Shown in pieces: positions 1 through 64,000 of a stretch of DNA of 64,000 nucleotides; the first letter of the stretch is position 1, and every line of letters begins with the position of its first letter. Source of the stretch: Moniliella sp. 'wahieum' (taxonomy: Eukaryota; Basidiomycota; Moniliellomycetes; Moniliellales; Moniliellaceae); contig RSEE01000082.1 of assembly GCA_003971905.1 (NCBI GenBank), positions 1-64,000 on the forward strand. Reading direction: 5' to 3'. The notes under the pieces were generated by a model. That model ran no database searches and was not told the origin of the DNA. It saw only the letters and a list, made by a program, of their open reading frames with translations. Both the position numbers and the translations under genes were made by a program.

Positions 1-23
1 CCTAACCCTAACCCTAACCCTAG
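1..23. repeat. Telomere repeat tract (CCCTAA)n
   Basis: Three and a half copies of CCCTAA run inward from base 1, followed by CCCTAGGGG and then unique subtelomeric sequence. The C-rich strand at the left end fits a left chromosome terminus with the common fungal TTAGGG repeat. The tract is short, so the assembly probably stops inside the telomere. Confidence 0.95.
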
Positions 24-340
24 GGGAGGGCCGAGGTAGATAGCGAGCTACCCGAAGGGGAGAGAGTTATGCCGAGGCGATAGCTCGCTAAAATCGTCCG
101 CTCTATGCAGCTATGCCCTCCGTTTTTCGATTGGACCACCCGTTCAAAAGTTACACCCCCCATCCCTAACCCTACCCACCCCGACCCAACCCACCCCACC
201 CTCCGATGGCCTCGACGATAGCTCGCTACGAAATCGTCCGCTCTATGCAGCATATGGCCTCCGTTTTTCGATTGGACCACCCGTTGAGGAGAAGTACACC
301 CCCCCATCCCTAACCCTACCCACCCCGACCCACCCACCCA
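24..340. repeat. Subtelomeric module A, two units
   Basis: Two units of about 150 bp. Each has the core gatagctcgct, an atcgtccgctc stretch, then catatggcctccgtttt, and ends in a degenerate telomere-like tail (ccctaaccctaccc followed by caccccgaccc). The same unit recurs five times at 10563-10862 and 11119-11530. Each copy therefore carries an internal telomere-like tract. Confidence 0.85.
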
Positions 341-468
341 CCACAAATAGAATCCGTACCAACTGCAGGCTGGAAATAAATAGAATTCGACACTAGTGTC
401 AAATTGCATTTGTGGCCGTCATATCATCGATCAGCCATACCAACTGTATCACTGAACATACGTCTAGG
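341..468. repeat. Subtelomeric module B, copy 1
   Basis: About 128 bp, nearly identical to 10863-10991. It includes accaactg, cgacactagtgtcaaattgc and gatcagccataccaactg, and ends in the junction motif ACATACGTCTAGG at 456-468. AT-richer than its surroundings. No coding potential is evident. Confidence 0.8.
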
Positions 469-2158
469 ACTTATTGTGGCTGCAATCGAGCTGGACGTGA
501 CAAAGGCGGCCTCGAAGAGCGACGTCGGGCGGCTCTTGCCAACGAACGTGTTGGGCGTTACCCACAGTTCGTTGCCGTTTGCAAAGCTTGCAAAACTAAA
601 CTAAGCATGAAGGACATGAAGCCCGTGCTTGCTCCACTCGTCTGGCATGGGTGGCTCCCCGTGCCAATCGAAGAAGGCAATCCTGTACTTAACTACCCGA
701 TCCAATCCCCCCCCGACCCCATTCCGCTGAGCTTGCAAACCCAAACAACCATGGTCCTCGTCCCTTAAACCAAGGTGGCCGCCATCGCCTAACCGCCACG
801 CGCCCGCATACCACGGTGCCCCGGCTGCCCTCGCCACTGCGTGTCGTTGTTGAGCGGCGGCCAGACGGCTTGCCTGACCGCTTCGTCCTCGTCGATACCG
901 ATGACGATGACGATGACGATGAGGTGGTGATGTTGGAAGGCTCGGGCCGCAATCCTGCCCCACCCCTTGTTCCCCGTCCGACAGAGCGGTTGCAAATTGC
1001 ATTCCATGCTCCCGTGCTGCTCCGACCCTTGTGGAGCGCGGGCCCGAAACGCGGGACGCCACTTTGCCGATCCAAGAGGCGGCGCTTGACTACGGTCTTG
1101 ATGACATGCCCCCGATTGAGGATGCACCAGCGGGAATGGAGGTGGTGCCCGAGACGGTACAAGACTATGGCCTTGACGACATGCCCCCGATTGAAGATGC
1201 ACCAGCGGGAATGGAGGTGGTGCCCGAGACGGTACAAGACTATGGCCTTGACGACATGCCACCGATCGAGGATGCACCAGCGGGATTGGATGCGGCACCC
1301 AGGGCGCGACAAGAAGCCAGGCCTGATACCGAGATGGTTCATGTGGCATCTCCCATGCCCGATGTGGTGGCGATGGAAGATATCATTGAGGCGCTTCAAG
1401 TATCTAGCATACAACGGGACGTGGTCCATGAGACACCCGACCTTGCCGATGTGGCGGAGGTAATGGAGGATGCTGTTGTGACCGCAGAGGAGGACCTGAA
1501 TCAAGAGGCTATCGAGCGTGTCCGGCCTTCGCCCGACGTTTCCATCCCCGCCCTCTAGTCCCGGTTGATGAGCTTGATACCACGCCACCCCGCGGCCCTG
1601 CTCAACACCTGCCGGAAGTGCAGCGGGAGATCACTGAGATCCAGCGGTGCGCGATCGAGCTGGTGCAATCTCGAGGGGCTCGCGGTGGTGGTTCGGTACC
1701 GGTGGGGACCGTGGTGCTGGTACCGGTGGGGACCAACCTACTACCGATCAGGGTGGATCCTCAACGGGCCAAAGCAGAACTCGTGCCCGTTCGCGTCGTC
1801 GGAAGGGCTTCCGTGGCCCCAGATACCGTTCCGCGTCAAACGGGGAGAGGCATCATATCTTCATCCAACCGCGTATGCCAACACCACTTTAGCTGCTTCT
1901 GCCGTATGGCGCTTGTATGGTGTGAGTTGGCGTACAGCCCTCGCTCTCCATGCAGAACCCCGTCCTATCTTGTACGAAGACGACATGATGAACGAAGTGG
2001 AAACGACGGGTCCCACACAGCGGCAGGTACGTGTGGACCGGGAAGAGGAAGAACCACTCATTTCCATGCGATGGAGGCTTCTGCCGACGAAGGCGGCGCC
2101 TTGTCAGCCTGACTTGCAAATATCTGATCGCGAAGCGTACAGATCTGGAATACTATGA
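412..2158 (+). CDS. Subtelomeric hypothetical protein, frame-broken
   Basis: I do not recognise the family. Several overlapping plus-strand frames read as one protein interrupted by frame changes. The N-terminal part (about 470-770) is basic and holds CKACKTKL followed by LVWHGWL, a possible C-x2-C metal site. A run of aspartates follows near 895-920. A segment at 1088-1312 has three perfect-length 25-residue repeats built on YGLDDMPPIEDAPAG, then an acidic stretch, a Gly/Arg-rich stretch near 1680-1850 (RARSRRRKG) and an acidic C-terminal part with REEEEPL. Start and stop are approximate. It sits directly inside the telomere modules and begins within module B, which fits a telomere-associated gene family. 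It could equally be a decayed gene. Confidence 0.4.
1088..1312 (+). repeat. 75-bp coding tandem repeat, three copies
   Basis: Copies begin at 1088, 1163 and 1238, an exact 75-bp period encoding 25 residues (core YGLDDMPPIEDAPAG). The period is a multiple of three and the changes between copies are few and partly synonymous (tacggtctt versus tatggcctt). This suggests the repeat is or was translated. Confidence 0.8.
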
Positions 2159-2199
2159 ATTGCCCGCGACTCACAACATTTAACACCATAGAATGCATT

Positions 2200-3800
2200 G
2201 CTAGTGTCTATGAGCGAACAAGCGTCGGCCGCACCGGTGGGCAGTGGCTGGGCAGACGGAATGACAAGCACCATGGCCTGCTTCGGCTTGGACGACCGGG
2301 GGTAGCGATGATCGAATCAATGGTGTGATGTTGATGACCGATGGCCGAAGCGAGAGTGGCAACGGCCGCGGCGTGCGTGCGAGGGAGGCGTGGGGCAGGG
2401 GGGGGGGGGGGTTAGGCAGGTGGAGATGAGAAAGCAGCCCGGCCAGGTGGGCAGTGGCTGGGCAGACGGCAGAGAAGAGAGAGGGTCAGTGGATGGCAGG
2501 GGCGTGGTGAGGCAACAGACCTTGGCATGGTGTGCTTGGACAAGGGCGAGGCGAGGGTGGGGATGGCCGAAGCGAGGGTGGGCTGGAGGCGTGCGGCAGG
2601 GGCGCGGGGGGGACGAGTGGGAGTGAGAAACAGGCCCGGTCGGGTGGGCAATGGCTGGACAGACGGCACAGAAGAGAGGGAGTCAGTGGAGGGGCGGGGC
2701 GTGGCAGACGCGGCGTGGCATGGCACTGAAGAGATGGGCCCACGGGGCATCCACCATGGTCTGCCTGCACATGCCCGCAGGGGGGGGGGGTAATGACCGA
2801 CGTGGGCGTGGCCAGGGCGGGGATGGGCGGGGGAGGGGAGCGCAGGGCGGGTGGGGCGGCGGGTGGGAATGAGAAGACACAGGCACAGGCAGGCGCATGG
2901 ACTGGGGACACAGAGCAGGGGGGTCAGTGTGTGGCCGGGGCGGATGGAAGAAGCACGGGAGACGAGAAGGCAGAGATTGGGGGGATGACGAGGCAACAGA
3001 CCTTGGCATGGTGCGTTTGGACAAGGGGGAGGCCAGAGTGGGGATGGCCGAAGCGAGGGTGGCGATGGTGACGGGGGGTGGGGGGTGGCGAGGGGGGCAG
3101 AGGGTGGACGGTAAACAGGACGGTGGGTGGGCGCGTCGGAAGGGGGAGCCGTGGGATGCTGCATGGTGCGCTTGGACAAGGGGGAGGCGAGGGTGGGGAT
3201 GGCGGGTGCGAGGGAGGGGGCGAGGGAGGGGGCGAGGCGTGCGATGGAGGGGGGGCGGGTGGGGACGCAGGTGGGAGTGGTGGGAGTGGGAAAGCAGGTG
3301 GGAGTGGGAAAGCAGGCTGCACGGGTGGGCAGTGGCTGGACAGACAGAAGGCACAGAAGAGATGGGGTCAGTGGAGGGCCGGGGCGGGGCAGACGAGGCG
3401 TGGCAAAGCACGGGAGAGGGAAAAAGAAGGCTGGGATTCAGGGGATGACGAGGCAACAGACCTTGGCATGGTGCGCTTGGACAAGGGGGAGGCGAGGGTG
3501 GCGACGGCCGACGCAAGGGTGGGGATGGGGGAGCGAGGGTGGGGATGGTGGGAGCGAGGTGGGGGCGAGGCGTGCGATGGGGGGGGCGGGGGGGGACGCA
3601 GGTGGGAGTGGGAACGAGGCGCGGACGGGTGGGCTGTGGCTGGACAGACAGACGACACAGACCAGAGAGAGTCAGTGTGGGGCAGACGGGGCGTGGCCAA
3701 AGCACGGGAGACGCGAAAAGGACGCGCTGATTCGGGGAATGACGAGGCAACAGACCTTGGGGCGCCAGGCCACGGCTCGGCCCAGGCGGCGGGTGGTGGG
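2200..3800. repeat. G-rich subtelomeric repeat mosaic (module D), main block
   Basis: Strongly G-rich plus strand made of shuffled pieces that recur irregularly. They are gtgggcagtggctggacag, a gtcagtggagggc/gcgtggcagacg piece, and gaggcaacagaccttgg followed by a catggtgcgcttggacaagg piece (copies near 2513, 2991, 3449, 3743). The remaining sequence is gcgagggtgggga-type minisatellite. Related blocks lie at 9366-10282 and 15873-16510. Long open frames on both strands here are composition artefacts. Confidence 0.75.
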
Positions 3801-4215
3801 CCAAAGCCAGCTGGGGCGATCGCCACCCAAGCCAACTCAGCGCACTGGTCAGCTCACCCATCCACCCACCCATCATCCGTCCGCTGCGTCCGTGCACACC
3901 CAATTACTATTCCCGTTTAACGCCGGCCGCGCGCCGCTCATCGATCATCGATCACGCGATCACGCCTCCTCCACCGCCGATCCGTCCGCCGCCCATCCCA
4001 TCCCAAATCCACCAGCCCCACCATCGCACCCACCCAACGCCACCCCGCCCTGCGCCGCCTGTGCGCCGCGCCCCGCACCCCGCACGGGTGCATCTCCCCA
4101 ACCACCCACACCCACACCTGCGCGCCACCCATGCCCCACTCCAAGCCCAACTGCAGGAGCACCGCCAGCATCAGCTCGGCCACGCTGCCGCACCGGCCTG
4201 CCATCGCCCCGCCTG
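3801..4215. other. Unannotated stretch between repeat D and the satellite
   Basis: C-rich sequence with proline-rich frames, and ATCGATCATCGATCAC near 3938-3956. No gene or RNA supported. Confidence 0.5.
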
Positions 4216-6390
4216 CACGTACAGGTACGTGTGCAGACCCCCATTCTGGGCCAATTTGCAACCGCAGCAGCTCCCCTGAACGATCTCACTCGGGAGAATA
4301 ATTTGCAACTGACTCGATTCAAATCTGCTCAGATTTCGCTCAGCACCAGCGGCAGTAAGCGCGACACTGCGCCGTTTCAACCTCCCTTGGCCTACTTGGA
4401 CGCGTGCAGACCTCAACTCTGGTGCACTCCGCAAGCGCCTCAGCTTTCCTGAAAGAGCTCAATCAGGAGTACATGCTACACGTGTTTATTCTACCATGGG
4501 ACCAGTTGGGAGGTGTGCGGGCGGCGGGTACATTCCTCAGTTTGAAGCTGCTCCGCCCTGGTGCGTGCGGTTTTGTACCCATCAAGGCCTCGGTCCTGCA
4601 CTCAGCCCGAAGCGGTTTGGCTCTCCTGGAAGAGCTCGGCCACGCGCACAAATGAAGTGCATCCAAGCTGGGATCCGACCAAAATTGGAGAAGTACGGCG
4701 GGAATGATCATTGGACGGCGACCATTTTGGCCAACTGTGCACCATCACGTAGCGATTTGGGCGTGTGTAGACCTCATCTCTGCATGGACCGGGACAACGT
4801 TAGCTCCCATGAAAGATCTCATCCAGGAGCACAGTGTGTGTATCTACAATCTCGGATCCAACGAAAATTGACAGAGCACGAACGGATGGAAAATGGAACT
4901 TCGTCGATATGGGGCGAATATGTCCCATGCCAAGACTACATGTGGGTGTGCAGACCTCAATTCTGCACGAATCTGGAAGCGGCTTGGCTTCCCAGCAAGA
5001 TCTTAGCCCCGTGCACCACCTGGGCGCACCAACTGGGGATCCGGCCCAAAAACAAATCTGAGCGCATGCAACATCGAGCGGACGCGGACCATATATAGTA
5101 CTAACGCATGCCCCGCCAACTTCATTGGGTGTGCAGACCTCAGTTCTGCACCAATCCCGGTGCGGTTTGGCTTGCCTGAAAGATCTCGGCAGCGGGATTG
5201 ATATGAGGGCAGTTGCTCTGGGATGCGGCCAGAAATAAATGCGGCGGTATGCAACGAGGAGCGGATGCACACCATATATTCAACGCTTGTATATCTGACC
5301 ATCCCCAAACTGGATTTGGGTGTACAGACCTCAGTTCTGCACCAATCCGGTGCGGTTTGGCTTGCCTGAAAGATCTCGGCAGCGGGATTGATATGAGGGC
5401 AGTTGCTCTGGGATGCGGCCAGAAATAAATGCGGCGGTATGCAACGAGGAGCGGATGCACACCATATATTCAACGCTTGTATATCTGACCATCCCCAAAC
5501 TGGATTTGGGTGTACAGACCTCAGTTCTGCACCAATCCCGGTGCGGTTTGGCTCCCCGAGTAGATCTCAGCAGCGAGTTGTTATGAGGGCAGTTGCTCTG
5601 GGATGCGGCCAGAAATAAATGCGGAGGTATGCAACGAGCAGCGGGTGCGCACCATATATTCAAAGCTTGTATATATCTGCCCATCCCCAAACTCATTTGG
5701 GTGTACAGACCTCAGTTCTGCACCAATCCCGGTGCGGTTTGGCTCCCGAGTAGATCTCAGCAGCGAGATTGTTATGAGGGCAGTTGCTCTTGGATGCGGC
5801 CAGAAATAAATGCGGCGGTATGCAACGAGGACCGGAAGCACACCATATATTCAACACTTGTATATATCTGACCATCCCCAAACTTCATTTGGGTGTACAG
5901 AGCTCAGTTCTGAACCAATCCCGGTGCGGTTTGGCTTGCCTGAAAGATCTCGGCCGGATGCACGTTCTGAGAGCAGCCGCGCTGTATGCGGCCAAAAATA
6001 AATGCGGCGGTATGCAACGAGGAGCGGATGCACACCGTATATTACAACTGCTATATAAGATGCACCATCATACAGCGTCATTTGGGTGTACAGAGCTCAG
6101 TTCTGAACCAATTCCGGTGCGGTTTGGCTTGCCTGAAAGATCTCGGCCGCGTGCACGATCTGAGTGCAGTTGCGCTCGCATCCGACGAAAAGTAGACGAT
6201 ACGGTATGCAACGAGCACAAGAAGTAGACCTGCATTCAACTCGGCGACCATCAGCTGCACCACCGCAAACATGCATTTGTGCGTCAAAGGCTCAATTCTG
6301 CACCGATTCGAGTGGGGTTTGTTTGCCCTGAAAGATGTGTGCGAGGAGGTCAATCTGAGTGTTTCCAACGTCGGATCTGGGCCAAAGGAG
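4216..6390. repeat. Satellite array, 12 units of about 173-193 bp
   Basis: A landmark GTGCAGACCTCA..TTCTGCACC recurs at 4231, 4404, about 4569, 4765, 4948, 5131, 5322, 5512, 5703, 5895, 6088 and 6281. Each unit continues with ggtgcggtttggctt and cctgaaagatctcg, then a gccagaaataaatgcgg piece and an accatatatt piece. Central units (5131-5900) are nearly identical, while units at both ends are strongly diverged. The period grows from about 173-183 bp at the telomere side to 190-193 bp. Short frames inside are repeated across units and are not genes. Confidence 0.88.
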
Positions 6391-7983
6391 CGCGGCCAGG
6401 ATGGAATGAGCATGGGAGCACGCCCCCAGATGGAGCTGATGTGCGCTGTACGTTGCAACCGCTGGGTGCTTGGCCCGCCGGGGTTGCACCTCGCAGCAGG
6501 GCACAGCTCACAGTCAGTACAGTCAGTGGCGTCCGCCCAGGCCAGCGTCCCTGGCAGCGTCGATCGGCGATCAGCGATCCTCGATCCACGGCCACTGCCG
6601 GCGCAGCACCGCCCTTGTCTGAGCATGCATCACGCAGCACGCCTGCCGGCCCGTGCCGCCCAGCCGCGCAACTGTCACATACCACATGCCACATGCCACA
6701 CAGCATGCATGCATGCATGCATGCATGCATGCATGCATGGCACATGTCCATGTCATGCATCATGTCAAATCGCGCATGCTGCATGCCCCATGCGCTGCAT
6801 CACCGCACCGCGGCACCTGTCACCTGTCACGCGTCACGCGCCACCAGCGCACCAGCCACCGCAGTACCACGCATGTCCAAGCCAGTCTCCAGTCACTCGT
6901 CACGCGTCACTTGTCAGTACCATGTCAGTACTCATTACATCATTGTATGTCATTCTATTGATGATTCGATGATCGACGTCCTCGGTCATCGGCGTGGCTC
7001 GGTGACTCGTCGGCGATGATCGATACGCCGCGGTCCAGTGCTCCGACCGCCGGGCCTCGGCCTCAGCGGGGGTGCAGCCACTGCACCTGTGTGGTAGTTC
7101 ACCTCAGCGCTGGTGGCTGGTGCCGCACCGGCTGTGCCTCAGTGCTGGTGCGGTCCTGCCTGCACTTGCATGTGCATGATGCATGACATGCATGATAGCG
7201 CCTCAAGCTTCGACGTCTTCAACGCCAGGTCACCGGTCAGGCCTCAGGCCGCAGGCGCCTCAGGGCAGCACCAATGCGAATCACAGGTCGCATTGGCACA
7301 CCAAGTGCACGGGCCATGCGGCTTGCACGGTGCCTGACATGGACTGGGGCCACAACGCCTGCCGCATCGCAGAGCACCGCCGCTACGCCCGCTGCCCCTT
7401 GTTTGCTGCCGTTCACAACGGCAACGCCGCCACGCTGCACACCCGCCAGATGCCAGTGTAGGAGAGCTCGGCCAGCGCTCAACGCTCAGCGGACGTGCCT
7501 GCAGGCCCAACTGCCCCGCGCACCACCTCGCACGCCCCCGCGCCCCCCGCCTCCTTCTCGTGGCCTGCTGGACTGATGCACTGATGGGACTGATGATGGG
7601 TCAACACCTGGTCAACCTGCGTCCGGGATGGGTGTCCGCCTGGCCATCTGCATGCGCCAGCACCATCCCCAGGCCTCTCGGACTCTCCACCCACCACGCG
7701 CTTGCACTGCAACTCATGATCCCACAACAGTAACGGCCAAGCTGATAGCGATGGTACACTATGGGTGCCGGGGTGTTGCATGAGCACGGGTGCGCCAGAG
7801 TCGTAGCAGATGTATGGCAGGTCGTCGGTACTCCCCCAGGAAGCGCCTCGGAGGTGGCTATCGAGGGGCTGCGCAGCAGCGGCCCGAGCCACCGCTTGTT
7901 CCATGGTTAGAATAGCTCAAGCGCACGTCGTAACTTCTAACTTGTCAACCAGCGAGAGGACCACCGGGCCGACGGCCTGGGTA
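6391..7983. other. Gene-free subtelomeric stretch
   Basis: No supported gene. It contains an ATGC tetramer run (6703-6739), the CATGCATGAT-type sequence near 7171-7197, a GGCCTCAGG-rich piece near 7235-7265, and repeated cacatgccacatg-type sequence near 6683-6700. Frames are short and overlap on both strands. Confidence 0.5.
6703..6739. repeat. (ATGC)n microsatellite
   Basis: Nine tandem copies of the self-complementary tetramer ATGC, so the whole tract can fold on itself or pair with either strand. Confidence 0.95.
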
Positions 7984-8122
7984 GAACACGTTGAACGTTG
8001 AACGTTGAACGTTGAACGTTGACCGTTGAGCTTGAGCTTGAGCCTCAGGGGCCGCAAGCTTGACCTCAAGGCTGAGCGGTTGAACGTTGAATATTGAATG
8101 TTGAACGTTGAACGTTGAAGAC
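7984..8122. repeat. Heptamer arrays AACGTTG and relatives
   Basis: At 7986-8020 the unit AACGTTG is repeated about five times and then shifts to GAGCTTG units. A second tract at 8078-8121 mixes AACGTTG with AATATTG. Most units are a 6-bp palindrome plus G. Confidence 0.9.
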
Positions 8123-8160
8123 GTAATCCCAATGCGGGGTCACCTTAACCGGCATATATG

Positions 8161-8478
8161 TCATGCCCCCCGGGGGTTGACCCTGTTCAAAAACAGTGTA
8201 GTTTGCGAATTCGCGCCGGCTTGCGCTGCAACCTAGATCAGTCGAAAGCTACGAAGCACGCGCGTTTCATAATGGGTAGAGGTCGTCCACGTTATCGAAA
8301 AAAAAATGGAGAGCGGGGGTCGAAGGCGGAACATGTGCATGCCCCCCCGGGGGTTGACCCTGTTCAAAACAGTGTATGTTTGCGAATTCGCGCCGGCTTG
8401 AGCTGCAACCTAGATCAGTCGAAAGCTACCAAGCACGCGGTTTCATAATGGGTAGAGGTCGTCCACGTTATCGATAAA
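8161..8478. repeat. Tandem duplication of an A-tailed unit
   Basis: Two copies (from 8161 and from 8339, offset about 178 bp) share catgccccc, gggggttgaccctgttcaaa, cgaattcgcgccggcttg, aacctagatcagtcgaaagc and a cataatgggtagaggtcg piece ending in ccacgttatcga. Each copy ends in a run of eight or more A residues. The copies differ by a few single-base changes. An A-tailed short unit could be a SINE-like insertion, but I find no convincing tRNA A/B boxes. No coding frame spans both copies. Confidence 0.7.
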
Positions 8479-8982
8479 AAAAAATACCAAGTGGGCGGAG
8501 AGTACCTCGGGTGACCCCCTCCTATGACACATTTTTGGGTGTGGTGCGCCAACCAGTGGTGGTGGTGGTGAGCCAATGGTACCGTTAGACTCGTACAGTG
8601 CCGCCGCACGCGCCCCGGCCATCAGAAACATCAAAAATAACAGTTTCAAAAACCCGCCCCTAAATCTGGACCGGTCGGACACCCTGTAAGGCTCGATGGA
8701 GGCTTGCCCTGGTGAGGTAGAGGCTTTAATGGCAGGCGGAGGAGGTGTGGTGTTGGTGTATGCCGCTGGTACCAAAATGACCATATCTCAGCCGTCTGTT
8801 GACCGTTCCAGCTCAAACTTGGCATGGAGTTAGCGGTAAGCAAGCACTGGTGAGGGGGTGCATCAGATCCATCACCATCCCCACCATAAGAGCGGGCGCG
8901 CATGCAGGTGTGCTAGCACCAAAACAAGCATTAATATGGACGATGCGCGTCATTTCAGGAGGGTGTGTATGTTGGATGAAGT

Positions 8983-9117
8983 GTTGGTGGTGGTGGAAGT
9001 CTTGCGGTGGTGGGAGAGGCTGGGAGTGGTGGAGGTGGCGGTGGTGGGCGGTGGCGGGGCGTGGCGGTGGCGGTGGCGGTGGTGGTGGTGGTGGTGGTGG
9101 TGGCGGTGGCGGCGCTG
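8983..9117. repeat. GGTGGC/GGTGGT minisatellite
   Basis: A low-complexity tract of GGTGGC, GGTGGT and GGCGGT triplet pairs. It gives poly-Gly, poly-Val and poly-Trp in the three frames and is not a gene. The flanking stretches 8479-8982 and 9118-9352 hold no supported gene. Confidence 0.9.
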
Positions 9118-9365
9118 GATTATTTGTTTGCGCGCGCCAACATCTGGTGGCCGCTGCCAGCGGCGCCTACAGCGTTGGTCAGCGGTAGGCGCTCACGGGT
9201 CACCCAGCCAGGCACCCCGTGAAAGGTCGGACGGCCAGCCAGAGGAACGATTTCTACCCAAACGCCTCCACGTAGACGGCATGGGGGCTACCCAGGTACT
9301 TTTTGTTCCTCTGGCACCCAATTCAGGAGCGGAATCTTCCCATCCATTCCTCAAAATATGTCTAG

Positions 9366-10282
9366 GTGTTGAAGACAGGGAGCAGAGGCGTGGAGATGGC
9401 GAGCACAGGCTTGGGGATGGCGAGCACAGGCTTGGTAACGAGGAGCAGGCTTGGGGATGACGAGTGCAGGCTTGGAGACGGTGGGCAGAAGGCAAGACAG
9501 AGTCGACACAAGCGTTGGAGCATGGCCGTAACGAGGGCCGAGGTGGGCGACACAACCGTGGCAATGCGTGGCCAAGAGCGACGTGGTGAGAGGGGCAAGA
9601 GTCTGGAGAAAGAGCGGGTCAGAATGAGGCAAGGTGGAATGAAATGGCATGGAGCGGCATGGGGAGCTGCACGGTCTGCTTGGACACGGGCGAGGCAAAG
9701 GGAGAGGGCCGAGACGAGGATCAAGATGGGCAAGCCGAACACCCAGAAGGCCAACTCAAGCGGCGGTGGTGCTGACGGCAGGCGAGCCAGTGACGACGGA
9801 CGGCCAGGGCGCCATGGTGAGGCCAGCAGGCATGCACAACGCCATGCACCATCGCTTGCACCATTCCCTGCTTTCGCTTGACCGACCCGACGGTGGCGAT
9901 GGCCGAATGAATGGCGGAGGAGATGGCGAGCGACTGGGGATGTGCGAGGGAAAGGGGGGGATTGCTGGGGCGTGCGTGGGAGGCAGGCACGCGGGTTAAA
10001 GAGAGCAAAGAAGGTGAGAAAGCGGGACGGGATGGCGGGCAGGGGCTGGACAGAAGGCACAGCAAAGTGGGTCAGTGCGGGCGTGGGGAGGGGCAGCCAA
10101 GGCGCGGGCAAGGCGCTGAGAGCGGCGGAAGGAGGCACAGATGGGAGGGGAAGCGAGGCAACACACCTTGGGGCGCGGGGAACGCTGCGAGGGAGGGGAG
10201 GATGGAGGCAAGAAGGCAGCGTACCAGCCCCATCGCCCCCCCATCAACATCTACGCCCCAACATGCACGCCCGCGCGCCCAT
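9366..10282. repeat. Subtelomeric repeat D, second block
   Basis: Begins directly after a junction motif (ATATGTCTAGG, ending 9366). It shares with 15873-16510 a long similar stretch containing atgcaccatcgcttgcacc, the cattccctgct and tcgcttgaccgac pieces, and a ggtggcgatggccgaatgaatggcgg piece. It shares with 2200-3800 the ctggacagaaggcacag and gaggcaacacaccttgg (10156) elements. No gene is supported despite open frames on both strands. Confidence 0.7.
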
Positions 10283-10420
10283 CCATTAGGTAAGGACAGC
10301 GCGGCGCCGCGGGTGGATACAGGCTTGCAATGTTCATTAGGTACCGGCCACGCGCGCAGCCGGTGGATACAGGGGTGCAATGTTCATTAGCTCAGCGCCA
10401 TGCTGGCCGGCGGGGATACA
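10283..10420. repeat. 50-bp tandem repeat, about 2.5 copies
   Basis: Units from 10283, 10334 and 10384 start with cattag and share ggtggatacagg and tgcaatgtt. Copy three is partial and diverged. Confidence 0.75.
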
Positions 10421-10453
10421 CACGTCGACGGGTGATGACTACGTCAGAGGTCA

Positions 10454-10542
10454 TAGGCCTCAGGACTATTGAGGTATCTCATACGGGCTAGCCCGTATGC
10501 GATGACCTCCGCCTCGATTGCTATGCGCCTCGGGACTATTGA
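10454..10542. repeat. Perfect 20-bp palindrome between direct repeats
   Basis: Positions 10480-10499 form a perfect inverted repeat (left arm CATACGGGCT, right arm its complement), flanked outward by gaggt and acctc. The segment lies between two near-identical direct repeats, gcctcRggactattga, at 10457-10472 and 10527-10542. Confidence 0.75.
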
Positions 10543-10562
10543 ATCTTTGAACATACGTCTAG

Positions 10563-10862
10563 GCCGAGGGTAGATAGCTCGCTACCCGAAGGGGAGGGAG
10601 TTATGCCGAGGCGATAGCTCGCTACGAAATCGTCCGCTCGTTGCAGCATATGGCCTCCGTTTTCAATCCGACGCACCGTTGAGAAGTTACACCCACCCAT
10701 CCCTAACCCTACCCACCCCGACCCAACACCCACCCTCCGATGGCCTCGACGATAGCTCGCTATAAAATCGTCCGCTCTATGCAGCATATGGCCTCCGTTT
10801 TTCGATCCGACGCACCGTTCAAAAGTTACCCACCCATCCCTAACCCTACCCAACCCAACCAC
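10563..10862. repeat. Subtelomeric module A, two internal units
   Basis: Begins right after junction motif ACATACGTCTAGG (10551-10563) with ccgagggtagatagc, matching the sequence right inside the telomere at about 32. Both units end in the ccctaaccctaccc telomere-like tail (near 10697 and 10836). Confidence 0.88.
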
Positions 10863-10991
10863 CCCACAAATAGGATCCGTACCAACTGTAGGCTGGAAAC
10901 AAATAGAAATCGACACTAGTGTCAAATTGCATTTGTGGCCGTCAAATAATCGATCAGCCATACCAACTGTATCACTGAACATACGTCTAGG
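10863..10991. repeat. Subtelomeric module B, copy 2
   Basis: Close copy of 341-468, including the cgacactagtgtcaaattgc core, and ending in ACATACGTCTAGG (10979-10991). The order A, A, B is the same as at the chromosome tip. Confidence 0.88.
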
Positions 10992-11119
10992 CCCGGCCCA
11001 GAGCTTGTACAATTTTCACCAACCGGGCTCGCTGGTTTTCACCTAGTGGTTTTTCAAACAAGGTGGGGGCCGATTTCAAATTGAAAATCACCAATTGATG
11101 CTGACAACATATGTCTAGG
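10992..11119. repeat. Subtelomeric module C, copy 1
   Basis: About 120 bp with agagcttgtacaattttcac, tcacctagtggttttt, aaggtgggggccgatttcaa and caccaattgatgctgacaac, ending in ACATATGTCTAGG (11107-11119). Other copies are at 11531-11654 and 15752-15872. Confidence 0.88.
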
Positions 11120-11530
11120 GAGTTATGCCGAGGCGATAGCTCGCTATAAAATCGTCCGCTCTATGCAGCATATGGCCTCCGTTTTCGATTGGGCCAACCG
11201 TTCAAAAGTTACACCCCCCATCCCTAACCCTACCCACCCCGACCCACAACACCCACCCTCCGATGGCCTCGACGATAGCTCGCTACGAAATCGTCCGCTC
11301 GTTGCAGCATATGGCCTCCGTTTCTCGATTGGACCACCCGTTCAAAAGTTACACCACCCATCCCTAACCCTACCCACCCCGACCCACCCCACCCACCCTC
11401 CGATGGCCTCGACGATAGCTCGCTACGAAATCGTCCGCTCGTTGCAGCATATGGCCTCCGTTTTTCCATTGGACCACCCGTTGACAAGTTACACCCCCCA
11501 TCCCTAACCCTACCCACCCCGACCCACCCC
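11120..11530. repeat. Subtelomeric module A, three units
   Basis: Three head-to-tail units with telomere-like tails near 11217, 11358 and 11498. The first is truncated at its left edge exactly at the junction motif (begins gagttatgccgagg). Confidence 0.88.
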
Positions 11531-11654
11531 ACCCAGAGCTTGTACGATTTTCACCAACCGGGCTCGCTTTTTTTCACCTAGTGGTTTTTGGGACAAGGTG
11601 GGTGCCGATTTCAAATTGAAAATCACCAATTGATGCTGACAACATATGTCTAGG
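11531..11654. repeat. Subtelomeric module C, copy 2
   Basis: Second copy of the 120-bp module, ending in ACATATGTCTAGG at 11642-11654. Confidence 0.88.
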
Positions 11655-12133
11655 CCAGCCCCGGCGTTCAACATTCAACGCTCACCGGTAACGCACGTGG
11701 ATGCGGTCGCCTGTCGGGCGTACCATCGTCACCAAACCGCGGCGTCCACAGCGCGTCGCATGTCACACACCCATTGTAACCCACCCTCACACGTACATGC
11801 AATGCCCCATCCCGGTCATGCCACCGCGGTTGCACGCTGGCTCCACCCCGCACGGAACATTCCCCGCCCCGGACCTGTCACATCCGTTGCCGCATGGGGC
11901 GTTAGCGTGTGTCACATGTCACATGGCACATGCGGTGTTAGCGGGCGGCACATGCGGGCTCATTAGTAAGTAGCCCCCATGCCGATCATTTCGAGCTGGC
12001 ACCGCCAGGACACTGGCCCCGCACCCAAACTGTCAGAGGTCACCAACCGTCAGGCACCTCCTTCGCCTCCGCACGTTTCAGACGGGCCAGCGTAAACTCT
12101 GCATTCCAGGACACAGGCCCCGCGCCCAAACTG
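11655..12133. other. Unannotated stretch with a duplicated 48-bp segment
   Basis: No gene supported. Two near-identical segments of about 48 bp at 12008-12056 and 12105-12156 share caggacac, ggccccgc and cccaaactgtcagaggtcac. The second overlaps the 3' end of the next gene. Repeated cacatgtcacatgg-type sequence lies near 11908-11935. Confidence 0.55.
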
Positions 12134-15045
12134 TCAGAGGTCACCATCTGTCAGGCGCCACATTTTCGCACTTACACACTGTGGTGCCTGACATTTTGCA
12201 ACCTCTGTAATTCTGAGACGAAAAACGTCATTTTCATAGAGAAAATCGACGGAGTTATGCAGTCCTTCACGTGAATATCTGACTAGGGCCCGGCTGCAGT
12301 AGCGCAACACATTGCCCAGCCGGTCCGCCACACGCATTGTGCCCACCACCAGGTGCTCCTTCTCGTACTCACGCACAAAACGCACCCGCCTCGTCTGCCT
12401 TCGCTGTCCAGTCGAGCGTCCCATCCGAGCGCACCGCCTCTGCATCGTTCAGCAGCCGCCGGTGCAGCGACGCGACCATCGACAGACGCAGGTTCCACAT
12501 CAGCCCCGCCATCGCCGGCGACACTTGGTTCGGCGCACGAAACAGCAGGTGGCCCACCGTGCCTGTCCCACCTCCCGGGCGTCGGACGCTGCTCTGGGCC
12601 CTCTCCCACCTCCTCCTCCTCCTCCTCTCCTTCCCCCTCCCCCTCCAAGCGATCGTCATCATTCGGCTGCTGGAGAATGTTGCCCACGACGGCGTGCCTA
12701 GTAACAGTGGGCGGACGCGCCTGCTGCGGCTCATCTGCCTCGGGCGGGTACCAGATGCCGAGACACTGGCTAAAGGCAAACAGCCACAGGGGCCTACATC
12801 CTCCAGGGTCGCTGCCCAAGGCCGTGTCGTGGTCATCTCGAGCCAGATCGCAAGGCGCTGCCAAAGCGGGTCGTAGTCAAGCTGCTGCGTCCCGGATTGT
12901 CAACCGGGGGCTCCCAGGGGTTCGGCGCAAGGACATCGGCGACAAAGCTTTCCAGGGCACTCTCGCCCACTGGCATGCCGTCATCCTCCAGCGCCTGGAT
13001 GAAGGCCTGCTCGTGCATCGACAAGACGCGACTGGCCAGGTCGGCCAGCGGGTGCTCCTCTGTGCTGCCCAGCGTCGCCCGCGCTCCGAGGAGCAACTGC
13101 ATAAAGACAAAGCAGTCGCCTAACAAGCCGGGTGTACTTGCGGATCGTGTCGGTACGGACCTGCAAGCCAAAGCGATGGAAGCACGAAAACTCGGACTCT
13201 TGCCCGGCTGGAGCAATGGCATGCTGGACGGGGTGGGAAAAGGCGAGAAGCGCCCGGGCCCAATGGTACAGGTTGTTATTGGCACGCTTGCGTTCGTGGT
13301 TCATGTTTGGCAGATACCGCATCTCGGCCAAGCGCATCAGCGGTACCCCGGCCATCAACTCGGACACATGCCACATGCGAGGGAAGGAGCCCATGAAATG
13401 CTCGCCATCCGCAATGGTCAGCGGATCCTCTCCCGGCATGTGAGGCATCAAGCTGGGCGAGCCCTCCTCCCGGTAAGGTCGGTATACGTCAGCAGAGGCC
13501 GCCGTGGCGGAGAGGCGTCGCGCAGGGGACGGGGATAAGGACGATCGGGCGCCGCGGCTGGTGGAGAGGCGTTGCGCTGCCGCCGCGGGGGGCAGGCGAG
13601 GGCGAGGGAGACTGCGTCGGCCGGCCTGCCTCGGTCGACTCTGCCTCGCTAGGGGATGCTTCCTGGGTGCGTGCTGGTCGCCGGGTGCGCGCTGGTACCC
13701 AGTCCCATTCCGATTCGGAGTCGCTGGCCTCATCCACGTCTCTCCGCTCGGTGTCGCTGGTATCCTCGTCACTCTCTCGGGATCTGTTGCTCGTTGTATC
13801 GTCATCCGTTCCTCGGTTGCGCACCGGGCTGGTTGGAGGGGGCGACTGGACAGCTGCGGCTGCATCAAGGCGCCTCGCAGCATCGATCGCGGCTGGTGGC
13901 GCATCGGGCCCAACAATGGCAACGGTAAGGTCGTACAAGACTCGTTGGGTGGGAAGCCAGAGCGGACGAGGGTGGTGGCCGGTAGTGCTGGCATGCTTGG
14001 CGTGCGGGGTGGTGGGTGCGTGCTACCTTCAAACATGTGCGGCACACCTCCTTGGGAGGGGAAATGACGATGCGGTCGACTGGCTCGGACAGGTACGTGC
14101 TAAAGTCCTTGGGCTCAGCAGAGCGGGGTACATGTGGGGAGGGAACATGCGAAAGGCGTTGCGGGCAGCCTTGGCGTTTGCGCGGTTGATCAAGGGATGT
14201 GTGCCGCTGACCCGGAAAGCTTTGACTCTGTTGCTTGAGATATGCGATTCGGGGACAAAGTATTTGCATACGTTGCAATACAAAAGGCGCAAGCTGGGGT
14301 GGTACTCGAGACCCAGTGGTTCAATCGCGAGACGGATGAGATGGAACGGATCATTGAAGATGGAGGCAGCGACCTGTCCTTTGAGTTGACTGCATTTAGA
14401 GGCGTGCTGACGCGCGTTCTGTGCGATTTGCGAAACAGGCGGAGCAGGCGGAGCATTGGTAGCCTGCGACAGGCTTGGTCAGGTTGGGAGCCGGTGGAAG
14501 AGAAAAGGGGGGGGAGAGGACGTACGTGGGCGTTTGGTGGATGGTCACCTTGTGCTTGGGCAACCCTCTTTGGACAAGAATGTGGGTGGTGATGGTGTCG
14601 GGGCGTGCGTGGGAGAAGGCAAGGGCGGTAGGGGAGATGAAAGCGGCGAGGTAGGTGCAGCAACAGGAGCTGGGGATGCTGGCTGCTCATCCAGAGGATC
14701 TTGTGTGCCCTCGAGGCGCGGGTCTTGCGTGGTTGCTGCAAGTGCTAGGATCTGGAGAGGCGTCGGGTTGGGAGGCGGAGTGGGGCTCGTGTCTGTGCCC
14801 GGACGAGGAGAGGCAGGGATGGTTGACAGCTGGGAGCAAGCCGCGTTGTTGGTGAGAGCTGGGCGGTCCATGCGGCGAGGCAACGGCGTGTCGGATGCTG
14901 CTCGCGCTGGAGGTGGTGCACCAGACGGGCCGGTCGAAGGTGTGAAGGGGCGATGTTGGCTGCCAGGCCTGGCCGTGCTGGGATGAGACGAAGCAGGTGT
15001 TCCGCAGTCAAACGTGGCAGCTGGCGTCGTAGGCAAGGCAGGCAT
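12134..15045 (-). CDS. Large subtelomeric protein, possibly N-terminal part of a telomere-linked helicase family
   Basis: Minus-strand frames join into one long protein of roughly 900-970 residues with several single-base frame breaks. The chosen start is the ATG at 15045 (MPALPTTPAATF). The first 170 residues are Pro/Thr/Ser-rich. Near 14290-14220 is YCNVCKYFV, then KEVCRTC near 14050, resembling two Cys-x2-Cys sites. An acidic Ser/Asp linker follows, then a long helical region: MWHVSELMAGVPLMRLAEMR, FHRFGLQVRTDTIRKYTRL, GDCFVFMQLLLGARATLG, then LWLFAFSQCLGIW and a C-terminal KEHLVVGTMRVADRLGNVLR stretch. The layout recalls the N-terminal half of fungal telomere-linked RecQ-like helicases, but no helicase motif (Walker A, DEAH) is seen before the stop. 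It is a truncated relative or an unrelated subtelomeric family. The family call is inference only. Confidence 0.45.
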
Positions 15046-15751
15046 GGTAACGCGAGGATGGTGGGACGTGAGGAGGAAGGGGCGCGTTGGGAGGCGTGGA
15101 AAGAGGAGGAAATGAAAGAATGCAGGCAGCGCGACGCGTGTGGAGTACAATTTATTACGCTGCCGCCGTGCGGGTGCATGCATCGACGGCTGATGCGCGT
15201 ACGAGAGGCGACACGACTTGGCGGCGTGTTGAGCGATGCGCGCTGCACCAAAATGGACACATCTCGGCCGTTTCTCACCGATTGGGCTGCAATTTGGTAT
15301 GCTGCTAGCCATCGCATGGGGCCAGCTATGGCAGGCGATGAAGTCAATACACGACGCTTGCAGCTGAGACCCAAGGCGCCGTGCACGCGGTGGTGCTACA
15401 GCCCAATGGCATCCTATTATGGCATCTACTCTACATGCAACGACCATACCTGGTTGGAAATGGGGGGGGTCGCAAAACAAGTGTGGAGTTCGTAGAGTGG
15501 AGATGGAGTGGTGGTGGCGGGAGTAAAGGTGGTAGTGGAGGTGGGGAGTGGGGGTGGAAGTGGGGGTGGGAGGGCTGGCGTGTGCGTTGGAGGCGGCGGC
15601 GGCGCGCGTGGGGTGTGCAGTGACAGTGGCGGTGGGCGGTGGCAGTGCTGGGGTAAGTGATGCGAGCAGCAGCACCTTTGATGGTCAAGCGTTGGTCAGC
15701 ACGGTCAGCGGTCAGCCGGTCACCGGCCAGGGCCTGTCGGCCCCGCCGGCC
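15046..15751. other. Upstream region of the 12134-15045 gene; G-rich tract
   Basis: No further gene seen. Plus strand 15490-15650 is a GTGGGGG/GGTGG-rich tract. Frames there are low complexity. The likely 5' flank of the minus-strand gene lies here. Confidence 0.45.
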
Positions 15752-15872
15752 GGCCAGAGCTTGTACAATTTTCACCAACGGGCTCGCGGTTTTCACCTAG
15801 TGGTTTTCAAACAAGGTGGGGGCCGATTTCAATTGAAAAATCACCAATTGATGCTGACAACATATGTCTAGG
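15752..15872. repeat. Subtelomeric module C, copy 3
   Basis: Third copy of module C, with small homopolymer-length differences from the other two, ending in ACATATGTCTAGG at 15860-15872. It is the innermost junction motif in the window. Confidence 0.88.
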
Positions 15873-16510
15873 GTGACAGCAGGTTCGCCAAGCGAGTGCA
15901 CATGGGCCGGCAGAGCGTCCAGACGGGACGGCATGGCACGCTGCACGGTATGCGTTGGCATGGCCGAGCCTGAAACGAAGATGGCCAAGACGAGGATCCG
16001 GATGGCCAAGCCAAGCGTCCAGACAACCAACTCAAGCGCTGCAGTGGTGGGGGCAGGCGAGGCTGTGACCATGGACGGCCAGGACGCCAGACCGAGGCCA
16101 GCGGGCACGCACAACACCATGCACCATCCCCTGCACCATTCCCTGCTTCCGCTTGACCGACCTGACGGTGGCGATGGTCGAATGAATGGCGGTGGTGGCC
16201 GAGTCAACGGTGGGGATGGCCGAGTCAGAGGCGGGGATGGCCTGGGCGTGCGTGGGAGGTGGGAGCGCGGCGCTGGGGAGGGTGGGGAGGCAGGTGGAGG
16301 GAAAGAGCCCCGGGGTGGTGGGCAGTGCTGCAGAGACAGAGCCTGGACAGAAGACATAGAAGCGAGAGGGTCAGTGGAGGGCCGGGGGTGTGGCAGATGA
16401 GGCGCGGGAAACGGAGGTGAAAAGGGGAGCTAAACGAGGCAACAGGCCTTGGGGCCCGGACAAAGCCAGGCGGATTGGGGTGTGGTGGCAGCAGAAAACC
16501 AACCAAATCC
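15873..16510. repeat. Subtelomeric repeat D, third block
   Basis: Shares a long stretch with 9640-10170 (the caacaccatgcaccatc and gacctgacggtggcgatgg pieces) and the cgaggcaac/ccttgg element at about 16433. No gene supported. Confidence 0.7.
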
Positions 16511-18088
16511 ATCGCCAGGCCAGCGCATATAGGCGCCGCTGGCTGATGAAACGTTTAAACTTTTAATTGCACGATGGATGCGTGGCCTGCGCCGTCACAT
16601 GCACGTCACATTGGCTCCGCCCGCCACCGATAGCTGATCTCGCTCCCATTACAATTTCTTCGTCTCAAGCGTCTGGCACTTTCCCTGTTTCTTCCACTTC
16701 GCATCATGTCCTCTGCTCTTGCTTCTTCACCCACGAACGATTGCTACACCCCTTGGCCTAGTCTCGATTCTGGTCCCTCGCCTTAGCCCCGACTGTGGCA
16801 GAGAAGCATTGCTTACAGACAGGGGCGGAAAGGGAAATAAGGCGATTGATAAGAAAGAAAGCGGGACAGGGAAGACCAGGGGGGTACGGTTGCCACAAGT
16901 GCAACCTAGAAAGACAAGGTAAAGGGGCACAAGGCGACTTTCATCACAAAGGAGGCATAGCCCAAGAGCTTCACCTTACTCCGCTGTGGTCCACACCACA
17001 GGTTCCGTACTAACTGTCTCACCGATCATCATATAGTTGAGCTCCTTCACACGTTTTGAGTGTTTATTCACGGGTTAGGGCCTCTCTGGCCCGGTCGTGG
17101 CCTGCGTCGCTCTTCCATCCGGTTCGCTAGGTGCCAAGACTACCGGACACCATGTTGTGCCGCCGCAGGTGGCTCGTGTGCTCTGGCCAACGTCCTTTCA
17201 CTCCCTCCTCAGGCCCAGGAGTCCCGTTGCTTGTTCGCTTCTGTTTTAGTCCGTTTGGTCCGCAGCCTACTAGTGTGGAGACCATACGAGAGCTGAATCA
17301 AACTCAATTCTCAATCAGGAAGGACGATTACTAGTACTTTACAGGGACATGGGCATCTACTGCGTAACTGCATAGTAAGTACTGGATGACTCACACACGA
17401 AGCAGATGATGTCAGTGGGAGTGTGGAGGTGGCTGTCCCTCTGAACCGTTTGGTTATTAGCCTTCATAGCTTCATGTAAAGCGTGTCGTGGCTCTTCTGT
17501 GATGCATCAGCAGCCTGCACCGAGGCCCCCGTCAATCTTCATAGCTTCATCCCCCGCTCACAAGGCCCTAGATCTCCACAGTTGCAGTATACCACTTCGG
17601 TCCCGCAGTCTTCGGGAGGTAGGTGAGTAATTAAGGTTCAACCACCCCACCGCCCACTGAACGCCCAATATAGCTGCGCTGCGGAACGCTTAGACAACAA
17701 ACGGGGTAGCGACGCAACCTGGTGCACTAAAACGTCGCTCGGCCTCGGTTGTCCCGATGGGTTACGCCACCATACTTCCCTCCGCACCGCCCGCGTGTCC
17801 CCGCAAGGACATGACATGGACAGACGGGTTGGCCACAACTGAGGCCAAATAGGGTCGAAGAGCATGTATAGCCAGAATCCCATCGCTCGGTTCTGTGGAC
17901 ATGAGCGTGCGGCCGCCAACAGCCTAAACGAGCCTCGGGGATCCGTGCCCTCCTGCAGGTCAGCACATCCACCCGGATACTCCGGCGTCCTCTTCCTGCT
18001 TTCTCACCCATGTGGAGCAGAGCGGAGGCGGGCATACCCACACCACCCGATCATCGGCCCTGGGCGTCGCTCCACATGCTCTCGCCAG
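16511..18088. other. Transition from subtelomere to gene-dense arm
   Basis: No gene I can support in about 1.6 kb. Less repetitive and AT-richer than sequence to its left. The direct repeat cttcatagcttcat occurs near 17462 and 17538. A minus-strand frame at 17640-17920 and a plus-strand frame at 16795-17013 are open but resemble nothing known to me. Confidence 0.4.
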
Positions 18089-18098
18089 TTATATTTAA
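18089..18098 (+). promoter_or_regulatory. TATA-like box upstream of the Rds1-like gene
   Basis: TTATATTTAA lies 27 bp before the first in-frame ATG (18125) and 109 bp before the next ATG at 18207, a reasonable position for a core promoter element. Sequence-only inference. Confidence 0.35.
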
Positions 18099-18124
18099 GG
18101 TGCTTTGCGTCGCTGCATCCACGA

Positions 18125-19422
18125 ATGCACAGCGTACCCCACCACCACCATCACCACCACCCTCTGCCTCACCTTCTTCAATCCACCGTCCGCTTACGCC
18201 CTCATTATGCGCTTGCTTCTCTCTGCTGGGCGCTTCTTTTGGCGCCTCTTCCTACAGTCTCTGCAACCCCATTCCCCGCAAGCTCTCGAGGGTTGAGCAA
18301 CACCGTCGCCAAGGACAATGCGACCCAGGCTCCTTGCATCACCGAATCGCAAGTCAAGAGCCTCCAGCTGGCCGTTTACCAAGCCGATGCCCAGGTATGT
18401 TTCTTTTCTCCTCAGCACCCGTAACCACCAGTACAGTCCTGTATGTTGAGCTAACTTCTTGTGCTATCGGTATGGGAACGTAGGTGGCGCTCTTCAATCA
18501 CGGGCTCCAAAAGTTCAACGAGAAAGACTGGGAGGCTGCTGGCTTGAACTGCAACGACACGGCGCAGCTCAAGTGGATGGCAAACACATGCACCAAGCAC
18601 CGCCAGCTGCTGGCCAAGAAGCTCAAGTCGGCCAATGCGGATGTGCCCCAGCCCTGTACGTACAAGTGGGATTGCGAGGACACCCTCCCGGCCTATTTTA
18701 AGTACACGCTGGATATCGTCCAGAATGGGGTTTCGGGCATGTTGGGAGGCCTCATTGAAGATGAAGAGCACCCGTATCCGTATGTCGTTTCGCAAATCGC
18801 TTCAGGCACACAAGGAATCCTTGGTATTCTCCGTCAATTTGTTGGTGTCTTCCCCAACCCTTCGGCCATGCCCCCACTGCTACCATCGCATCTCCACTGG
18901 AGTGTTGCCATTAACAACATTCGCGAGTGCCCTACGGGGAACCCTCTTCCATTTGAAAAGACGTTCGATCCGTTGAATATCACGAACCAACCATCGTATG
19001 GCACGAGGACCCCTGGGCTGAGCAACCTTGACCCCCCACTCTTCTACCCGGGCGAGGAGCTCAACTTCAAGTGGAAGTCCAACACCACCAGGGGACCGTT
19101 CAACCAGACGTCGGGTGCCGCCAAGCCTCCCACTCATGCCGTGTTTATGACCGAGGACGAGACCTTCAAAGCTCCTCTCACCAATGTCGGGCCTGATGGC
19201 GCCACGGTAAAGCTTCCAGCTGGCAACGACGACTCATCTTCTGGTTCAGGATGGGATGAGAACGGGAAGTTGTCTTCCTCGGTAAACGAGACTTGGCTCA
19301 GTGGCCCAGTCTACATTATTCTTGTTGATGACTCTTTCACCAACAGCCAACTGGCAGCTCGCTCTGACTCTAATTCCTTTACGGGAGTGAGTTCTGGTCC
19401 CGTTCTCCTTTCCTCTAAGTGA
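18125..19422 (+). CDS. Secreted Rds1-like protein with ferritin-like fold
   Basis: Two exons: 18125-18394 and 18484-19422, joined across an 89-bp GT-AG intron (gtatgt...gtag). The spliced protein is about 400 residues. A hydrophobic segment (ALASLCWALLLAPLPTVSA) looks like a signal peptide, but it follows a His/Pro-rich leader of about 28 residues. The true start could therefore be the ATG at 18207 if a frame error lies between. The mature part has the order of motifs seen in the fungal stress-response Rds1 family: ALFNHGLQKFNEKDWEAAG, then PCTYKWDCED, NGVSGMLGGLI, a GTQGILGILR helix, and ECPTGNPLPF. Several N-glycosylation sites (NIT, NTT, NQT, NET) are present in the C-terminal half. Metal-ligand glutamates of true ferritins are not evident. 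Role unknown, probably cell surface or extracellular. Confidence 0.68.
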
Positions 19423-20179
19423 GCCTGTCTTCGTTACTGGCCTTTTTGGATGCGACACCACACCATTCTCGTCGCTTCGTTTTATGGCTTTCCCACCGAC
19501 TTACAGACCCTGATGCATTCATCATATAGATGAACACAAACCCCTTCTAAGATCAGCCACTTTTGTCCACACCACCTGTCCTCTTCCTCTCGACACTCGG
19601 ACGTTTTCGAGGATGATTGCATGATGATATATAACCATCCACACGTGATGATCCCAGTTGAGATATGGAATGTTTCTCTCAGCTGACGCGCTAAAGGTTC
19701 TCACCTCTATTGTAGTAAGAGTAGAGAGTAGGCCCCACAGGGTTACAACATGCCAGAGAACCCAGCGCAGCAACGGGTTCGCCATTGACCCTTGTTTGGA
19801 TTGTGTGGTGCTAATTGTAATTGTGCTCGCCTGACACCGCATCCCACTCTCTACCCATCCCAGGGAAAATGCCAACAGCCAACTTAAATTGCTCCTAATG
19901 ATGCCGTTCCGGATTGCAGCGCGCGTGTCCGTTGGGAATCATCTCACCCGTGTCGACGAAGATCATCATTGAGAGACCTCTATAGGCGCCCAAGTTATTC
20001 CAATCCTATATGTTAGCAATCTCCCGTCAAGTGCAAAGCTGCGTGTGGGGAGGGTAGTGGAGGGCATGCGCCTTGCGTTGCGGTCGCCCAGCCGCGGCTA
20101 GTGTGCTAGCAAGGCTAAGAGCTGTTCCATGTGAGTTGCAAGTGTATTTCTCATTGGGAAGTATTCTTCTTGACCGAGG
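19423..20179. other. Intergenic, convergent 3' flanks
   Basis: Shared 3' flank of the Rds1-like gene and the minus-strand reductase. AT-richer. No gene, tRNA or repeat recognised. Confidence 0.5.
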
Positions 20180-21136
20180 CTAGTTTGGCTTGGGCAAGAA
20201 GGATTTGCATTCCTCGAAGACTTCAAAGGGGGGGACAGGTTTGCGTCCCGTCAGTTCCTCCACGGCCGAGGTAACTTCGGCCATGAGGCCGCGACGAATC
20301 ACCTGTCCACTGGCCACCAGATCCCCGGTAATCAGCTTCATGGGCGTGTGGTTCTTGGACGTGTCCCCCTCGATGGTGCGGGGCACTCCACGAGATTCCC
20401 AAAAGTTATACAGGTCCACATCCTCGACTGGCTTGAGCTTGGCATGGTAACCTGCAATCTTGGCGAACATGTCCAGCGCTTCCTGCGACGTGATGGGTTG
20501 GGGTCCAGAAATTTCGTAAATCGTGTTGACCTTGCCCTTGCCCATCAGCAGCGCGCCGAGGCACCGGCCACAGTCGTCGCGCGACGACATAGGCACCCGC
20601 CACGCCGCCAGAGTTGTCGAGCCAAGTGTCGTTATTGTAGTGCCAGGAGGGAGACATGTGCTGAGGGAGGTTCTGGGCGTATAGATAGTTGCGCTGGATG
20701 GAGTATTGCAGGCCAGAGGCAAAGATCATGGCCTCGGTGACTTTGTGATCGAGAGGCAAGACAGGCACATCGTACTTGAGCCCTGCACCGCAAAAGGATG
20801 TGTATCCGATCCGCTTCACCCCGGCTTCTTTGGCAGCATCAATCACGTTCTTGTGCTGGCCTTGACGGCGCTTGCCCACCAACCATGTGGAAACAAAGCT
20901 GACGGCCTGCGCGTCCTTAAACGCTTTCCTCATGCCGCTCGGGTCATCGTAGCTCAACGAGATGATGTGTGCGCCTTCTTTTCCCATTCGGAGCGCAAGT
21001 TGGCAGGAATGGCTTCTTCTTTGTAGCTCGCCAAAATGAGTTCTTGGCCCACTGTTTTGATGTCCAATGCGTACGAGGCGGCCACGCGGCCCAGCAGGCC
21101 ATCGGCGCCCATGAGAATGTACTTGCCGGCCAACAT
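20180..21136 (-). CDS. NmrA-like NAD(P)-binding reductase
   Basis: About 300 residues in three abutting frames. Start at the ATG at 21136: MLAGKYILMGADGLLGR. GADGLLG fits the Gly-rich GxxGxxG NAD(P)-binding turn of atypical short-chain dehydrogenases. It continues with VSFVSTWLVG, KNVIDAAKEAGVKRIGYTS (the typical helix-strand pair before the substrate pocket), RNYLYAQNL, and KVNTIYEISGPQPITSQEAL, the signature of the NmrA/azoreductase group (the nucleotide sugar epimerase-like fold). It ends with FEVFEECKSFLPKPN. Single-base frame breaks fall in the run of A near 20990 (Glu-Lys-Glu-Gly) and near 20593. Likely a cytosolic NADPH-binding redox sensor or quinone/azo reductase; the substrate cannot be read from sequence. 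Confidence 0.8.
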
Positions 21137-23298
21137 GATGGAGGTACAGAGGCAACGGAAAGTAGGAAGCTGTGATGGTAGATCCTGGAAGAGAGACAAC
21201 AGGGAAAGGAGTGCGTTTTATCGTTGAGCAAGGCGTCGCCATGCAAGCGGCCACCGAGAGCGGGAAGGAGAGGGGGTGTGGCGCCTGCAGGTGGCAACGG
21301 TTCGGCACATGTGGCGTGGGGCGTAGGGTTAGCCGACTGGTGACTGGGTTGATCGAGTGGCCATCGCCTGTTGGACTGGCCTGCGTGGTGGGGCGCAGAG
21401 TGGGCAGAGGTTCGTGCCCAAACATTCATCTGTCCCAGCCGCCCCGGAGACACCAGTACTCAGCGCTGGTTGCTGAGTCTTGACGCAGATACGCACGCGC
21501 CACCACCAGGCGCCTCGGCGATACGGAGACACGCAGCGCTGACGATCTCCATGATTGTTGAACCTTCGTTGAAGCCTGAAGCTTGGAGCAGATGCGCCCG
21601 TGCCGCCTACCACCCGCCTTCTGGCCTCGCTCAGCAAGTTCGCCGCCATGCTGCAGAGTGCGGTGCAGCCCACTCCCACGGCACAACGGAAGAACCACTA
21701 GGCGCGGCCAGCGCACTGGGTGGCAGGTGGCTGCGCTGGGGTGGGGGCTGAGTCTGAGCCTGAGGCCCTGAGACTGGAAGCCGGAGGCCTGCCATGAGTG
21801 CATGAGCCCTGCTTGCAGTGTTGGAATCGAACAATCGAAGCTCTTTATTTGTCTTTGCCCTTGAGAGCTTGAGCGCTTGAGCATACGCCAAGCGGAGTTC
21901 GACGTTCGACGTTCAGTAACTCAGGCGCTCACTGCCTGAGCGTTGAGGCTCTGATGTGAGCGCACCATGTGGGCCCTCTGGCTAAGTAACTGGGCCCAGG
22001 CGTCCATATCCTGCTGGCCGTGAGAGTCGCCGTCAAGCCTCAAGCTTCAAGTTGAAGCGTCAAGAAGAGCGACGCCAGTTGAAGGCAGCGATGACAAAAA
22101 GCGATGGCGTCCGCGGAGCCAGCGGCCTGAGTGGGACGAATGAATTGTCGATGAAATCGGCAGTCGGTACATTCTGCCACCGAGCCCCGGCTGTCACACA
22201 CACCTGCCCCCTTTGAAAGTTGCAAGCCTCAATATAGCACTGGGCGCGTGCGTTCAGGGGAGGCGCACGGGCCACCGTCGCATCTGCCTAATAGGTGCGA
22301 GGCATTGCCAGAGGTGTGGCCAGTGTGTTGTCCCTGCCACACCTGCCACACAGTACTCGCCCACTACCTGGTTCTTGTGCCGGCGGCCCAACCTCGAGGC
22401 GAGCCAGGAAACCCCCTTACCAGATCCGTCGCCCTTGTCGCCCCAAATGCGCCGATTTCCCTCGACCGTACAGCCATGAGTGCCCAGGCTGAGTCAGTCT
22501 CTTGCTTCCCCCAGTAGCTCTCTCGACCAGACGAGAGAAGAAAGTCGGGGAAGAGTGCTCTACCATCGGAAGAGACGGACATGATAATGTACTGCTAACC
22601 GTCACCCGCCTTCCTTCGTGCGGTATACACGGGTAGCTCGGCCCCGGCATCTGGGCGCATCAAAAAGCCACATTTGCTGGGCGGAGAGGCAACAAATTGA
22701 GATGAAACGCCAGTGGCAGTGTTCGCTGACTATATATGCGCTCGACGCCCAAGGGAGCACAACCTCTGATCTCAAAATCTCAAGGGGATGAACTTCAATA
22801 GGCGACGAAAATGCAAGAATATCCTTCAGCTTCACGCATGTCCATCACGATCAACATCTTAGACTTCAACTTCGCTTCAACCGAGGAATGCAGGTACGCT
22901 AACCGCTAATAACCCGCGGAGTCGATGGTCGCTTCGATCGCTGCGTTACATCTTTGTGCTTTCCGGTTACCCCAGCCAGTGTGGGAACCGAAAGAGAACC
23001 AAATGAGGGAAGTATATTATCACCATGCCTACAAAGGGGGACCCGCAGTGCCCGAGAGTACGATCACATCCGATATATACTGAGAAAAACCGAGTTGGGG
23101 ACAGATAGGGATATATGGGGTAGCCAGAACAGGACCGGCCAAGTGAGCCTCACTCGAGCATATGGGAGATCAAGAAAGAACAGAGAAAAGGAAAAAGAGC
23201 AAGAGAGAGCAAGATACAAGGGAAGCGATGCTGACAGCACGAAAGAAGATGGAACGAGTAGAGGCCAAGAGAGCAGCGGAGAGGGGAGTTTAGGATAT
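21137..23298. other. Intergenic region, about 2.2 kb without a supported gene
   Basis: Holds small motif tracts only: GACGTTC pairs near 21900 and caagcctcaagcttcaag-like sequence near 22032. No RNA gene or conserved protein segment recognised. The 5' side is the upstream region of the NmrA-like gene and the 3' side is the downstream flank of the Ras exchange factor. Confidence 0.45.
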
Positions 23299-26200
23299 TT
23301 ACAAAAAGCCACTGTCCTGGAGCAACGCTGCGATCCGCTCATCGTCCCTCTCCCGCGGCTCGATCTCGAGCGAGCGGTCGTACAGGTCGGTATCGACGAC
23401 GGACGAAGCCAGAGCTTGCTCCAGGAAGGTGCGGATGCTGGCCACGGGTGTAAGATTGTACCTGGTGGAGCAAGCGGAGAGAAAAAAGGAGAGAAAGAGA
23501 AAGATAGTTAGACAGGGCTGCGCTGGAACAACGTTCCAACCATAACAAGACGTGACGCGTGAGGTCGGGAGGAGAAGGGAGCGGGACGGGTGCGGGGGAC
23601 GTACGGTGTGCTTTGGTAGATCATAATCTCCTTAACCACCTCGGCCGTCTTGTGATGTTTGCTAAAGTTGATCAGGCGTGAATCGTGGCGGAGGCGATCG
23701 GGATTATCTTCCACTCGCATCTTCGATAAAGGTCAGGTCGGTAAGGTAGACGCCACAAGAAGGGGACGCAGGGCGGGGCGAGGGGTTATGGATCATGTCG
23801 CGGTACATGGTGAAGTTTTTAGACGACTGCATGATAGCGTTGAGCTGATGGAGCTGGGCGATAGCGCGGCTCGTGACTTGTTCCCACGTTTTGCGGAGAC
23901 GGTGCACGGGCGGAATGGAGACCGCTAACGATGGCTGTCATGGTACTAAAGTTGTGCAGGTGCCAACACTGATTGGCAATGGCGATGAAGTGACGTACGA
24001 GGAGTGCGCGTTTCTTCACATCCGCTTCCTCCAGCACCGTGCTGCTGGTCCACCCGCTGAGGAGATTGCTGAGGTGGATCACGCCCTTGATCCCCTTAGC
24101 ACATGTTGCGCCACTCGACCGGCTCCACGCCTTGTCCAGACACTCAAATGGCTTGATCCGTCCAAACCGTTCGCTCTCGAGCAGGGTCAGCTGCCGTGCC
24201 ACCTCGAGCGGGTCGAGGTCCAGCAGGTTGAGTTGAGTGGCGGGTGGTTACGGGGATAAATTGGTGCTGGGGCGGGCGGGTCCGGTGGTACGATGGCCGA
24301 AGCAGCATCGGTCATTCTCGTACCGTCGGCACTGACGCTCTCCTCGCGCTTGTCCAACAGTCGGAGCAGTTGGGGGATGCAAGTTTCATCGACGGGCGCG
24401 ATGCCATGTCATCTTGGAGGAAGGTGCGCAAGCGAGCAAAGTTGGGCGGATCGTCGGTATCGAAAATGTACGTTTCCAACCAACTCTTCAGCACATTGAA
24501 CACGCGCAGTTGGACCGGGCGCTGCACCTTGCTGGTCCACTCTTGCCCCTCGGGGGGGACAAGCCTTCGGGCATGGTGAGGCGGAAGCGGCGGATGAGGT
24601 GATCGATGAACACATCCGTCGTGGTAAAAGAGCGAAAGGTGAGCAGAAATGTACTGGAAAGGACGGGTCCGATTTATCGTGAGCCGTGAGATAGACAATC
24701 AGCGCCTCGAGCGTGGGCCCTTGACATGTCCTTCGGGGGTCAGTTCAATGTCCTGAGCAGCCAGACCGAGGGAGCAAGGGGCGAAACGGGCGGTCGACCT
24801 TGGTTTCAGACGGAGGAGCAGGACGGGAGAAGGACCCTGGGCAGAAGAAGGGGCACTAGAAGGGGATAGGCCGATGGGGGAAGTTTGGGGGTGGCCACCG
24901 AATCAATTGAAAGCGTGCGTTCGACGGGGAACATCTCCGATGCTGGGTCCCGTAGAGAGAGGAGCCGCAGGGCTGAGGGAAGACGAGCGGTCGAGAGAGG
25001 AGGTGGATGAGAGAGTTTGCTTGGTGAGGCTGGGTACAGAGGGTGACAAGCTCCTGCCCGGAGAAGACGGGTGGCTTTTGGCAGGAAGGATGTGGGAGAG
25101 CCAGTGGGACGGAGCGGTTTGGGCGGCGGAGGCCGAGCGGCCTCGAAGAGCGAACCAAGATGCGCTAGGAGACGTGGCTCCCGAACGAGCCTTACTTTTC
25201 CCGCCCTTTTCCCTTGAAGCAGCCGAGGGGATGCGCGGCGGGGAGGCAGGCGAGTGGAGAGGGTGGATCCAGAGTAGGCTGTCGTGTCGGATACATCTGC
25301 TGGCGCATCTGGCCCGTCGGGGACGACGACCCCTGGTCCAAGGTACATCATCCCATCGGGATCCGGGGGAGCGACGAGGGCATGACGATGGGGGGGCACA
25401 GCACGTTGGTGCTGGGAAGAACCGGTGACTGGAGTCGAAGGGACAGGTGCAGGAGGGGAAACAGGGTCGGAGCGTGCCCGCGCCCCTCGGTTGGGAGCAT
25501 GTCCTTGCCTGTTTTTCTGCCACCACCACCAGCGCGTTGAGGCTCTCTGTCGTTTGCGCCACCACCGATGCCAATGAGGAGGAAGCATGGGCCAAGCGCG
25601 CGGATGCGTCCGGGTCCATCTCCATGGTGGTCGCCCAACTGGCCATGGCAGACATCTCTTGTGCTTCAGCAAAGACGTTGGCCATGCCATCATACAGATC
25701 TTGTTTGAGCTGGATAAAAGTGGACGTCAAGCTGGACGCTTTCTGGGCCAACGCACCCGCGGGGCCTTCGTGACTGTCCACGTCAAGAGACGCAGCAAGG
25801 TCAATGTCCTCCAGGAGGGAGATGAATGAGCCAACGCCCGTGAGAGCGGTGCGGACCAGGTCGGCCATCGCATCCATAATGCTCTCCACAGATTCAAAGC
25901 CGATCGCAGGACTTGGACAGGGCGAGGAGGCAGCACTAGAGCTTGGCGTTGAGGCTGAGGTTGAGGCTGAGGTTGAGGATGACCTCATCCCCGCCCCACT
26001 GGCCACGCGGGGCGCCATCTTGGCCAACTCTTGCAAACAGTTTGAACCCGTCGACTTTGCAAGGCTGCCTTGTTCCACGGAAGACTTGCACCCAGCAGCT
26101 CCGACGGTTGCCCCGGCACCTTTTCACAGCGTTGCGCGTCATGAGCGGAGGAGAAGGCCGATTCCTCCTTGGTTGCAACAGGGTCCATGGGGGCCAATGA

Positions 26201-28131
26201 TGTACTTGCCGCCTGGCTGGGGGGAAGGACGAATCCGTTGCCTCGCCACCCAGCTGCTGCTCCCCCAGAGAGGAGGGTGTGAGGGTCGATCCCAGCTTCG
26301 CCCTTGCCTGAGTGAAGGACAGCTTGGAGGCGGAAGGGCCAGTCGGGTCCAACAGGGTACTCGTCCGAGAAGAGGGGCTGACCCAATGCCACACGGGTGG
26401 CGGCTGAGGTACGAAGTTTATCCAACTCGGCACTCAGCTCGTTGGTTACCCGCAGCAGGTCCATCTATCTTCGCGCACGCGGTTTTTTCGTTCTCAAAGC
26501 GCAACGGGCGCTGTTGACCCCACCTGACCCACTTGCATTTCCTCCAAGGTGGGGAAACGGGTCCATTCGACTGAGCTCAATGAGCGTTTGGGAAGACAAG
26601 AGCCAGCGTGCCAAGCTGTGCGAGACTCGCTGGCCAAATCCCGCGACTGTGAGGGGCACACTTGGTGGCGCAAACGTTTTGCCTGGTTGGGAGGGGGAGA
26701 TAAGGCTCGAATTGAGCGAACTGGCGTCGGATTGGGACCGACTTGGTCCGGTTGGGAAAGCGGAAGAAAAGGGGGAGAGCAGCGAGGTTGTCGACATACC
26801 TGTCCGCAAGGAGAGAGAGGGATGGAGCGAGCTTTCCTCCCACAAGGACTGGCGTCCGCCCGAGGCAAATAAAAGAGAACGGAGAGAACGGGTGACACGG
26901 ATCTGTGCTTGAGCAAGTGCATCGGTGGATGTGGAGGACCGTGTGGGGAAGGGATAAGAAGGTAGAATGGGTCGGAGGCAGCGCCGTCGAGGCACTTGGA
27001 TGCAACGCGGTCAAGGCAGTGACAAACTCAGCGAGACTTTCTGCCATCTGTTCTTGCACCAGTGCCAACTCATCGAAACGAGTGGTAAGATCGATCACCT
27101 TGAGAGAGTCGTACATCCGCGGCGTCAAGGAGTCGTCGTCCTCCGAATCCTCAGACGGTTCTGGGCTGCCGCGCAACATGGCCCACTGCAAGTGCAAGGC
27201 CGCATCAGTGGTGTGTGCTCGGGAGGGGTGGGGGTGGGCAGAGGGGGTGGTGGAAGAAAGAGGGGCACGAGCGTGGGATGCAAGGGTGGGAGCACTCAGA
27301 ACGTCAGCGGTGACCGACTTGCCAGGGAGGTTGAGCTGCTGACACAGCGCGTTGATTGACTCCAAGGCTTCATCCGACGGTTCGTGTGTCGTCACTGCGG
27401 AGACAAAATCAGTATAGGGACATATTTCCTGCGTGTCGAGATTGTAGTAGAAGAAATCTTGTTCGTCGTCGGCCAAACGCAGCACCCACGGCAACTGAAC
27501 CAGAGCCGATTTGGACGGATGGGCATTACGAGCCAGCTGGTCCGGCGATTCGTGGACTGGCAGAAAGGAAGTGGACGTTCCTAGAGCAGCAAAGAGGGGG
27601 TGGTCAGGGGGGTGCTGTTGCCCAACGCAGGCGGGGGGGAACGCGGCGCGGGACATACCAGTGGCGGGGTTGTGGGAGCGGTGAAGGGGACGGGTGGGGA
27701 GTCGGGTCGGGGACATGCTGATCGGGTATGTCTGGGCGGGAGGGATCGACAGTGTCTTGGGGAAAGGCGTCGTGGAGATGGGGAGAGTGGGAGACGAGGT
27801 GGGTGTCGAGCAAGGCCTGCTCGGCATCGAGGGGCGCGCCGACGCAGCCAGGACGGCGGCCACCTCGGCGGCGAGCTCGGGGTCGGCATCCATCTCGTCT
27901 TGGAGGATGGGCTGGACGTAGTTGCTGGGGAACCAGCCGCGGACACAGGGCCCGAACAGGTGCGGGTCCAGCAGGCCGTCCCACCATCCCGAGTCGAGGC
28001 GGGAGAGGACGTGGATGAGGGCGCCGGCCTGGAAGGTGAGGCCATTGGGGGTGGGTGCCGGCAAAATCGTACAGGGCGCGGACGACGAGGGGCTGGAGGA
28101 GAGGAGGTGTGTCGAGAAGAGGGTCGAGCAT
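23299..28131 (-). CDS. CDC25: Ras guanine-nucleotide exchange factor, CDC25 type, with SH3 and WW-like domains
   Basis: Multi-exon gene read from ATG 28131 (MLDPLLDTPP) to the stop at 23299. Domain order is as follows. SH3 at about 28098-27912: VVRALYDFAGTHP, GWWDGLL, GWFPSNYVQPI. A WW-like segment near 27500-27420: LPWVLRLADDE then FFYYNLDTQE. A long Ser/Pro linker. RasGEF N-terminal (REM) domain at about 24740-24300: PTLEALIVYLTAHDKSDPSF, PVQLRVFNVLKSWLETYI. Catalytic RasGEF domain at about 24220-23330: RQLTLLESERFGRIKP, FIAIANQCWHLHNFSTMTAI, YLTDLTFIED. The tail ends DERIAALLQDSGFL. One clear intron is 23462-23604 (gtacgt...accag) splitting a Pro codon before YNLTPVAS. Several homopolymer frame breaks occur, for example the C run near 28060. 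It activates Ras by GDP/GTP exchange at the membrane, upstream of adenylate cyclase in fungi. Confidence 0.88.
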
Positions 28132-29095
28132 GGCAGGCGTGGGTGGGTATGTGGGGCTAGGATGGGGGGAGGGGGGTGGAGGGGGTGGGGGGTGGGGAGG
28201 GGGGTGGGGAGGGGGGAGGGGGGCAGATTGCACGTGCGATCTCCGATGTGCGCTTGCGTCCACGGGCGAGTCTGGCTGTGGCACCTGTGCTGGGATGCCC
28301 CTACGCCACTGGGTGCTAGGCCTGTCTGGGTGTGGGTGCTGGGTCTGGGTAAGGCAGGGTCTGAGGTCTCAGTACCCGACGGAGTACACTCTTGATTATA
28401 CGGCGTACGCTGCGCTGCTGCCCCTCCCGCAGAGCTAGGAGCCAGGAGGCGCCACAGCCGGCCCAGCGCTGCACAGGCAGCACACTGGCGTGGTGGCGTC
28501 CGGGCAGTGGGGCGGCGGCGTTGGATCACACCATACACAGCGCCTGTGCCGGGCACGTGCACAGTACTGCCCGGCTGCTGGGGTGTGCCCAGAGCGGGTG
28601 CCTGGGCGGCTGCGCTGTCGCGGTGCGGTCGGGTGCCTGTCCCGTGAGGTCTGACATGGTGGCCACGTGCGCCAGGCGCCTGGTGCGTGATGCGTGATGC
28701 GTGATGCTCACGTTTATGCCGTACGGCTTTATTTAGGCCTTAGGCCCTAAGCGCCTGAGCGTCCTGGGTGTCTTCACTCGCTCTGGCCCTATCAACTATC
28801 AAAGATCGACTATCAGGATATCAGTAGCACCCCCTTCGCCGGTCTACTTCCAAGCCTACGTACTGAGCCCCCAAGCCTCCCAAGCCTCGCCCATCTGTCT
28901 CGTTCTCCACCTAGCAGGCAGCCGCCGATGATTAATGATTGATCATCGATGATTGACAATTGGCAGAACATCCCCATTGAACGTCTGAACGGGAAGCTTG
29001 AAGCTTGAAGCTTGAAGCTTGAAGCTTGATCTGAGCAGCAAGTCCATCAGAGCTATCGCCGCCGCATCCCACTCGGTGCCTCTGCCCATCTAGCC
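28132..29095. other. Intergenic, CDC25 promoter side
   Basis: No gene supported. Holds a GGGGTGGGGAGG tract just upstream of the CDC25 start (28140-28225), three GCGTGAT heptamers at 28684-28707, and the AAGCTTG array listed separately. Confidence 0.5.
28992..29030. repeat. Heptamer array AAGCTTG
   Basis: Five tandem units of AAGCTT+G, a HindIII-type palindrome plus one base, in the intergenic region. Confidence 0.95.
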
Positions 29096-30893
29096 TCAGG
29101 CCTCAGGCTGAGCCCCTGCTGGGGCTGGATCCGAAGCCAGCGCCTCGAGATGCGCAGGGTACTTGAGCCCGTTCTGCGCCCGCACCGCATCAAAGATACG
29201 CATCTCCGTCAGTGTGTCGTCTGCGCACCCCCGCCCCCAGCCACATCATGTCAGCAACTCAGTACGCAGTGTCCAGTCGGGCCCGCCTATCTCCGATCCG
29301 ATCTCCGATCTCAGATCTCGAGCTCCTGAGCCAAGGCAGGCCAAGAAGGAAAGAACGAGATAAGAGCAACGATCCAACGATCCCTCGATTCCTCGAACCA
29401 TCGAACAGGAGAGTGTGTACGCACCAAAGGTAACCACTGACGACTGGGTCTTGCCATCGCGCAGGGCGCGCGCCGTCTCGTCCGCTTCCCAGTGCATGCC
29501 CTGTCCGGGAATGGGGACCGTGACCGCGGTGGGCTCACCAGTGAAAAAGCCCTTGGCATCCTTCAACTGCACACATACTCTTCCGGGCGGTAGGCGTGGC
29601 GGGTAATCAGCAGCTCGCCCTACTCCCCCGCACCCCATACCCGCACCCACACATCGATCGCCACATCGGTTAGTCATCGCATTGCATCATTGCATCATCG
29701 CATCATCGCATCATCGCATCTTCCGCCCCTGCCCCCCTCCCCCTCCCCACTGGTTCTGGAACACATGCGTACCTTCTCCCCCTGAACACACACGCAAAAT
29801 GGCTTGGACGTTAGGGTGCTCATGCTTGCCGTGGCAATCCCTGGGCACCGCAACGGGGTCAGCCGGGTCAAGTCAACGTTCAACGAGTCAGCATGGGCAG
29901 GAGTGAGGTTCTGCCTTGGCGTTGATCTGGTTGAGCCTAGGCCTGCGGCCTGGCCATTCAACACAGATAAGACGCGGCAAGAGAGATAAGATCTAAGAGG
30001 CAGCAAGAGAGATAGGACGTACCTTGCGCATGCAATTCTTCAAAGTCGAGGATGATCGTCGTGTTCTCATCCACGCCCGTCAAGGGTGTCTTCATATAGA
30101 CGACGTGATCTTGGGGAACGTTTGGTTGTCAGGGTGCGAGTAGAGCAGCATCAGCTGCCAAACAAGTGGGTACGGACCGAGGTCGAGCATTGCGCCGCCT
30201 CCCAATTCGGGGGCGTACATGCGCGACGTAATGTCCACTGGGAACGGCTGGCTCAGGTCACTAAAAACGCGGACAATCTTTCCGAGCACTTTTCCTGGTG
30301 GAGCAAGCGCCGGACCTCGGTCACAATGGGGAAGAAGCGCGTCCACACTGCCTCCATAAAGAAAAGCTTTTTCTCCTTTGCCACTTGGATCAAGTGCTCG
30401 GTCTGCTGTGCATTGAGCGTGCATGGTTTCTGGCGCGGAACGAATCGAGCGTGCGGCGTCAGTACTCAGTACTCAGCACGCAGTAGTCGGTACACGGTAC
30501 TCGGTACTCATTACGCAGTGCGCTGGGCGGAAGGGGGACACACACACAGAGCACACATACTTCGCATAGCACCGACTTGCCAGCCTCGAGGGCGAGGAGG
30601 GAGTTGCTGTAGTGCAGAGTGTGCGGCGTAGCGACATAGATCACATCCACATTGGGGTCAGCCACCAGCTGGTCGTAGTTATCGTACGTGGCGACCGAAG
30701 CCGGAGCGGGGTGGGCAACGTCAAGGAGGAATTGCTGTGCGCGCTCAACCGAGGTGGAGGAGGCGACAGCGGCAATGGTGTGCTTGACGTCGGTTACGCC
30801 GCGGGTAGCAGGGTCGAGGAGCAGGTCCTTGACAAAGGTCTTGGCAATGTTGCCCGTGGCGAGGATGCCCCACTTGCAGGTAAACACAGACAT
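29096..30893 (-). CDS. Gfo/Idh/MocA oxidoreductase, dihydrodiol / D-xylose dehydrogenase type
   Basis: Multi-exon minus-strand gene. ATG at 30893 ([20 protein letters not shown], with GILATGNIA as the NAD(P)-binding Gly-rich turn). Exon 1 ends at VLCE at 30561. A GT-AG intron (30430-30560) splits the catalytic EKP motif, and exon 2 resumes [19 protein letters not shown] and [10 protein letters not shown]. Then [23 protein letters not shown], and [13 protein letters not shown] before a second intron (donor gtacgt at 30022-30017). Later exons give [35 protein letters not shown] and [16 protein letters not shown], with stop at 29096. The family oxidises trans-dihydrodiols or D-xylose with NADP, and the cytosol is likely. 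The first intron carries an AGTACTC-type heptamer array. At least one frame break lies in exon 2 near 30297. Confidence 0.83.
30458..30515. repeat. AGTACTC-type heptamer array inside an intron
   Basis: Imperfect units of AGTACT+C and GGTACTC within the first intron of the dehydrogenase (30430-30560), making up nearly half of it. Confidence 0.85.
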
Positions 30894-31689
30894 GGGCGGG
30901 GGTGGAGGGTGCAGGCGCAGGCAGGCAGAACGAGGGGTGGTGGTGGCGGGGACGCAAGAAGAATACACCCCAACGTAGAATACCCTCCCCCGAGCGAAGA
31001 AGGGGGCGGCGGTAGGACCACGTGGGGCAGGTGCCGGCAGACTGGGGGGCAAGTGGCCAGTGCGCCCCGGCAGCGCACCACCCACACACTGCCGGCTAGT
31101 GCCCAGGCCAGCCGAGTTGATTACTTAACCCCGCCGCGCGGTGCATTGGTGTCTGATGCGTGTGTCAGTCAGAGGCGGAGGCGGCGGCGCTTGCACCGGC
31201 TCTTCTGCTGAGCGCTGCCCAAGCCCTTGGTGCCTTAGCCCTACTACCCCCTCCGGCCGAATCTCAAGTCTCACCGCATCGCCCCCCCCTGCGTGGGTCC
31301 CGATGCCCGAATCTGTGGTCGGGTGGAAGGTGCCTTCACAGCGACCAGCTCGATTGCGGGTCTCTGGCTCGCATCCTCAGACCGCACCAGTCACCGGCAG
31401 ACACGCCGGCATCTGCCGCTCCTCCTTCCATTGCCGCCCTCGTCCCAGCTGCCACGCGCCGACGTGCACATTGCACGGTAGCTGGTGTATAAGTATGCTT
31501 ACAAGGGAAATGAACTGGGAACCGAGCAACCAGATCTCAGATCTCAGGATTCTTCTTGCCAGCCCGTTTTCCCTCCGTTTGCGCCTCGAACGTTTCACTG
31601 CACGGTCCCAAGCCGGGCCTTCTGCCATATGCTGCCAAGTGTAAGATGAAGTGTGAGGTGGCTGGCCACACGCCCACGGTTTGCGGTCT

Positions 31690-32132
31690 TCAGTCAGGCA
31701 TCGGTTCGTCAGCGGCATTTTGAGTGTGCAGGAAGGAAGCACCCTCTCCGTCGACATAGTTGGCAGCAGGAGCGACAGACGCGCTAGTACGCCAGTGGCT
31801 TCTTGAACTTGGGCCCCAGGCAAAGTCAAGCCCACAATCCCGATTGCGCTCGTCCTCCGTGCGGGATGGAGGCTGGGGAGTGGGGCAGGGTTTAGTACGT
31901 TTAACCGAGGACGAGCTAAGATCCTGTGCGACGTCTGTTCGGTTGCGAGAGCTGGGCCAGTTGCGCTTGACCGAGGTGATGCAGAGGGGGCATGATAAGG
32001 TAAGCAAGCGGCAGCTGACAAGGAGTCGGATCCACGTTCCACCTGGACAGACTTTGAAATGTACAACCGTCCTCGGCCGGCGGGCAAGAAGTTACGCGTT
32101 ACGAGAGAACGACAGCGGACGCAGAGAGCCAC
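31690..32132 (-). CDS. Possible small mitochondrial protein, divergent to seryl-tRNA synthetase
   Basis: Not recognised. A minus-strand ATG at 32132 opens MALCVRCRSLVTRNFLPAGR, basic and free of acidic residues like a mitochondrial presequence. A frame or intron change then leads to SCPLCITSVKRNW, PPSRTEDERNRDCGLDFAWG and a C-terminal NYVDGEGASFLHTQNAADEP. It lies head to head with the seryl-tRNA synthetase gene, 72 bp between ATGs, suggesting a shared promoter. Composition (ERNRDCGLDFAWG) looks protein-like rather than random, but no homology can be shown here. The 30894-31689 stretch on its 3' side holds nothing I can support apart from a short AGATCTC pair near 31536. Confidence 0.35.
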
Positions 32133-32204
32133 CCCAGTTCATCCGTTGGCCACCACCACCGCTGTCCCGTGTCCGGAACGCGCGATGGGTCGGTACTCCC
32201 CAGC

Positions 32205-33837
32205 ATGGTGGCGCCAGTGCGAGCACAAGCACTGCCCGTCGCTTTCCTGCGCCCCTGCCTTATCCGCCCTTGTGTCATCCGCAACGGCAACCGGCACTGC
32301 ACCCGCGCCGCCTCCACCTTGACCGAGCGGCAAAAACATCTCGGCGCAGCTTCGAGCCAGTGGACGTGGGCGGAGGAAGATCTGGTGCGGGCAGAAGAAG
32401 AGATTGCGATTCGCAATGCGGCGTTTCCGCCCGACGGGATTTCCAGTTGCGCACGTTGCGGGAAACCAACAGTGCGCTGCAAGTGCGTTTGCGGGACAGT
32501 GCTCGGTTGCAGAAAAGTACGGGGGCGAGATGCAGCGGCTGATGGCGCTGCGTGGCGTCCTGATCGCCCGCCGATTGGGAAGAGCAAGTGGCGCAGGTCA
32601 AAGCGGCTGCGACAGAAGCCAAGAAAGAAAACGCGCACCTTTCCAGCAGGTGGAGGAGACGCTCCGTGCGGCCTTGGACCTGCGTCTTTTGTTGCCCAAC
32701 ACGACGCATCTCGACGCACCGCATGGCTGAGGCCAACGCGCGGATCGTGGCTGTTGGTGGGCCGCGCGCACTGTTCCCCATCCCCCCCACGGACTTGGTG
32801 GGAAAGACGATTGGGCAAGTGACTGACCAGCACTGTGCCGGAAAAGGATCATCACGGTAAGCTGCCCAGCTGCCTGGCAGCTGGGGCGGGATCGACATGG
32901 CGGCGGGTGTGACGGTAGCTGGCTCCTCGTGGCCGTACCTATTAGGGCCGTGTTTCGATTTTGGAGCAAGCCTTGACGCAGTACGCGATTTCGATTGCGC
33001 TCCAACACGGCTTTCTTCCCGTCTCCCCGCCCGAGGTGGCACGGACAGACGTGGCGGCGCGGTGTGTGGGTTCAACCCGCGCGGGGAGACGCTGGCGCAG
33101 ACGTACTTCGTTGGTACCAGGGTCGGGGAGAATGTGGATGCGGTGGACGATCTGTGTTTAGTGGGCACGGCCGAGGTTGCCCTGGGCGGTCTGGTGGCCG
33201 GCAAGACTTCCCTCCTCCGACGTCGGGAGAGCGGACGACAGGCGCGCTGGAAGGTGCAGTGCTACCGCTGCATTTGGTTGGACTGTCCCATGCGTCCGAG
33301 CGGAAGCTGGTGCACGCGGAACAGACACCCGCGGGCTGTACCGCGTGCACCAGTTTGCCAAAGCGGAACTGTTCGTGGTGTGCTACGCAGCCGAGTCGGA
33401 CCGCAAGTTGGAGCAGCTACGGGGGGTGCAGGAAGTGTGATTTCCTCCCTGGGCCTACCGTATCGTGTGCTGGACATGCCGAGCGAAGAGCTGGGCGCAA
33501 GCGCGGCACGCAAGTACGACATTGAAGTGTGGATGCCCGGGCGCGGATCGTGGGGGGAAGTGTCCGCTAGCAACTGCACTGACTTTCAAGCGCGTCGCTT
33601 GCTCATCAAGCACCGCCGGCCGTCCCGACCGAGGCCGAGTTATGCGCACACGCTCAATGCCACTGCCGCGGTGCCGCGACTGATTGTGGCGCTGCTGGAG
33701 AACTATGGGCTGACGCACGACGCGCCCGCCCGGCTGCGGCTGCCCAGCTCCTCGCTCCGTTCTGGCTGGCAGGGGCGGCGGATCCGCTGGTGGAGTGGGT
33801 GCCGGTGGAGAGCGAGCGGCAAGAGAGGGCGGAATGA
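32205..33837 (+). CDS. Seryl-tRNA synthetase, mitochondrial type
   Basis: Class II synthetase that charges tRNA-Ser with serine. The start at 32205 gives MVAPVRAQALPVAFLRP..., an Arg-rich leader without acidic residues, fitting mitochondrial import. The coiled-coil arm region follows (LRETNSALQVRLR, QVKAAATEAKKENAHLSS). The catalytic domain shows LEQALTQYAISIALQHGFLP, LVGTAEVALGGLVAGKT, motif 2 FRAEAGARGTDTRGLYRVHQ, LDMPSEELGASAARKYDIE with VWMPGRGSWGE, and motif 3 NCTDFQARRLL and HTLNATAA.VPRLIVALLE. It ends VEWVPVESERQERAE at 33837. At least six single-base frame changes interrupt it, for example near 33287 where one T is missing between LSHA and FRAEAG. These fall in invariant motifs, so sequence error is more likely than inactivation. 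ATG12 follows on the same strand 250 bp downstream. Confidence 0.88.
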
Positions 33838-34090
33838 AGCGATCCCCTTGCCTGCTTTTCCATCCATCTCGGGGGGGGGCGGATAGATCGCCATAGTATC
33901 CCTCCAGGTCGGGTCTAGGCGGGTGTGATCTGGGCTGAGTCGCTCACTAGACGAGGTGCGGGGTAAACGCTACGCGGATTCCGCGTGCGTTCCGCTGCGG
34001 GCGCCAGCGCACCCCCCGTGGCTGATCTGATGGATGATTGCCTGCCCCGTGCCGCGTGGCGGAGGCATGAGCGATGCATGATGTGTGCTG

Positions 34091-34600
34091 ATGCCCTGGT
34101 GGCCCGGTGCCGCCGCGCAGTCCTCGCGCCACCATTGCCCCGATGGCTACGACGGTCGGAGCAAGGCGGCGCCAACGGATGGTCTGGACGCGTTCCGGAA
34201 GCGCGACCAGTTCAAGGTGCTGGTACGGTTCAAGGCGGTGGGCAGTGCGCCCATCATGAAGAACAATGTGTTCCGCATCAGTGCCTTCAACAAGTTCCTT
34301 GCTGTCCATGTGTTTTGCGCCGCGAGCTGGGCTGCAAAACGTCCGACAACCCTTTCTCTACATCAACGCTGCCTTCTCCCCTGCGCTGGACGATACAGTA
34401 GGCAATCTGTTCCGGGTACGTCGGTTTCCTCCCCTGGGTTCCTTGGTTGCTTTGTTCCTTGGTTCCTTGGTTCTTCGTGCGCCAGCCCGCTTTCGCCCGG
34501 CAGAGCCGCTCGCTGACGCTACCCCTTCGCCACCACACAGAGCTTTGGGACCGAGGGCCACTTGATTGTCAACTACAGCACCACACCAGCATGGGGGTGA
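34091..34600 (+). CDS. ATG12: Autophagy ubiquitin-like protein ATG12
   Basis: Ubiquitin-like modifier that is conjugated to ATG5 through its C-terminal glycine, acting in the E3-like complex that lipidates ATG8. The core is unmistakable: FKVLVRFKAVGSAPIMKNN, FRISAFNKFLAVHVF, LRRELGCKTSDNPFLYINAA, FSPALDDTVGNLFR, then after a GT-AG intron (34416-34540) SFGTEGHLIVNYSTTPAWG and stop at 34600. The terminal Trp-Gly needed for conjugation is intact. Two one-base losses occur in homopolymers (T run near 34316 before LRREL; C near 34355 before LYINAA). The start is uncertain: ATG 34091 is the first in the conserved frame, giving a Pro/Ala/His-rich N-terminal arm that is variable in this family. Confidence 0.92.
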
Positions 34601-35133
34601 GCGCTTGGTCCAAGTCCCCCCCCCCCCCCCCGTCCCAGCGGGTGCACGACGTCCAAGCCAAGCGCAGGAGGCCCATGGAAGCTGCCCGCCACACGAGCCA
34701 ATTCTTGTATCCATACACCTCCCGATACCATGCCTGTTGGGTGTATGGAGAGAGGGGAGTAAGGGAGGAGAGGAAGGAGGTGCTACTTGTCTGTAGCAAG
34801 GAGAAGCAGCTGTCCAAACGGGCTGTAACACGTTGGCGCCAGAGCTGTCCCCGGGGTCAACACGACCCCCCGACGCCGATCATATCAGATTGTCCATACA
34901 TTTGTGTCGCTTCAGTCGCCCCGACAACAAGCACAGTGCGGATGGTAATCCTACTCCCTTGCATGGGATACGCCGGGCCAAGCACGGCCCCGGGTTGGCC
35001 AGGCCGAGAGGGAGAAGATGATCCGTTACAAGCCCGAGAGCGTGGGGAATAGGGGGGAGAGAGGGGAGGAAGAGAGAGAGAGAGAAGGGCGGACAGAGGG
35101 GGGAAATAGAGAAGTGGGCGTGCATGACTTGGC
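34601..35133. other. Convergent intergenic region, ATG12 and SNC1 3' flanks
   Basis: No gene supported. Contains a C12 homopolymer at 34617-34631 and a GAGAGAGAG purine tract near 35070-35090. Confidence 0.5.
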
Positions 35134-35560
35134 TCAGTGGGTAGTCTTGACAGCGATGGGTCACAATGACGCAGATAATGGCAATAATACCAAGGATGAT
35201 GACAATGCGCATCTTCATCTGTAGGAGAAACAAGGTCAGGTCGACGGAACGCAAGTCACGCGACGCGGTCGCACGCAGGAGCACCATACGAACATCCTTC
35301 CACCACATCTTGCGGCGCACACGGTTAGCGCCCTGGGTGAACGCCTGAGACGACGTGACGAGGTTGTCGGTCTTGTCCTGGAGCGAGGAGAGGTTCTCGC
35401 CACGCTCGTGGACTTTGTTGATGTTGTCGCGCATGACGCCCACGGTATCGTCAATCTGGGCCTGGATCTGGGCGGTGCGCAACGTGCCGCCTGCCCGCGG
35501 GGGAGCATTGCTCTCGGCGGGGGCTGAGCCACTGGGAACGTAAGGGTCGTAGGCACTCAT
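35134..35560 (-). CDS. SNC1: Synaptobrevin-like R-SNARE (exocytic v-SNARE)
   Basis: Exon 1 35560-35294, intron 35293-35219 (gttcgt...acag, 75 bp), exon 2 from 35218. The protein starts [20 protein letters not shown], followed by the R-SNARE coil: [39 protein letters not shown] (with the zero-layer Arg in HERGE), [20 protein letters not shown]. Splicing joins KD to [19 protein letters not shown], a C-terminal membrane anchor. After a one-base frame change in the anchor the tail reads PIAVKTTH and stops at 35134, matching the short lumenal tail of fungal Snc proteins. Without the change the frame would run on into low-complexity sequence, so I take 35134 as the end. Function: fusion of secretory vesicles with plasma membrane. 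Confidence 0.87.
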
Positions 35561-36301
35561 GCTGGGTGGCGGTGGTGGGAGCAAGGCGGGGAGAAGGAGG
35601 AGCGGTGCCGGTTTTTTACTACGCTCAGCGGGGCGGCCTGGGGCTCAGCGGTGGGCCGCAGCGCGCGACGCGTGATGGATGCCGGGGGTGGGGGCTGCGC
35701 ATTACCTCATCAGCACGCTGCGGGGCGCAGGCCGACCGACACAGCCCCCGCAGCCAGCAGATCCAACACTGGTGTTGTGCCTGGCATATCACTTGTCGCA
35801 TGCCACATGTCACGCCACCTATAGCACACGTCACCCTGTCAGCACCTGCCTCACATCCTGTGGGGTTTGCTTGGGAGCTGCTGGTTTGGGTTTGGCCTCC
35901 AGGTACGAAGATGACCCCGAGAGGAGCTCGAAGGAGTCATGCGACCAGCTCACCATGGATTGGATCTTCGCCGCACATGCGCTCTCGCGTCCTCCTCCCT
36001 TGGGCCACGCACGCAGGGAGGGGCGACGGCGTACACGACGCAGAGGGGGGCCACGCTGCGTCGGAAAGGCGTCACGCGTCACGTGCGATTCCGGGCCTGA
36101 CTCATGTACTCAGTACTACTCAGTCTGAGTACTCATGGCTGGCTGGCTGGCTGGTTCGCTGCAATACGTGCACGTGCACCCACCAAGCCCTGGCGGCCAT
36201 TTATCCCCCCCGCAGATATTATCTCCGAGCGCGCGGGTTGCCACTGGTAGCGTCCGCCCGCATCGCCGCCATCCGTCGTCGTCCTCGCTGTGGCCACCGC
36301 C
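35561..36301. other. Intergenic, divergent promoters of SNC1 and SSU1
   Basis: No gene supported. Holds a GTACTCAGTACT-type tract at 36104-36136, GGCTGGCTGGCTGG near 36139, and the AT-rich patch cagatattatctcc near 36213-36226 that may serve as core promoter. Confidence 0.5.
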
Positions 36302-38072
36302 ATGGACTCGGTCGCGTTCGATCCCCCCTGGCGCACCACACCTTCCGCGACAACCCCGCCCTCGTCCCGCTTGACGAAAGCCCGTGACCTATGCTGAGCA
36401 GCAGTGGGCTGCTGCGCGGGCACAGGAACAGGCACACCCCGCCTCGCTTCGCCCCCAAGCGGACGTGGCTTAGCCGCCTCGTCTTCTGCTGTCGCGGCCG
36501 ACCCCGAGTCTGGAGAGCGGGCGGTGGACCGAAAAGCCGCGTCGCGGGCGCAGGAAGAGATTGCGCTGGACGACCTGGGGGTCAACCTTGGTCCGGCTGT
36601 TTCCTCCGTCTCGACCGGCACCACCCTCCCCCCCAAGCCCAACTGCCAAGTACCGCCGCGACGTGTACGAAGACGACCTGAGCTCGTGGCGCGCGTGGAA
36701 GACGTTGGCCCAGGCGCGCCTGCTTCATCTCTCCCCGCCTGGTTCAGCGTGACGATGGGCACGGGCATGTTGGGCAACTTGCTCCTGCTTGCGCCCTGGG
36801 AGAATGTGCACAGTGTCCTGCGTTGGGGGACAATCTTGATCATGCTCAACTGCATCATGTGTGTGCCCTCTCCCCCTCACCTACCCCGCGCATTGGATTG
36901 ATTGGCATGGATTGCTGACACGCTCATCCACAGATTCTGCCTTTTTACGCTGATGATGGTCGTGCGCTACGCGCTTTTCCCTCGGTCCTCCGCCTCACCT
37001 TGACGCATTCGCAGCAATCGCTCTTTCTTGGCACGCCGGCGATGAGTGCGTTCGATCTATCGCTCGCCTTGTTCGTCTACTGACTGCACTTGACTGTCCT
37101 CGCAGGTCTGACCACCACAATCACTGGGCTTTTGGCCGTCGGCGAGGCATTCAACCTGCACGGCCTTGGCACCTACACGCAGGACAATTATCCCACCCTT
37201 GGAATCTGCATCGTCGCTTCCGTGCTGTACTTTTTCACCATGATCGTCTCTCTTACTGTCGCGATCGGGGTGCCGTGGAGCATGATGACGTGGCAAACGC
37301 ACACCCTGAGCCAAACCACTGCCTTGCTCTTACTTCCGATCGTGCCGCCCATTACCGTGGGCAACGCCGGGGGCAGCTTTGCCGACCTGCTCCAGCACGC
37401 CGCTGAGGGCCATCGTCTTTCTTCGCCTGTTGTCGCGGAACGTCTGTGGTCGTTAGCGTGGACCATCACGTTATTCAGCTATGCCCTGATGGGCATTGGT
37501 CTCTTACTCGCCTTGTTCATTCTTGTTCTCTACTTCCAACGCCTCATCCTCTTCAAGGCACCTCCTCGAGAAATCATCTTGAGTGTCATGCTCCCGCTCG
37601 GGCCGTGCGGGCAAGGTGCCGACGGACTGATCCATCTTGTACGTCCGTCCTACTGTGGCTTACTGCACCCGTTCCCTGATCCGTTTGACCAACCTACTTT
37701 GCATGCAGGGTGCCTCAGCCTCTGCGCTTATCCAGCACACGAGCGCCGAGCACGGCGCTCGACCTGGGCGTGGGGCTGGGCGTGGGGCTGCACGCGGCGG
37801 GTCTACTGGCGGGCCTTCTGCTCTGGGCACTGGGACTGTGGTGGTTATGTCTGGCGTTACTGACGATCGGGAGGGAACGGTACAAGGGCCAATTACCTTT
37901 CAACATGGGCTGGTGGAGCATGACGTTCCCCACTGGTTCGCTCTGTATGGCCACGTCGCGACTCGCGCTCACGCTCGATTCGCAAGCGCTCCGAATCGTC
38001 TTTGCCCTCTCGGTCGGGCTCAACGCGTGCATCTGGGCCATCTGCATGCTCCCACCCTGCGTGGATTCTTGA
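36302..38072 (+). CDS. SSU1: SSU1-type sulfite efflux pump (TDT / SLAC1 family)
   Basis: Plasma-membrane transporter of the tellurite-resistance/dicarboxylate family. Motifs run in order: AWFSVTMGTGMLGNLLLLAP (membrane segment 1), IIFCLFTLMMVVRYALFP, THSQQSLFLGTPAM, TITGLLAVGEAF, LGICIVASVLYFFTMIVSLT, TALLLLPIVPPITVGNAGGS, LFILVLYFQRLILFKAPPRE and LPLGPCGQ, then LGLWWLCLALLT and FNMGWWSMTFPTGSLCMAT, ending PPCVDS at 38072. LPLGPxGQ and SLFLGTxxM favour the sulfite pump over the malate permease branch. GT-AG introns are 36859-36933, 37046-37105 and 37639-37708. The N-terminus is poorly fixed: ATG 36302 (MDSVAFDPPWRTTP) shares the frame of EEIALDDLGVNLG but a stop intervenes, so a frame error or another start is likely. 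Confidence 0.82.
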
Positions 38073-39461
38073 CGGGCGAACTGTTGATTGCGCCTTGCAT
38101 CTCCAACGTCTCCTTGCGTCCGTAATTCGTGGGGCGTGGGGCGTGATGCTTGATGCTTGAGAGACGGGAGTGGGAGCGGAATCCAGTTCGAGCGGGGGGC
38201 AGAATCCCAATCATCGATGGCGTATCTTGTGCCTTACCACACTGTTCACACAATGGGGGAACAAGAAAGCGCCCACCCTGGGACGCATGTTGCCATACAT
38301 CAGGCAAATGTCCGCCCAACATCATCGATCATCGACGGCACAGCTCCCCGAGCCCGGTCGGACTATGGCGGCACCGCAGGCCATAAAGCGTACGAACGTG
38401 AGGGTTCAACCTTCACGGTTGGTGAGCACGACCGACGTCTCCATGTAGAAGAGCAATTTGGGGCATATCATACGCTCGTTTCTAGCCCGTTCTTCTCGGT
38501 ACAAGTGTTTTGCGCCCGTTCTTCTCGGTACAAGTGTATTGCAACCCGTGTAAGTGGTAGACGTGTTGGGTGTTCTCGTTTGGGAGCGTATATAGTAACT
38601 CCTCGGTTAGATTCCATGCCTTACAGTCTATGATCAAAGGGCAGAGAAAACAGATCCTCCACATGGAAGGCAGGTTGACGAACGGTGTATACCATTACAT
38701 CATTCTGTGATCAGGAAACAATCAATTAAGGCACCCATCCGGAACTTAAGTGTACGTTGAAGAATGATGGAATCCGCGAATCGGGATTGGGTCGTCCCCA
38801 AAGCGGATGCATGGTAGCCTATGGTGGGTCCCAAGGGTTCCCACCCAGCCGGACCGCTGGTACCTGGTTGCGAATCGCGACTGCTTCTCTGTTCCAGCCA
38901 CGCCAACGCGTCCCAGTCCCGCCCCAGGGCTGGCAGTGGTTGTCCTGCGCTGTCTCTTCCGCCCATCTTTCAGTCCCAGCGGTTTCAGATACGGTACTAA
39001 AGCACTACAAGAAAATCTCTATCTAACGGATCCCTTTTCTCTTGTGTACACCGCGGTCATGCTACATTTGCATGTTCGTTGCTTCTGTTGTAGTACTGCG
39101 GTACCGCGTGACAGGGGGAGTCTAGTAGCTGGACACGACTGCATGCACAATCCAGAGCGTTTTCTCCACCGGTACCCGAGTCCTCGTCGTGGTCCTCATC
39201 CGTCGAACGCACCGCACGTACCGGTTATAAAGCCCACTACAACTTGTGTGAACTTGCCATTATTTTGTCCCGCATTCGTACACGAAGCGGAGCAAATTCC
39301 ACTGGAATACATATCAGATCCAGGGTAGAGAGGAGGAGAGACGGCGGGCGTGGCTGTTTCCAGTCGCCAGGCGTTGCCACTTGGTGAGTTGGGCCAATGG
39401 GGGCCGTGGGGGCTGAGCCTGAAGAGCGATAGCGTCCGATGTGATGTGATGTGATACGATT

Positions 39462-39537
39462 GTCGATTGAATATTGAACGTTTGAACGCTCAACATGCTC
39501 AGCGCTCAGGTTGAACATTGAACGTTTGAACATTCTG
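39462..39537. repeat. AATATTG / AACGTTTG repeat tract
   Basis: Units TTGAATATTGAACGTTTGAA recur around an imperfect centre (gctcaacatgctcagcgctc), giving an inverted-repeat look. Confidence 0.8.
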
Positions 39538-39957
39538 TTTACTTTCAGCTTTGGGCGCCCCGAACATGGACGGCGAGCACGCCATTCCAATGCCGTTCCC
39601 AGATCTCAGGCTGAGATCTCACCGATCTCACCGATCATCGATCATCGACCCGGAGTGTCGGGAATTGGATGCACAAATCTGAATCACTACACGCGACACC
39701 CAAGGCAGGTTACCCAGTACAGCAGGGTACAGCAGGGTACGGCCGGGGGCGGCAGTGTCAGGTGGTCAGGGCATGTCATGCATGTCATGGGATGCATGTC
39801 ATGCATGTCGTTGGCTGCACCGCATGCACCGCCTGTGCAGCAGGAGGCACTGCAGCGCATCAGGGCGCCCTGGGTCGCCCAGGTGGTGTAGTCTGGTGTT
39901 GCTGTGCGAATTTTCCGCTGCGTGAATCGATACTGATGAATCAGGGTTGCCGTAGGT

Positions 39958-40002
39958 CATAGGCTAAGATCTTAGGCCTTTGGCCTTAGATCTTAGACCT
40001 TG
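39958..40002. repeat. AGATCTT / AGGCCTT heptamer tract
   Basis: Consecutive units AAGATCTT, AGGCCTT, TGGCCTT and AGATCTT: each is a 6-bp palindrome (or near) plus T. The tract as a whole is also roughly self-complementary. Confidence 0.85.
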
Positions 40003-40704
40003 TGAATATGAAACGGGGCATGTGTGTGTGACGCCATACGGCCGGAGCGCGGATCCGCCTTAGTACGCAAGCCTGCGTCAGCCACCCATTCCCTACCTAC
40101 CCTCTTCCCCTGGCCTGGCCTCACGCCCTCACGTCTCCCCGGTGGAGGGGGCGCAGCGGAGGCCCAGGTACTAGATAGCGGCCGAAAGCCCTCAGGCCTC
40201 AGTCCGCAGCACGTCAGTCTTGGCTTTCTTCACTTTCAAACTAACAAACAATCTGCGCTGACAACTGTCTGTGACATTGGACTAGAGGGACTGTGATAAG
40301 AAACTCTGTCCAGCGACTAGGGCCTAGGGCCTACCTGGTAGGTATACTGGTCCTGTCCCTGATCTACCTGACGTGTATCTGCGACATTGGGCATGTGCCA
40401 TGAGTCACTGGTCTCTGCAATGCAACGAAGTGATTCATGATGCATGATGGATGCATGATATGCGACACGACACCTGATGCATGTGAATCGCTGAGATCCG
40501 ACCCACGGTGCACGCGACGGATACTTCTGCTTAGGCTAAGCTTGGCGCTAGCTAATTACTCTGGTTCTACTATCAGTTTGGGTGCACGGCAGCCCCGTTC
40601 CGCCTCGATTCCGCCTCTTCCTGTTGCGCCTCTGGGCTGCCTTCGTATGATTACATCCGCACCACTTCCTGCCCTGCCTTGGTCGCCAGCGCCGCCCACG
40701 CACG

Positions 40705-40737
40705 TACTAGATACTCGCTACTAGTTACTAGTTGCTG
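40705..40737. repeat. ACTAGTT heptamer tract
   Basis: Units built on ACTAGT plus one base. A related tract of GTTAGTA heptamers lies at 40998-41028, and another ACTAGT pair near 41398-41423. Confidence 0.75.
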
Positions 40738-41548
40738 CAGATGTTGTCACCGCAATGCCGTCCCTCGCAGGCCGTACAGGCCGTACATAGCTCCCGGGTA
40801 TACTGTTGAACGTACGCGCGTACGGGCGTACGTTGAAACGTTGAACCGTGTACCGTTTATCAACGTCGGACATTCAGACTCGGCGCTATATCACCGGTCG
40901 CAATCGACCTCATGCACCATGCATGTCACCATGTCACCGGTCACCCCTGTCGCGGTTGTTGTCCGACTTTCCCCTATCTCTCCCGCATGCACTCTGAAGC
41001 GTTAGTAGTTAGTAGTTAGTAGTTACTATGTTACTCGTCGTCGCTCTTTCTTATGAACGTAGTAAAATTCTGCTCTCCAAGCCACGTAGCGGTCGCCCCC
41101 ACGTCAAGCACCCATCAGATCTCAGAGCGTATCAAGTGTGGTCCGATGGCGTTTTGTGCACGCCAAGCGAAAGTGGGCACGTATATACCCCTACCATCAC
41201 AGTACGCACTTCGCTCGCCCGCCTCCGCCGCCTCCTCCGCCTCCGCCGCCACTGTCTTGTTACGGGGTGACAGATGATAGTACCTTGGAGGTAGTAGGAG
41301 TGCATGATGCATGTCGCGCCAAATGTGGCTGAGCAGGCGGAGGGGCAGCCGCAAGAGGGTCTCATAACTTGCGTAACGCGTAACGTGTCACTATAGTAAC
41401 TAGTAACAGGTAACTAGTTACTGACCCGAAACTTGTACCATTCTGCTGGTCCAACGCTCAGCATATATTGTTCAGAGCGTTCCACGTTACCAGTTGAATG
41501 AATTACCAGTGACTTACTCATGCCAAGTTCATCGTGAACGTGAACTGA

Positions 41549-41640
41549 GTTTAACGTTTAACGTTTAACGTTTAACGTCAACGCGTCAACGTTCAACGTT
41601 CAACGTTCAACGTCAACGTTCGTTCAAACGTTCCTTCCCC
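41549..41640. repeat. AACGTTT then AACGTTC heptamer array
   Basis: Four units of AACGTT+T are followed by units of AACGTT+C, then irregular CAACGTTCG pieces. The palindromic core is constant while the seventh base switches from T to C along the array. Confidence 0.93.
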
Positions 41641-41953
41641 GTCCGCGTCAACGTTTCGAATCAACGTCAATGTGGTTCGGTACGTTCAGTACGTCCAGGA
41701 CTGTAATAGACTGGACTCAGTACTCAGTACCAGTACCAGTCCTCCGGGCGACCCAAGTTCTACGAGCTAAGTGCCTGTCGCCTACGTACGAAAGTGTTCG
41801 ATGATAATGATTCCATCGATGATGCCATGACGTATTCTATATTCTCTTCCATCTATCGACTTCATCACGCGTCGTCGGTGATCTATCCCCGACCCACTAT
41901 GCACCATGCTTGCTGCATCTTCACCGATAAGCCAATCACTGCGGTGGCGTATT

Positions 41954-42014
41954 GTATGCATGATGCATGATGCATGATGCATGATGCATGAGCATGACAT
42001 GCATGACATGCACA
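41954..42014. repeat. ATGCATG heptamer array
   Basis: Five units of ATGCAT+G, then ACATGCATG pieces. Similar shorter tracts lie at 40433-40482, 51036-51083 and 61955-61980. Confidence 0.93.
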
Positions 42015-43766
42015 TGCGACACGCGCAAGCCAGACAGCGTCAACTTGGGCCAGAGGATGTGTGGTTGGATCTTGGACGACATAGGATTCAGATGATTCAG
42101 ATCTGAGATGGGCCAACGTTGGACGTTGGCACCCTTAGTTGGCAAGGGTTGGTGAAGCTTGAAGGCGTTGAGTTGCAAGAAGCTTAAAAGCGTGAAGCAA
42201 AAGCATCAAGCTGCGCACCCTGAACGTTCAGCTGAACATCCTGAACGAAGCTCACAGCGATCCGGGACGTGGGATCGCTAGTTCACTGACGAGGTCATCA
42301 TCGACATTGCCATGTGGGGCAGTTGGGGCGCGCGCGCAGAAGCGACAGAATGCCGGGGCCCCTAAACGCTATGCTGTATGCCCGACGCTCCAGGAAAAGA
42401 GACAACAAATGCCCGACAGTGCAAGTGGTAGTGATAGTGTACAGGTAGGCTCCTGTGCCAAACGGCATCGACGTCATCTCCCAGGCAGACGGGTCACCGG
42501 TCACCGGTCAAGCTTCAAGCAGAGTGGTACCGGCATTGATACTGGGGACTACACCCGAAATCCCAGTAAGGAAGGAGAGCACTCAGATTGAATATTGAGT
42601 ACTGAGGTTGGGTAGACCAGACCGAGAGTAACAACACTACTGCTTGATCAGCCTCTCACAGATTTCAGGTCTCCATCACAGCGCCAGCTTTCCCCATATT
42701 GATTTGATCGCGCTGAGGATGGGAGATGCGATAGTCGGCGATAGCAGGCCGGTGTGGATGGGCTAGGTGCAAGTAAAACGGGAGTGGAACAAGAGGAGCT
42801 GGGAGCGATCGAAGAGCTAGGGGAGTGGTTAGGGGACGCTGGCCGACGGGCCCGGGGGGCGAGGAAGTATGATCCTGAGCGTGACCATCATTCATCGACC
42901 ATCGATCATGATCTGGGCGGACTGGTCCGCAGATCGGCAGATGAGACACCGGGAGCCCCATTCCTTGCTTTGCACCCATCACCCATCGTGCATCTCGCTA
43001 TCAAGCATGTCCAGCGCGGTGCATGTGAGATGTCCGGGAGGGCCACGGAAAGCACAGCAGCACACAGCAGCACACAGCAGCACAGCACGAGCAATCGGCG
43101 GGGGGGGCGCTGGGCTGGTGCAGAATTCCAAGGTGCGCGGCAGGCACGGCACACCCTGACACGAAACACCCGGCCGACGCCCGGCTGCGAACGCGCCTGC
43201 AAGGGTGCATGCCCAGAATGCATAGCATGCATGCGCAGCGCACAGCTGCGCCGGGCTCGTGCCCCGCCAGCATAGTGCATAGCCCGCTACATAGCCCGCT
43301 GCCAATCCGTCTCAGACACGCCTGCGTCGGACAGCGCTGTGCACACTGGTCCGGCGCAGGGGTGCCCCCCCGCACACAGGCGCCGGCGGGCGGGGAGTGG
43401 TTTGAGATTGGGGATGTGAGACAGGACCTTGGTTTGCGTAGGTTGCGTTTGGGCTGGGGCGTGCTGGGGCACAGCACGACCCAGCACGGCACTGCACGGC
43501 ACTGCTGCGGCGCCTGGGGGGGGGCCCGCGGCAGCATGTAAATGCTCCCTGCATTGTGCAGCGCATCTCCCTCCTTCCTCCGTCCCGCCCAGCCGGCAGC
43601 TGGTTATAGCGCTTCGCCCGCCGCCACCACCACCACCACCACCCACCCCGTCGCTTCCGAGCCCATCTCTGCTGCCTGCCCCCCTTATACTCCGCCCCCC
43701 CGCGGCCTCCCGCCTCTTCATCCACCGCCCACCTTGCGCCTCCATCCGCCCCCCCCACCTCCCACC

Positions 43767-45688
43767 ATGGGCAGCAGCAAACCCCAACTGCACAGCAACC
43801 TCGTTGGCCGCCGCATCGCCTCTGCGGCTCGACCTTGTCCTCCTCTGCGCGTATGTGTGGTCTACTCGCGCGTGACCTGCACCACCCGCTGCATGCCGAC
43901 CAGGCGCCGTGGGATGCCGCTGCCCACGCCGCGCTACCAACCTCGTGCGATGCGAGTGTGACCGGGCTGTACGCTGTTCAAGTGTCTCCACCGCGCTGGG
44001 CTCGAGGACCGCCAAAAGGCATTTCAAGAGCGGGAGATTGCGCTGCAAAGCCTCGCTGGCGCACATCCTGCGGTGGTGACGGTGTACCAGGTCGTGCAGA
44101 TGCCGAGTGCCTGTAGTCGTCATGGACTACTGTCCTGATGGGGACCTGTTCGCCATGATTACCGATGCCCAGCGGTACACTGTTCCCTCCCGCCTTGCGC
44201 CGCAGGCCGACCGAAACCATATTATGACCGCATGTTGTTGAGGACGACGAGTACTGGCGGGCCCGGATCGCCATGGACCAAACTATCAAGGCTGTCTTTA
44301 CCCAAATTGTCGATGCGGTGAGCTACTGCCACCAGTGGGCATTTACCACCGTGACCTCAAGCCCGAGAACATCCTCTGCCTTAACGGTGGCACGCGTTGT
44401 CCTTGCTGACTTTGGCTTGGCGAGGACGACCGACCAAAGTGGCGACTTTGGGTGCGGCTCGTCCTTCTACATGGGCCCGAGTGCCAAGGCGGCTTGGCCC
44501 GTCGTCTGGCCGTCGTACGATACGGCCGCTAACGACGTGTGGAGCTTGGGTGTCATCTTGGTCAACTTGTCTGTGGCGCAACCCTTGGAAGCAAGCTTCG
44601 GTCTCGGACGAAACTTTCCGAAGTATTGCGGCCACCCCAACTTTCTCCGTGAGATTCTTCCCATTTCCGATTCGCTCAACACCATTCTCAAGCGTGTCTT
44701 TTGCCCCTGCGCCGAGCAGCGGTGTTCCCTGGCCGAATTGGCTGCCTCGTGGCTGACTGCGACCGTTTGACCGCGACAAATGCCGACCTGAAGGCTCGTC
44801 AGGAAGGCCGACGCCGAGCCAGGCCCAGGCCCAGCCCAGCCAGACCTCGGTGCAAGCCAAAAAAGTACAGGAGCCCACACCAACCTCCCCCGCTCCCAAC
44901 GAGACCAAGGTGCGGTGTCAGAGAAACCGGTTTGGCACCGACCCAGGCCCAATACCAATGCCCTGGACACGCTGCAAGATCCCCACCGCGTGCGTCCCAC
45001 TCTTGTCCCCGAAACGGGTGTTGGTGCAGTGCCGGGTGCGTCGTCCGCCGTGCCGCCTCGGACGACGAACCGGGCCAAACCTGTGCCGTTGGTCCACCCG
45101 ATCCAAGTCCAAGTGGGCGGTACGTCAGGTCGGGGGAGGCAGACCGAGACGGAGAAGGAGACCGAGACTGTCGCACCGCTTTCTTCCCCCTTTTTGCCAC
45201 CGCTTGCTTCCCCCTCCCCCTACTCGTGTTCGCCCAGCACCAAAGCGTGTTCTCCTTCCAGCCCCGCGTCGCCAGCAAGCTGATCCTCGACTCGTCGGAC
45301 GGATGGCCTACGCCCAGCACACCAGCTTCCACTTACTCCACCGCCTCGCATACGGGCTACCTCCTACTCCACGCTGTGTACTGTCCCTCTTGCTCCTCCG
45401 TCCCTTGCGTCGGCCGCGGGCGAGAGGAACGGCAGCATGGCCGCGTTAACCCGTATGATGCAGCAAGGTAAACTGTCGTTGTTGGAATCGTTTGCTCCAT
45501 TTCCTGTACGAAGGCGACGCGATGCCGAAGGTCAGGCGGACCAGGTACCTGTACCTGTACCTGTACCTGTACCTGTACATGGACCTACTGCCTCCTTTGC
45601 CACCGGACCTGAATGGACATGCGAAGCTAAACCTCGTCTGGCCTACTCTGCCTTGGGCTTTGCCCCCGACGGCCGGTTGGGGTACTGA
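43767..45688 (+). CDS. Ran1/Ksp1-type serine/threonine protein kinase
   Basis: ATG at 43767 in good context (caccATGG): MGSSKPQLHSNLVGRRI. The kinase domain is spread over several frames: a Gly-loop remnant AYGVVYSARDLHHPL, then KCLHRAGLEDRQKAFQEREI, VVVMDYCPDGDLFAMITDAQ, an intron around 44175-44242, VFTQIVDAVSYCHQ, YHRDLKPENILCLNGGTRVV (catalytic HRD), LADFGLART (DFG), DFGCGSSFYMGP, NDVWSLGVILVNLS, and HPNFLREILPISDSLNTILK. The DYCPDGDLF and FGCGSxxYM signatures place it with fungal Ran1/Pat1, Ksp1 and Sks1 kinases, which link nutrient state to meiosis or filamentous growth. The C-terminal half is Pro/Thr/Lys-rich and disordered, ending near 45688 after a VPVPVPVPV repeat encoded by CTGTAC hexamers. 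Frame breaks are frequent in the Gly-loop region. Confidence 0.85.
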
Positions 45689-46972
45689 ACTCTGAACCCT
45701 GACCTCTGAACTGGGTTCTTCCCTTGCGCTTGCTTATCTAGCACCCCTTTCCCGGATGCGCATTGGCCCGTCTCTCCTCTCTCGATATACACCCACGGGA
45801 CTTTTCGCTCCTCCCCCGACCGCACTCCTTTTCCTTTTCCACGCCTGTTCGCACCGGCGTTCGGCTTTGGCTTTGGTTGTGCTTTCCACGTCCCCGTCTC
45901 TGCATTCTTTCTTGTACACTATGCCATGTCATTTCTTGTTGGTCTCTCTCTCCTTGTGTTTCCTTTTGTTTCCCATTGAACTGTAACGGTTGGGCTTTGT
46001 ATATCGCGCATCTCGCTTCTCATACTACGGGTATACGTATCTTAATTAGCCTCTTCTCTCGGTTTCCTTGTGCATTGTTGCCTGCTGAGCGCCGAGTCTT
46101 GGTCAGGAAAGGTGCTGGTACCGTCAACGTCGTTGTAACGCAGGGTGTTCTGTTCCACATTCATTTCCGCTGTAGACCCCGACCCCGCAGCTGCGCTCTC
46201 GGCCCGTATCAGGCGATAGTACGAGTGCCTGCGATCAGCGATGGTAGGAAGGTGGGGTCATGCAGACACCATATTGAAGACCAGGTAGATGATCGTCATC
46301 GACCGCCCTCCTCTGAACCAGCTCTCACCCAGCTGCGCGGCTGGGAGGAGCCGGGTGGGAGGAGCCAGTGTACGTGGTGAGAATCGGTTGCTGTTGCAGT
46401 TACGGAAGCGGATGCGGATGCGACGGCAACCCCAAGCGATCCTGGTTGCCCAAGGGGAGGAAGAATGGGCCCTGGGCGTGACCTCAGGTGGACAACGGTG
46501 TACGCCCACCGTTCTGGTCTTGGCTTCACGCACATGTCACATGCTGAGATGAGGGAAGGAAAGGAACCAAAGGACCCGCGCCATGCGAGCCCCAGCTCGT
46601 GTCAGTGGGACTAACCTGTGGTACCTGTCGCGCCGCCCACACCCTTTCCCAACAGGCCGGACCAGGTCGGACAATGCTACGAGGACATGAAGGAAAGCGT
46701 GTGGATTGAAGGGAAATGAGGCGGGGAAAGAGTAGGGAAGAAAGCGGATTCTTTGCGGACCAGAGAACAGGACAAGTGCCGCCCACTGCAGTCCATGCGA
46801 GAAGACAGAAAATGGTCCAATGGGGAAAAAACAATCGAAAAAGGATAGGGTAGCAGCAGGACGGGCCAGAGGAACCGTACCCCGTACCCTGTACCGTGAC
46901 CCGCGTGCGTCCCCGTGCCCGTGCCCGTACCTAACCCGAGGAACAGGGGGGGTAAGAGTACGCTGCATCCCA
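45689..46972. other. Convergent intergenic region, 1.3 kb
   Basis: 3' flanks of the kinase and the AIF-like gene. AT- and pyrimidine-rich near 45830-46070. No supported gene or RNA. Confidence 0.45.
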
Positions 46973-48638
46973 TCAGAGATCCAAGTTGTCCGTCGGGATT
47001 CCCCTGCGGGTCCACATGCTCAAGGCATTGAGGTCCTCGGGGCCGCCCTCGCCTGCGATCAACTGTCCCGCCTGGGTTTGACGAATGGACCGGCTCAGAC
47101 CGAGAGATACCTTGATGGCCGGCGGTGTGGGCTGGTACTGCTTGAGTTCCCGCGCACGTCCGCCTTCGCGGTCGGGCAAGGTGGGTGCGGTGCTGGCGGG
47201 CGAACGGGAGATAGGACTACTGCCTTGTTCTTCGGGTGCTAGCACGCAGTCGCATCCGCTACACGTGCATGTATCTTTTGACTCTGTTGTGGGCGGTGCA
47301 GCGGTGGCCGAGGCGGGGGCTGTGGCGGTGGTGGTAGTAGTAGTAGTAGTAGTAGTGGGAGTGGCAGTGGCAGTGGGCGTGGCAGTCCACAGCTTGGTTG
47401 TCCTGGCAGCACGGTCAAGAGGGGAGGTGTGCTGGCCGAGCCCAACGGTTTCTGGTCGTCAGGTTGGTTGGCGATCAAGCTGAGCAAGTTCTCTCCTGCG
47501 ACGGTTGCTTGGTCCCAGGCCGTGTGGCCGGCGTTGATCGCGCCAAACGCATCGGCTACATCGCCAACGACAAATACATGTGGGTACCCTTGCAGCTGCA
47601 TCGTGGGCTGCACCACTGCCATGCCCGAAGAACTGATAGTGTCGGGCGGGAGGAAGTGGGTGTTGGCTTTCTGGCCAAGACAGGAGAGCTACAAAAAAGG
47701 GCAGATGTCAGGACGACAGAACACGCTCTACCGTGCACACGCACTGACCCACCGCGAAGTAGAGGGGAAGCAAGGCAAGGCAAGGCAAGGCAAGCGGATG
47801 TGGACGTACAATCAGATCAGCCTCCAGTTCTTGTCCGTTCTCCAATCGAACGGACTTGCAGTTAGGCGTGAGCGAGCGGAGGTCGACCCTAGATCCGAGG
47901 ACAAGCTTGACGCCCAACGCTTCGAGCGTTTGGCTGGCCTGGGTGTGCATCCAGGAATCGAAGCGAGGCAGCAGGGTGCGGCTGTGGGTCAAGGTGACCT
48001 GTTTGCTCGGGAAGCGCTCGGCAATGTCCCCGGCCAGTTGGACGCCCAATGCCCGCCGCCAATGACCAAGACCGAACCAGCGTCCTGGATGGCGCGTTGG
48101 GCTTGCTTAAGAAACGCAATGCCACTGAGTTTGCTGCCATTGTACGCCGCTCCGCCCGGGCCAGACCGAGACGGAGACCAGAGATTGATCGGGCTGGGCA
48201 GGTCCGAGCCCAGCGCATACACAATGTAGTCCGCTTGCAACCATCGCTCCTCGCCCGTCGCACCGCTGGCATCCAGCGGACGGAACCCCACCCGTTCTGG
48301 GCCACATCGACCGAGCTGATGCAAGCTTGGACCAAAGCGTGGCCGCCCTGCGACGGCGGGAGCAGAGTGGAGGCAGAGGCAAACAGCCGGTCGTACGGGA
48401 TGAAGACTTTGCGCTCGTGGCCAGTGACGACGGTCATGCGCGGCAGGGCGTAGAGGTGCGGGGCATGGGTGTTGCGCTCCAGGACAACGAGGCGCCAATG
48501 CGGCGGGAGCGAGGGCGCAAGGACCTGCACTGCCCGGTGGCCGGCGTACGAGGCGCCGAGCACCAATCGTCCGTACCCCAGCGGGAGGGAGAGAACAGCG
48601 TCGAGCTCCGAGGCAGACACGCGTCCAGCAGCAGCCAT
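46973..48638 (-). CDS. AIF/AMID-like FAD-dependent oxidoreductase
   Basis: Pyridine-nucleotide-disulfide oxidoreductase of the AIF/AMID (FSP1-like) group, about 470 residues. ATG at 48638: MAAAGRVSASELDAV. First FAD-binding strand YGRLVLGASYAGHRAVQVLA, then WRLVVLERNTHAPHLYALPR (acidic residue for the FAD ribose) and GHERKVFIPYDRLF. ADYIVYALGSDLPSPINLW precedes a second Rossmann turn SVLVIGGG, with VQLAGDIAERFP and KQVTLTHSRTLLP following. A GT-AG intron at 47689-47809 carries GCAAG pentamers. Then SCLGQKANTHFLPP, YPHVFVVGDVADAF (the FAD GD motif), HTAWDQATVAGENLLSLI, a Pro/Leu-rich insertion, and PPAIKVSLGLSRSIRQ, ending MWTRRGIPTDNLDL. Frame breaks are present. Likely an NAD(P)H:quinone reductase of mitochondria or membranes. 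Confidence 0.82.
47768..47796. repeat. (GCAAG)n pentamer run inside an intron
   Basis: About five copies of GCAAG within the 121-bp intron of the AIF-like gene, close to its donor side. Confidence 0.85.
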
Positions 48639-51559
48639 GGTGGGGGATGGAGATGGAGATGGAGATGGGGATGGGGGAGGAGGAAGGAGGGGGAGGGAGG
48701 AAGGAGACGGAAAGTGGTGGCAGGAAGAAGAAGACCAACAGGACCCAGACCGTAGGCGGGAACTACCGGAGTAAAGCCGATGGCATCTGCGCAGCCCGTG
48801 GACCACACCCGGCGGATCAGCCGCGAGAAATGATTCCTGAGGCGAAGAATGGGTGGGCAAATTAATTATCAGCTGGGATGCGTGGATGGGCTCGTACTAT
48901 GACTGGTTATCAGATGCGACCACATCGATGTCCGGCGACGATGGATGACAGCAGGCAGGATGATCTCTAGTGACTCGGTCACGGGTGGACGACTCAGCTG
49001 AGTTGATCACGCCTCGGCAAGCCCACCCGCCAAGCCTCCATCATGCATCAGATTTGCCACTCCCTCCCCCATGAGATCATGCGATGGGCATTTCATAGGA
49101 AACGGCACTCGCCACTCGCCTGCGCTCGCTAGCTGCTCACTGTGGCGGCTCTTCTTTCTTTTTGCCACCCCGTCCACACCCCCACCCCAGTCCAGCTCCC
49201 AGCCGCACAAGGCCGCTCGTCCCATCCCTCGCCCCACCCCCGCACAAGCCAACCACTCCGGACGCCACCCAGTACCCAGACGAACCACAAAAGAAGAAAC
49301 AAACTGATGAAACCAATTGTTTGTAATAGAAGCTTAACGGGTAAATCTGTGTTCTCCTTCCCTCCCACAGCCACGCTATTCCGCTGCCGCTCAGTTCTCC
49401 TTCCCCTGGACGAGAGGGACATGGCGCTGACGCCATGTCGTCACCTGTCATCCTGTCATCCTGTCATTCCCCTCAAAGTATCTGGATATCCGCCACCTCC
49501 GCTTTGCCCGAGGTACTCGCCTTCGCCGCCTGCAGCAACTCCAACGTAGACCGTGTTTGTTCTCACACCTGAAAAGGCATTCGAATGGATCAACGTCGGG
49601 GAGGATCAAGGATAAATGGCCCTCAATGGCCCCCTCAATGGCCCGCTCAATGGCACGCTCAATGGCACGCTCAATGGCACGCTCAATGGCCCCCAGTTGT
49701 CCGAGAAGAAAACTCGCATCGATCACACCTGTGCGTTGTTCTCCCCACCATAATGTGTTGAAGGTGCAGTAGCCTCCCATCAGGCCAAACTTTCGCTCGA
49801 TTTGCTATCGTGACGAGATACAACACAGATCTTCACCCTTCACATCTGGTCTATCCCACGTCCGATCTCAGAGCCATTAAGATACGAGCGAAAGACTACT
49901 GATTCCACTGCACTCTCTGGTTGATGCAGTGAAGTACACGAGGGGCTGCGCCCTTCATTCTTTCCAGCGCAACATGCCGAATGGACTGGCGCAGCCCAAC
50001 TCTACCTGCGTGCTTTCTTAAAGGCTAGAGTATGACCATGTCGTGACCACACTTTTGTCGACTTTCTCCTGACTAGTGACTGTGGGTACAATCCACCACC
50101 ATACGGCTTAACCCGTCATGCATGGGCCGTAAAAATTCTTTTGCCGGTGTCCCACCCGACCCTTTGGGGCAAAGCGGGGAGGACGATCCGCCTCATCGTA
50201 AGTGAAAAGTAGTTTCATTTGCCGTTGATGGTGTCGTCCGGACAATCGAACCATGCACCACGCTTCCTTGCTTCCTCACACCCAACAGGGGGCGCTGGAG
50301 CGTCACGTACTAGTTTACGATCTTGTGTGATCGTCTAGGCCTCCAGCCGTGTTCCTGTACCTTCCTGAGAAGCGTGTTCAACTTGGTCTCCAATATCCGT
50401 GCTCTGTGCCATTCCCGTCGTCGCAGGTGCACTTGGACCGGCCCTCAGGCGCGCGGGCGACAGCGAAGCTGGAGAGACTTGGGTTGGTTGGTACAATAGG
50501 TGGGGTGGGGTGGAAAGGTTATGGTGATGGACAAAAGAGGCCAAAACAGGCACCGACGTCATGGTGTGTGTGTCTTGGGTAGAAGCACAACCCGCAGCTA
50601 CTTGATGTTGCTCATCACTAGCATCACTCCAGTGCGCCTGCCCCATCCCAGTCCTTGTGGACAACTGGGTCTTTGGATCTTGGGCATTCGGACGCTGTCA
50701 GCTATAGTTCTCCCAGCACGGCATGCCGGCCCATCAGGACCACCAGTAGCCACAGGATGGCCACGTCAACCGTCGCAGTCCATCATCCAGCGTTGGTGTC
50801 CTCCACGGGCGAGAAGCCGAGGATACAACGCGGGCGAGGGAGGACGGACTGAACGGGAGGGGGGGGGGGGGTAGACCGGTGGGGTGTTCCAAGCCCGTCC
50901 GCCTCGGGATGGCGCTTAACGTTTAACGTTTACGCGAAGAATAGCTTGCGCGCTTACATGCGCCATGAACGTTTAACCAATCCCAATGCATTAGCACGAC
51001 CGAATTGGAAAAAGACAAGCGCTAGGGCAGGAGGGATGATGCCATGATGCATGATGGATGATGCATGATGCCATGATGCATGGTTGAATGCTGTCCGGGT
51101 GGCTGGGCCGGACGTAGCCGGCTGAGGCGGCTGGTGCGGCTGGGTCCGGCTCAGGCGGGGTTGGGCAGGTGCCAAGCCGGCGGGCAGTGTGCTGAGTGAT
51201 GCATTACAAATGGCGCAGGGGGGCAGTGGTGCGGCGGCGCTTCTGAAAAAAGCGGGCGACGCAGCACAGCGCACAAGCAGCCCAGGACAGCCCAAGCGCG
51301 GGGAGCGGGAGCGGGAGCAGTGCGCTGCGGTGCGGTGCGAGGCCGAGCCGGCTGGCGCTTTTTTCGTGAAAGCTGAAAGCAGCGCACCGGGCGATGCACA
51401 CCATCACCCTCTGCACACTCACCGCTCCCCAGCCCCCCGGCAGCCCCGGCGGCGGGGAGGGTGCGGGGCGGCGTATTAGATCGCGTGTCTGCCCCATCTT
51501 CTGCCTTCCCACCACCACCCACCTCTCTGCCCCCTCTCTCCTCTCTCGCCTCTCCTCTC
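48639..51559. other. Intergenic region, 2.9 kb without a supported gene
   Basis: Contains a GGAGATGGAGAT run at 48640-48665, the AATGGCACGCTC minisatellite at 49619-49692, an AACGTTT pair at 50914-50934 and ATGCATG units at 51036-51083. An AT-rich piece (49800-50330) has no recognisable gene. The 51480-51559 stretch is C/T-rich, as expected just upstream of the peroxidase. Confidence 0.5.
49619..49692. repeat. 12-14-bp minisatellite AATGGCACGCTC
   Basis: About six tandem copies of CAATGGCMCGCT, with variants at each end. Read on the minus strand it encodes repeated AIERAIE, a reading-frame artefact. Confidence 0.9.
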
Positions 51560-52532
51560 ATGCACGCCTGGCGACTTGATGGTATGTCCGACTCCCTGCT
51601 CTCTGCTCTCTGCCCTGCCCTGACACTCCCCTCCCCCCCGCAGCCGTCCGCGAGGACGTCAAGGCCATCCTCAAGAAGCCTGGCTACGACGACGGCTCCA
51701 TTGGCCCCGTCCTGGTCCGTCTTGCCTGGCACGCGCGCCGGCACATACGACAAGGAGACCGACACGGGTGGCTCCAACGGTGCCGGTATGCGCTACACGG
51801 CCGAAGGCGCGGACCCAGCCAACAATGGGCTGGAGAATGCGCGTCTGTTCCTCGAGCCGCTGAAGCAGAAGCACTCGTGGATCACGTATGCTGATCTGTG
51901 GACCTTGGCTGGCGCAACGGCCATTGAGGCACTGGGTGGCCCGCACATTCCTTGGAAACCGGGTCGGTCGGATTTCTCGACGACAGCCTGTTGCCCCCAG
52001 GGTCGGCTGCCCGATGCGTCGCAAGGCCAGGACCACTTGCGCGCCATCTTTTACCGCATGGGTTTCAACGACCAGGAAATCGTGGCCTTGTCTGGAGCGC
52101 ATGCGTTGGGCCGCTGCCACGCGAACCGGTCTGGGTTTGATGGTCCGTGGGTGGTCAACCCGACTCGCTTCTCGAATCAGTTTACAAGTTGCTGCTCAAG
52201 CTCAAGTGGCACCCCAAGGACTGGCAAGGCAAGCGTAAAGATGCGCCGTTCCAGTGGGCTGCCAAGGCCCCGGTGCCGACGATGACGATGAGGAGCTGAT
52301 GATGTTGCCGACCGACATGAGTTTGGCCAAGGACCCTTCGTTCCGCGTATGGGTGGAGAAGTACGCCGAGGACAAGGACTTGTTCTTTAAGGACTTTGCC
52401 GATGTGTTTAGCAGGCTGCTTGAACTGGGTGTCTACCGTGGACCGGACGGCATTGCCACCTTTGACAACTTGATCAAGGCCAAGAAGTATCAGAGCGCGC
52501 CGCCCAAGAGCTACCCTGGTCCTAAGCTCTGA
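51560..52532 (+). CDS. CCP1: Cytochrome c peroxidase
   Basis: Heme peroxidase reducing H2O2 with electrons from cytochrome c. Exon 1 is only 22 nt (51560-51581, MHAWRLD), intron 51582-51643 (gtatgt...cgcag), exon 2 from 51644: [36 protein letters not shown] (distal Arg, Trp, His), [60 protein letters not shown] followed by GRCH (proximal His in GAHALGRCH), [16 protein letters not shown] with the Trp diagnostic of cytochrome c peroxidases, [20 protein letters not shown] and [17 protein letters not shown] (the Asp hydrogen-bonding the proximal His). Stop at 52532. No targeting presequence is visible, so a cytosolic form or an unseen upstream exon is possible. Frame breaks occur near 51729, 51975 and 52185-52270. 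Confidence 0.92.
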
Positions 52533-53540
52533 GATCCCGATTGCTCGGTAAATCATATGCTGCTTTGAGGTTAATCTCTACCTTTTTGCCCGAACTCGCT
52601 TGTTGTGGCCCGGTTGTGAGGACCGCTTTTCTGTCTTGCGAAAATAGACCTGTATGGGGCAGCATTTCGCTTGGTTACGCGTTGAGGAACAGGATCAGGG
52701 GAGAGGGGGTGGAGGTGTAGGACAGAATGCAAGAATAAGAGACAGAGGTAGTGGCAAGGGACACGAACGAAGTACTACCAAGTACACCACTTCCAACAGC
52801 GTGTATGAGAAGATTGGGACCCAAAGTGGGACGTAAAATGCCATGAGATTGATATTGACCGACGGCTTGGGTAGCTTCAATCTTCCAGCTGGGAAATCAG
52901 ACTGTTCTCTCCCTCGTCCGAGGGCCTCTTCTCGTGGCAGATCGGGAGAACCTTCAAGTGAAGCTTCTGACAAGCTTCATGGGGTTAGTTTCATGGGGTA
53001 TTGGCGACCCAAGACGCCCTGAGAAACGAGTCACCTGTAAGTAGGTCCCCTGTCCACTCCAACTTGAACGTCGCAGCAGATACTGTCTTCCCATGCCATC
53101 TGCACTGCACCTTTGACAGCTTTCGCTTTAGGACCAGTTGGCTCCATCGTGGAGCCTGTGCTGCACGACACGGGCTGGTGTACGCCCAGCGTACGCCTCG
53201 TCGGTGAGCTACTATAGTGTTGTTGGGAGATCAAGGTGTAGGTGGAGCGTTCCGTTCTGGTCCCCTGTGGTTGCCAGGATACTGGCCAGCTGCCTTGGCA
53301 CAAAGTGGAGAGGGGCAGAGCAAGAGCCCATACGCCCCAATCGGCAGGCAGACACACAGGGGTCGTGCCAGGCACAGCACACGCGGGTGCAACGTGCAAC
53401 CCTAACCCCGGCTATTTCAGGGGCAGCCGCGCGGGGGCGGAGGGGGGTGGGTAGGGTGCCCCCCGTCGGAGCTGGGCGGCGGGCGGAGGGCGTCGGCCGT
53501 GGGCGCGGGGCGAAGGCCAAGGGCGGGGCCGCGACCACCA
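52533..53540. other. Intergenic, CCP1 3' flank and next promoter
   Basis: No supported gene. A minus-strand frame at 53031-53399 is open (a MEPTGPKAKAVKGAVQMAWE segment looks protein-like), but nothing else supports it. Confidence 0.4.
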
Positions 53541-55798
53541 ATGGCGCGCTCGACGTTTGCTGGCTCGGCCGCGTCGCTGCTGGCGCGTGCGCATGCTGCG
53601 CCTGACCAGTGGAGCGAGTCGACGCTGCTGCTGTACGAGCGGGCGGCCAATGCGTGCTCGTTTGAAAACGACGAGCGCGCAGCAGGCGACACGTTCATGC
53701 AGCTCGTCCGTCTCCATGCCGAACTCGCCTTCTCGGACGACGCTACTCTGCCTGCGTCGCAGGCTGACGGCTTGCCCTCCGCCTCTGTCCTCCTCATCGA
53801 CCGTGACCAGCGCCGCCAGCATCTCCGTCTCGCCATTGAATTCGCCGCCAACGCCCGTCGGTCCTACTTGTTTGCCAACTCGCTGTGTCCGTCCTCCCCT
53901 CCCCCCCCCCCTAACCCTCGTAACCCTCTTACCCCTCTGTTTCTTTTGGCTGGTTTGCTCCTGTGCACCGTACTGACGTGATGACGCGCGTACTGCGTCC
54001 TGCGTACTGCGTCCGCTCCCTGCAGCCCAGCTCGAGGCCACAGCAGCGATCGTCGAGCTGCGGTACCACCTCGGCGAACGCGACAAGACAACGGCCGACG
54101 AGATGTTTTTGGCACAGCACCATTCCTTGGCGGGCAATGCGGCGGATGCGGCCGACTGGTACTGGCGTGCGGCGGCGGTCGGGTGCAAAGCGCGTGGAAG
54201 ACAAGCCTGCAGATCCATTTGAGTGCGTATTTTTCTCGCTGGTCTTAACTCTGGGGGGGGAAGGAGGAAGGAGAAGGGAGAGGGGAGAAAGGGACCTGGG
54301 ACACAGTGTGGTTGAGCCTCAGTGCTGACCATTCATTCATTCGTTCATTCATTCGTGTGGCCTTTGGGGCAGGTCGTTTGAGGAGCCGAACGCAGCGGCG
54401 TACCGTAACTTTACCCAGTCCATTTCGCACCTTCTTCGTGTGGGTCGGTACACCCAAGCCGCCAGTGTCGCTCTCAGTCTCGTCTCGACGCCCAAGTTGA
54501 TCGTTCAGGACCAGTCGCGGTACTATGCGCTAGCGTCGCTGTGCTTGATTGCGGCCAAGTTGCCAGACAAGGTGCCGAAGCAGCACTACATGCACGGCAG
54601 CAAGAACTTTGCCGTGAGCGAGAGTGGACAACGTATCTTGGCCCTGGCCAAGGCGTGCGCCACACGCAACTTTACCGAAGTCGATTCATTGTTGAAGAAG
54701 AGAAACGGTGAACCAGCTTGTGCCCACCGTTCCCTCCAGCGTCGATGGCGGGGTCAACATCATGCCCCAGATCATGCCCATCTTGGACACGATCAAGTTC
54801 GAGTACGGCACCTACACTGGGAAAGAGAAGAATGGGCGGAGCGTAACGACCGCGACCGATTCGCAGCACTACCACGACCCTTTGCCGACCACGGCAGCAA
54901 GGGTAAACAGCGTGCGCCGAGTGTGTCAGGTTCCTCGTGGTGGCTGTACCCACGGGCGCGGGGGCAGGATGCTCTCCCACCCGATTCGGCCACTGCATCC
55001 TTACTGGCTGCGTCGCGTGCTACGCCGCTGTCCACCGCCCGCCGAGTATGTACCGCGTTGCGTCTCCGACCCTTCTTGATGGGCCGATCGAGCTTGGCGC
55101 ACGTGGCTGCGTACGCGTCCTGCCCACCCCTCCACCAGGCACGTTCCCTGCCTCGGGTCCTATCTCACGCACGACCACCGGCAGCTCCGCCGGCATGGGC
55201 ACAGCTTACCCTCCTTCGCTCATGTCTGCGCCTGCTTCGGGGTACGCGCCAGGCGGAACAGGTACGCCGCACCAAGTGCAGCTGGGTACGCTCCTCGGTC
55301 TACCCTGCTTCGTGCCGGAAGATGCACTGGCCCCCCGTGCCAGGGTACGATCAACTGTATGACCACCTACCGCAGCTGACCCAGCCTTCGGACGCGCAAC
55401 TTGTTCCGCCGCCTACGGACCGGCCTGAACCTGCCGTCGCGCCTCTCCCGCACCTCCGTGGCAGGAGCCAGAACTAGTAGTACCCCGCTCCCCCCTACGC
55501 CTGTGGGGCCGCAAACGCAGCAACCGCCACAAACGTCGCAGGGCGGGGACGGGTGCACCGGCTCTGCCTTTGCCCCCGGTTGCTCATCCCTCGTTACCTG
55601 TTCCCCCTACAGCACCTCCTGTCCCGCCCAGCTCGTCTGGCACCAGCACCGGTGCGGGCCAAGCGAATGCAGCTGCGGGTGCGGCTCCCCCTCCCCTCCC
55701 CCCACTGGCGCGGGGGGCGAGGAAGCGGCGCCTCCGCCGGCGTATGCTCCGCCGCCCAAGGGCAGTCGTTTTCCCACTTTTTGCGCAGCAAGAATTAA
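53541..55798 (+). CDS. Unrecognised helical-repeat protein with Pro-rich tail
   Basis: Family not recognised. ATG at 53541 (MARSTFAGSAASLLARAHAA). The N-terminal third is alpha-helical with TPR-like pairs: STLLLYERAANACSFENDER, FMQLVRLHAELAF, RQHLRLAIEFAANARRSYLF. Intron 53887-54025 then joins SLSQLEATAAIVELRYHLGE, DEMFLAQHHSLAGNAADAAD and WYWRAAAVG. A second intron (about 54232-54371, gtgcgt...ggcag) leads to SFEEPNAAAYRNFTQSISHL, LRVGRYTQAASVALSLVSTP, RYYALASLCLIAAKLPDKVP and ALAKACATRNFTEVDSLLKK. A middle segment has MPQIMPILDTIKFEYGTYTG. The last third is Pro/Gly/Ser-rich and disordered, in several frames. The best ending is QSFSHFLRSKN at 55798. Repeated helix pairs suggest a scaffold. 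Cellular role unknown. Confidence 0.6.
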
Positions 55799-55847
55799 GG
55801 GTTTGGTTTTTTTCGAGGGACGACTGCTACTCTACTTGAGTTTCGAG

Positions 55848-55881
55848 GCTCAGTACTCAGTACTCAGTACTCGGTACTCAT
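55848..55881. repeat. AGTACTC heptamer array
   Basis: Four units of AGTACT+C, the last reading GGTACTC, just after the stop of the helical-repeat protein. Confidence 0.95.
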
Positions 55882-57488
55882 CAGTCTACACCCCCTTCCC
55901 CTACGTCTATAACTCACCCTTCCCCGACGGGTGCTTGCCTCTCATCTTGTTAACCCCCGCGCGCTTTTATCCCTTTGGGGTTTGTCTCCTGCGTTGGTTG
56001 AGCGTGCTCAGGAGTGGGACTTTGAGTAGAATCCGGATTGGGACTGGGACTGGGATTAGGACTGGGAGTAGGGTTGGGATTTGGGTTGTACGTTGAAGCT
56101 TGAAGGTTGAGTGGAAGCTGTGCCCGTTGGTGGTGGGGAACCCCCTGGCATCGATATATACCTTTCCCCGCCCTTGGTCCCGTCGGTTGCCCTGGAGTTT
56201 CGGTTTGCGTTTTACCTTTTTTTTGCCTTTTTGCCTTTTTTGCCTTCTTGTTGCCTTTGTTGCCTGTTTTGCTCCCCCCGACCTCGTCACTCGTTTTGGC
56301 GTTGATGCACTTTGATTGGCTGGTTTGCTTCCGCTTCCGTTGGGTCGTGTGGCAAGGGAGACGTGGAGCGGTTGGAGGGTACGCAGGGTATGCAGCGTAT
56401 AATAGTGGGGTAGCGGAATCCTCAGTGGGAGAAGCGGGTGGGACATAGATGGGACATTGGTGGGACATGGGACACGGAGGACACGTACGGGACTGAAGTA
56501 CTCTGCCGCACCACCATTGAAATAAGCCCAATACTGCCAACGCTACTAGTAGGACAGGTACACCCAACTAGCTGTGTACCCCAGTCACCCGAGCGACGGC
56601 TACCATCGTTCCAACGTACACCCCACTCCCAACTCCCCCACTCTCTCATCTTACCTTTCACCTTCCCACTTGCCATGCACTACGTAGTACGCTGAGCTGA
56701 GCAACAAAATTCAAGCAAAACAAAGTGATCCAATGAACAGAGCCCTTCTCCTCTTCCCCTTCTCCCCTTTCCCTCTTCACTTGATTTCCAGCCTCCATAA
56801 AGAAAGGAAAGCGTAGGGAAGGGGCTACACGGCAAAAGACAAGAAGACCGGGGGGGGGCGAGAAGGGCAGAAAACAATTAAAAAAAAACGTAAGGTGGGC
56901 GTGACGTGCGAAATAAAGTGTACGACGGTACCGCTCGTTTTCCCGAAGCACGAGAGGGGGGGAGGGGTGAAAATCCCGGGCAATGAGGGCAAGGGAGGGA
57001 AAGCGAGGGACGAAAGGGAGGAAGGAGGAGCAAAGGGAGCGCGGGGGGGTTGGGAAAGCGATGAAAGACAGACATTATATTAGAAGGTAACATTGAAGGC
57101 AAACCATTTCTGCATTTAGGCATTTAGGCAATTAGGCGTTTGCACATTTAAGTTACGAATCAAAGCTGGGGACGAACCAAACGACTCTCCCCCCCTTCCC
57201 AACTCCTCACAGGAGTTGACTGAGGAGTGGGCTGAGGAGTGGGCTGAGGAGTTGGCACAGGCGCAGGTTCCGGACGATCATCGTCTCACAAGAGGGTAAG
57301 GTAGAACGTAGAATCGATCCACGACTGAGCAAAAGCAAGGAAGCAACCCGCGTACCAGGGACTATTCCAACCCCGTCATCCGGTACCCCCCCCTAAGCAA
57401 AAAAAAACAAGAACGAAGAATGTAGCATGAAGAAAGAGTAGGATATAACATCGCGATGCAGCCAGGCAGCGTAAGAGACTCAAGGTTC

Positions 57489-57535
57489 AAAACTCAAGAC
57501 TCAAGACTCAAGACTCAAGATTCAAGACTCAAAGT
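57489..57535. repeat. CAAGACT heptamer array
   Basis: Six units of CAAGACT with one CAAGATT. This heptamer has no palindromic core, unlike most others in the window. Confidence 0.9.
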
Positions 57536-58131
57536 GCAAGGCGCAAGAGCGGGGTGGGAAAGGACAATAAAATGCAGTGGGGAGAGTTGGTTAAGGGGTT
57601 CGAGCACGGGCATAAAGAGGAAGGATAATGATAAGGATAAGGATAAGGGGAAGGATAAGGGGAAAGGAAGGAAGGGGAAAGTGAAGGGAAGGAGAAGGGA
57701 AGGGAAGGAGAAAGGAAAATGTGAAGGGCTGGGAGGAGAGAGGGGGGACTGATCCGTGACGCGAAACCAAGCCCGTTTCCGGCCAAACAACGCCCAGCGT
57801 GAAGCGCCCAGCGCCGGCTAAACCCAACAGAACCAAACCACAACAAAAAAATGAAGAAAAGAAAGAAAGGAAAGAAAGAAACAAGCAGACCAAGGTAACG
57901 CGTGTGGCTGACCAGCAAAACCAGCAGGCGCACTTTCCGATCGTTGTAGCATACCATACGTGTGGCGGCGGGTGGGGTCACGATAGACAGTCCAAATGGA
58001 TTCGGGAATTGGGGATTGGGAATTGGGATGGGGGGTGGGGGATTCGACGTGAGGCCTTGCCTTAGCCCGGCCTTAGCAGCCTTAGGCAGGCCCTAGGTGG
58101 GCCTTAGGTGCGGCTTAGTAGCCTTTAAGCT

Positions 58132-61100
58132 TTAGTACGCAGTGGAGTAAAACGGGTTAGCATTGTACCCGCCATAGCCATGGTGCGACGGTGGGGGGTG
58201 GGCCTCGCCAGCCTCGCGTCCGGGCAACGAGAGGGAGAGGGACAACGACGCGAGTGACCGATCAGCAAATGGGTCCGAACCAGAACGTTCTGACGCGCGG
58301 CGATCGTCGTACCCGCGTGCGGCTCGGTACTCGTTCTCATGCCCGGTCTCGTGCACGGACTCGTACTCGGCAATGTACTCGTCCTGAGCTTGGTAGGCAG
58401 CTTGGATCCGCTGCGACTCAGTAAGCACACTAGCTGCGTCGGAGGTCCCGATCGAGTAGGCTTTGGCTTGCGCGGGAGGTTAAGCCCGACAGAGCAGGGG
58501 AGGAAGGGATGGGTGCGAGGCCAGGAGCGCGCGGCAGCGCAAGTTGCTCAGTCGTAGAAGATGAAGTGAGCGACCAGGTCAGACCCGTCATGCCCGTCGC
58601 GACTGAAGCACGCTGCGATTGCACAGATTGTCCAGTGGTCACGATCGCTGTGTGCTCGGCAAACGGGTTGTCTTGCCGCATTTGGACGTCCCTTTGCCCT
58701 TGCCCTTGGGCTTGTCCTTGTCCGGCTCCCGCGGGGAGGGGGAGGACGGAGAGGAGAAGAAGTGCGCGTGGGAGTAGGAGTGGAACCGTCTCGTGCGCTG
58801 TGCGACGCACTGGTCCTTACGATCCCCCCGCGGCAGCGACATGGGAAGCGGGGGAAGCAGGGGACCCTGGTTCTTGTTCCATAGACATAGCCATTGACGT
58901 AGACGTTGACACCTCCATCGCCGTTGGGTCCCAGGTTTCGCGCAATCCGATGGAACGTATCGTAACTTGACGCTGTAACGGGCTGGTACCCCATACCGGT
59001 TCGTCCGTTTCGCGTTTCTCCCGTGCTAGCGCAGCGTCCCTTCCGTCCTTTTTCTTTTTCCATAGTAGCACGCCCACCAGTGCCGCAGCAAGCAGGACGA
59101 CAAGCGGTACAAATACCCCAATCAACGCGTCCCGTACCGTATTCTTGTGCCCGTTGCCTGTACCAGACGCATTGAGCTGCGCTGACTTGGTGTTCCCCGC
59201 GCCGGAGAGCACGTTGAACCCCGGGGTGATGAACGAGGCTAGTTGCGCATTGATCCCATGCGTTTGGTTGGTGAACAAGGCCGAGGCAGGATGGTTGACA
59301 GCATCTTGCAATGCTGCCACCAAGCCTTTAGGTATGTACGCCTCGTACGTCGTTTGTGAATGCCAGTTGGTCGCGTCCACTTGACCGTTACCGTGGTACG
59401 CTTGCAGACCATACGTGATCACTTGGGCTGGCGAAATGCCCAGACCCGTAGCAACGACCGTAGGCATAAAACTGAACAACTGCGCCGGAAGCTCGCCCGC
59501 ACTCGGACCCGCCACATTGGACCACATGACCGACTGATTAAACAGCAGAGAAATGCTGGTCGTGTTGATCGGCTGTTGCGGGCTACCGTCCATCGGTGCA
59601 ATCGTCGCGGGAAGAGGGGCTGGCAACGCCGAGGACGACGTAGGCGCCACGGAGGAAGAATAGGATACCGTGGCGCCAGCCGAGTAGCCACTGTTCGATT
59701 CGGCGGGGTTGATGGAGCCTGAGAAAGAAGAGCTGATAGGAAGCAGCAGCGCGCTGCTCGGCGCATAATTGTAATAGTTGGTGTACTGACTCGAGGAGCT
59801 GGAACTGCTCTGGGACTCGGAGCTGGACGATGCAGACCAAGAGGACGTAGCCGAGCTGCTGCCAGAATCTTGCGACTCGCTATGCGACGCCGACGACTCT
59901 GACCCACTTGATGCGGACCCGGACCCGGACCCGGACCCACTCGATCCCGAAGCGGATGGACCCGAAGCGGCAACAGAAAACGAGTCCGTCGGATCCGTAT
60001 CCGTAAACGTAGATGTCGCGGTAGCGTCCGAGGAGATTGCCGTAGAAGACAAAGTAGACGACGTACCGTAATTGCCCCACGTCTTGGATGCGCTGCCACC
60101 CGACCATTGCGCGCTCGAAGCCGGGTAGGCGGACGAGGCGAGGCTAAAGCTAGAGCTGGAGTCCGAAGCAAAGCTGGAACCAAAAGCCGAGCTCCAGCCC
60201 GAACCGGAACCAGATCCAGATCCAGATCCAGATCCAGATCCAGATCCAAACGCGGAGCTGGTGCCAGAAGCCGGTACCGAGCTGCTGTCCGACCCCGACA
60301 CCACGCTAGATCTGCTTCCTGAGGCGAGGGAAAAGCCGCTGCCGGAGCGAGACGAACCAGAAGAGCTACCGTCAGCCGAGGAAGTGGGGGAGACCGGTGT
60401 TGCGTCGCTTGAGGAGGTCGGACTGTAATGGTGGTGGTAAGGAGAGGAAGAGGGAGACCAACTTGCCGCGCTCGAACTTGGCGTCCACTCAGACGAGATG
60501 TCCGTCGGGCTGTCTGCCGAACTTGACTGGCTCCAAGACGAGGAGGGTAACGGAGACCACCAGAGACTGCTCGAGCTCGACGAGGCTGATGCCGAGTCGG
60601 AGTCCGACGCCGAGTCTGACGCCGAGGACGAACTGGACCACGGACGGTGGTGCCGGGTGCTCGAAGGCGTGGGAGAAAATGCACTGCTGGAAGCTGAGGC
60701 CGAAACTGGGGAGCTGGTCGGGCTGGACCAAGTGGGGGAAGCAGATTCAGGTGCAGACGCCCAAGTATCCGTCGAGGTATCCGTCCAGGTATCCGTCGGG
60801 GAGTGGGGGTGGTGGTGCGGAGAGGGGCTAGAGGCAACCACCGTCGAACTGGACAGATCCCATCTGGTCGTGGCCGAGCCAGAGGCAGACGCAGTCACGG
60901 TCACGGTCACGGTCCAACTATCATTACTTGCAAGGCCAGACGAAGAGGAAGAATGGTGCTGGCCAAGGCTCGGGCTGCTCGAGGGGCTCCAGCTAGGGAC
61001 GCGGACGCGGACGAGTCCTGATCCGTGGAGGAGGAGGGGGAGGGAGAAGAGGAGCTCGATGGGTCGCTTGAGGACGAGACGGAGGAAGCAGAGGGGTACG

Positions 61101-61639
61101 GGATCGGGGTGACGGTTGCGGAGCTTGAATGCGTCGGCTCACTCTGCGTAGGTGCCTTGCTCGATGAGGAATTGTCGCTGTCACTGTCGCCGTCACTGTC
61201 GTTGCCACTGTCACTGTCGTTGGAGCTGGAGCTGGCGCTAGAGCTGGAGCTAGAGCTGGAGCTGGGGCGGTCGACAGAGGGGTGCGGGAGCGGAGAACTC
61301 TGGCGCGTGGCGGAGGGGGAGGAAGAAGGAGAAGAGAGAGAGGAAGGAGAAGAAGAAGGAGAAAAAGAAAAAGAGGAGGAGGCAGCAGATTGGGTGGCTA
61401 CCCTGGCATCATGGAGGAGCTGTTCCCACCACTCGTCCGACGCGTCGCGCGGCTGGAGGGGCGTGGACGTGGGCGGGGAGGCGGGCAAGATGGCGATGGC
61501 GGTGGCGGGCAGGGAGGTCGGGCGCGAGTGGCCTGAGCTGGTGGGCGTGGGCGTCGCGGGCAAGGGCGAGGGCGAGGGCAAGGGCAAGGGTGAGGGTGAG
61601 GGCAAGTGGGAGGGCGAGGAGGCGGCGGTGGAGATGCAT
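58132..61639 (-). CDS. MSB2: Msb2-like signalling mucin, single-pass membrane sensor
   Basis: About 1150 residues over several frames. ATG at 61639 gives MHLHRRLLALPLALTLTLAL..., a strong signal peptide ending ARDAHA. Then come roughly 600 residues of Ser/Thr/Pro-rich mucin sequence (DSDSGNDSDGDSDSD, and GSGSGSGSGS coded by GATCCA/GATCTG hexamers near 60210-60245), expected to be O-mannosylated. The juxtamembrane domain follows: SVMWSNVAGPSAGELPAQLF, ISPAQVITYGLQAYHG, TYEAYIPKGLVAALQDAVNH and ASFITPGFNVL. The membrane helix is near 59137-59059 (LIGVFVPLVVLLAAALVGVL) with a KKKK stop-transfer. The cytoplasmic tail has VRTSASHSARDG, DNPFAEHTAIVTTG and SQRIQAAYQAQDEYIAEYES, ending NANPFYSTAY at 58132. 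Order and the ITYG..YIP motif resemble fungal Msb2, which senses surfaces upstream of the filamentation MAPK pathway. Assignment rests on architecture. Confidence 0.68.
60206..60246. repeat. CCAGAT hexamer repeat in mucin coding region
   Basis: About seven units of CCAGAT, encoding (Ser-Gly)n on the minus strand. A length change in whole hexamers keeps the frame. Confidence 0.92.
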
Positions 61640-62577
61640 GGTGCGGTCGGACGCGCACACCACCAGGGCAGGCGAGGGCAGGGAGAGGCGTCGCAGCCGC
61701 TGGGCTCGGCGGGGGGGTGGGAGGCGTAAGGATCGTGGAGGCGCAAGCGCGCGGCAGGGAGCGTGGGTGCGCGGGCGGAGGGGGATGGGGAGGGGGAGGT
61801 GGTGGTGGTGGTGGTGAGGATGCGGGTGCGGGTGCGGGTGGTGGGGGTGCGGGCGTGCCTGCTGGGCAGACAGCACCTGCTGGACACAGGCCATGACAGG
61901 CGCCGTGCATGGCTCTGCGGGGGGGCGTGCTGAGCGGAGCGCATAAAGCTTGCCGCATGCATGATGCATGATGCATGCGGCAGCTCGGAACGTCTGAACA
62001 TTGCAGCTGCAGATCACCAGCCGGCAGGGGCGGCTGGCGCCGTGCCGGGTGGTCCGCCGTGCTGCCGGGTGGAGCTGCTGGTAAGGGACATGGCACCACA
62101 GGGCACAGCGCAGGTGCGCTGGCAGGAAGTGTGGCCTGCTGCGGGCCGCCCTGACATGCGTCTGACATGTGACGTGCGGCATGTGACACCGCAGGGGCAG
62201 GGTGGGTGGCGACAAACGACGCATGATCGATGATGGTTTCTGCATACGGCATGGCGGCGGCGGGGATTGACATGTGACATGTGACATGCGATACACACTC
62301 CGCCTGCCGACGCACAATCCGAGCCTGTGCTGGCCTGTGCTGGCCTGTGCTGGCCTGCGCTGGCCTGCGCTGGCCTGTGCTCCTCGCAGCCCCCCTTGCG
62401 CTTGGGCATGCCAGCCACGCGCACCCCCTTGCATACCCGAATAGCACTCCTCCCATTCCGCATTCAGCAGCTGCCAGCATCTGCGATCCATCTCCCATGT
62501 CAATCTCACATCGCACCACCCACGTGACCCTCCTGCGCCACATTCCCCCCGCTCGGCCCATCAAACAGAAAAAAGAC
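61640..62577. other. Upstream region of the Msb2-like gene
   Basis: No further gene supported. Contains GGTGGTGGTGG (61798-61815), ATGCATG units (61955-61980), ACATGTG units (62270-62288, palindrome ACATGT plus G) and a 10-bp array at 62323-62391 (TGTGCTGGCC repeated about six times). Confidence 0.5.
62323..62391. repeat. 10-bp tandem array TGTGCTGGCC
   Basis: Six to seven units with T/C variation (TGTGCTGGCC and TGCGCTGGCC), upstream of the Msb2-like gene. Confidence 0.9.
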
Positions 62578-62682
62578 AGGAGTAGGTCGGACTTGAACCA
62601 ACGACTTCAAGATGATGCACCTGCCCACACAGGCGTGGGGCACAATTGCAATCTCACACGCTAACCGCTGCGTCACTACTCC
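62578..62682 (-). tRNA. tRNA-Cys (GCA) with a 32-nt intron
   Basis: On the minus strand the 5' exon (62682-62646) has acceptor GGAGTAG, D-stem ACGC/GCGT with loop AGCGGTTA, anticodon arm TGAGA and loop TT-GCA-A. The intron 62645-62614 follows position 37, the canonical place for nuclear tRNA introns. The 3' exon (62613-62578) completes the stem with TCTTG (two G-U pairs), variable loop AAGTC, T-arm GTTGG-TTCAAGT-CCGAC, acceptor CTACTCC (seven perfect pairs) and discriminator T (U73, as usual for tRNA-Cys). No CCA is encoded, as in eukaryotes. Confidence 0.9.
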
Positions 62683-63340
62683 GCGTGATCCTGCCTCTGG
62701 TCTGGGGCAAATAGACGAAAAAAGCAAAACCACCGTCTGTGGCTACTAGCTACCGTGACCCACATTGGCATGCCTCTGTCTACCCGGTCTAGCCTCGACC
62801 CTCGACCCCAGCTCCCTCATCAGAAACCCTGCACGTATCTCTTTCGCCCTCCAGGAGTGGCACGTACGCCGACCCAGGTGTGGCTAGTCTCCTCCCCCCT
62901 CCACCGACCCCGTCGTACCCAACCACCGCCCCTGCTTCCCATCCAAGCAATACCATCACGGACAAGAATAAGAACAAAACCAGAACGAGAACAAGAACAC
63001 AAACATGACGTGAACGTGAAGCAGGCAGGACGAAGAACACATGCGCTTGTTTGTATACGTCGTGGCACGTCATGGGCGGGACGTGCACAGGTTCCGCACA
63101 GAGCACACACAGCGAACGCACAAGGTAAGAACAGATGGAAGGAGGGAGTGCAGTGTAGGTTGCTAAAGTAGCTTGAGCCCAAGGTTACCCAGCTTGGACC
63201 CGGTCGGACCCCGTCCGACCTCAACGCGAAAGGCAGAACAGGATAGAACAAAACAGAACAGAAGAGAGCGTGTGGTCCCTCGTCCTAGGTTGGCTGGGGA
63301 GAGGCTGCCGCGGGCGTAGACGTGGGTGTGGGTGTGGGTG
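62683..63340. other. Intergenic between tRNA-Cys and the right-end gene
   Basis: No supported gene. Contains AGAACAAGAAC-type purine repeats near 62965-63005 and cgaccccgtccgacc-like sequence near 63205. Confidence 0.5.
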
Positions 63341-64000
63341 TTACCGTTCAAACGGGGTTTTCCACTGCGCGGTCGGAAACGTGGCTTCCAACCAGCGCGT
63401 AAACGTAGCGACGATCGCATGGGATTTCACGTGGTCGCCAATATCGTCGTTGACAGCCAACATGGCGAGCGAGGTATGGTCCACCTCTTCTTCTTCTCCA
63501 CTTGGTTTCCTTTTCCGTTTGCGTTTGCGTTTGCGTTTGCGTTTGCGTTTGCGTTTGCGTTTGCGTTTGTGTTTGCGTTTGGTGGCCACCGATGGGTGGG
63601 AGCATGGGCGAGTACTTCCTGCAACATGGTCCGGGTCTGACTTACGCCTCCGGCGCCCAAACGTGTGAATCGTGCCGGGGTAGCCGCGACGGTATACGCA
63701 TACCGTTGCAAAGCCTTGCTACCAGTACTTGGGCCGAGCGCGGCCCCAGCCCAAGTGCTGCGTCACAGCTGCCACACTAAAGTTGCACCCTCGTACGCCA
63801 TTTTCGTTTGCATTTGCGTCCCACGTCCGGCCGAGGGGGAGGTAAGGCTCCGGTACTGCGTCGGCGCGCCAAGGACCCGGTAAGCGTACGTGGGCAGGGG
63901 GGAGGAGGCGCGTAAGCCGTGTGCGCCCGAGCGCTGACGAGGTGAACCAAGAGACAGTCGCCGCAGTGAGGAGCGGCAAAGGCAAGTGAGTAAACAAGTC
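63341..64000 (-). CDS. 3' end of a gene running off the window, possibly a Stealth-family glycan phosphotransferase
   Basis: Minus-strand coding is present at 63719-63600 (LQRYAYTVAATPARFTRLGA, SQTRTMLQEVLAHAP). A (GCGTTT)n hexamer tract follows, then SLAMLAVNDDIGDHVKSHAI and FTRWLEATFPTAQWKTPFER with stop at 63341. The YAYT...TPxxF, QTR and VNDDIGD elements followed by a short helix and an aromatic-acidic end resemble the C-terminal conserved regions of fungal Stealth/Xpt1-like proteins, which transfer sugar phosphates to surface glycans. That match is from memory and tentative. The frame between the two parts is uncertain because of the hexamer tract and a GAAGAAG run, and sequence upstream of 63720 is not resolved into exons. 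Confidence 0.4.
63512..63587. repeat. (GCGTTT)n hexamer tract in a coding region
   Basis: About 11-12 units of GCGTTT (one TGTTTG variant). On the minus strand it reads Lys-Arg, Asn-Ala or Thr-Gln repeats, and all three frames are open. Confidence 0.95.

Follow-up and report, generated by a model that had tools for sequence, protein, structure and literature searches.

Short subtelomeric units with a common CTAG(G) 3′ terminus in Moniliella sp. 'wahieum' and their possible addition to uncapped chromosome ends

A 13-bp sequence that recurs at a chromosome end of Moniliella sp. 'wahieum' appears, from alignment of the DNA upstream of it, to mark where several dissimilar tail families end on their 3′ side, and not to be a free breakage site. 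The units bearing these tails share a fixed 3′ end, ...ATAYGTCTAGG or more generally ...CTAG(G), with 5′ starts that vary, and they are probably non-autonomous, retroelement-like elements that a reverse transcriptase copied onto chromosome ends lacking a cap, in a genome that also has telomerase. The end-addition reading is drawn from the fixed 3′ end on unlike sequences, the single orientation, the variable 5′ starts, the terminal site and the short overlap at the joins.

The window, i.e., the whole stretch of DNA analysed, covers the initial 64 kb of the 308-kb contig C82, in an assembly of 69.5 Mb in 223 contigs. The telomere repeat of the genome is CCCTAA, and a telomerase RNA-binding domain was found at two genomic places that are near-identical to each other in sequence. 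Six exact copies of ACATAYGTCTAGG were obtained from the window, ending at 468, 10563, 10991, 11119, 11654 and 15872, together with one variant ending at 9366 with one mismatch; all seven coordinates had been given correctly in the initial annotation. When up to two mismatches were allowed, 8 matches were observed against 1.34 expected, a number reached by none of 100 shuffles, and the eighth match, at 51743, has two mismatches. Of the two sequences thought to be palindromic, ACATATGT is so and ACATACGT is not. A total of 53 exact copies of the 13-mer were detected genome-wide and none of the reversed pattern, with 52 copies lying within 16 kb of a contig end, spread over 36 contig ends and all having CTAG facing inward. 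The lone internal copy, C18:486463, is located 325 kb from an end, and its surrounding 9.9 kb has no tail family in common with the other end loci compared, so it was read as a chance match and left out of the flank counts and step lengths. The motif is thus not frequent away from chromosome ends, an outcome that had been named as contrary to a subtelomeric junction, since only 1 of the 53 copies is internal and it matches no tail family.

The outer part of the window could be divided into the following features, all on the forward strand.

1–22, + strand: CCCTAA telomere repeats of the contig tip, running without a gap into the 5′ end of module A (TAGGGGAGGGCCGAGG), as seen in the sequence
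23–468, + strand: outermost unit, module A plus tail B, with the 5′ end GGGGAGGGCC and ending in ACATACGTCTAGG
469–9366, + strand: stretch between tails B and F, possibly a single element, with the F tail at about 9215–9366
9367–10563, + strand: unit D...X (tail X), recurring shortened in locus L033
10564–10991, + strand: unit A+B, in which module A starts without the outermost bases of its 5′ end
10992–11119, + strand: 128-base unit with tail C, shorter than its relatives in L024, L025 and L028
11120–11654, + strand: unit of a 5′-clipped module A plus tail C, from sequence comparison
11655–12287, + strand: unit J, 5′-clipped, ending in GAATATCTGACTAGG and without the 13-mer
12288–15872, + strand: stretch terminating in tail C and matching DNA of contig C87
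15873–16597, + strand: D-type repeat behind the last tail C, with a provisional inner limit

Module A of the outermost unit consists of two 140-base units with CCCTAACCCTA, a sequence present in module A of 28 of 35 long units, and the whole of 23–468 is 92% identical along its length to the tip of C45 (L026). Within the longer stretches, 6739–8689 recurs in L024, L025 and L028 directly behind a C tail, and a shorter copy that starts inside the D...X unit lies behind a B tail in L033 (4770–5456). The segments 12286–14389 and 14692–15312 match DNA beside minus-strand RecQ-like helicase ORFs of C87 (L036/L037), with the helicase domain itself not seen within 12288–15872. The initial annotation had placed two families, B and C, to the left of the motif; there are four, namely B (468, 10991), F (9366), X (10563) and C (11119, 11654, 15872). 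The DNA after 11654, described as unique, is a copy of element J, which is longer in L024, L028 and L040, and its end at CTAG|G (12286) is an eighth junction of the window, without the 13-mer. Repeat D and module A are indeed present as right-hand neighbours, but they are the starts of further tailed units.

Alignment upstream of the core revealed the clusters B (with a relative B′), C, E, F, G and X, in addition to single types in L022 (the C18 copy), L031 and L053, and unlike families have only their last 10–13 bases in common. Because the search pattern itself fixes those terminal bases, so that every tail gathered with it ends in CTAG, the end loci were also compared all-against-all without the motif, and CTAG ends were found in that way too. 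Outside module A, the right ends of homologous blocks fell at CTAG in 61 of 309 cases (248 of 309 did not), and the left ends in 53 of 350, compared with 309 of 13,500 random positions, for which the margin was slightly narrower. An enrichment of left ends at CTAG is expected if they abut the tail of an outer neighbour, and recombination or alignment breaks may account for many of the block borders away from CTAG. The motif-free comparison revealed two tails lacking the 13-mer, J (GTGAATATCTGACTAG) and K (CCAATATAAGRCTAG), both ending in CTAG. J has 19 genomic copies, 17 of them assignable to the outer 15 kb of a contig, and K has 11, of which 10 are so placed; all 17 and all 10 face inward (the J copy on C104 and copies on C202 and C203 had no judged position). 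Across the end loci compared, inward versus outward counts were 49 versus 0 for the core, 8 versus 0 for J and 6 versus 0 for K, while the looser pattern ATACATCTAG gave 3 and 6 and the general pattern A[CT]ATA[CT]N0-4CTAG gave 40 and 2. When seven tails were folded as RNA, four had z below -2 and three were no better than shuffles, with no fold common to the seven.

Substantial variation was observed in the length shared upstream of the terminus, ranging from 35 bases up to the 700-base limit of the comparison. A tail is often followed by the start of another tailed unit, and tandem short copies of B, B′, C or F occur in L030, L040, L066 and L072. A total of 33 tail-to-tail steps were counted, leaving out L022 as well as L025 and L028, which are near-duplicates of L024; nine steps are under 150 bases, with the shortest being 38, and the very short tailed copies in the chains measure 38–71 bases. 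The variable 5′ start points suggest that the subtelomere is a head-to-tail chain of 5′-truncated units. A HeT-A-like end-added retroelement should form head-to-tail arrays of copies with a constant 3′ end and 5′ truncations of differing extent, and should be confined to chromosome ends in one orientation with the 3′ end inward; both features were found here.

The right-hand side of the joins was analysed at 84 sites from 38 loci, which harbor 65 distinct right flanks, and so an unchanging right-hand neighbour, named beforehand as evidence of one simple duplication, was not what we observed. The first base of the 65 distinct flanks is G in 58, A in five and T in two. A longer relative of the flank was found for 37 sites, of which 27 were non-duplicate and 25 were scored, after one mis-registered join and one that was the same join in a near-identical end had been dropped. 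In 24 of these 25 relatives, which include non-independent events, a G stands just before the join, where a proportion of 0.30 is expected from base composition, and in 22 of 25 this G comes with a matching next base; the +1 base matches by construction. The right partner thus contributes about G|G, which on the outward strand corresponds to a 3′-terminal C or CC, to which a template terminating in ...CUAGG could anneal. On the telomeric side, the outer flank of the relative was not found in 13 of 24 joins, and some repeat-family match to that flank is present in 11 of 24, the strongest of them, in L040 at 1729, being an outer unit with a similar body; for three L040 joins this comparison excludes the outermost 2.2 kb of the contig. 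The missing outer flanks would favour end addition over insertion.

Three right boundaries each serve two different tails (B/B′, B/C and J/K), which would suit either a break hot spot or a stop of the reverse transcriptase followed by a template jump. Site-specific breakage, in which an enzyme would cut at CTAG|G and microhomology end joining would then attach tip fragments with that end to broken chromosomes, exchanging modules as DNA and without RNA, could draw on these boundaries, on the CTAG common to all tails and on the short overlaps at the joins. We nevertheless consider it unlikely, given that the bases upstream of CTAG in J and K are not those of the 13-mer and that the chains of 38–71-base tailed copies would demand many repeated cuts; moreover, a cut would mark both sides, while CTAG is no commoner at left than at right block ends (53/350 versus 61/309). 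Among the origins first proposed for the motif, healed broken ends and elements with a fixed 3′ end fit best in combination. A break site independent of any element is less likely, since it is the left partner that carries the conserved bases, with little more than G or GG shared by the right one.

The telomere-bearing tips were viewed at 28 contig ends, 10 of which had been chosen for telomere repeats, and 16 begin with such repeats. At nine of these 16 ends the telomere sits directly on (TA)GGGGAGGGCCGAGG, in three registers, with the L039 copy of the telomere-joined sequence having one G fewer. The tip junction reported earlier, telomere followed directly by TAGGGGAGGGCC, was confirmed, and the join of telomere and module A in the window recurs at eight further contig ends. 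Judged from these joins, the three registers fit separate telomere additions to one element 5′ end.

For the addition of units to chromosome ends, we infer an RNA intermediate, a reverse transcriptase, priming at an eroded end and the following order of events. A chromosome end would lose its telomere and erode into non-telomeric DNA, and the eroded 3′ strand, ending in C or CC, might then anneal to the G(G) that closes an element RNA with the 3′ sequence ...CUAGG. A reverse transcriptase would copy the element RNA outward, often halting early to leave a 5′-truncated copy, and telomerase would cap the new end. Repeated rounds would stack the units with the oldest innermost, and ectopic recombination might afterwards spread whole ends. 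A more speculative version, to which we give little weight, is that a pool of non-coding RNAs, alike only in a CUAGG 3′ end, serves as patch templates, copied by a candidate reverse transcriptase, possibly telomerase, onto telomere-less ends in C or CC and so rebuilding an end that can be capped before telomerase resumes; if true, a telomerase-positive organism would have a reserve means of healing its chromosome ends.

The mosaic might also have arisen by unequal recombination among subtelomeres or by break-induced replication, with the motif as a relic at module borders. Whole ends are indeed shared: across the 700-base tail regions compared, L025 and L028 show no difference and L024 is about 98% identical, and the same motif spacing is repeated on two further contigs, C135 and C136. 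Recombination is, however, a doubtful origin for the junctions themselves, as it gives no reason for unlike families to start at one terminus every time, and an overlap of one to four bases cannot direct invasion to CTAGG.

Elements targeted to telomere repeats have been described in fungi as MoTeR (PMC7367193) and FoTeR (PMC12857005), and according to these accounts, unlike what was found here, telomere repeats follow their 3′ end and they encode a reverse transcriptase with a restriction-like endonuclease. As described there, they resemble the present units in their fungal host, their 5′ end towards the tip and their head-to-tail arrays, and both the non-autonomous partner MoTeR2 and the helicases reported near FoTeR have their likeness here, where tandem repeats in module A and helicases are found. 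An origin from such elements, with the inner telomere repeats later lost, is nonetheless very unlikely, as none of the 84 right flanks begins with a telomere array, a single CTAACCC being present at one (L039, 629), and ATAYGTCTAACCC occurs only twice in the genome, 638 kb and 64 kb from contig starts; these copies, at least 63 kb from a contig start, are not inward for a left or right end unless that start is the nearest.

Helitrons have a 3′ CTRR end and a fixed 3′ end with unlike interiors. Though CTAG fits CTRR and the unlike interiors are seen here as well, Helitron-like elements confined to subtelomeres are the least credible origin, as the genome has only three matches to Helitron_like_N (PF14214; on C15, C39 and C69), none within the end loci compared, the joins show no A/T insertion (G before the join in 24/25, T as first flank base in 2/65) and the outer flank is missing in 13 of 24.

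Returning to the addition of units to chromosome ends, comparable systems are known. In the published account, HeT-A, TART and TAHRE of Drosophila form head-to-tail arrays only at chromosome ends, in one direction and with the 3′ end centromere-ward, and HeT-A is non-autonomous (PMC5537684). The window units are like them in being end-confined head-to-tail arrays with one direction and the 3′ end inward, but the Drosophila elements, as described, carry poly(A) at the 3′ end and take the place of telomerase, whereas CTAG(G) ends, telomerase and telomere repeats are present here and many units are very short. GilT, GilM and GilD of Giardia are described as non-LTR retrotransposons between the subtelomere and the telomere repeats (PMC5537684); the placement, head-to-tail order, single direction and 5′ truncations given in that account are shared by the units here, to whose tails no reverse transcriptase could be tied. 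Endonuclease-deficient Penelope-like elements, which are reported in some fungi, are described as priming on exposed chromosome 3′ ends, with telomere repeats then added to the truncated 5′ end (PMC3846280, PMC5537684). Such end priming is what we propose here, and the telomere on a truncated 5′ end is likewise similar; however, Athena is described as keeping short telomere repeats at its 3′ end, unlike the 84 flanks here, and no Penelope reverse transcriptase was identified in a search with RVT_1 alone. A limited survey of the literature on telomeric retroelements turned up no account of short units that are added to ends and terminate in CTAGG.

If the end-addition reading is right, a genome with telomerase would in addition assemble its ends from numerous short, end-added units, most of them non-coding, that have one terminal code in common, and two known modes of chromosome-end maintenance would be joined in one organism. 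The mosaicism of the subtelomere would then be a readable record of past end losses, and as the joins are plain in long reads, the frequency of healing by retroelements versus telomerase alone becomes testable.

No reverse transcriptase was tied to the tails: a genome search with the general profile RVT_1 gave 71 matches, of which the only one inside the 20 end loci examined is a chromovirus, and other ends may harbor a candidate. An R2-like reverse transcriptase near the ends of C2, C33 and C158 was considered as a partner and rejected because it adjoins 28S rRNA; no tail was found at any CTAG site in its neighbourhoods C2:6400-10400 and C158:1-9000. A Pfam search with five different ORFs of the window gave one weak, sub-cut-off match to Ferritin_2, and an Rfam search of the first 20 kb gave five matches, all to microRNA families far below the cut-offs and at a GCAT repeat. 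A protein search with the helicase ORF scored 7997 candidates, none at E ≤ 0.001. RecQ-like helicase ORFs lie near several contig ends. The Y′ element of yeast, which carries a helicase gene and moves from one chromosome end to another, resembles the units here as a spreading, helicase-linked component of the subtelomere, though to our knowledge it has no fixed CTAGG end.

The tail families B, X, E and C, unlike sequences that share the last 10-13 bases of an inward-facing 3′ end with CTAG, each carry a palindrome centred on an inner CTAG (ACACTAGTGT, GGGCTAGCCC, ACATCTAGATGT and CACCTAGTGG). Two examples were located in the window:

Positions 10914-10926, inner CTAG palindrome of a tail
Positions 10484-10493, inner CTAG palindrome of a tail

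At one locus (L030, position 3152), a join, where a tail's 3′ end abuts the next unit, was located at the inner CTAG of a palindrome of this type. The long stretch separating tails B and F in the window harbors a 190-base tandem repeat, with about 5.4 copies spanning positions 5118-6336.

Short telomere-like pieces were observed close to the join in the right flanks, on its inner side, at L039:629 and L072:155 (CTAACCCTA; GGTTAGGG). Genome-wide, the telomere pattern itself (unit CCCTAA) gave 14 matches, fewer than the control pattern, a repeat of the same unit with its base order reversed (AATCCC), which gave 58 (44 forward and 14 reverse).

Near contig ends, 28S rRNA is adjoined by an R2-like reverse transcriptase (C2:6400-10400 and C158:1-9000), in which a CCHC motif and a restriction-like C-terminus were recognised by eye; further sites with the same reverse transcriptase were found on C33, C222 and elsewhere. 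On C158, telomere repeats are followed immediately by a tandem array of this element, with a period of ~4.2 kb and a 160-base piece of 28S. ORFs encoding RecQ-like helicases also lie close to contig ends, and those listed below are transcribed tipward, the reverse of the tail direction:

C87 (L036:4318-6286), RecQ-like helicase ORF near the contig end
C75, C112, C204, C175, C64, C37 and C45, other RecQ-like helicase ORFs close to contig ends

The telomerase RNA-binding domain was detected in two near-identical copies (C1:727603 and C25:114883), which are possibly haplotypes, a duplication or an assembly error; the C25 copy contains a stop within the matched frame.
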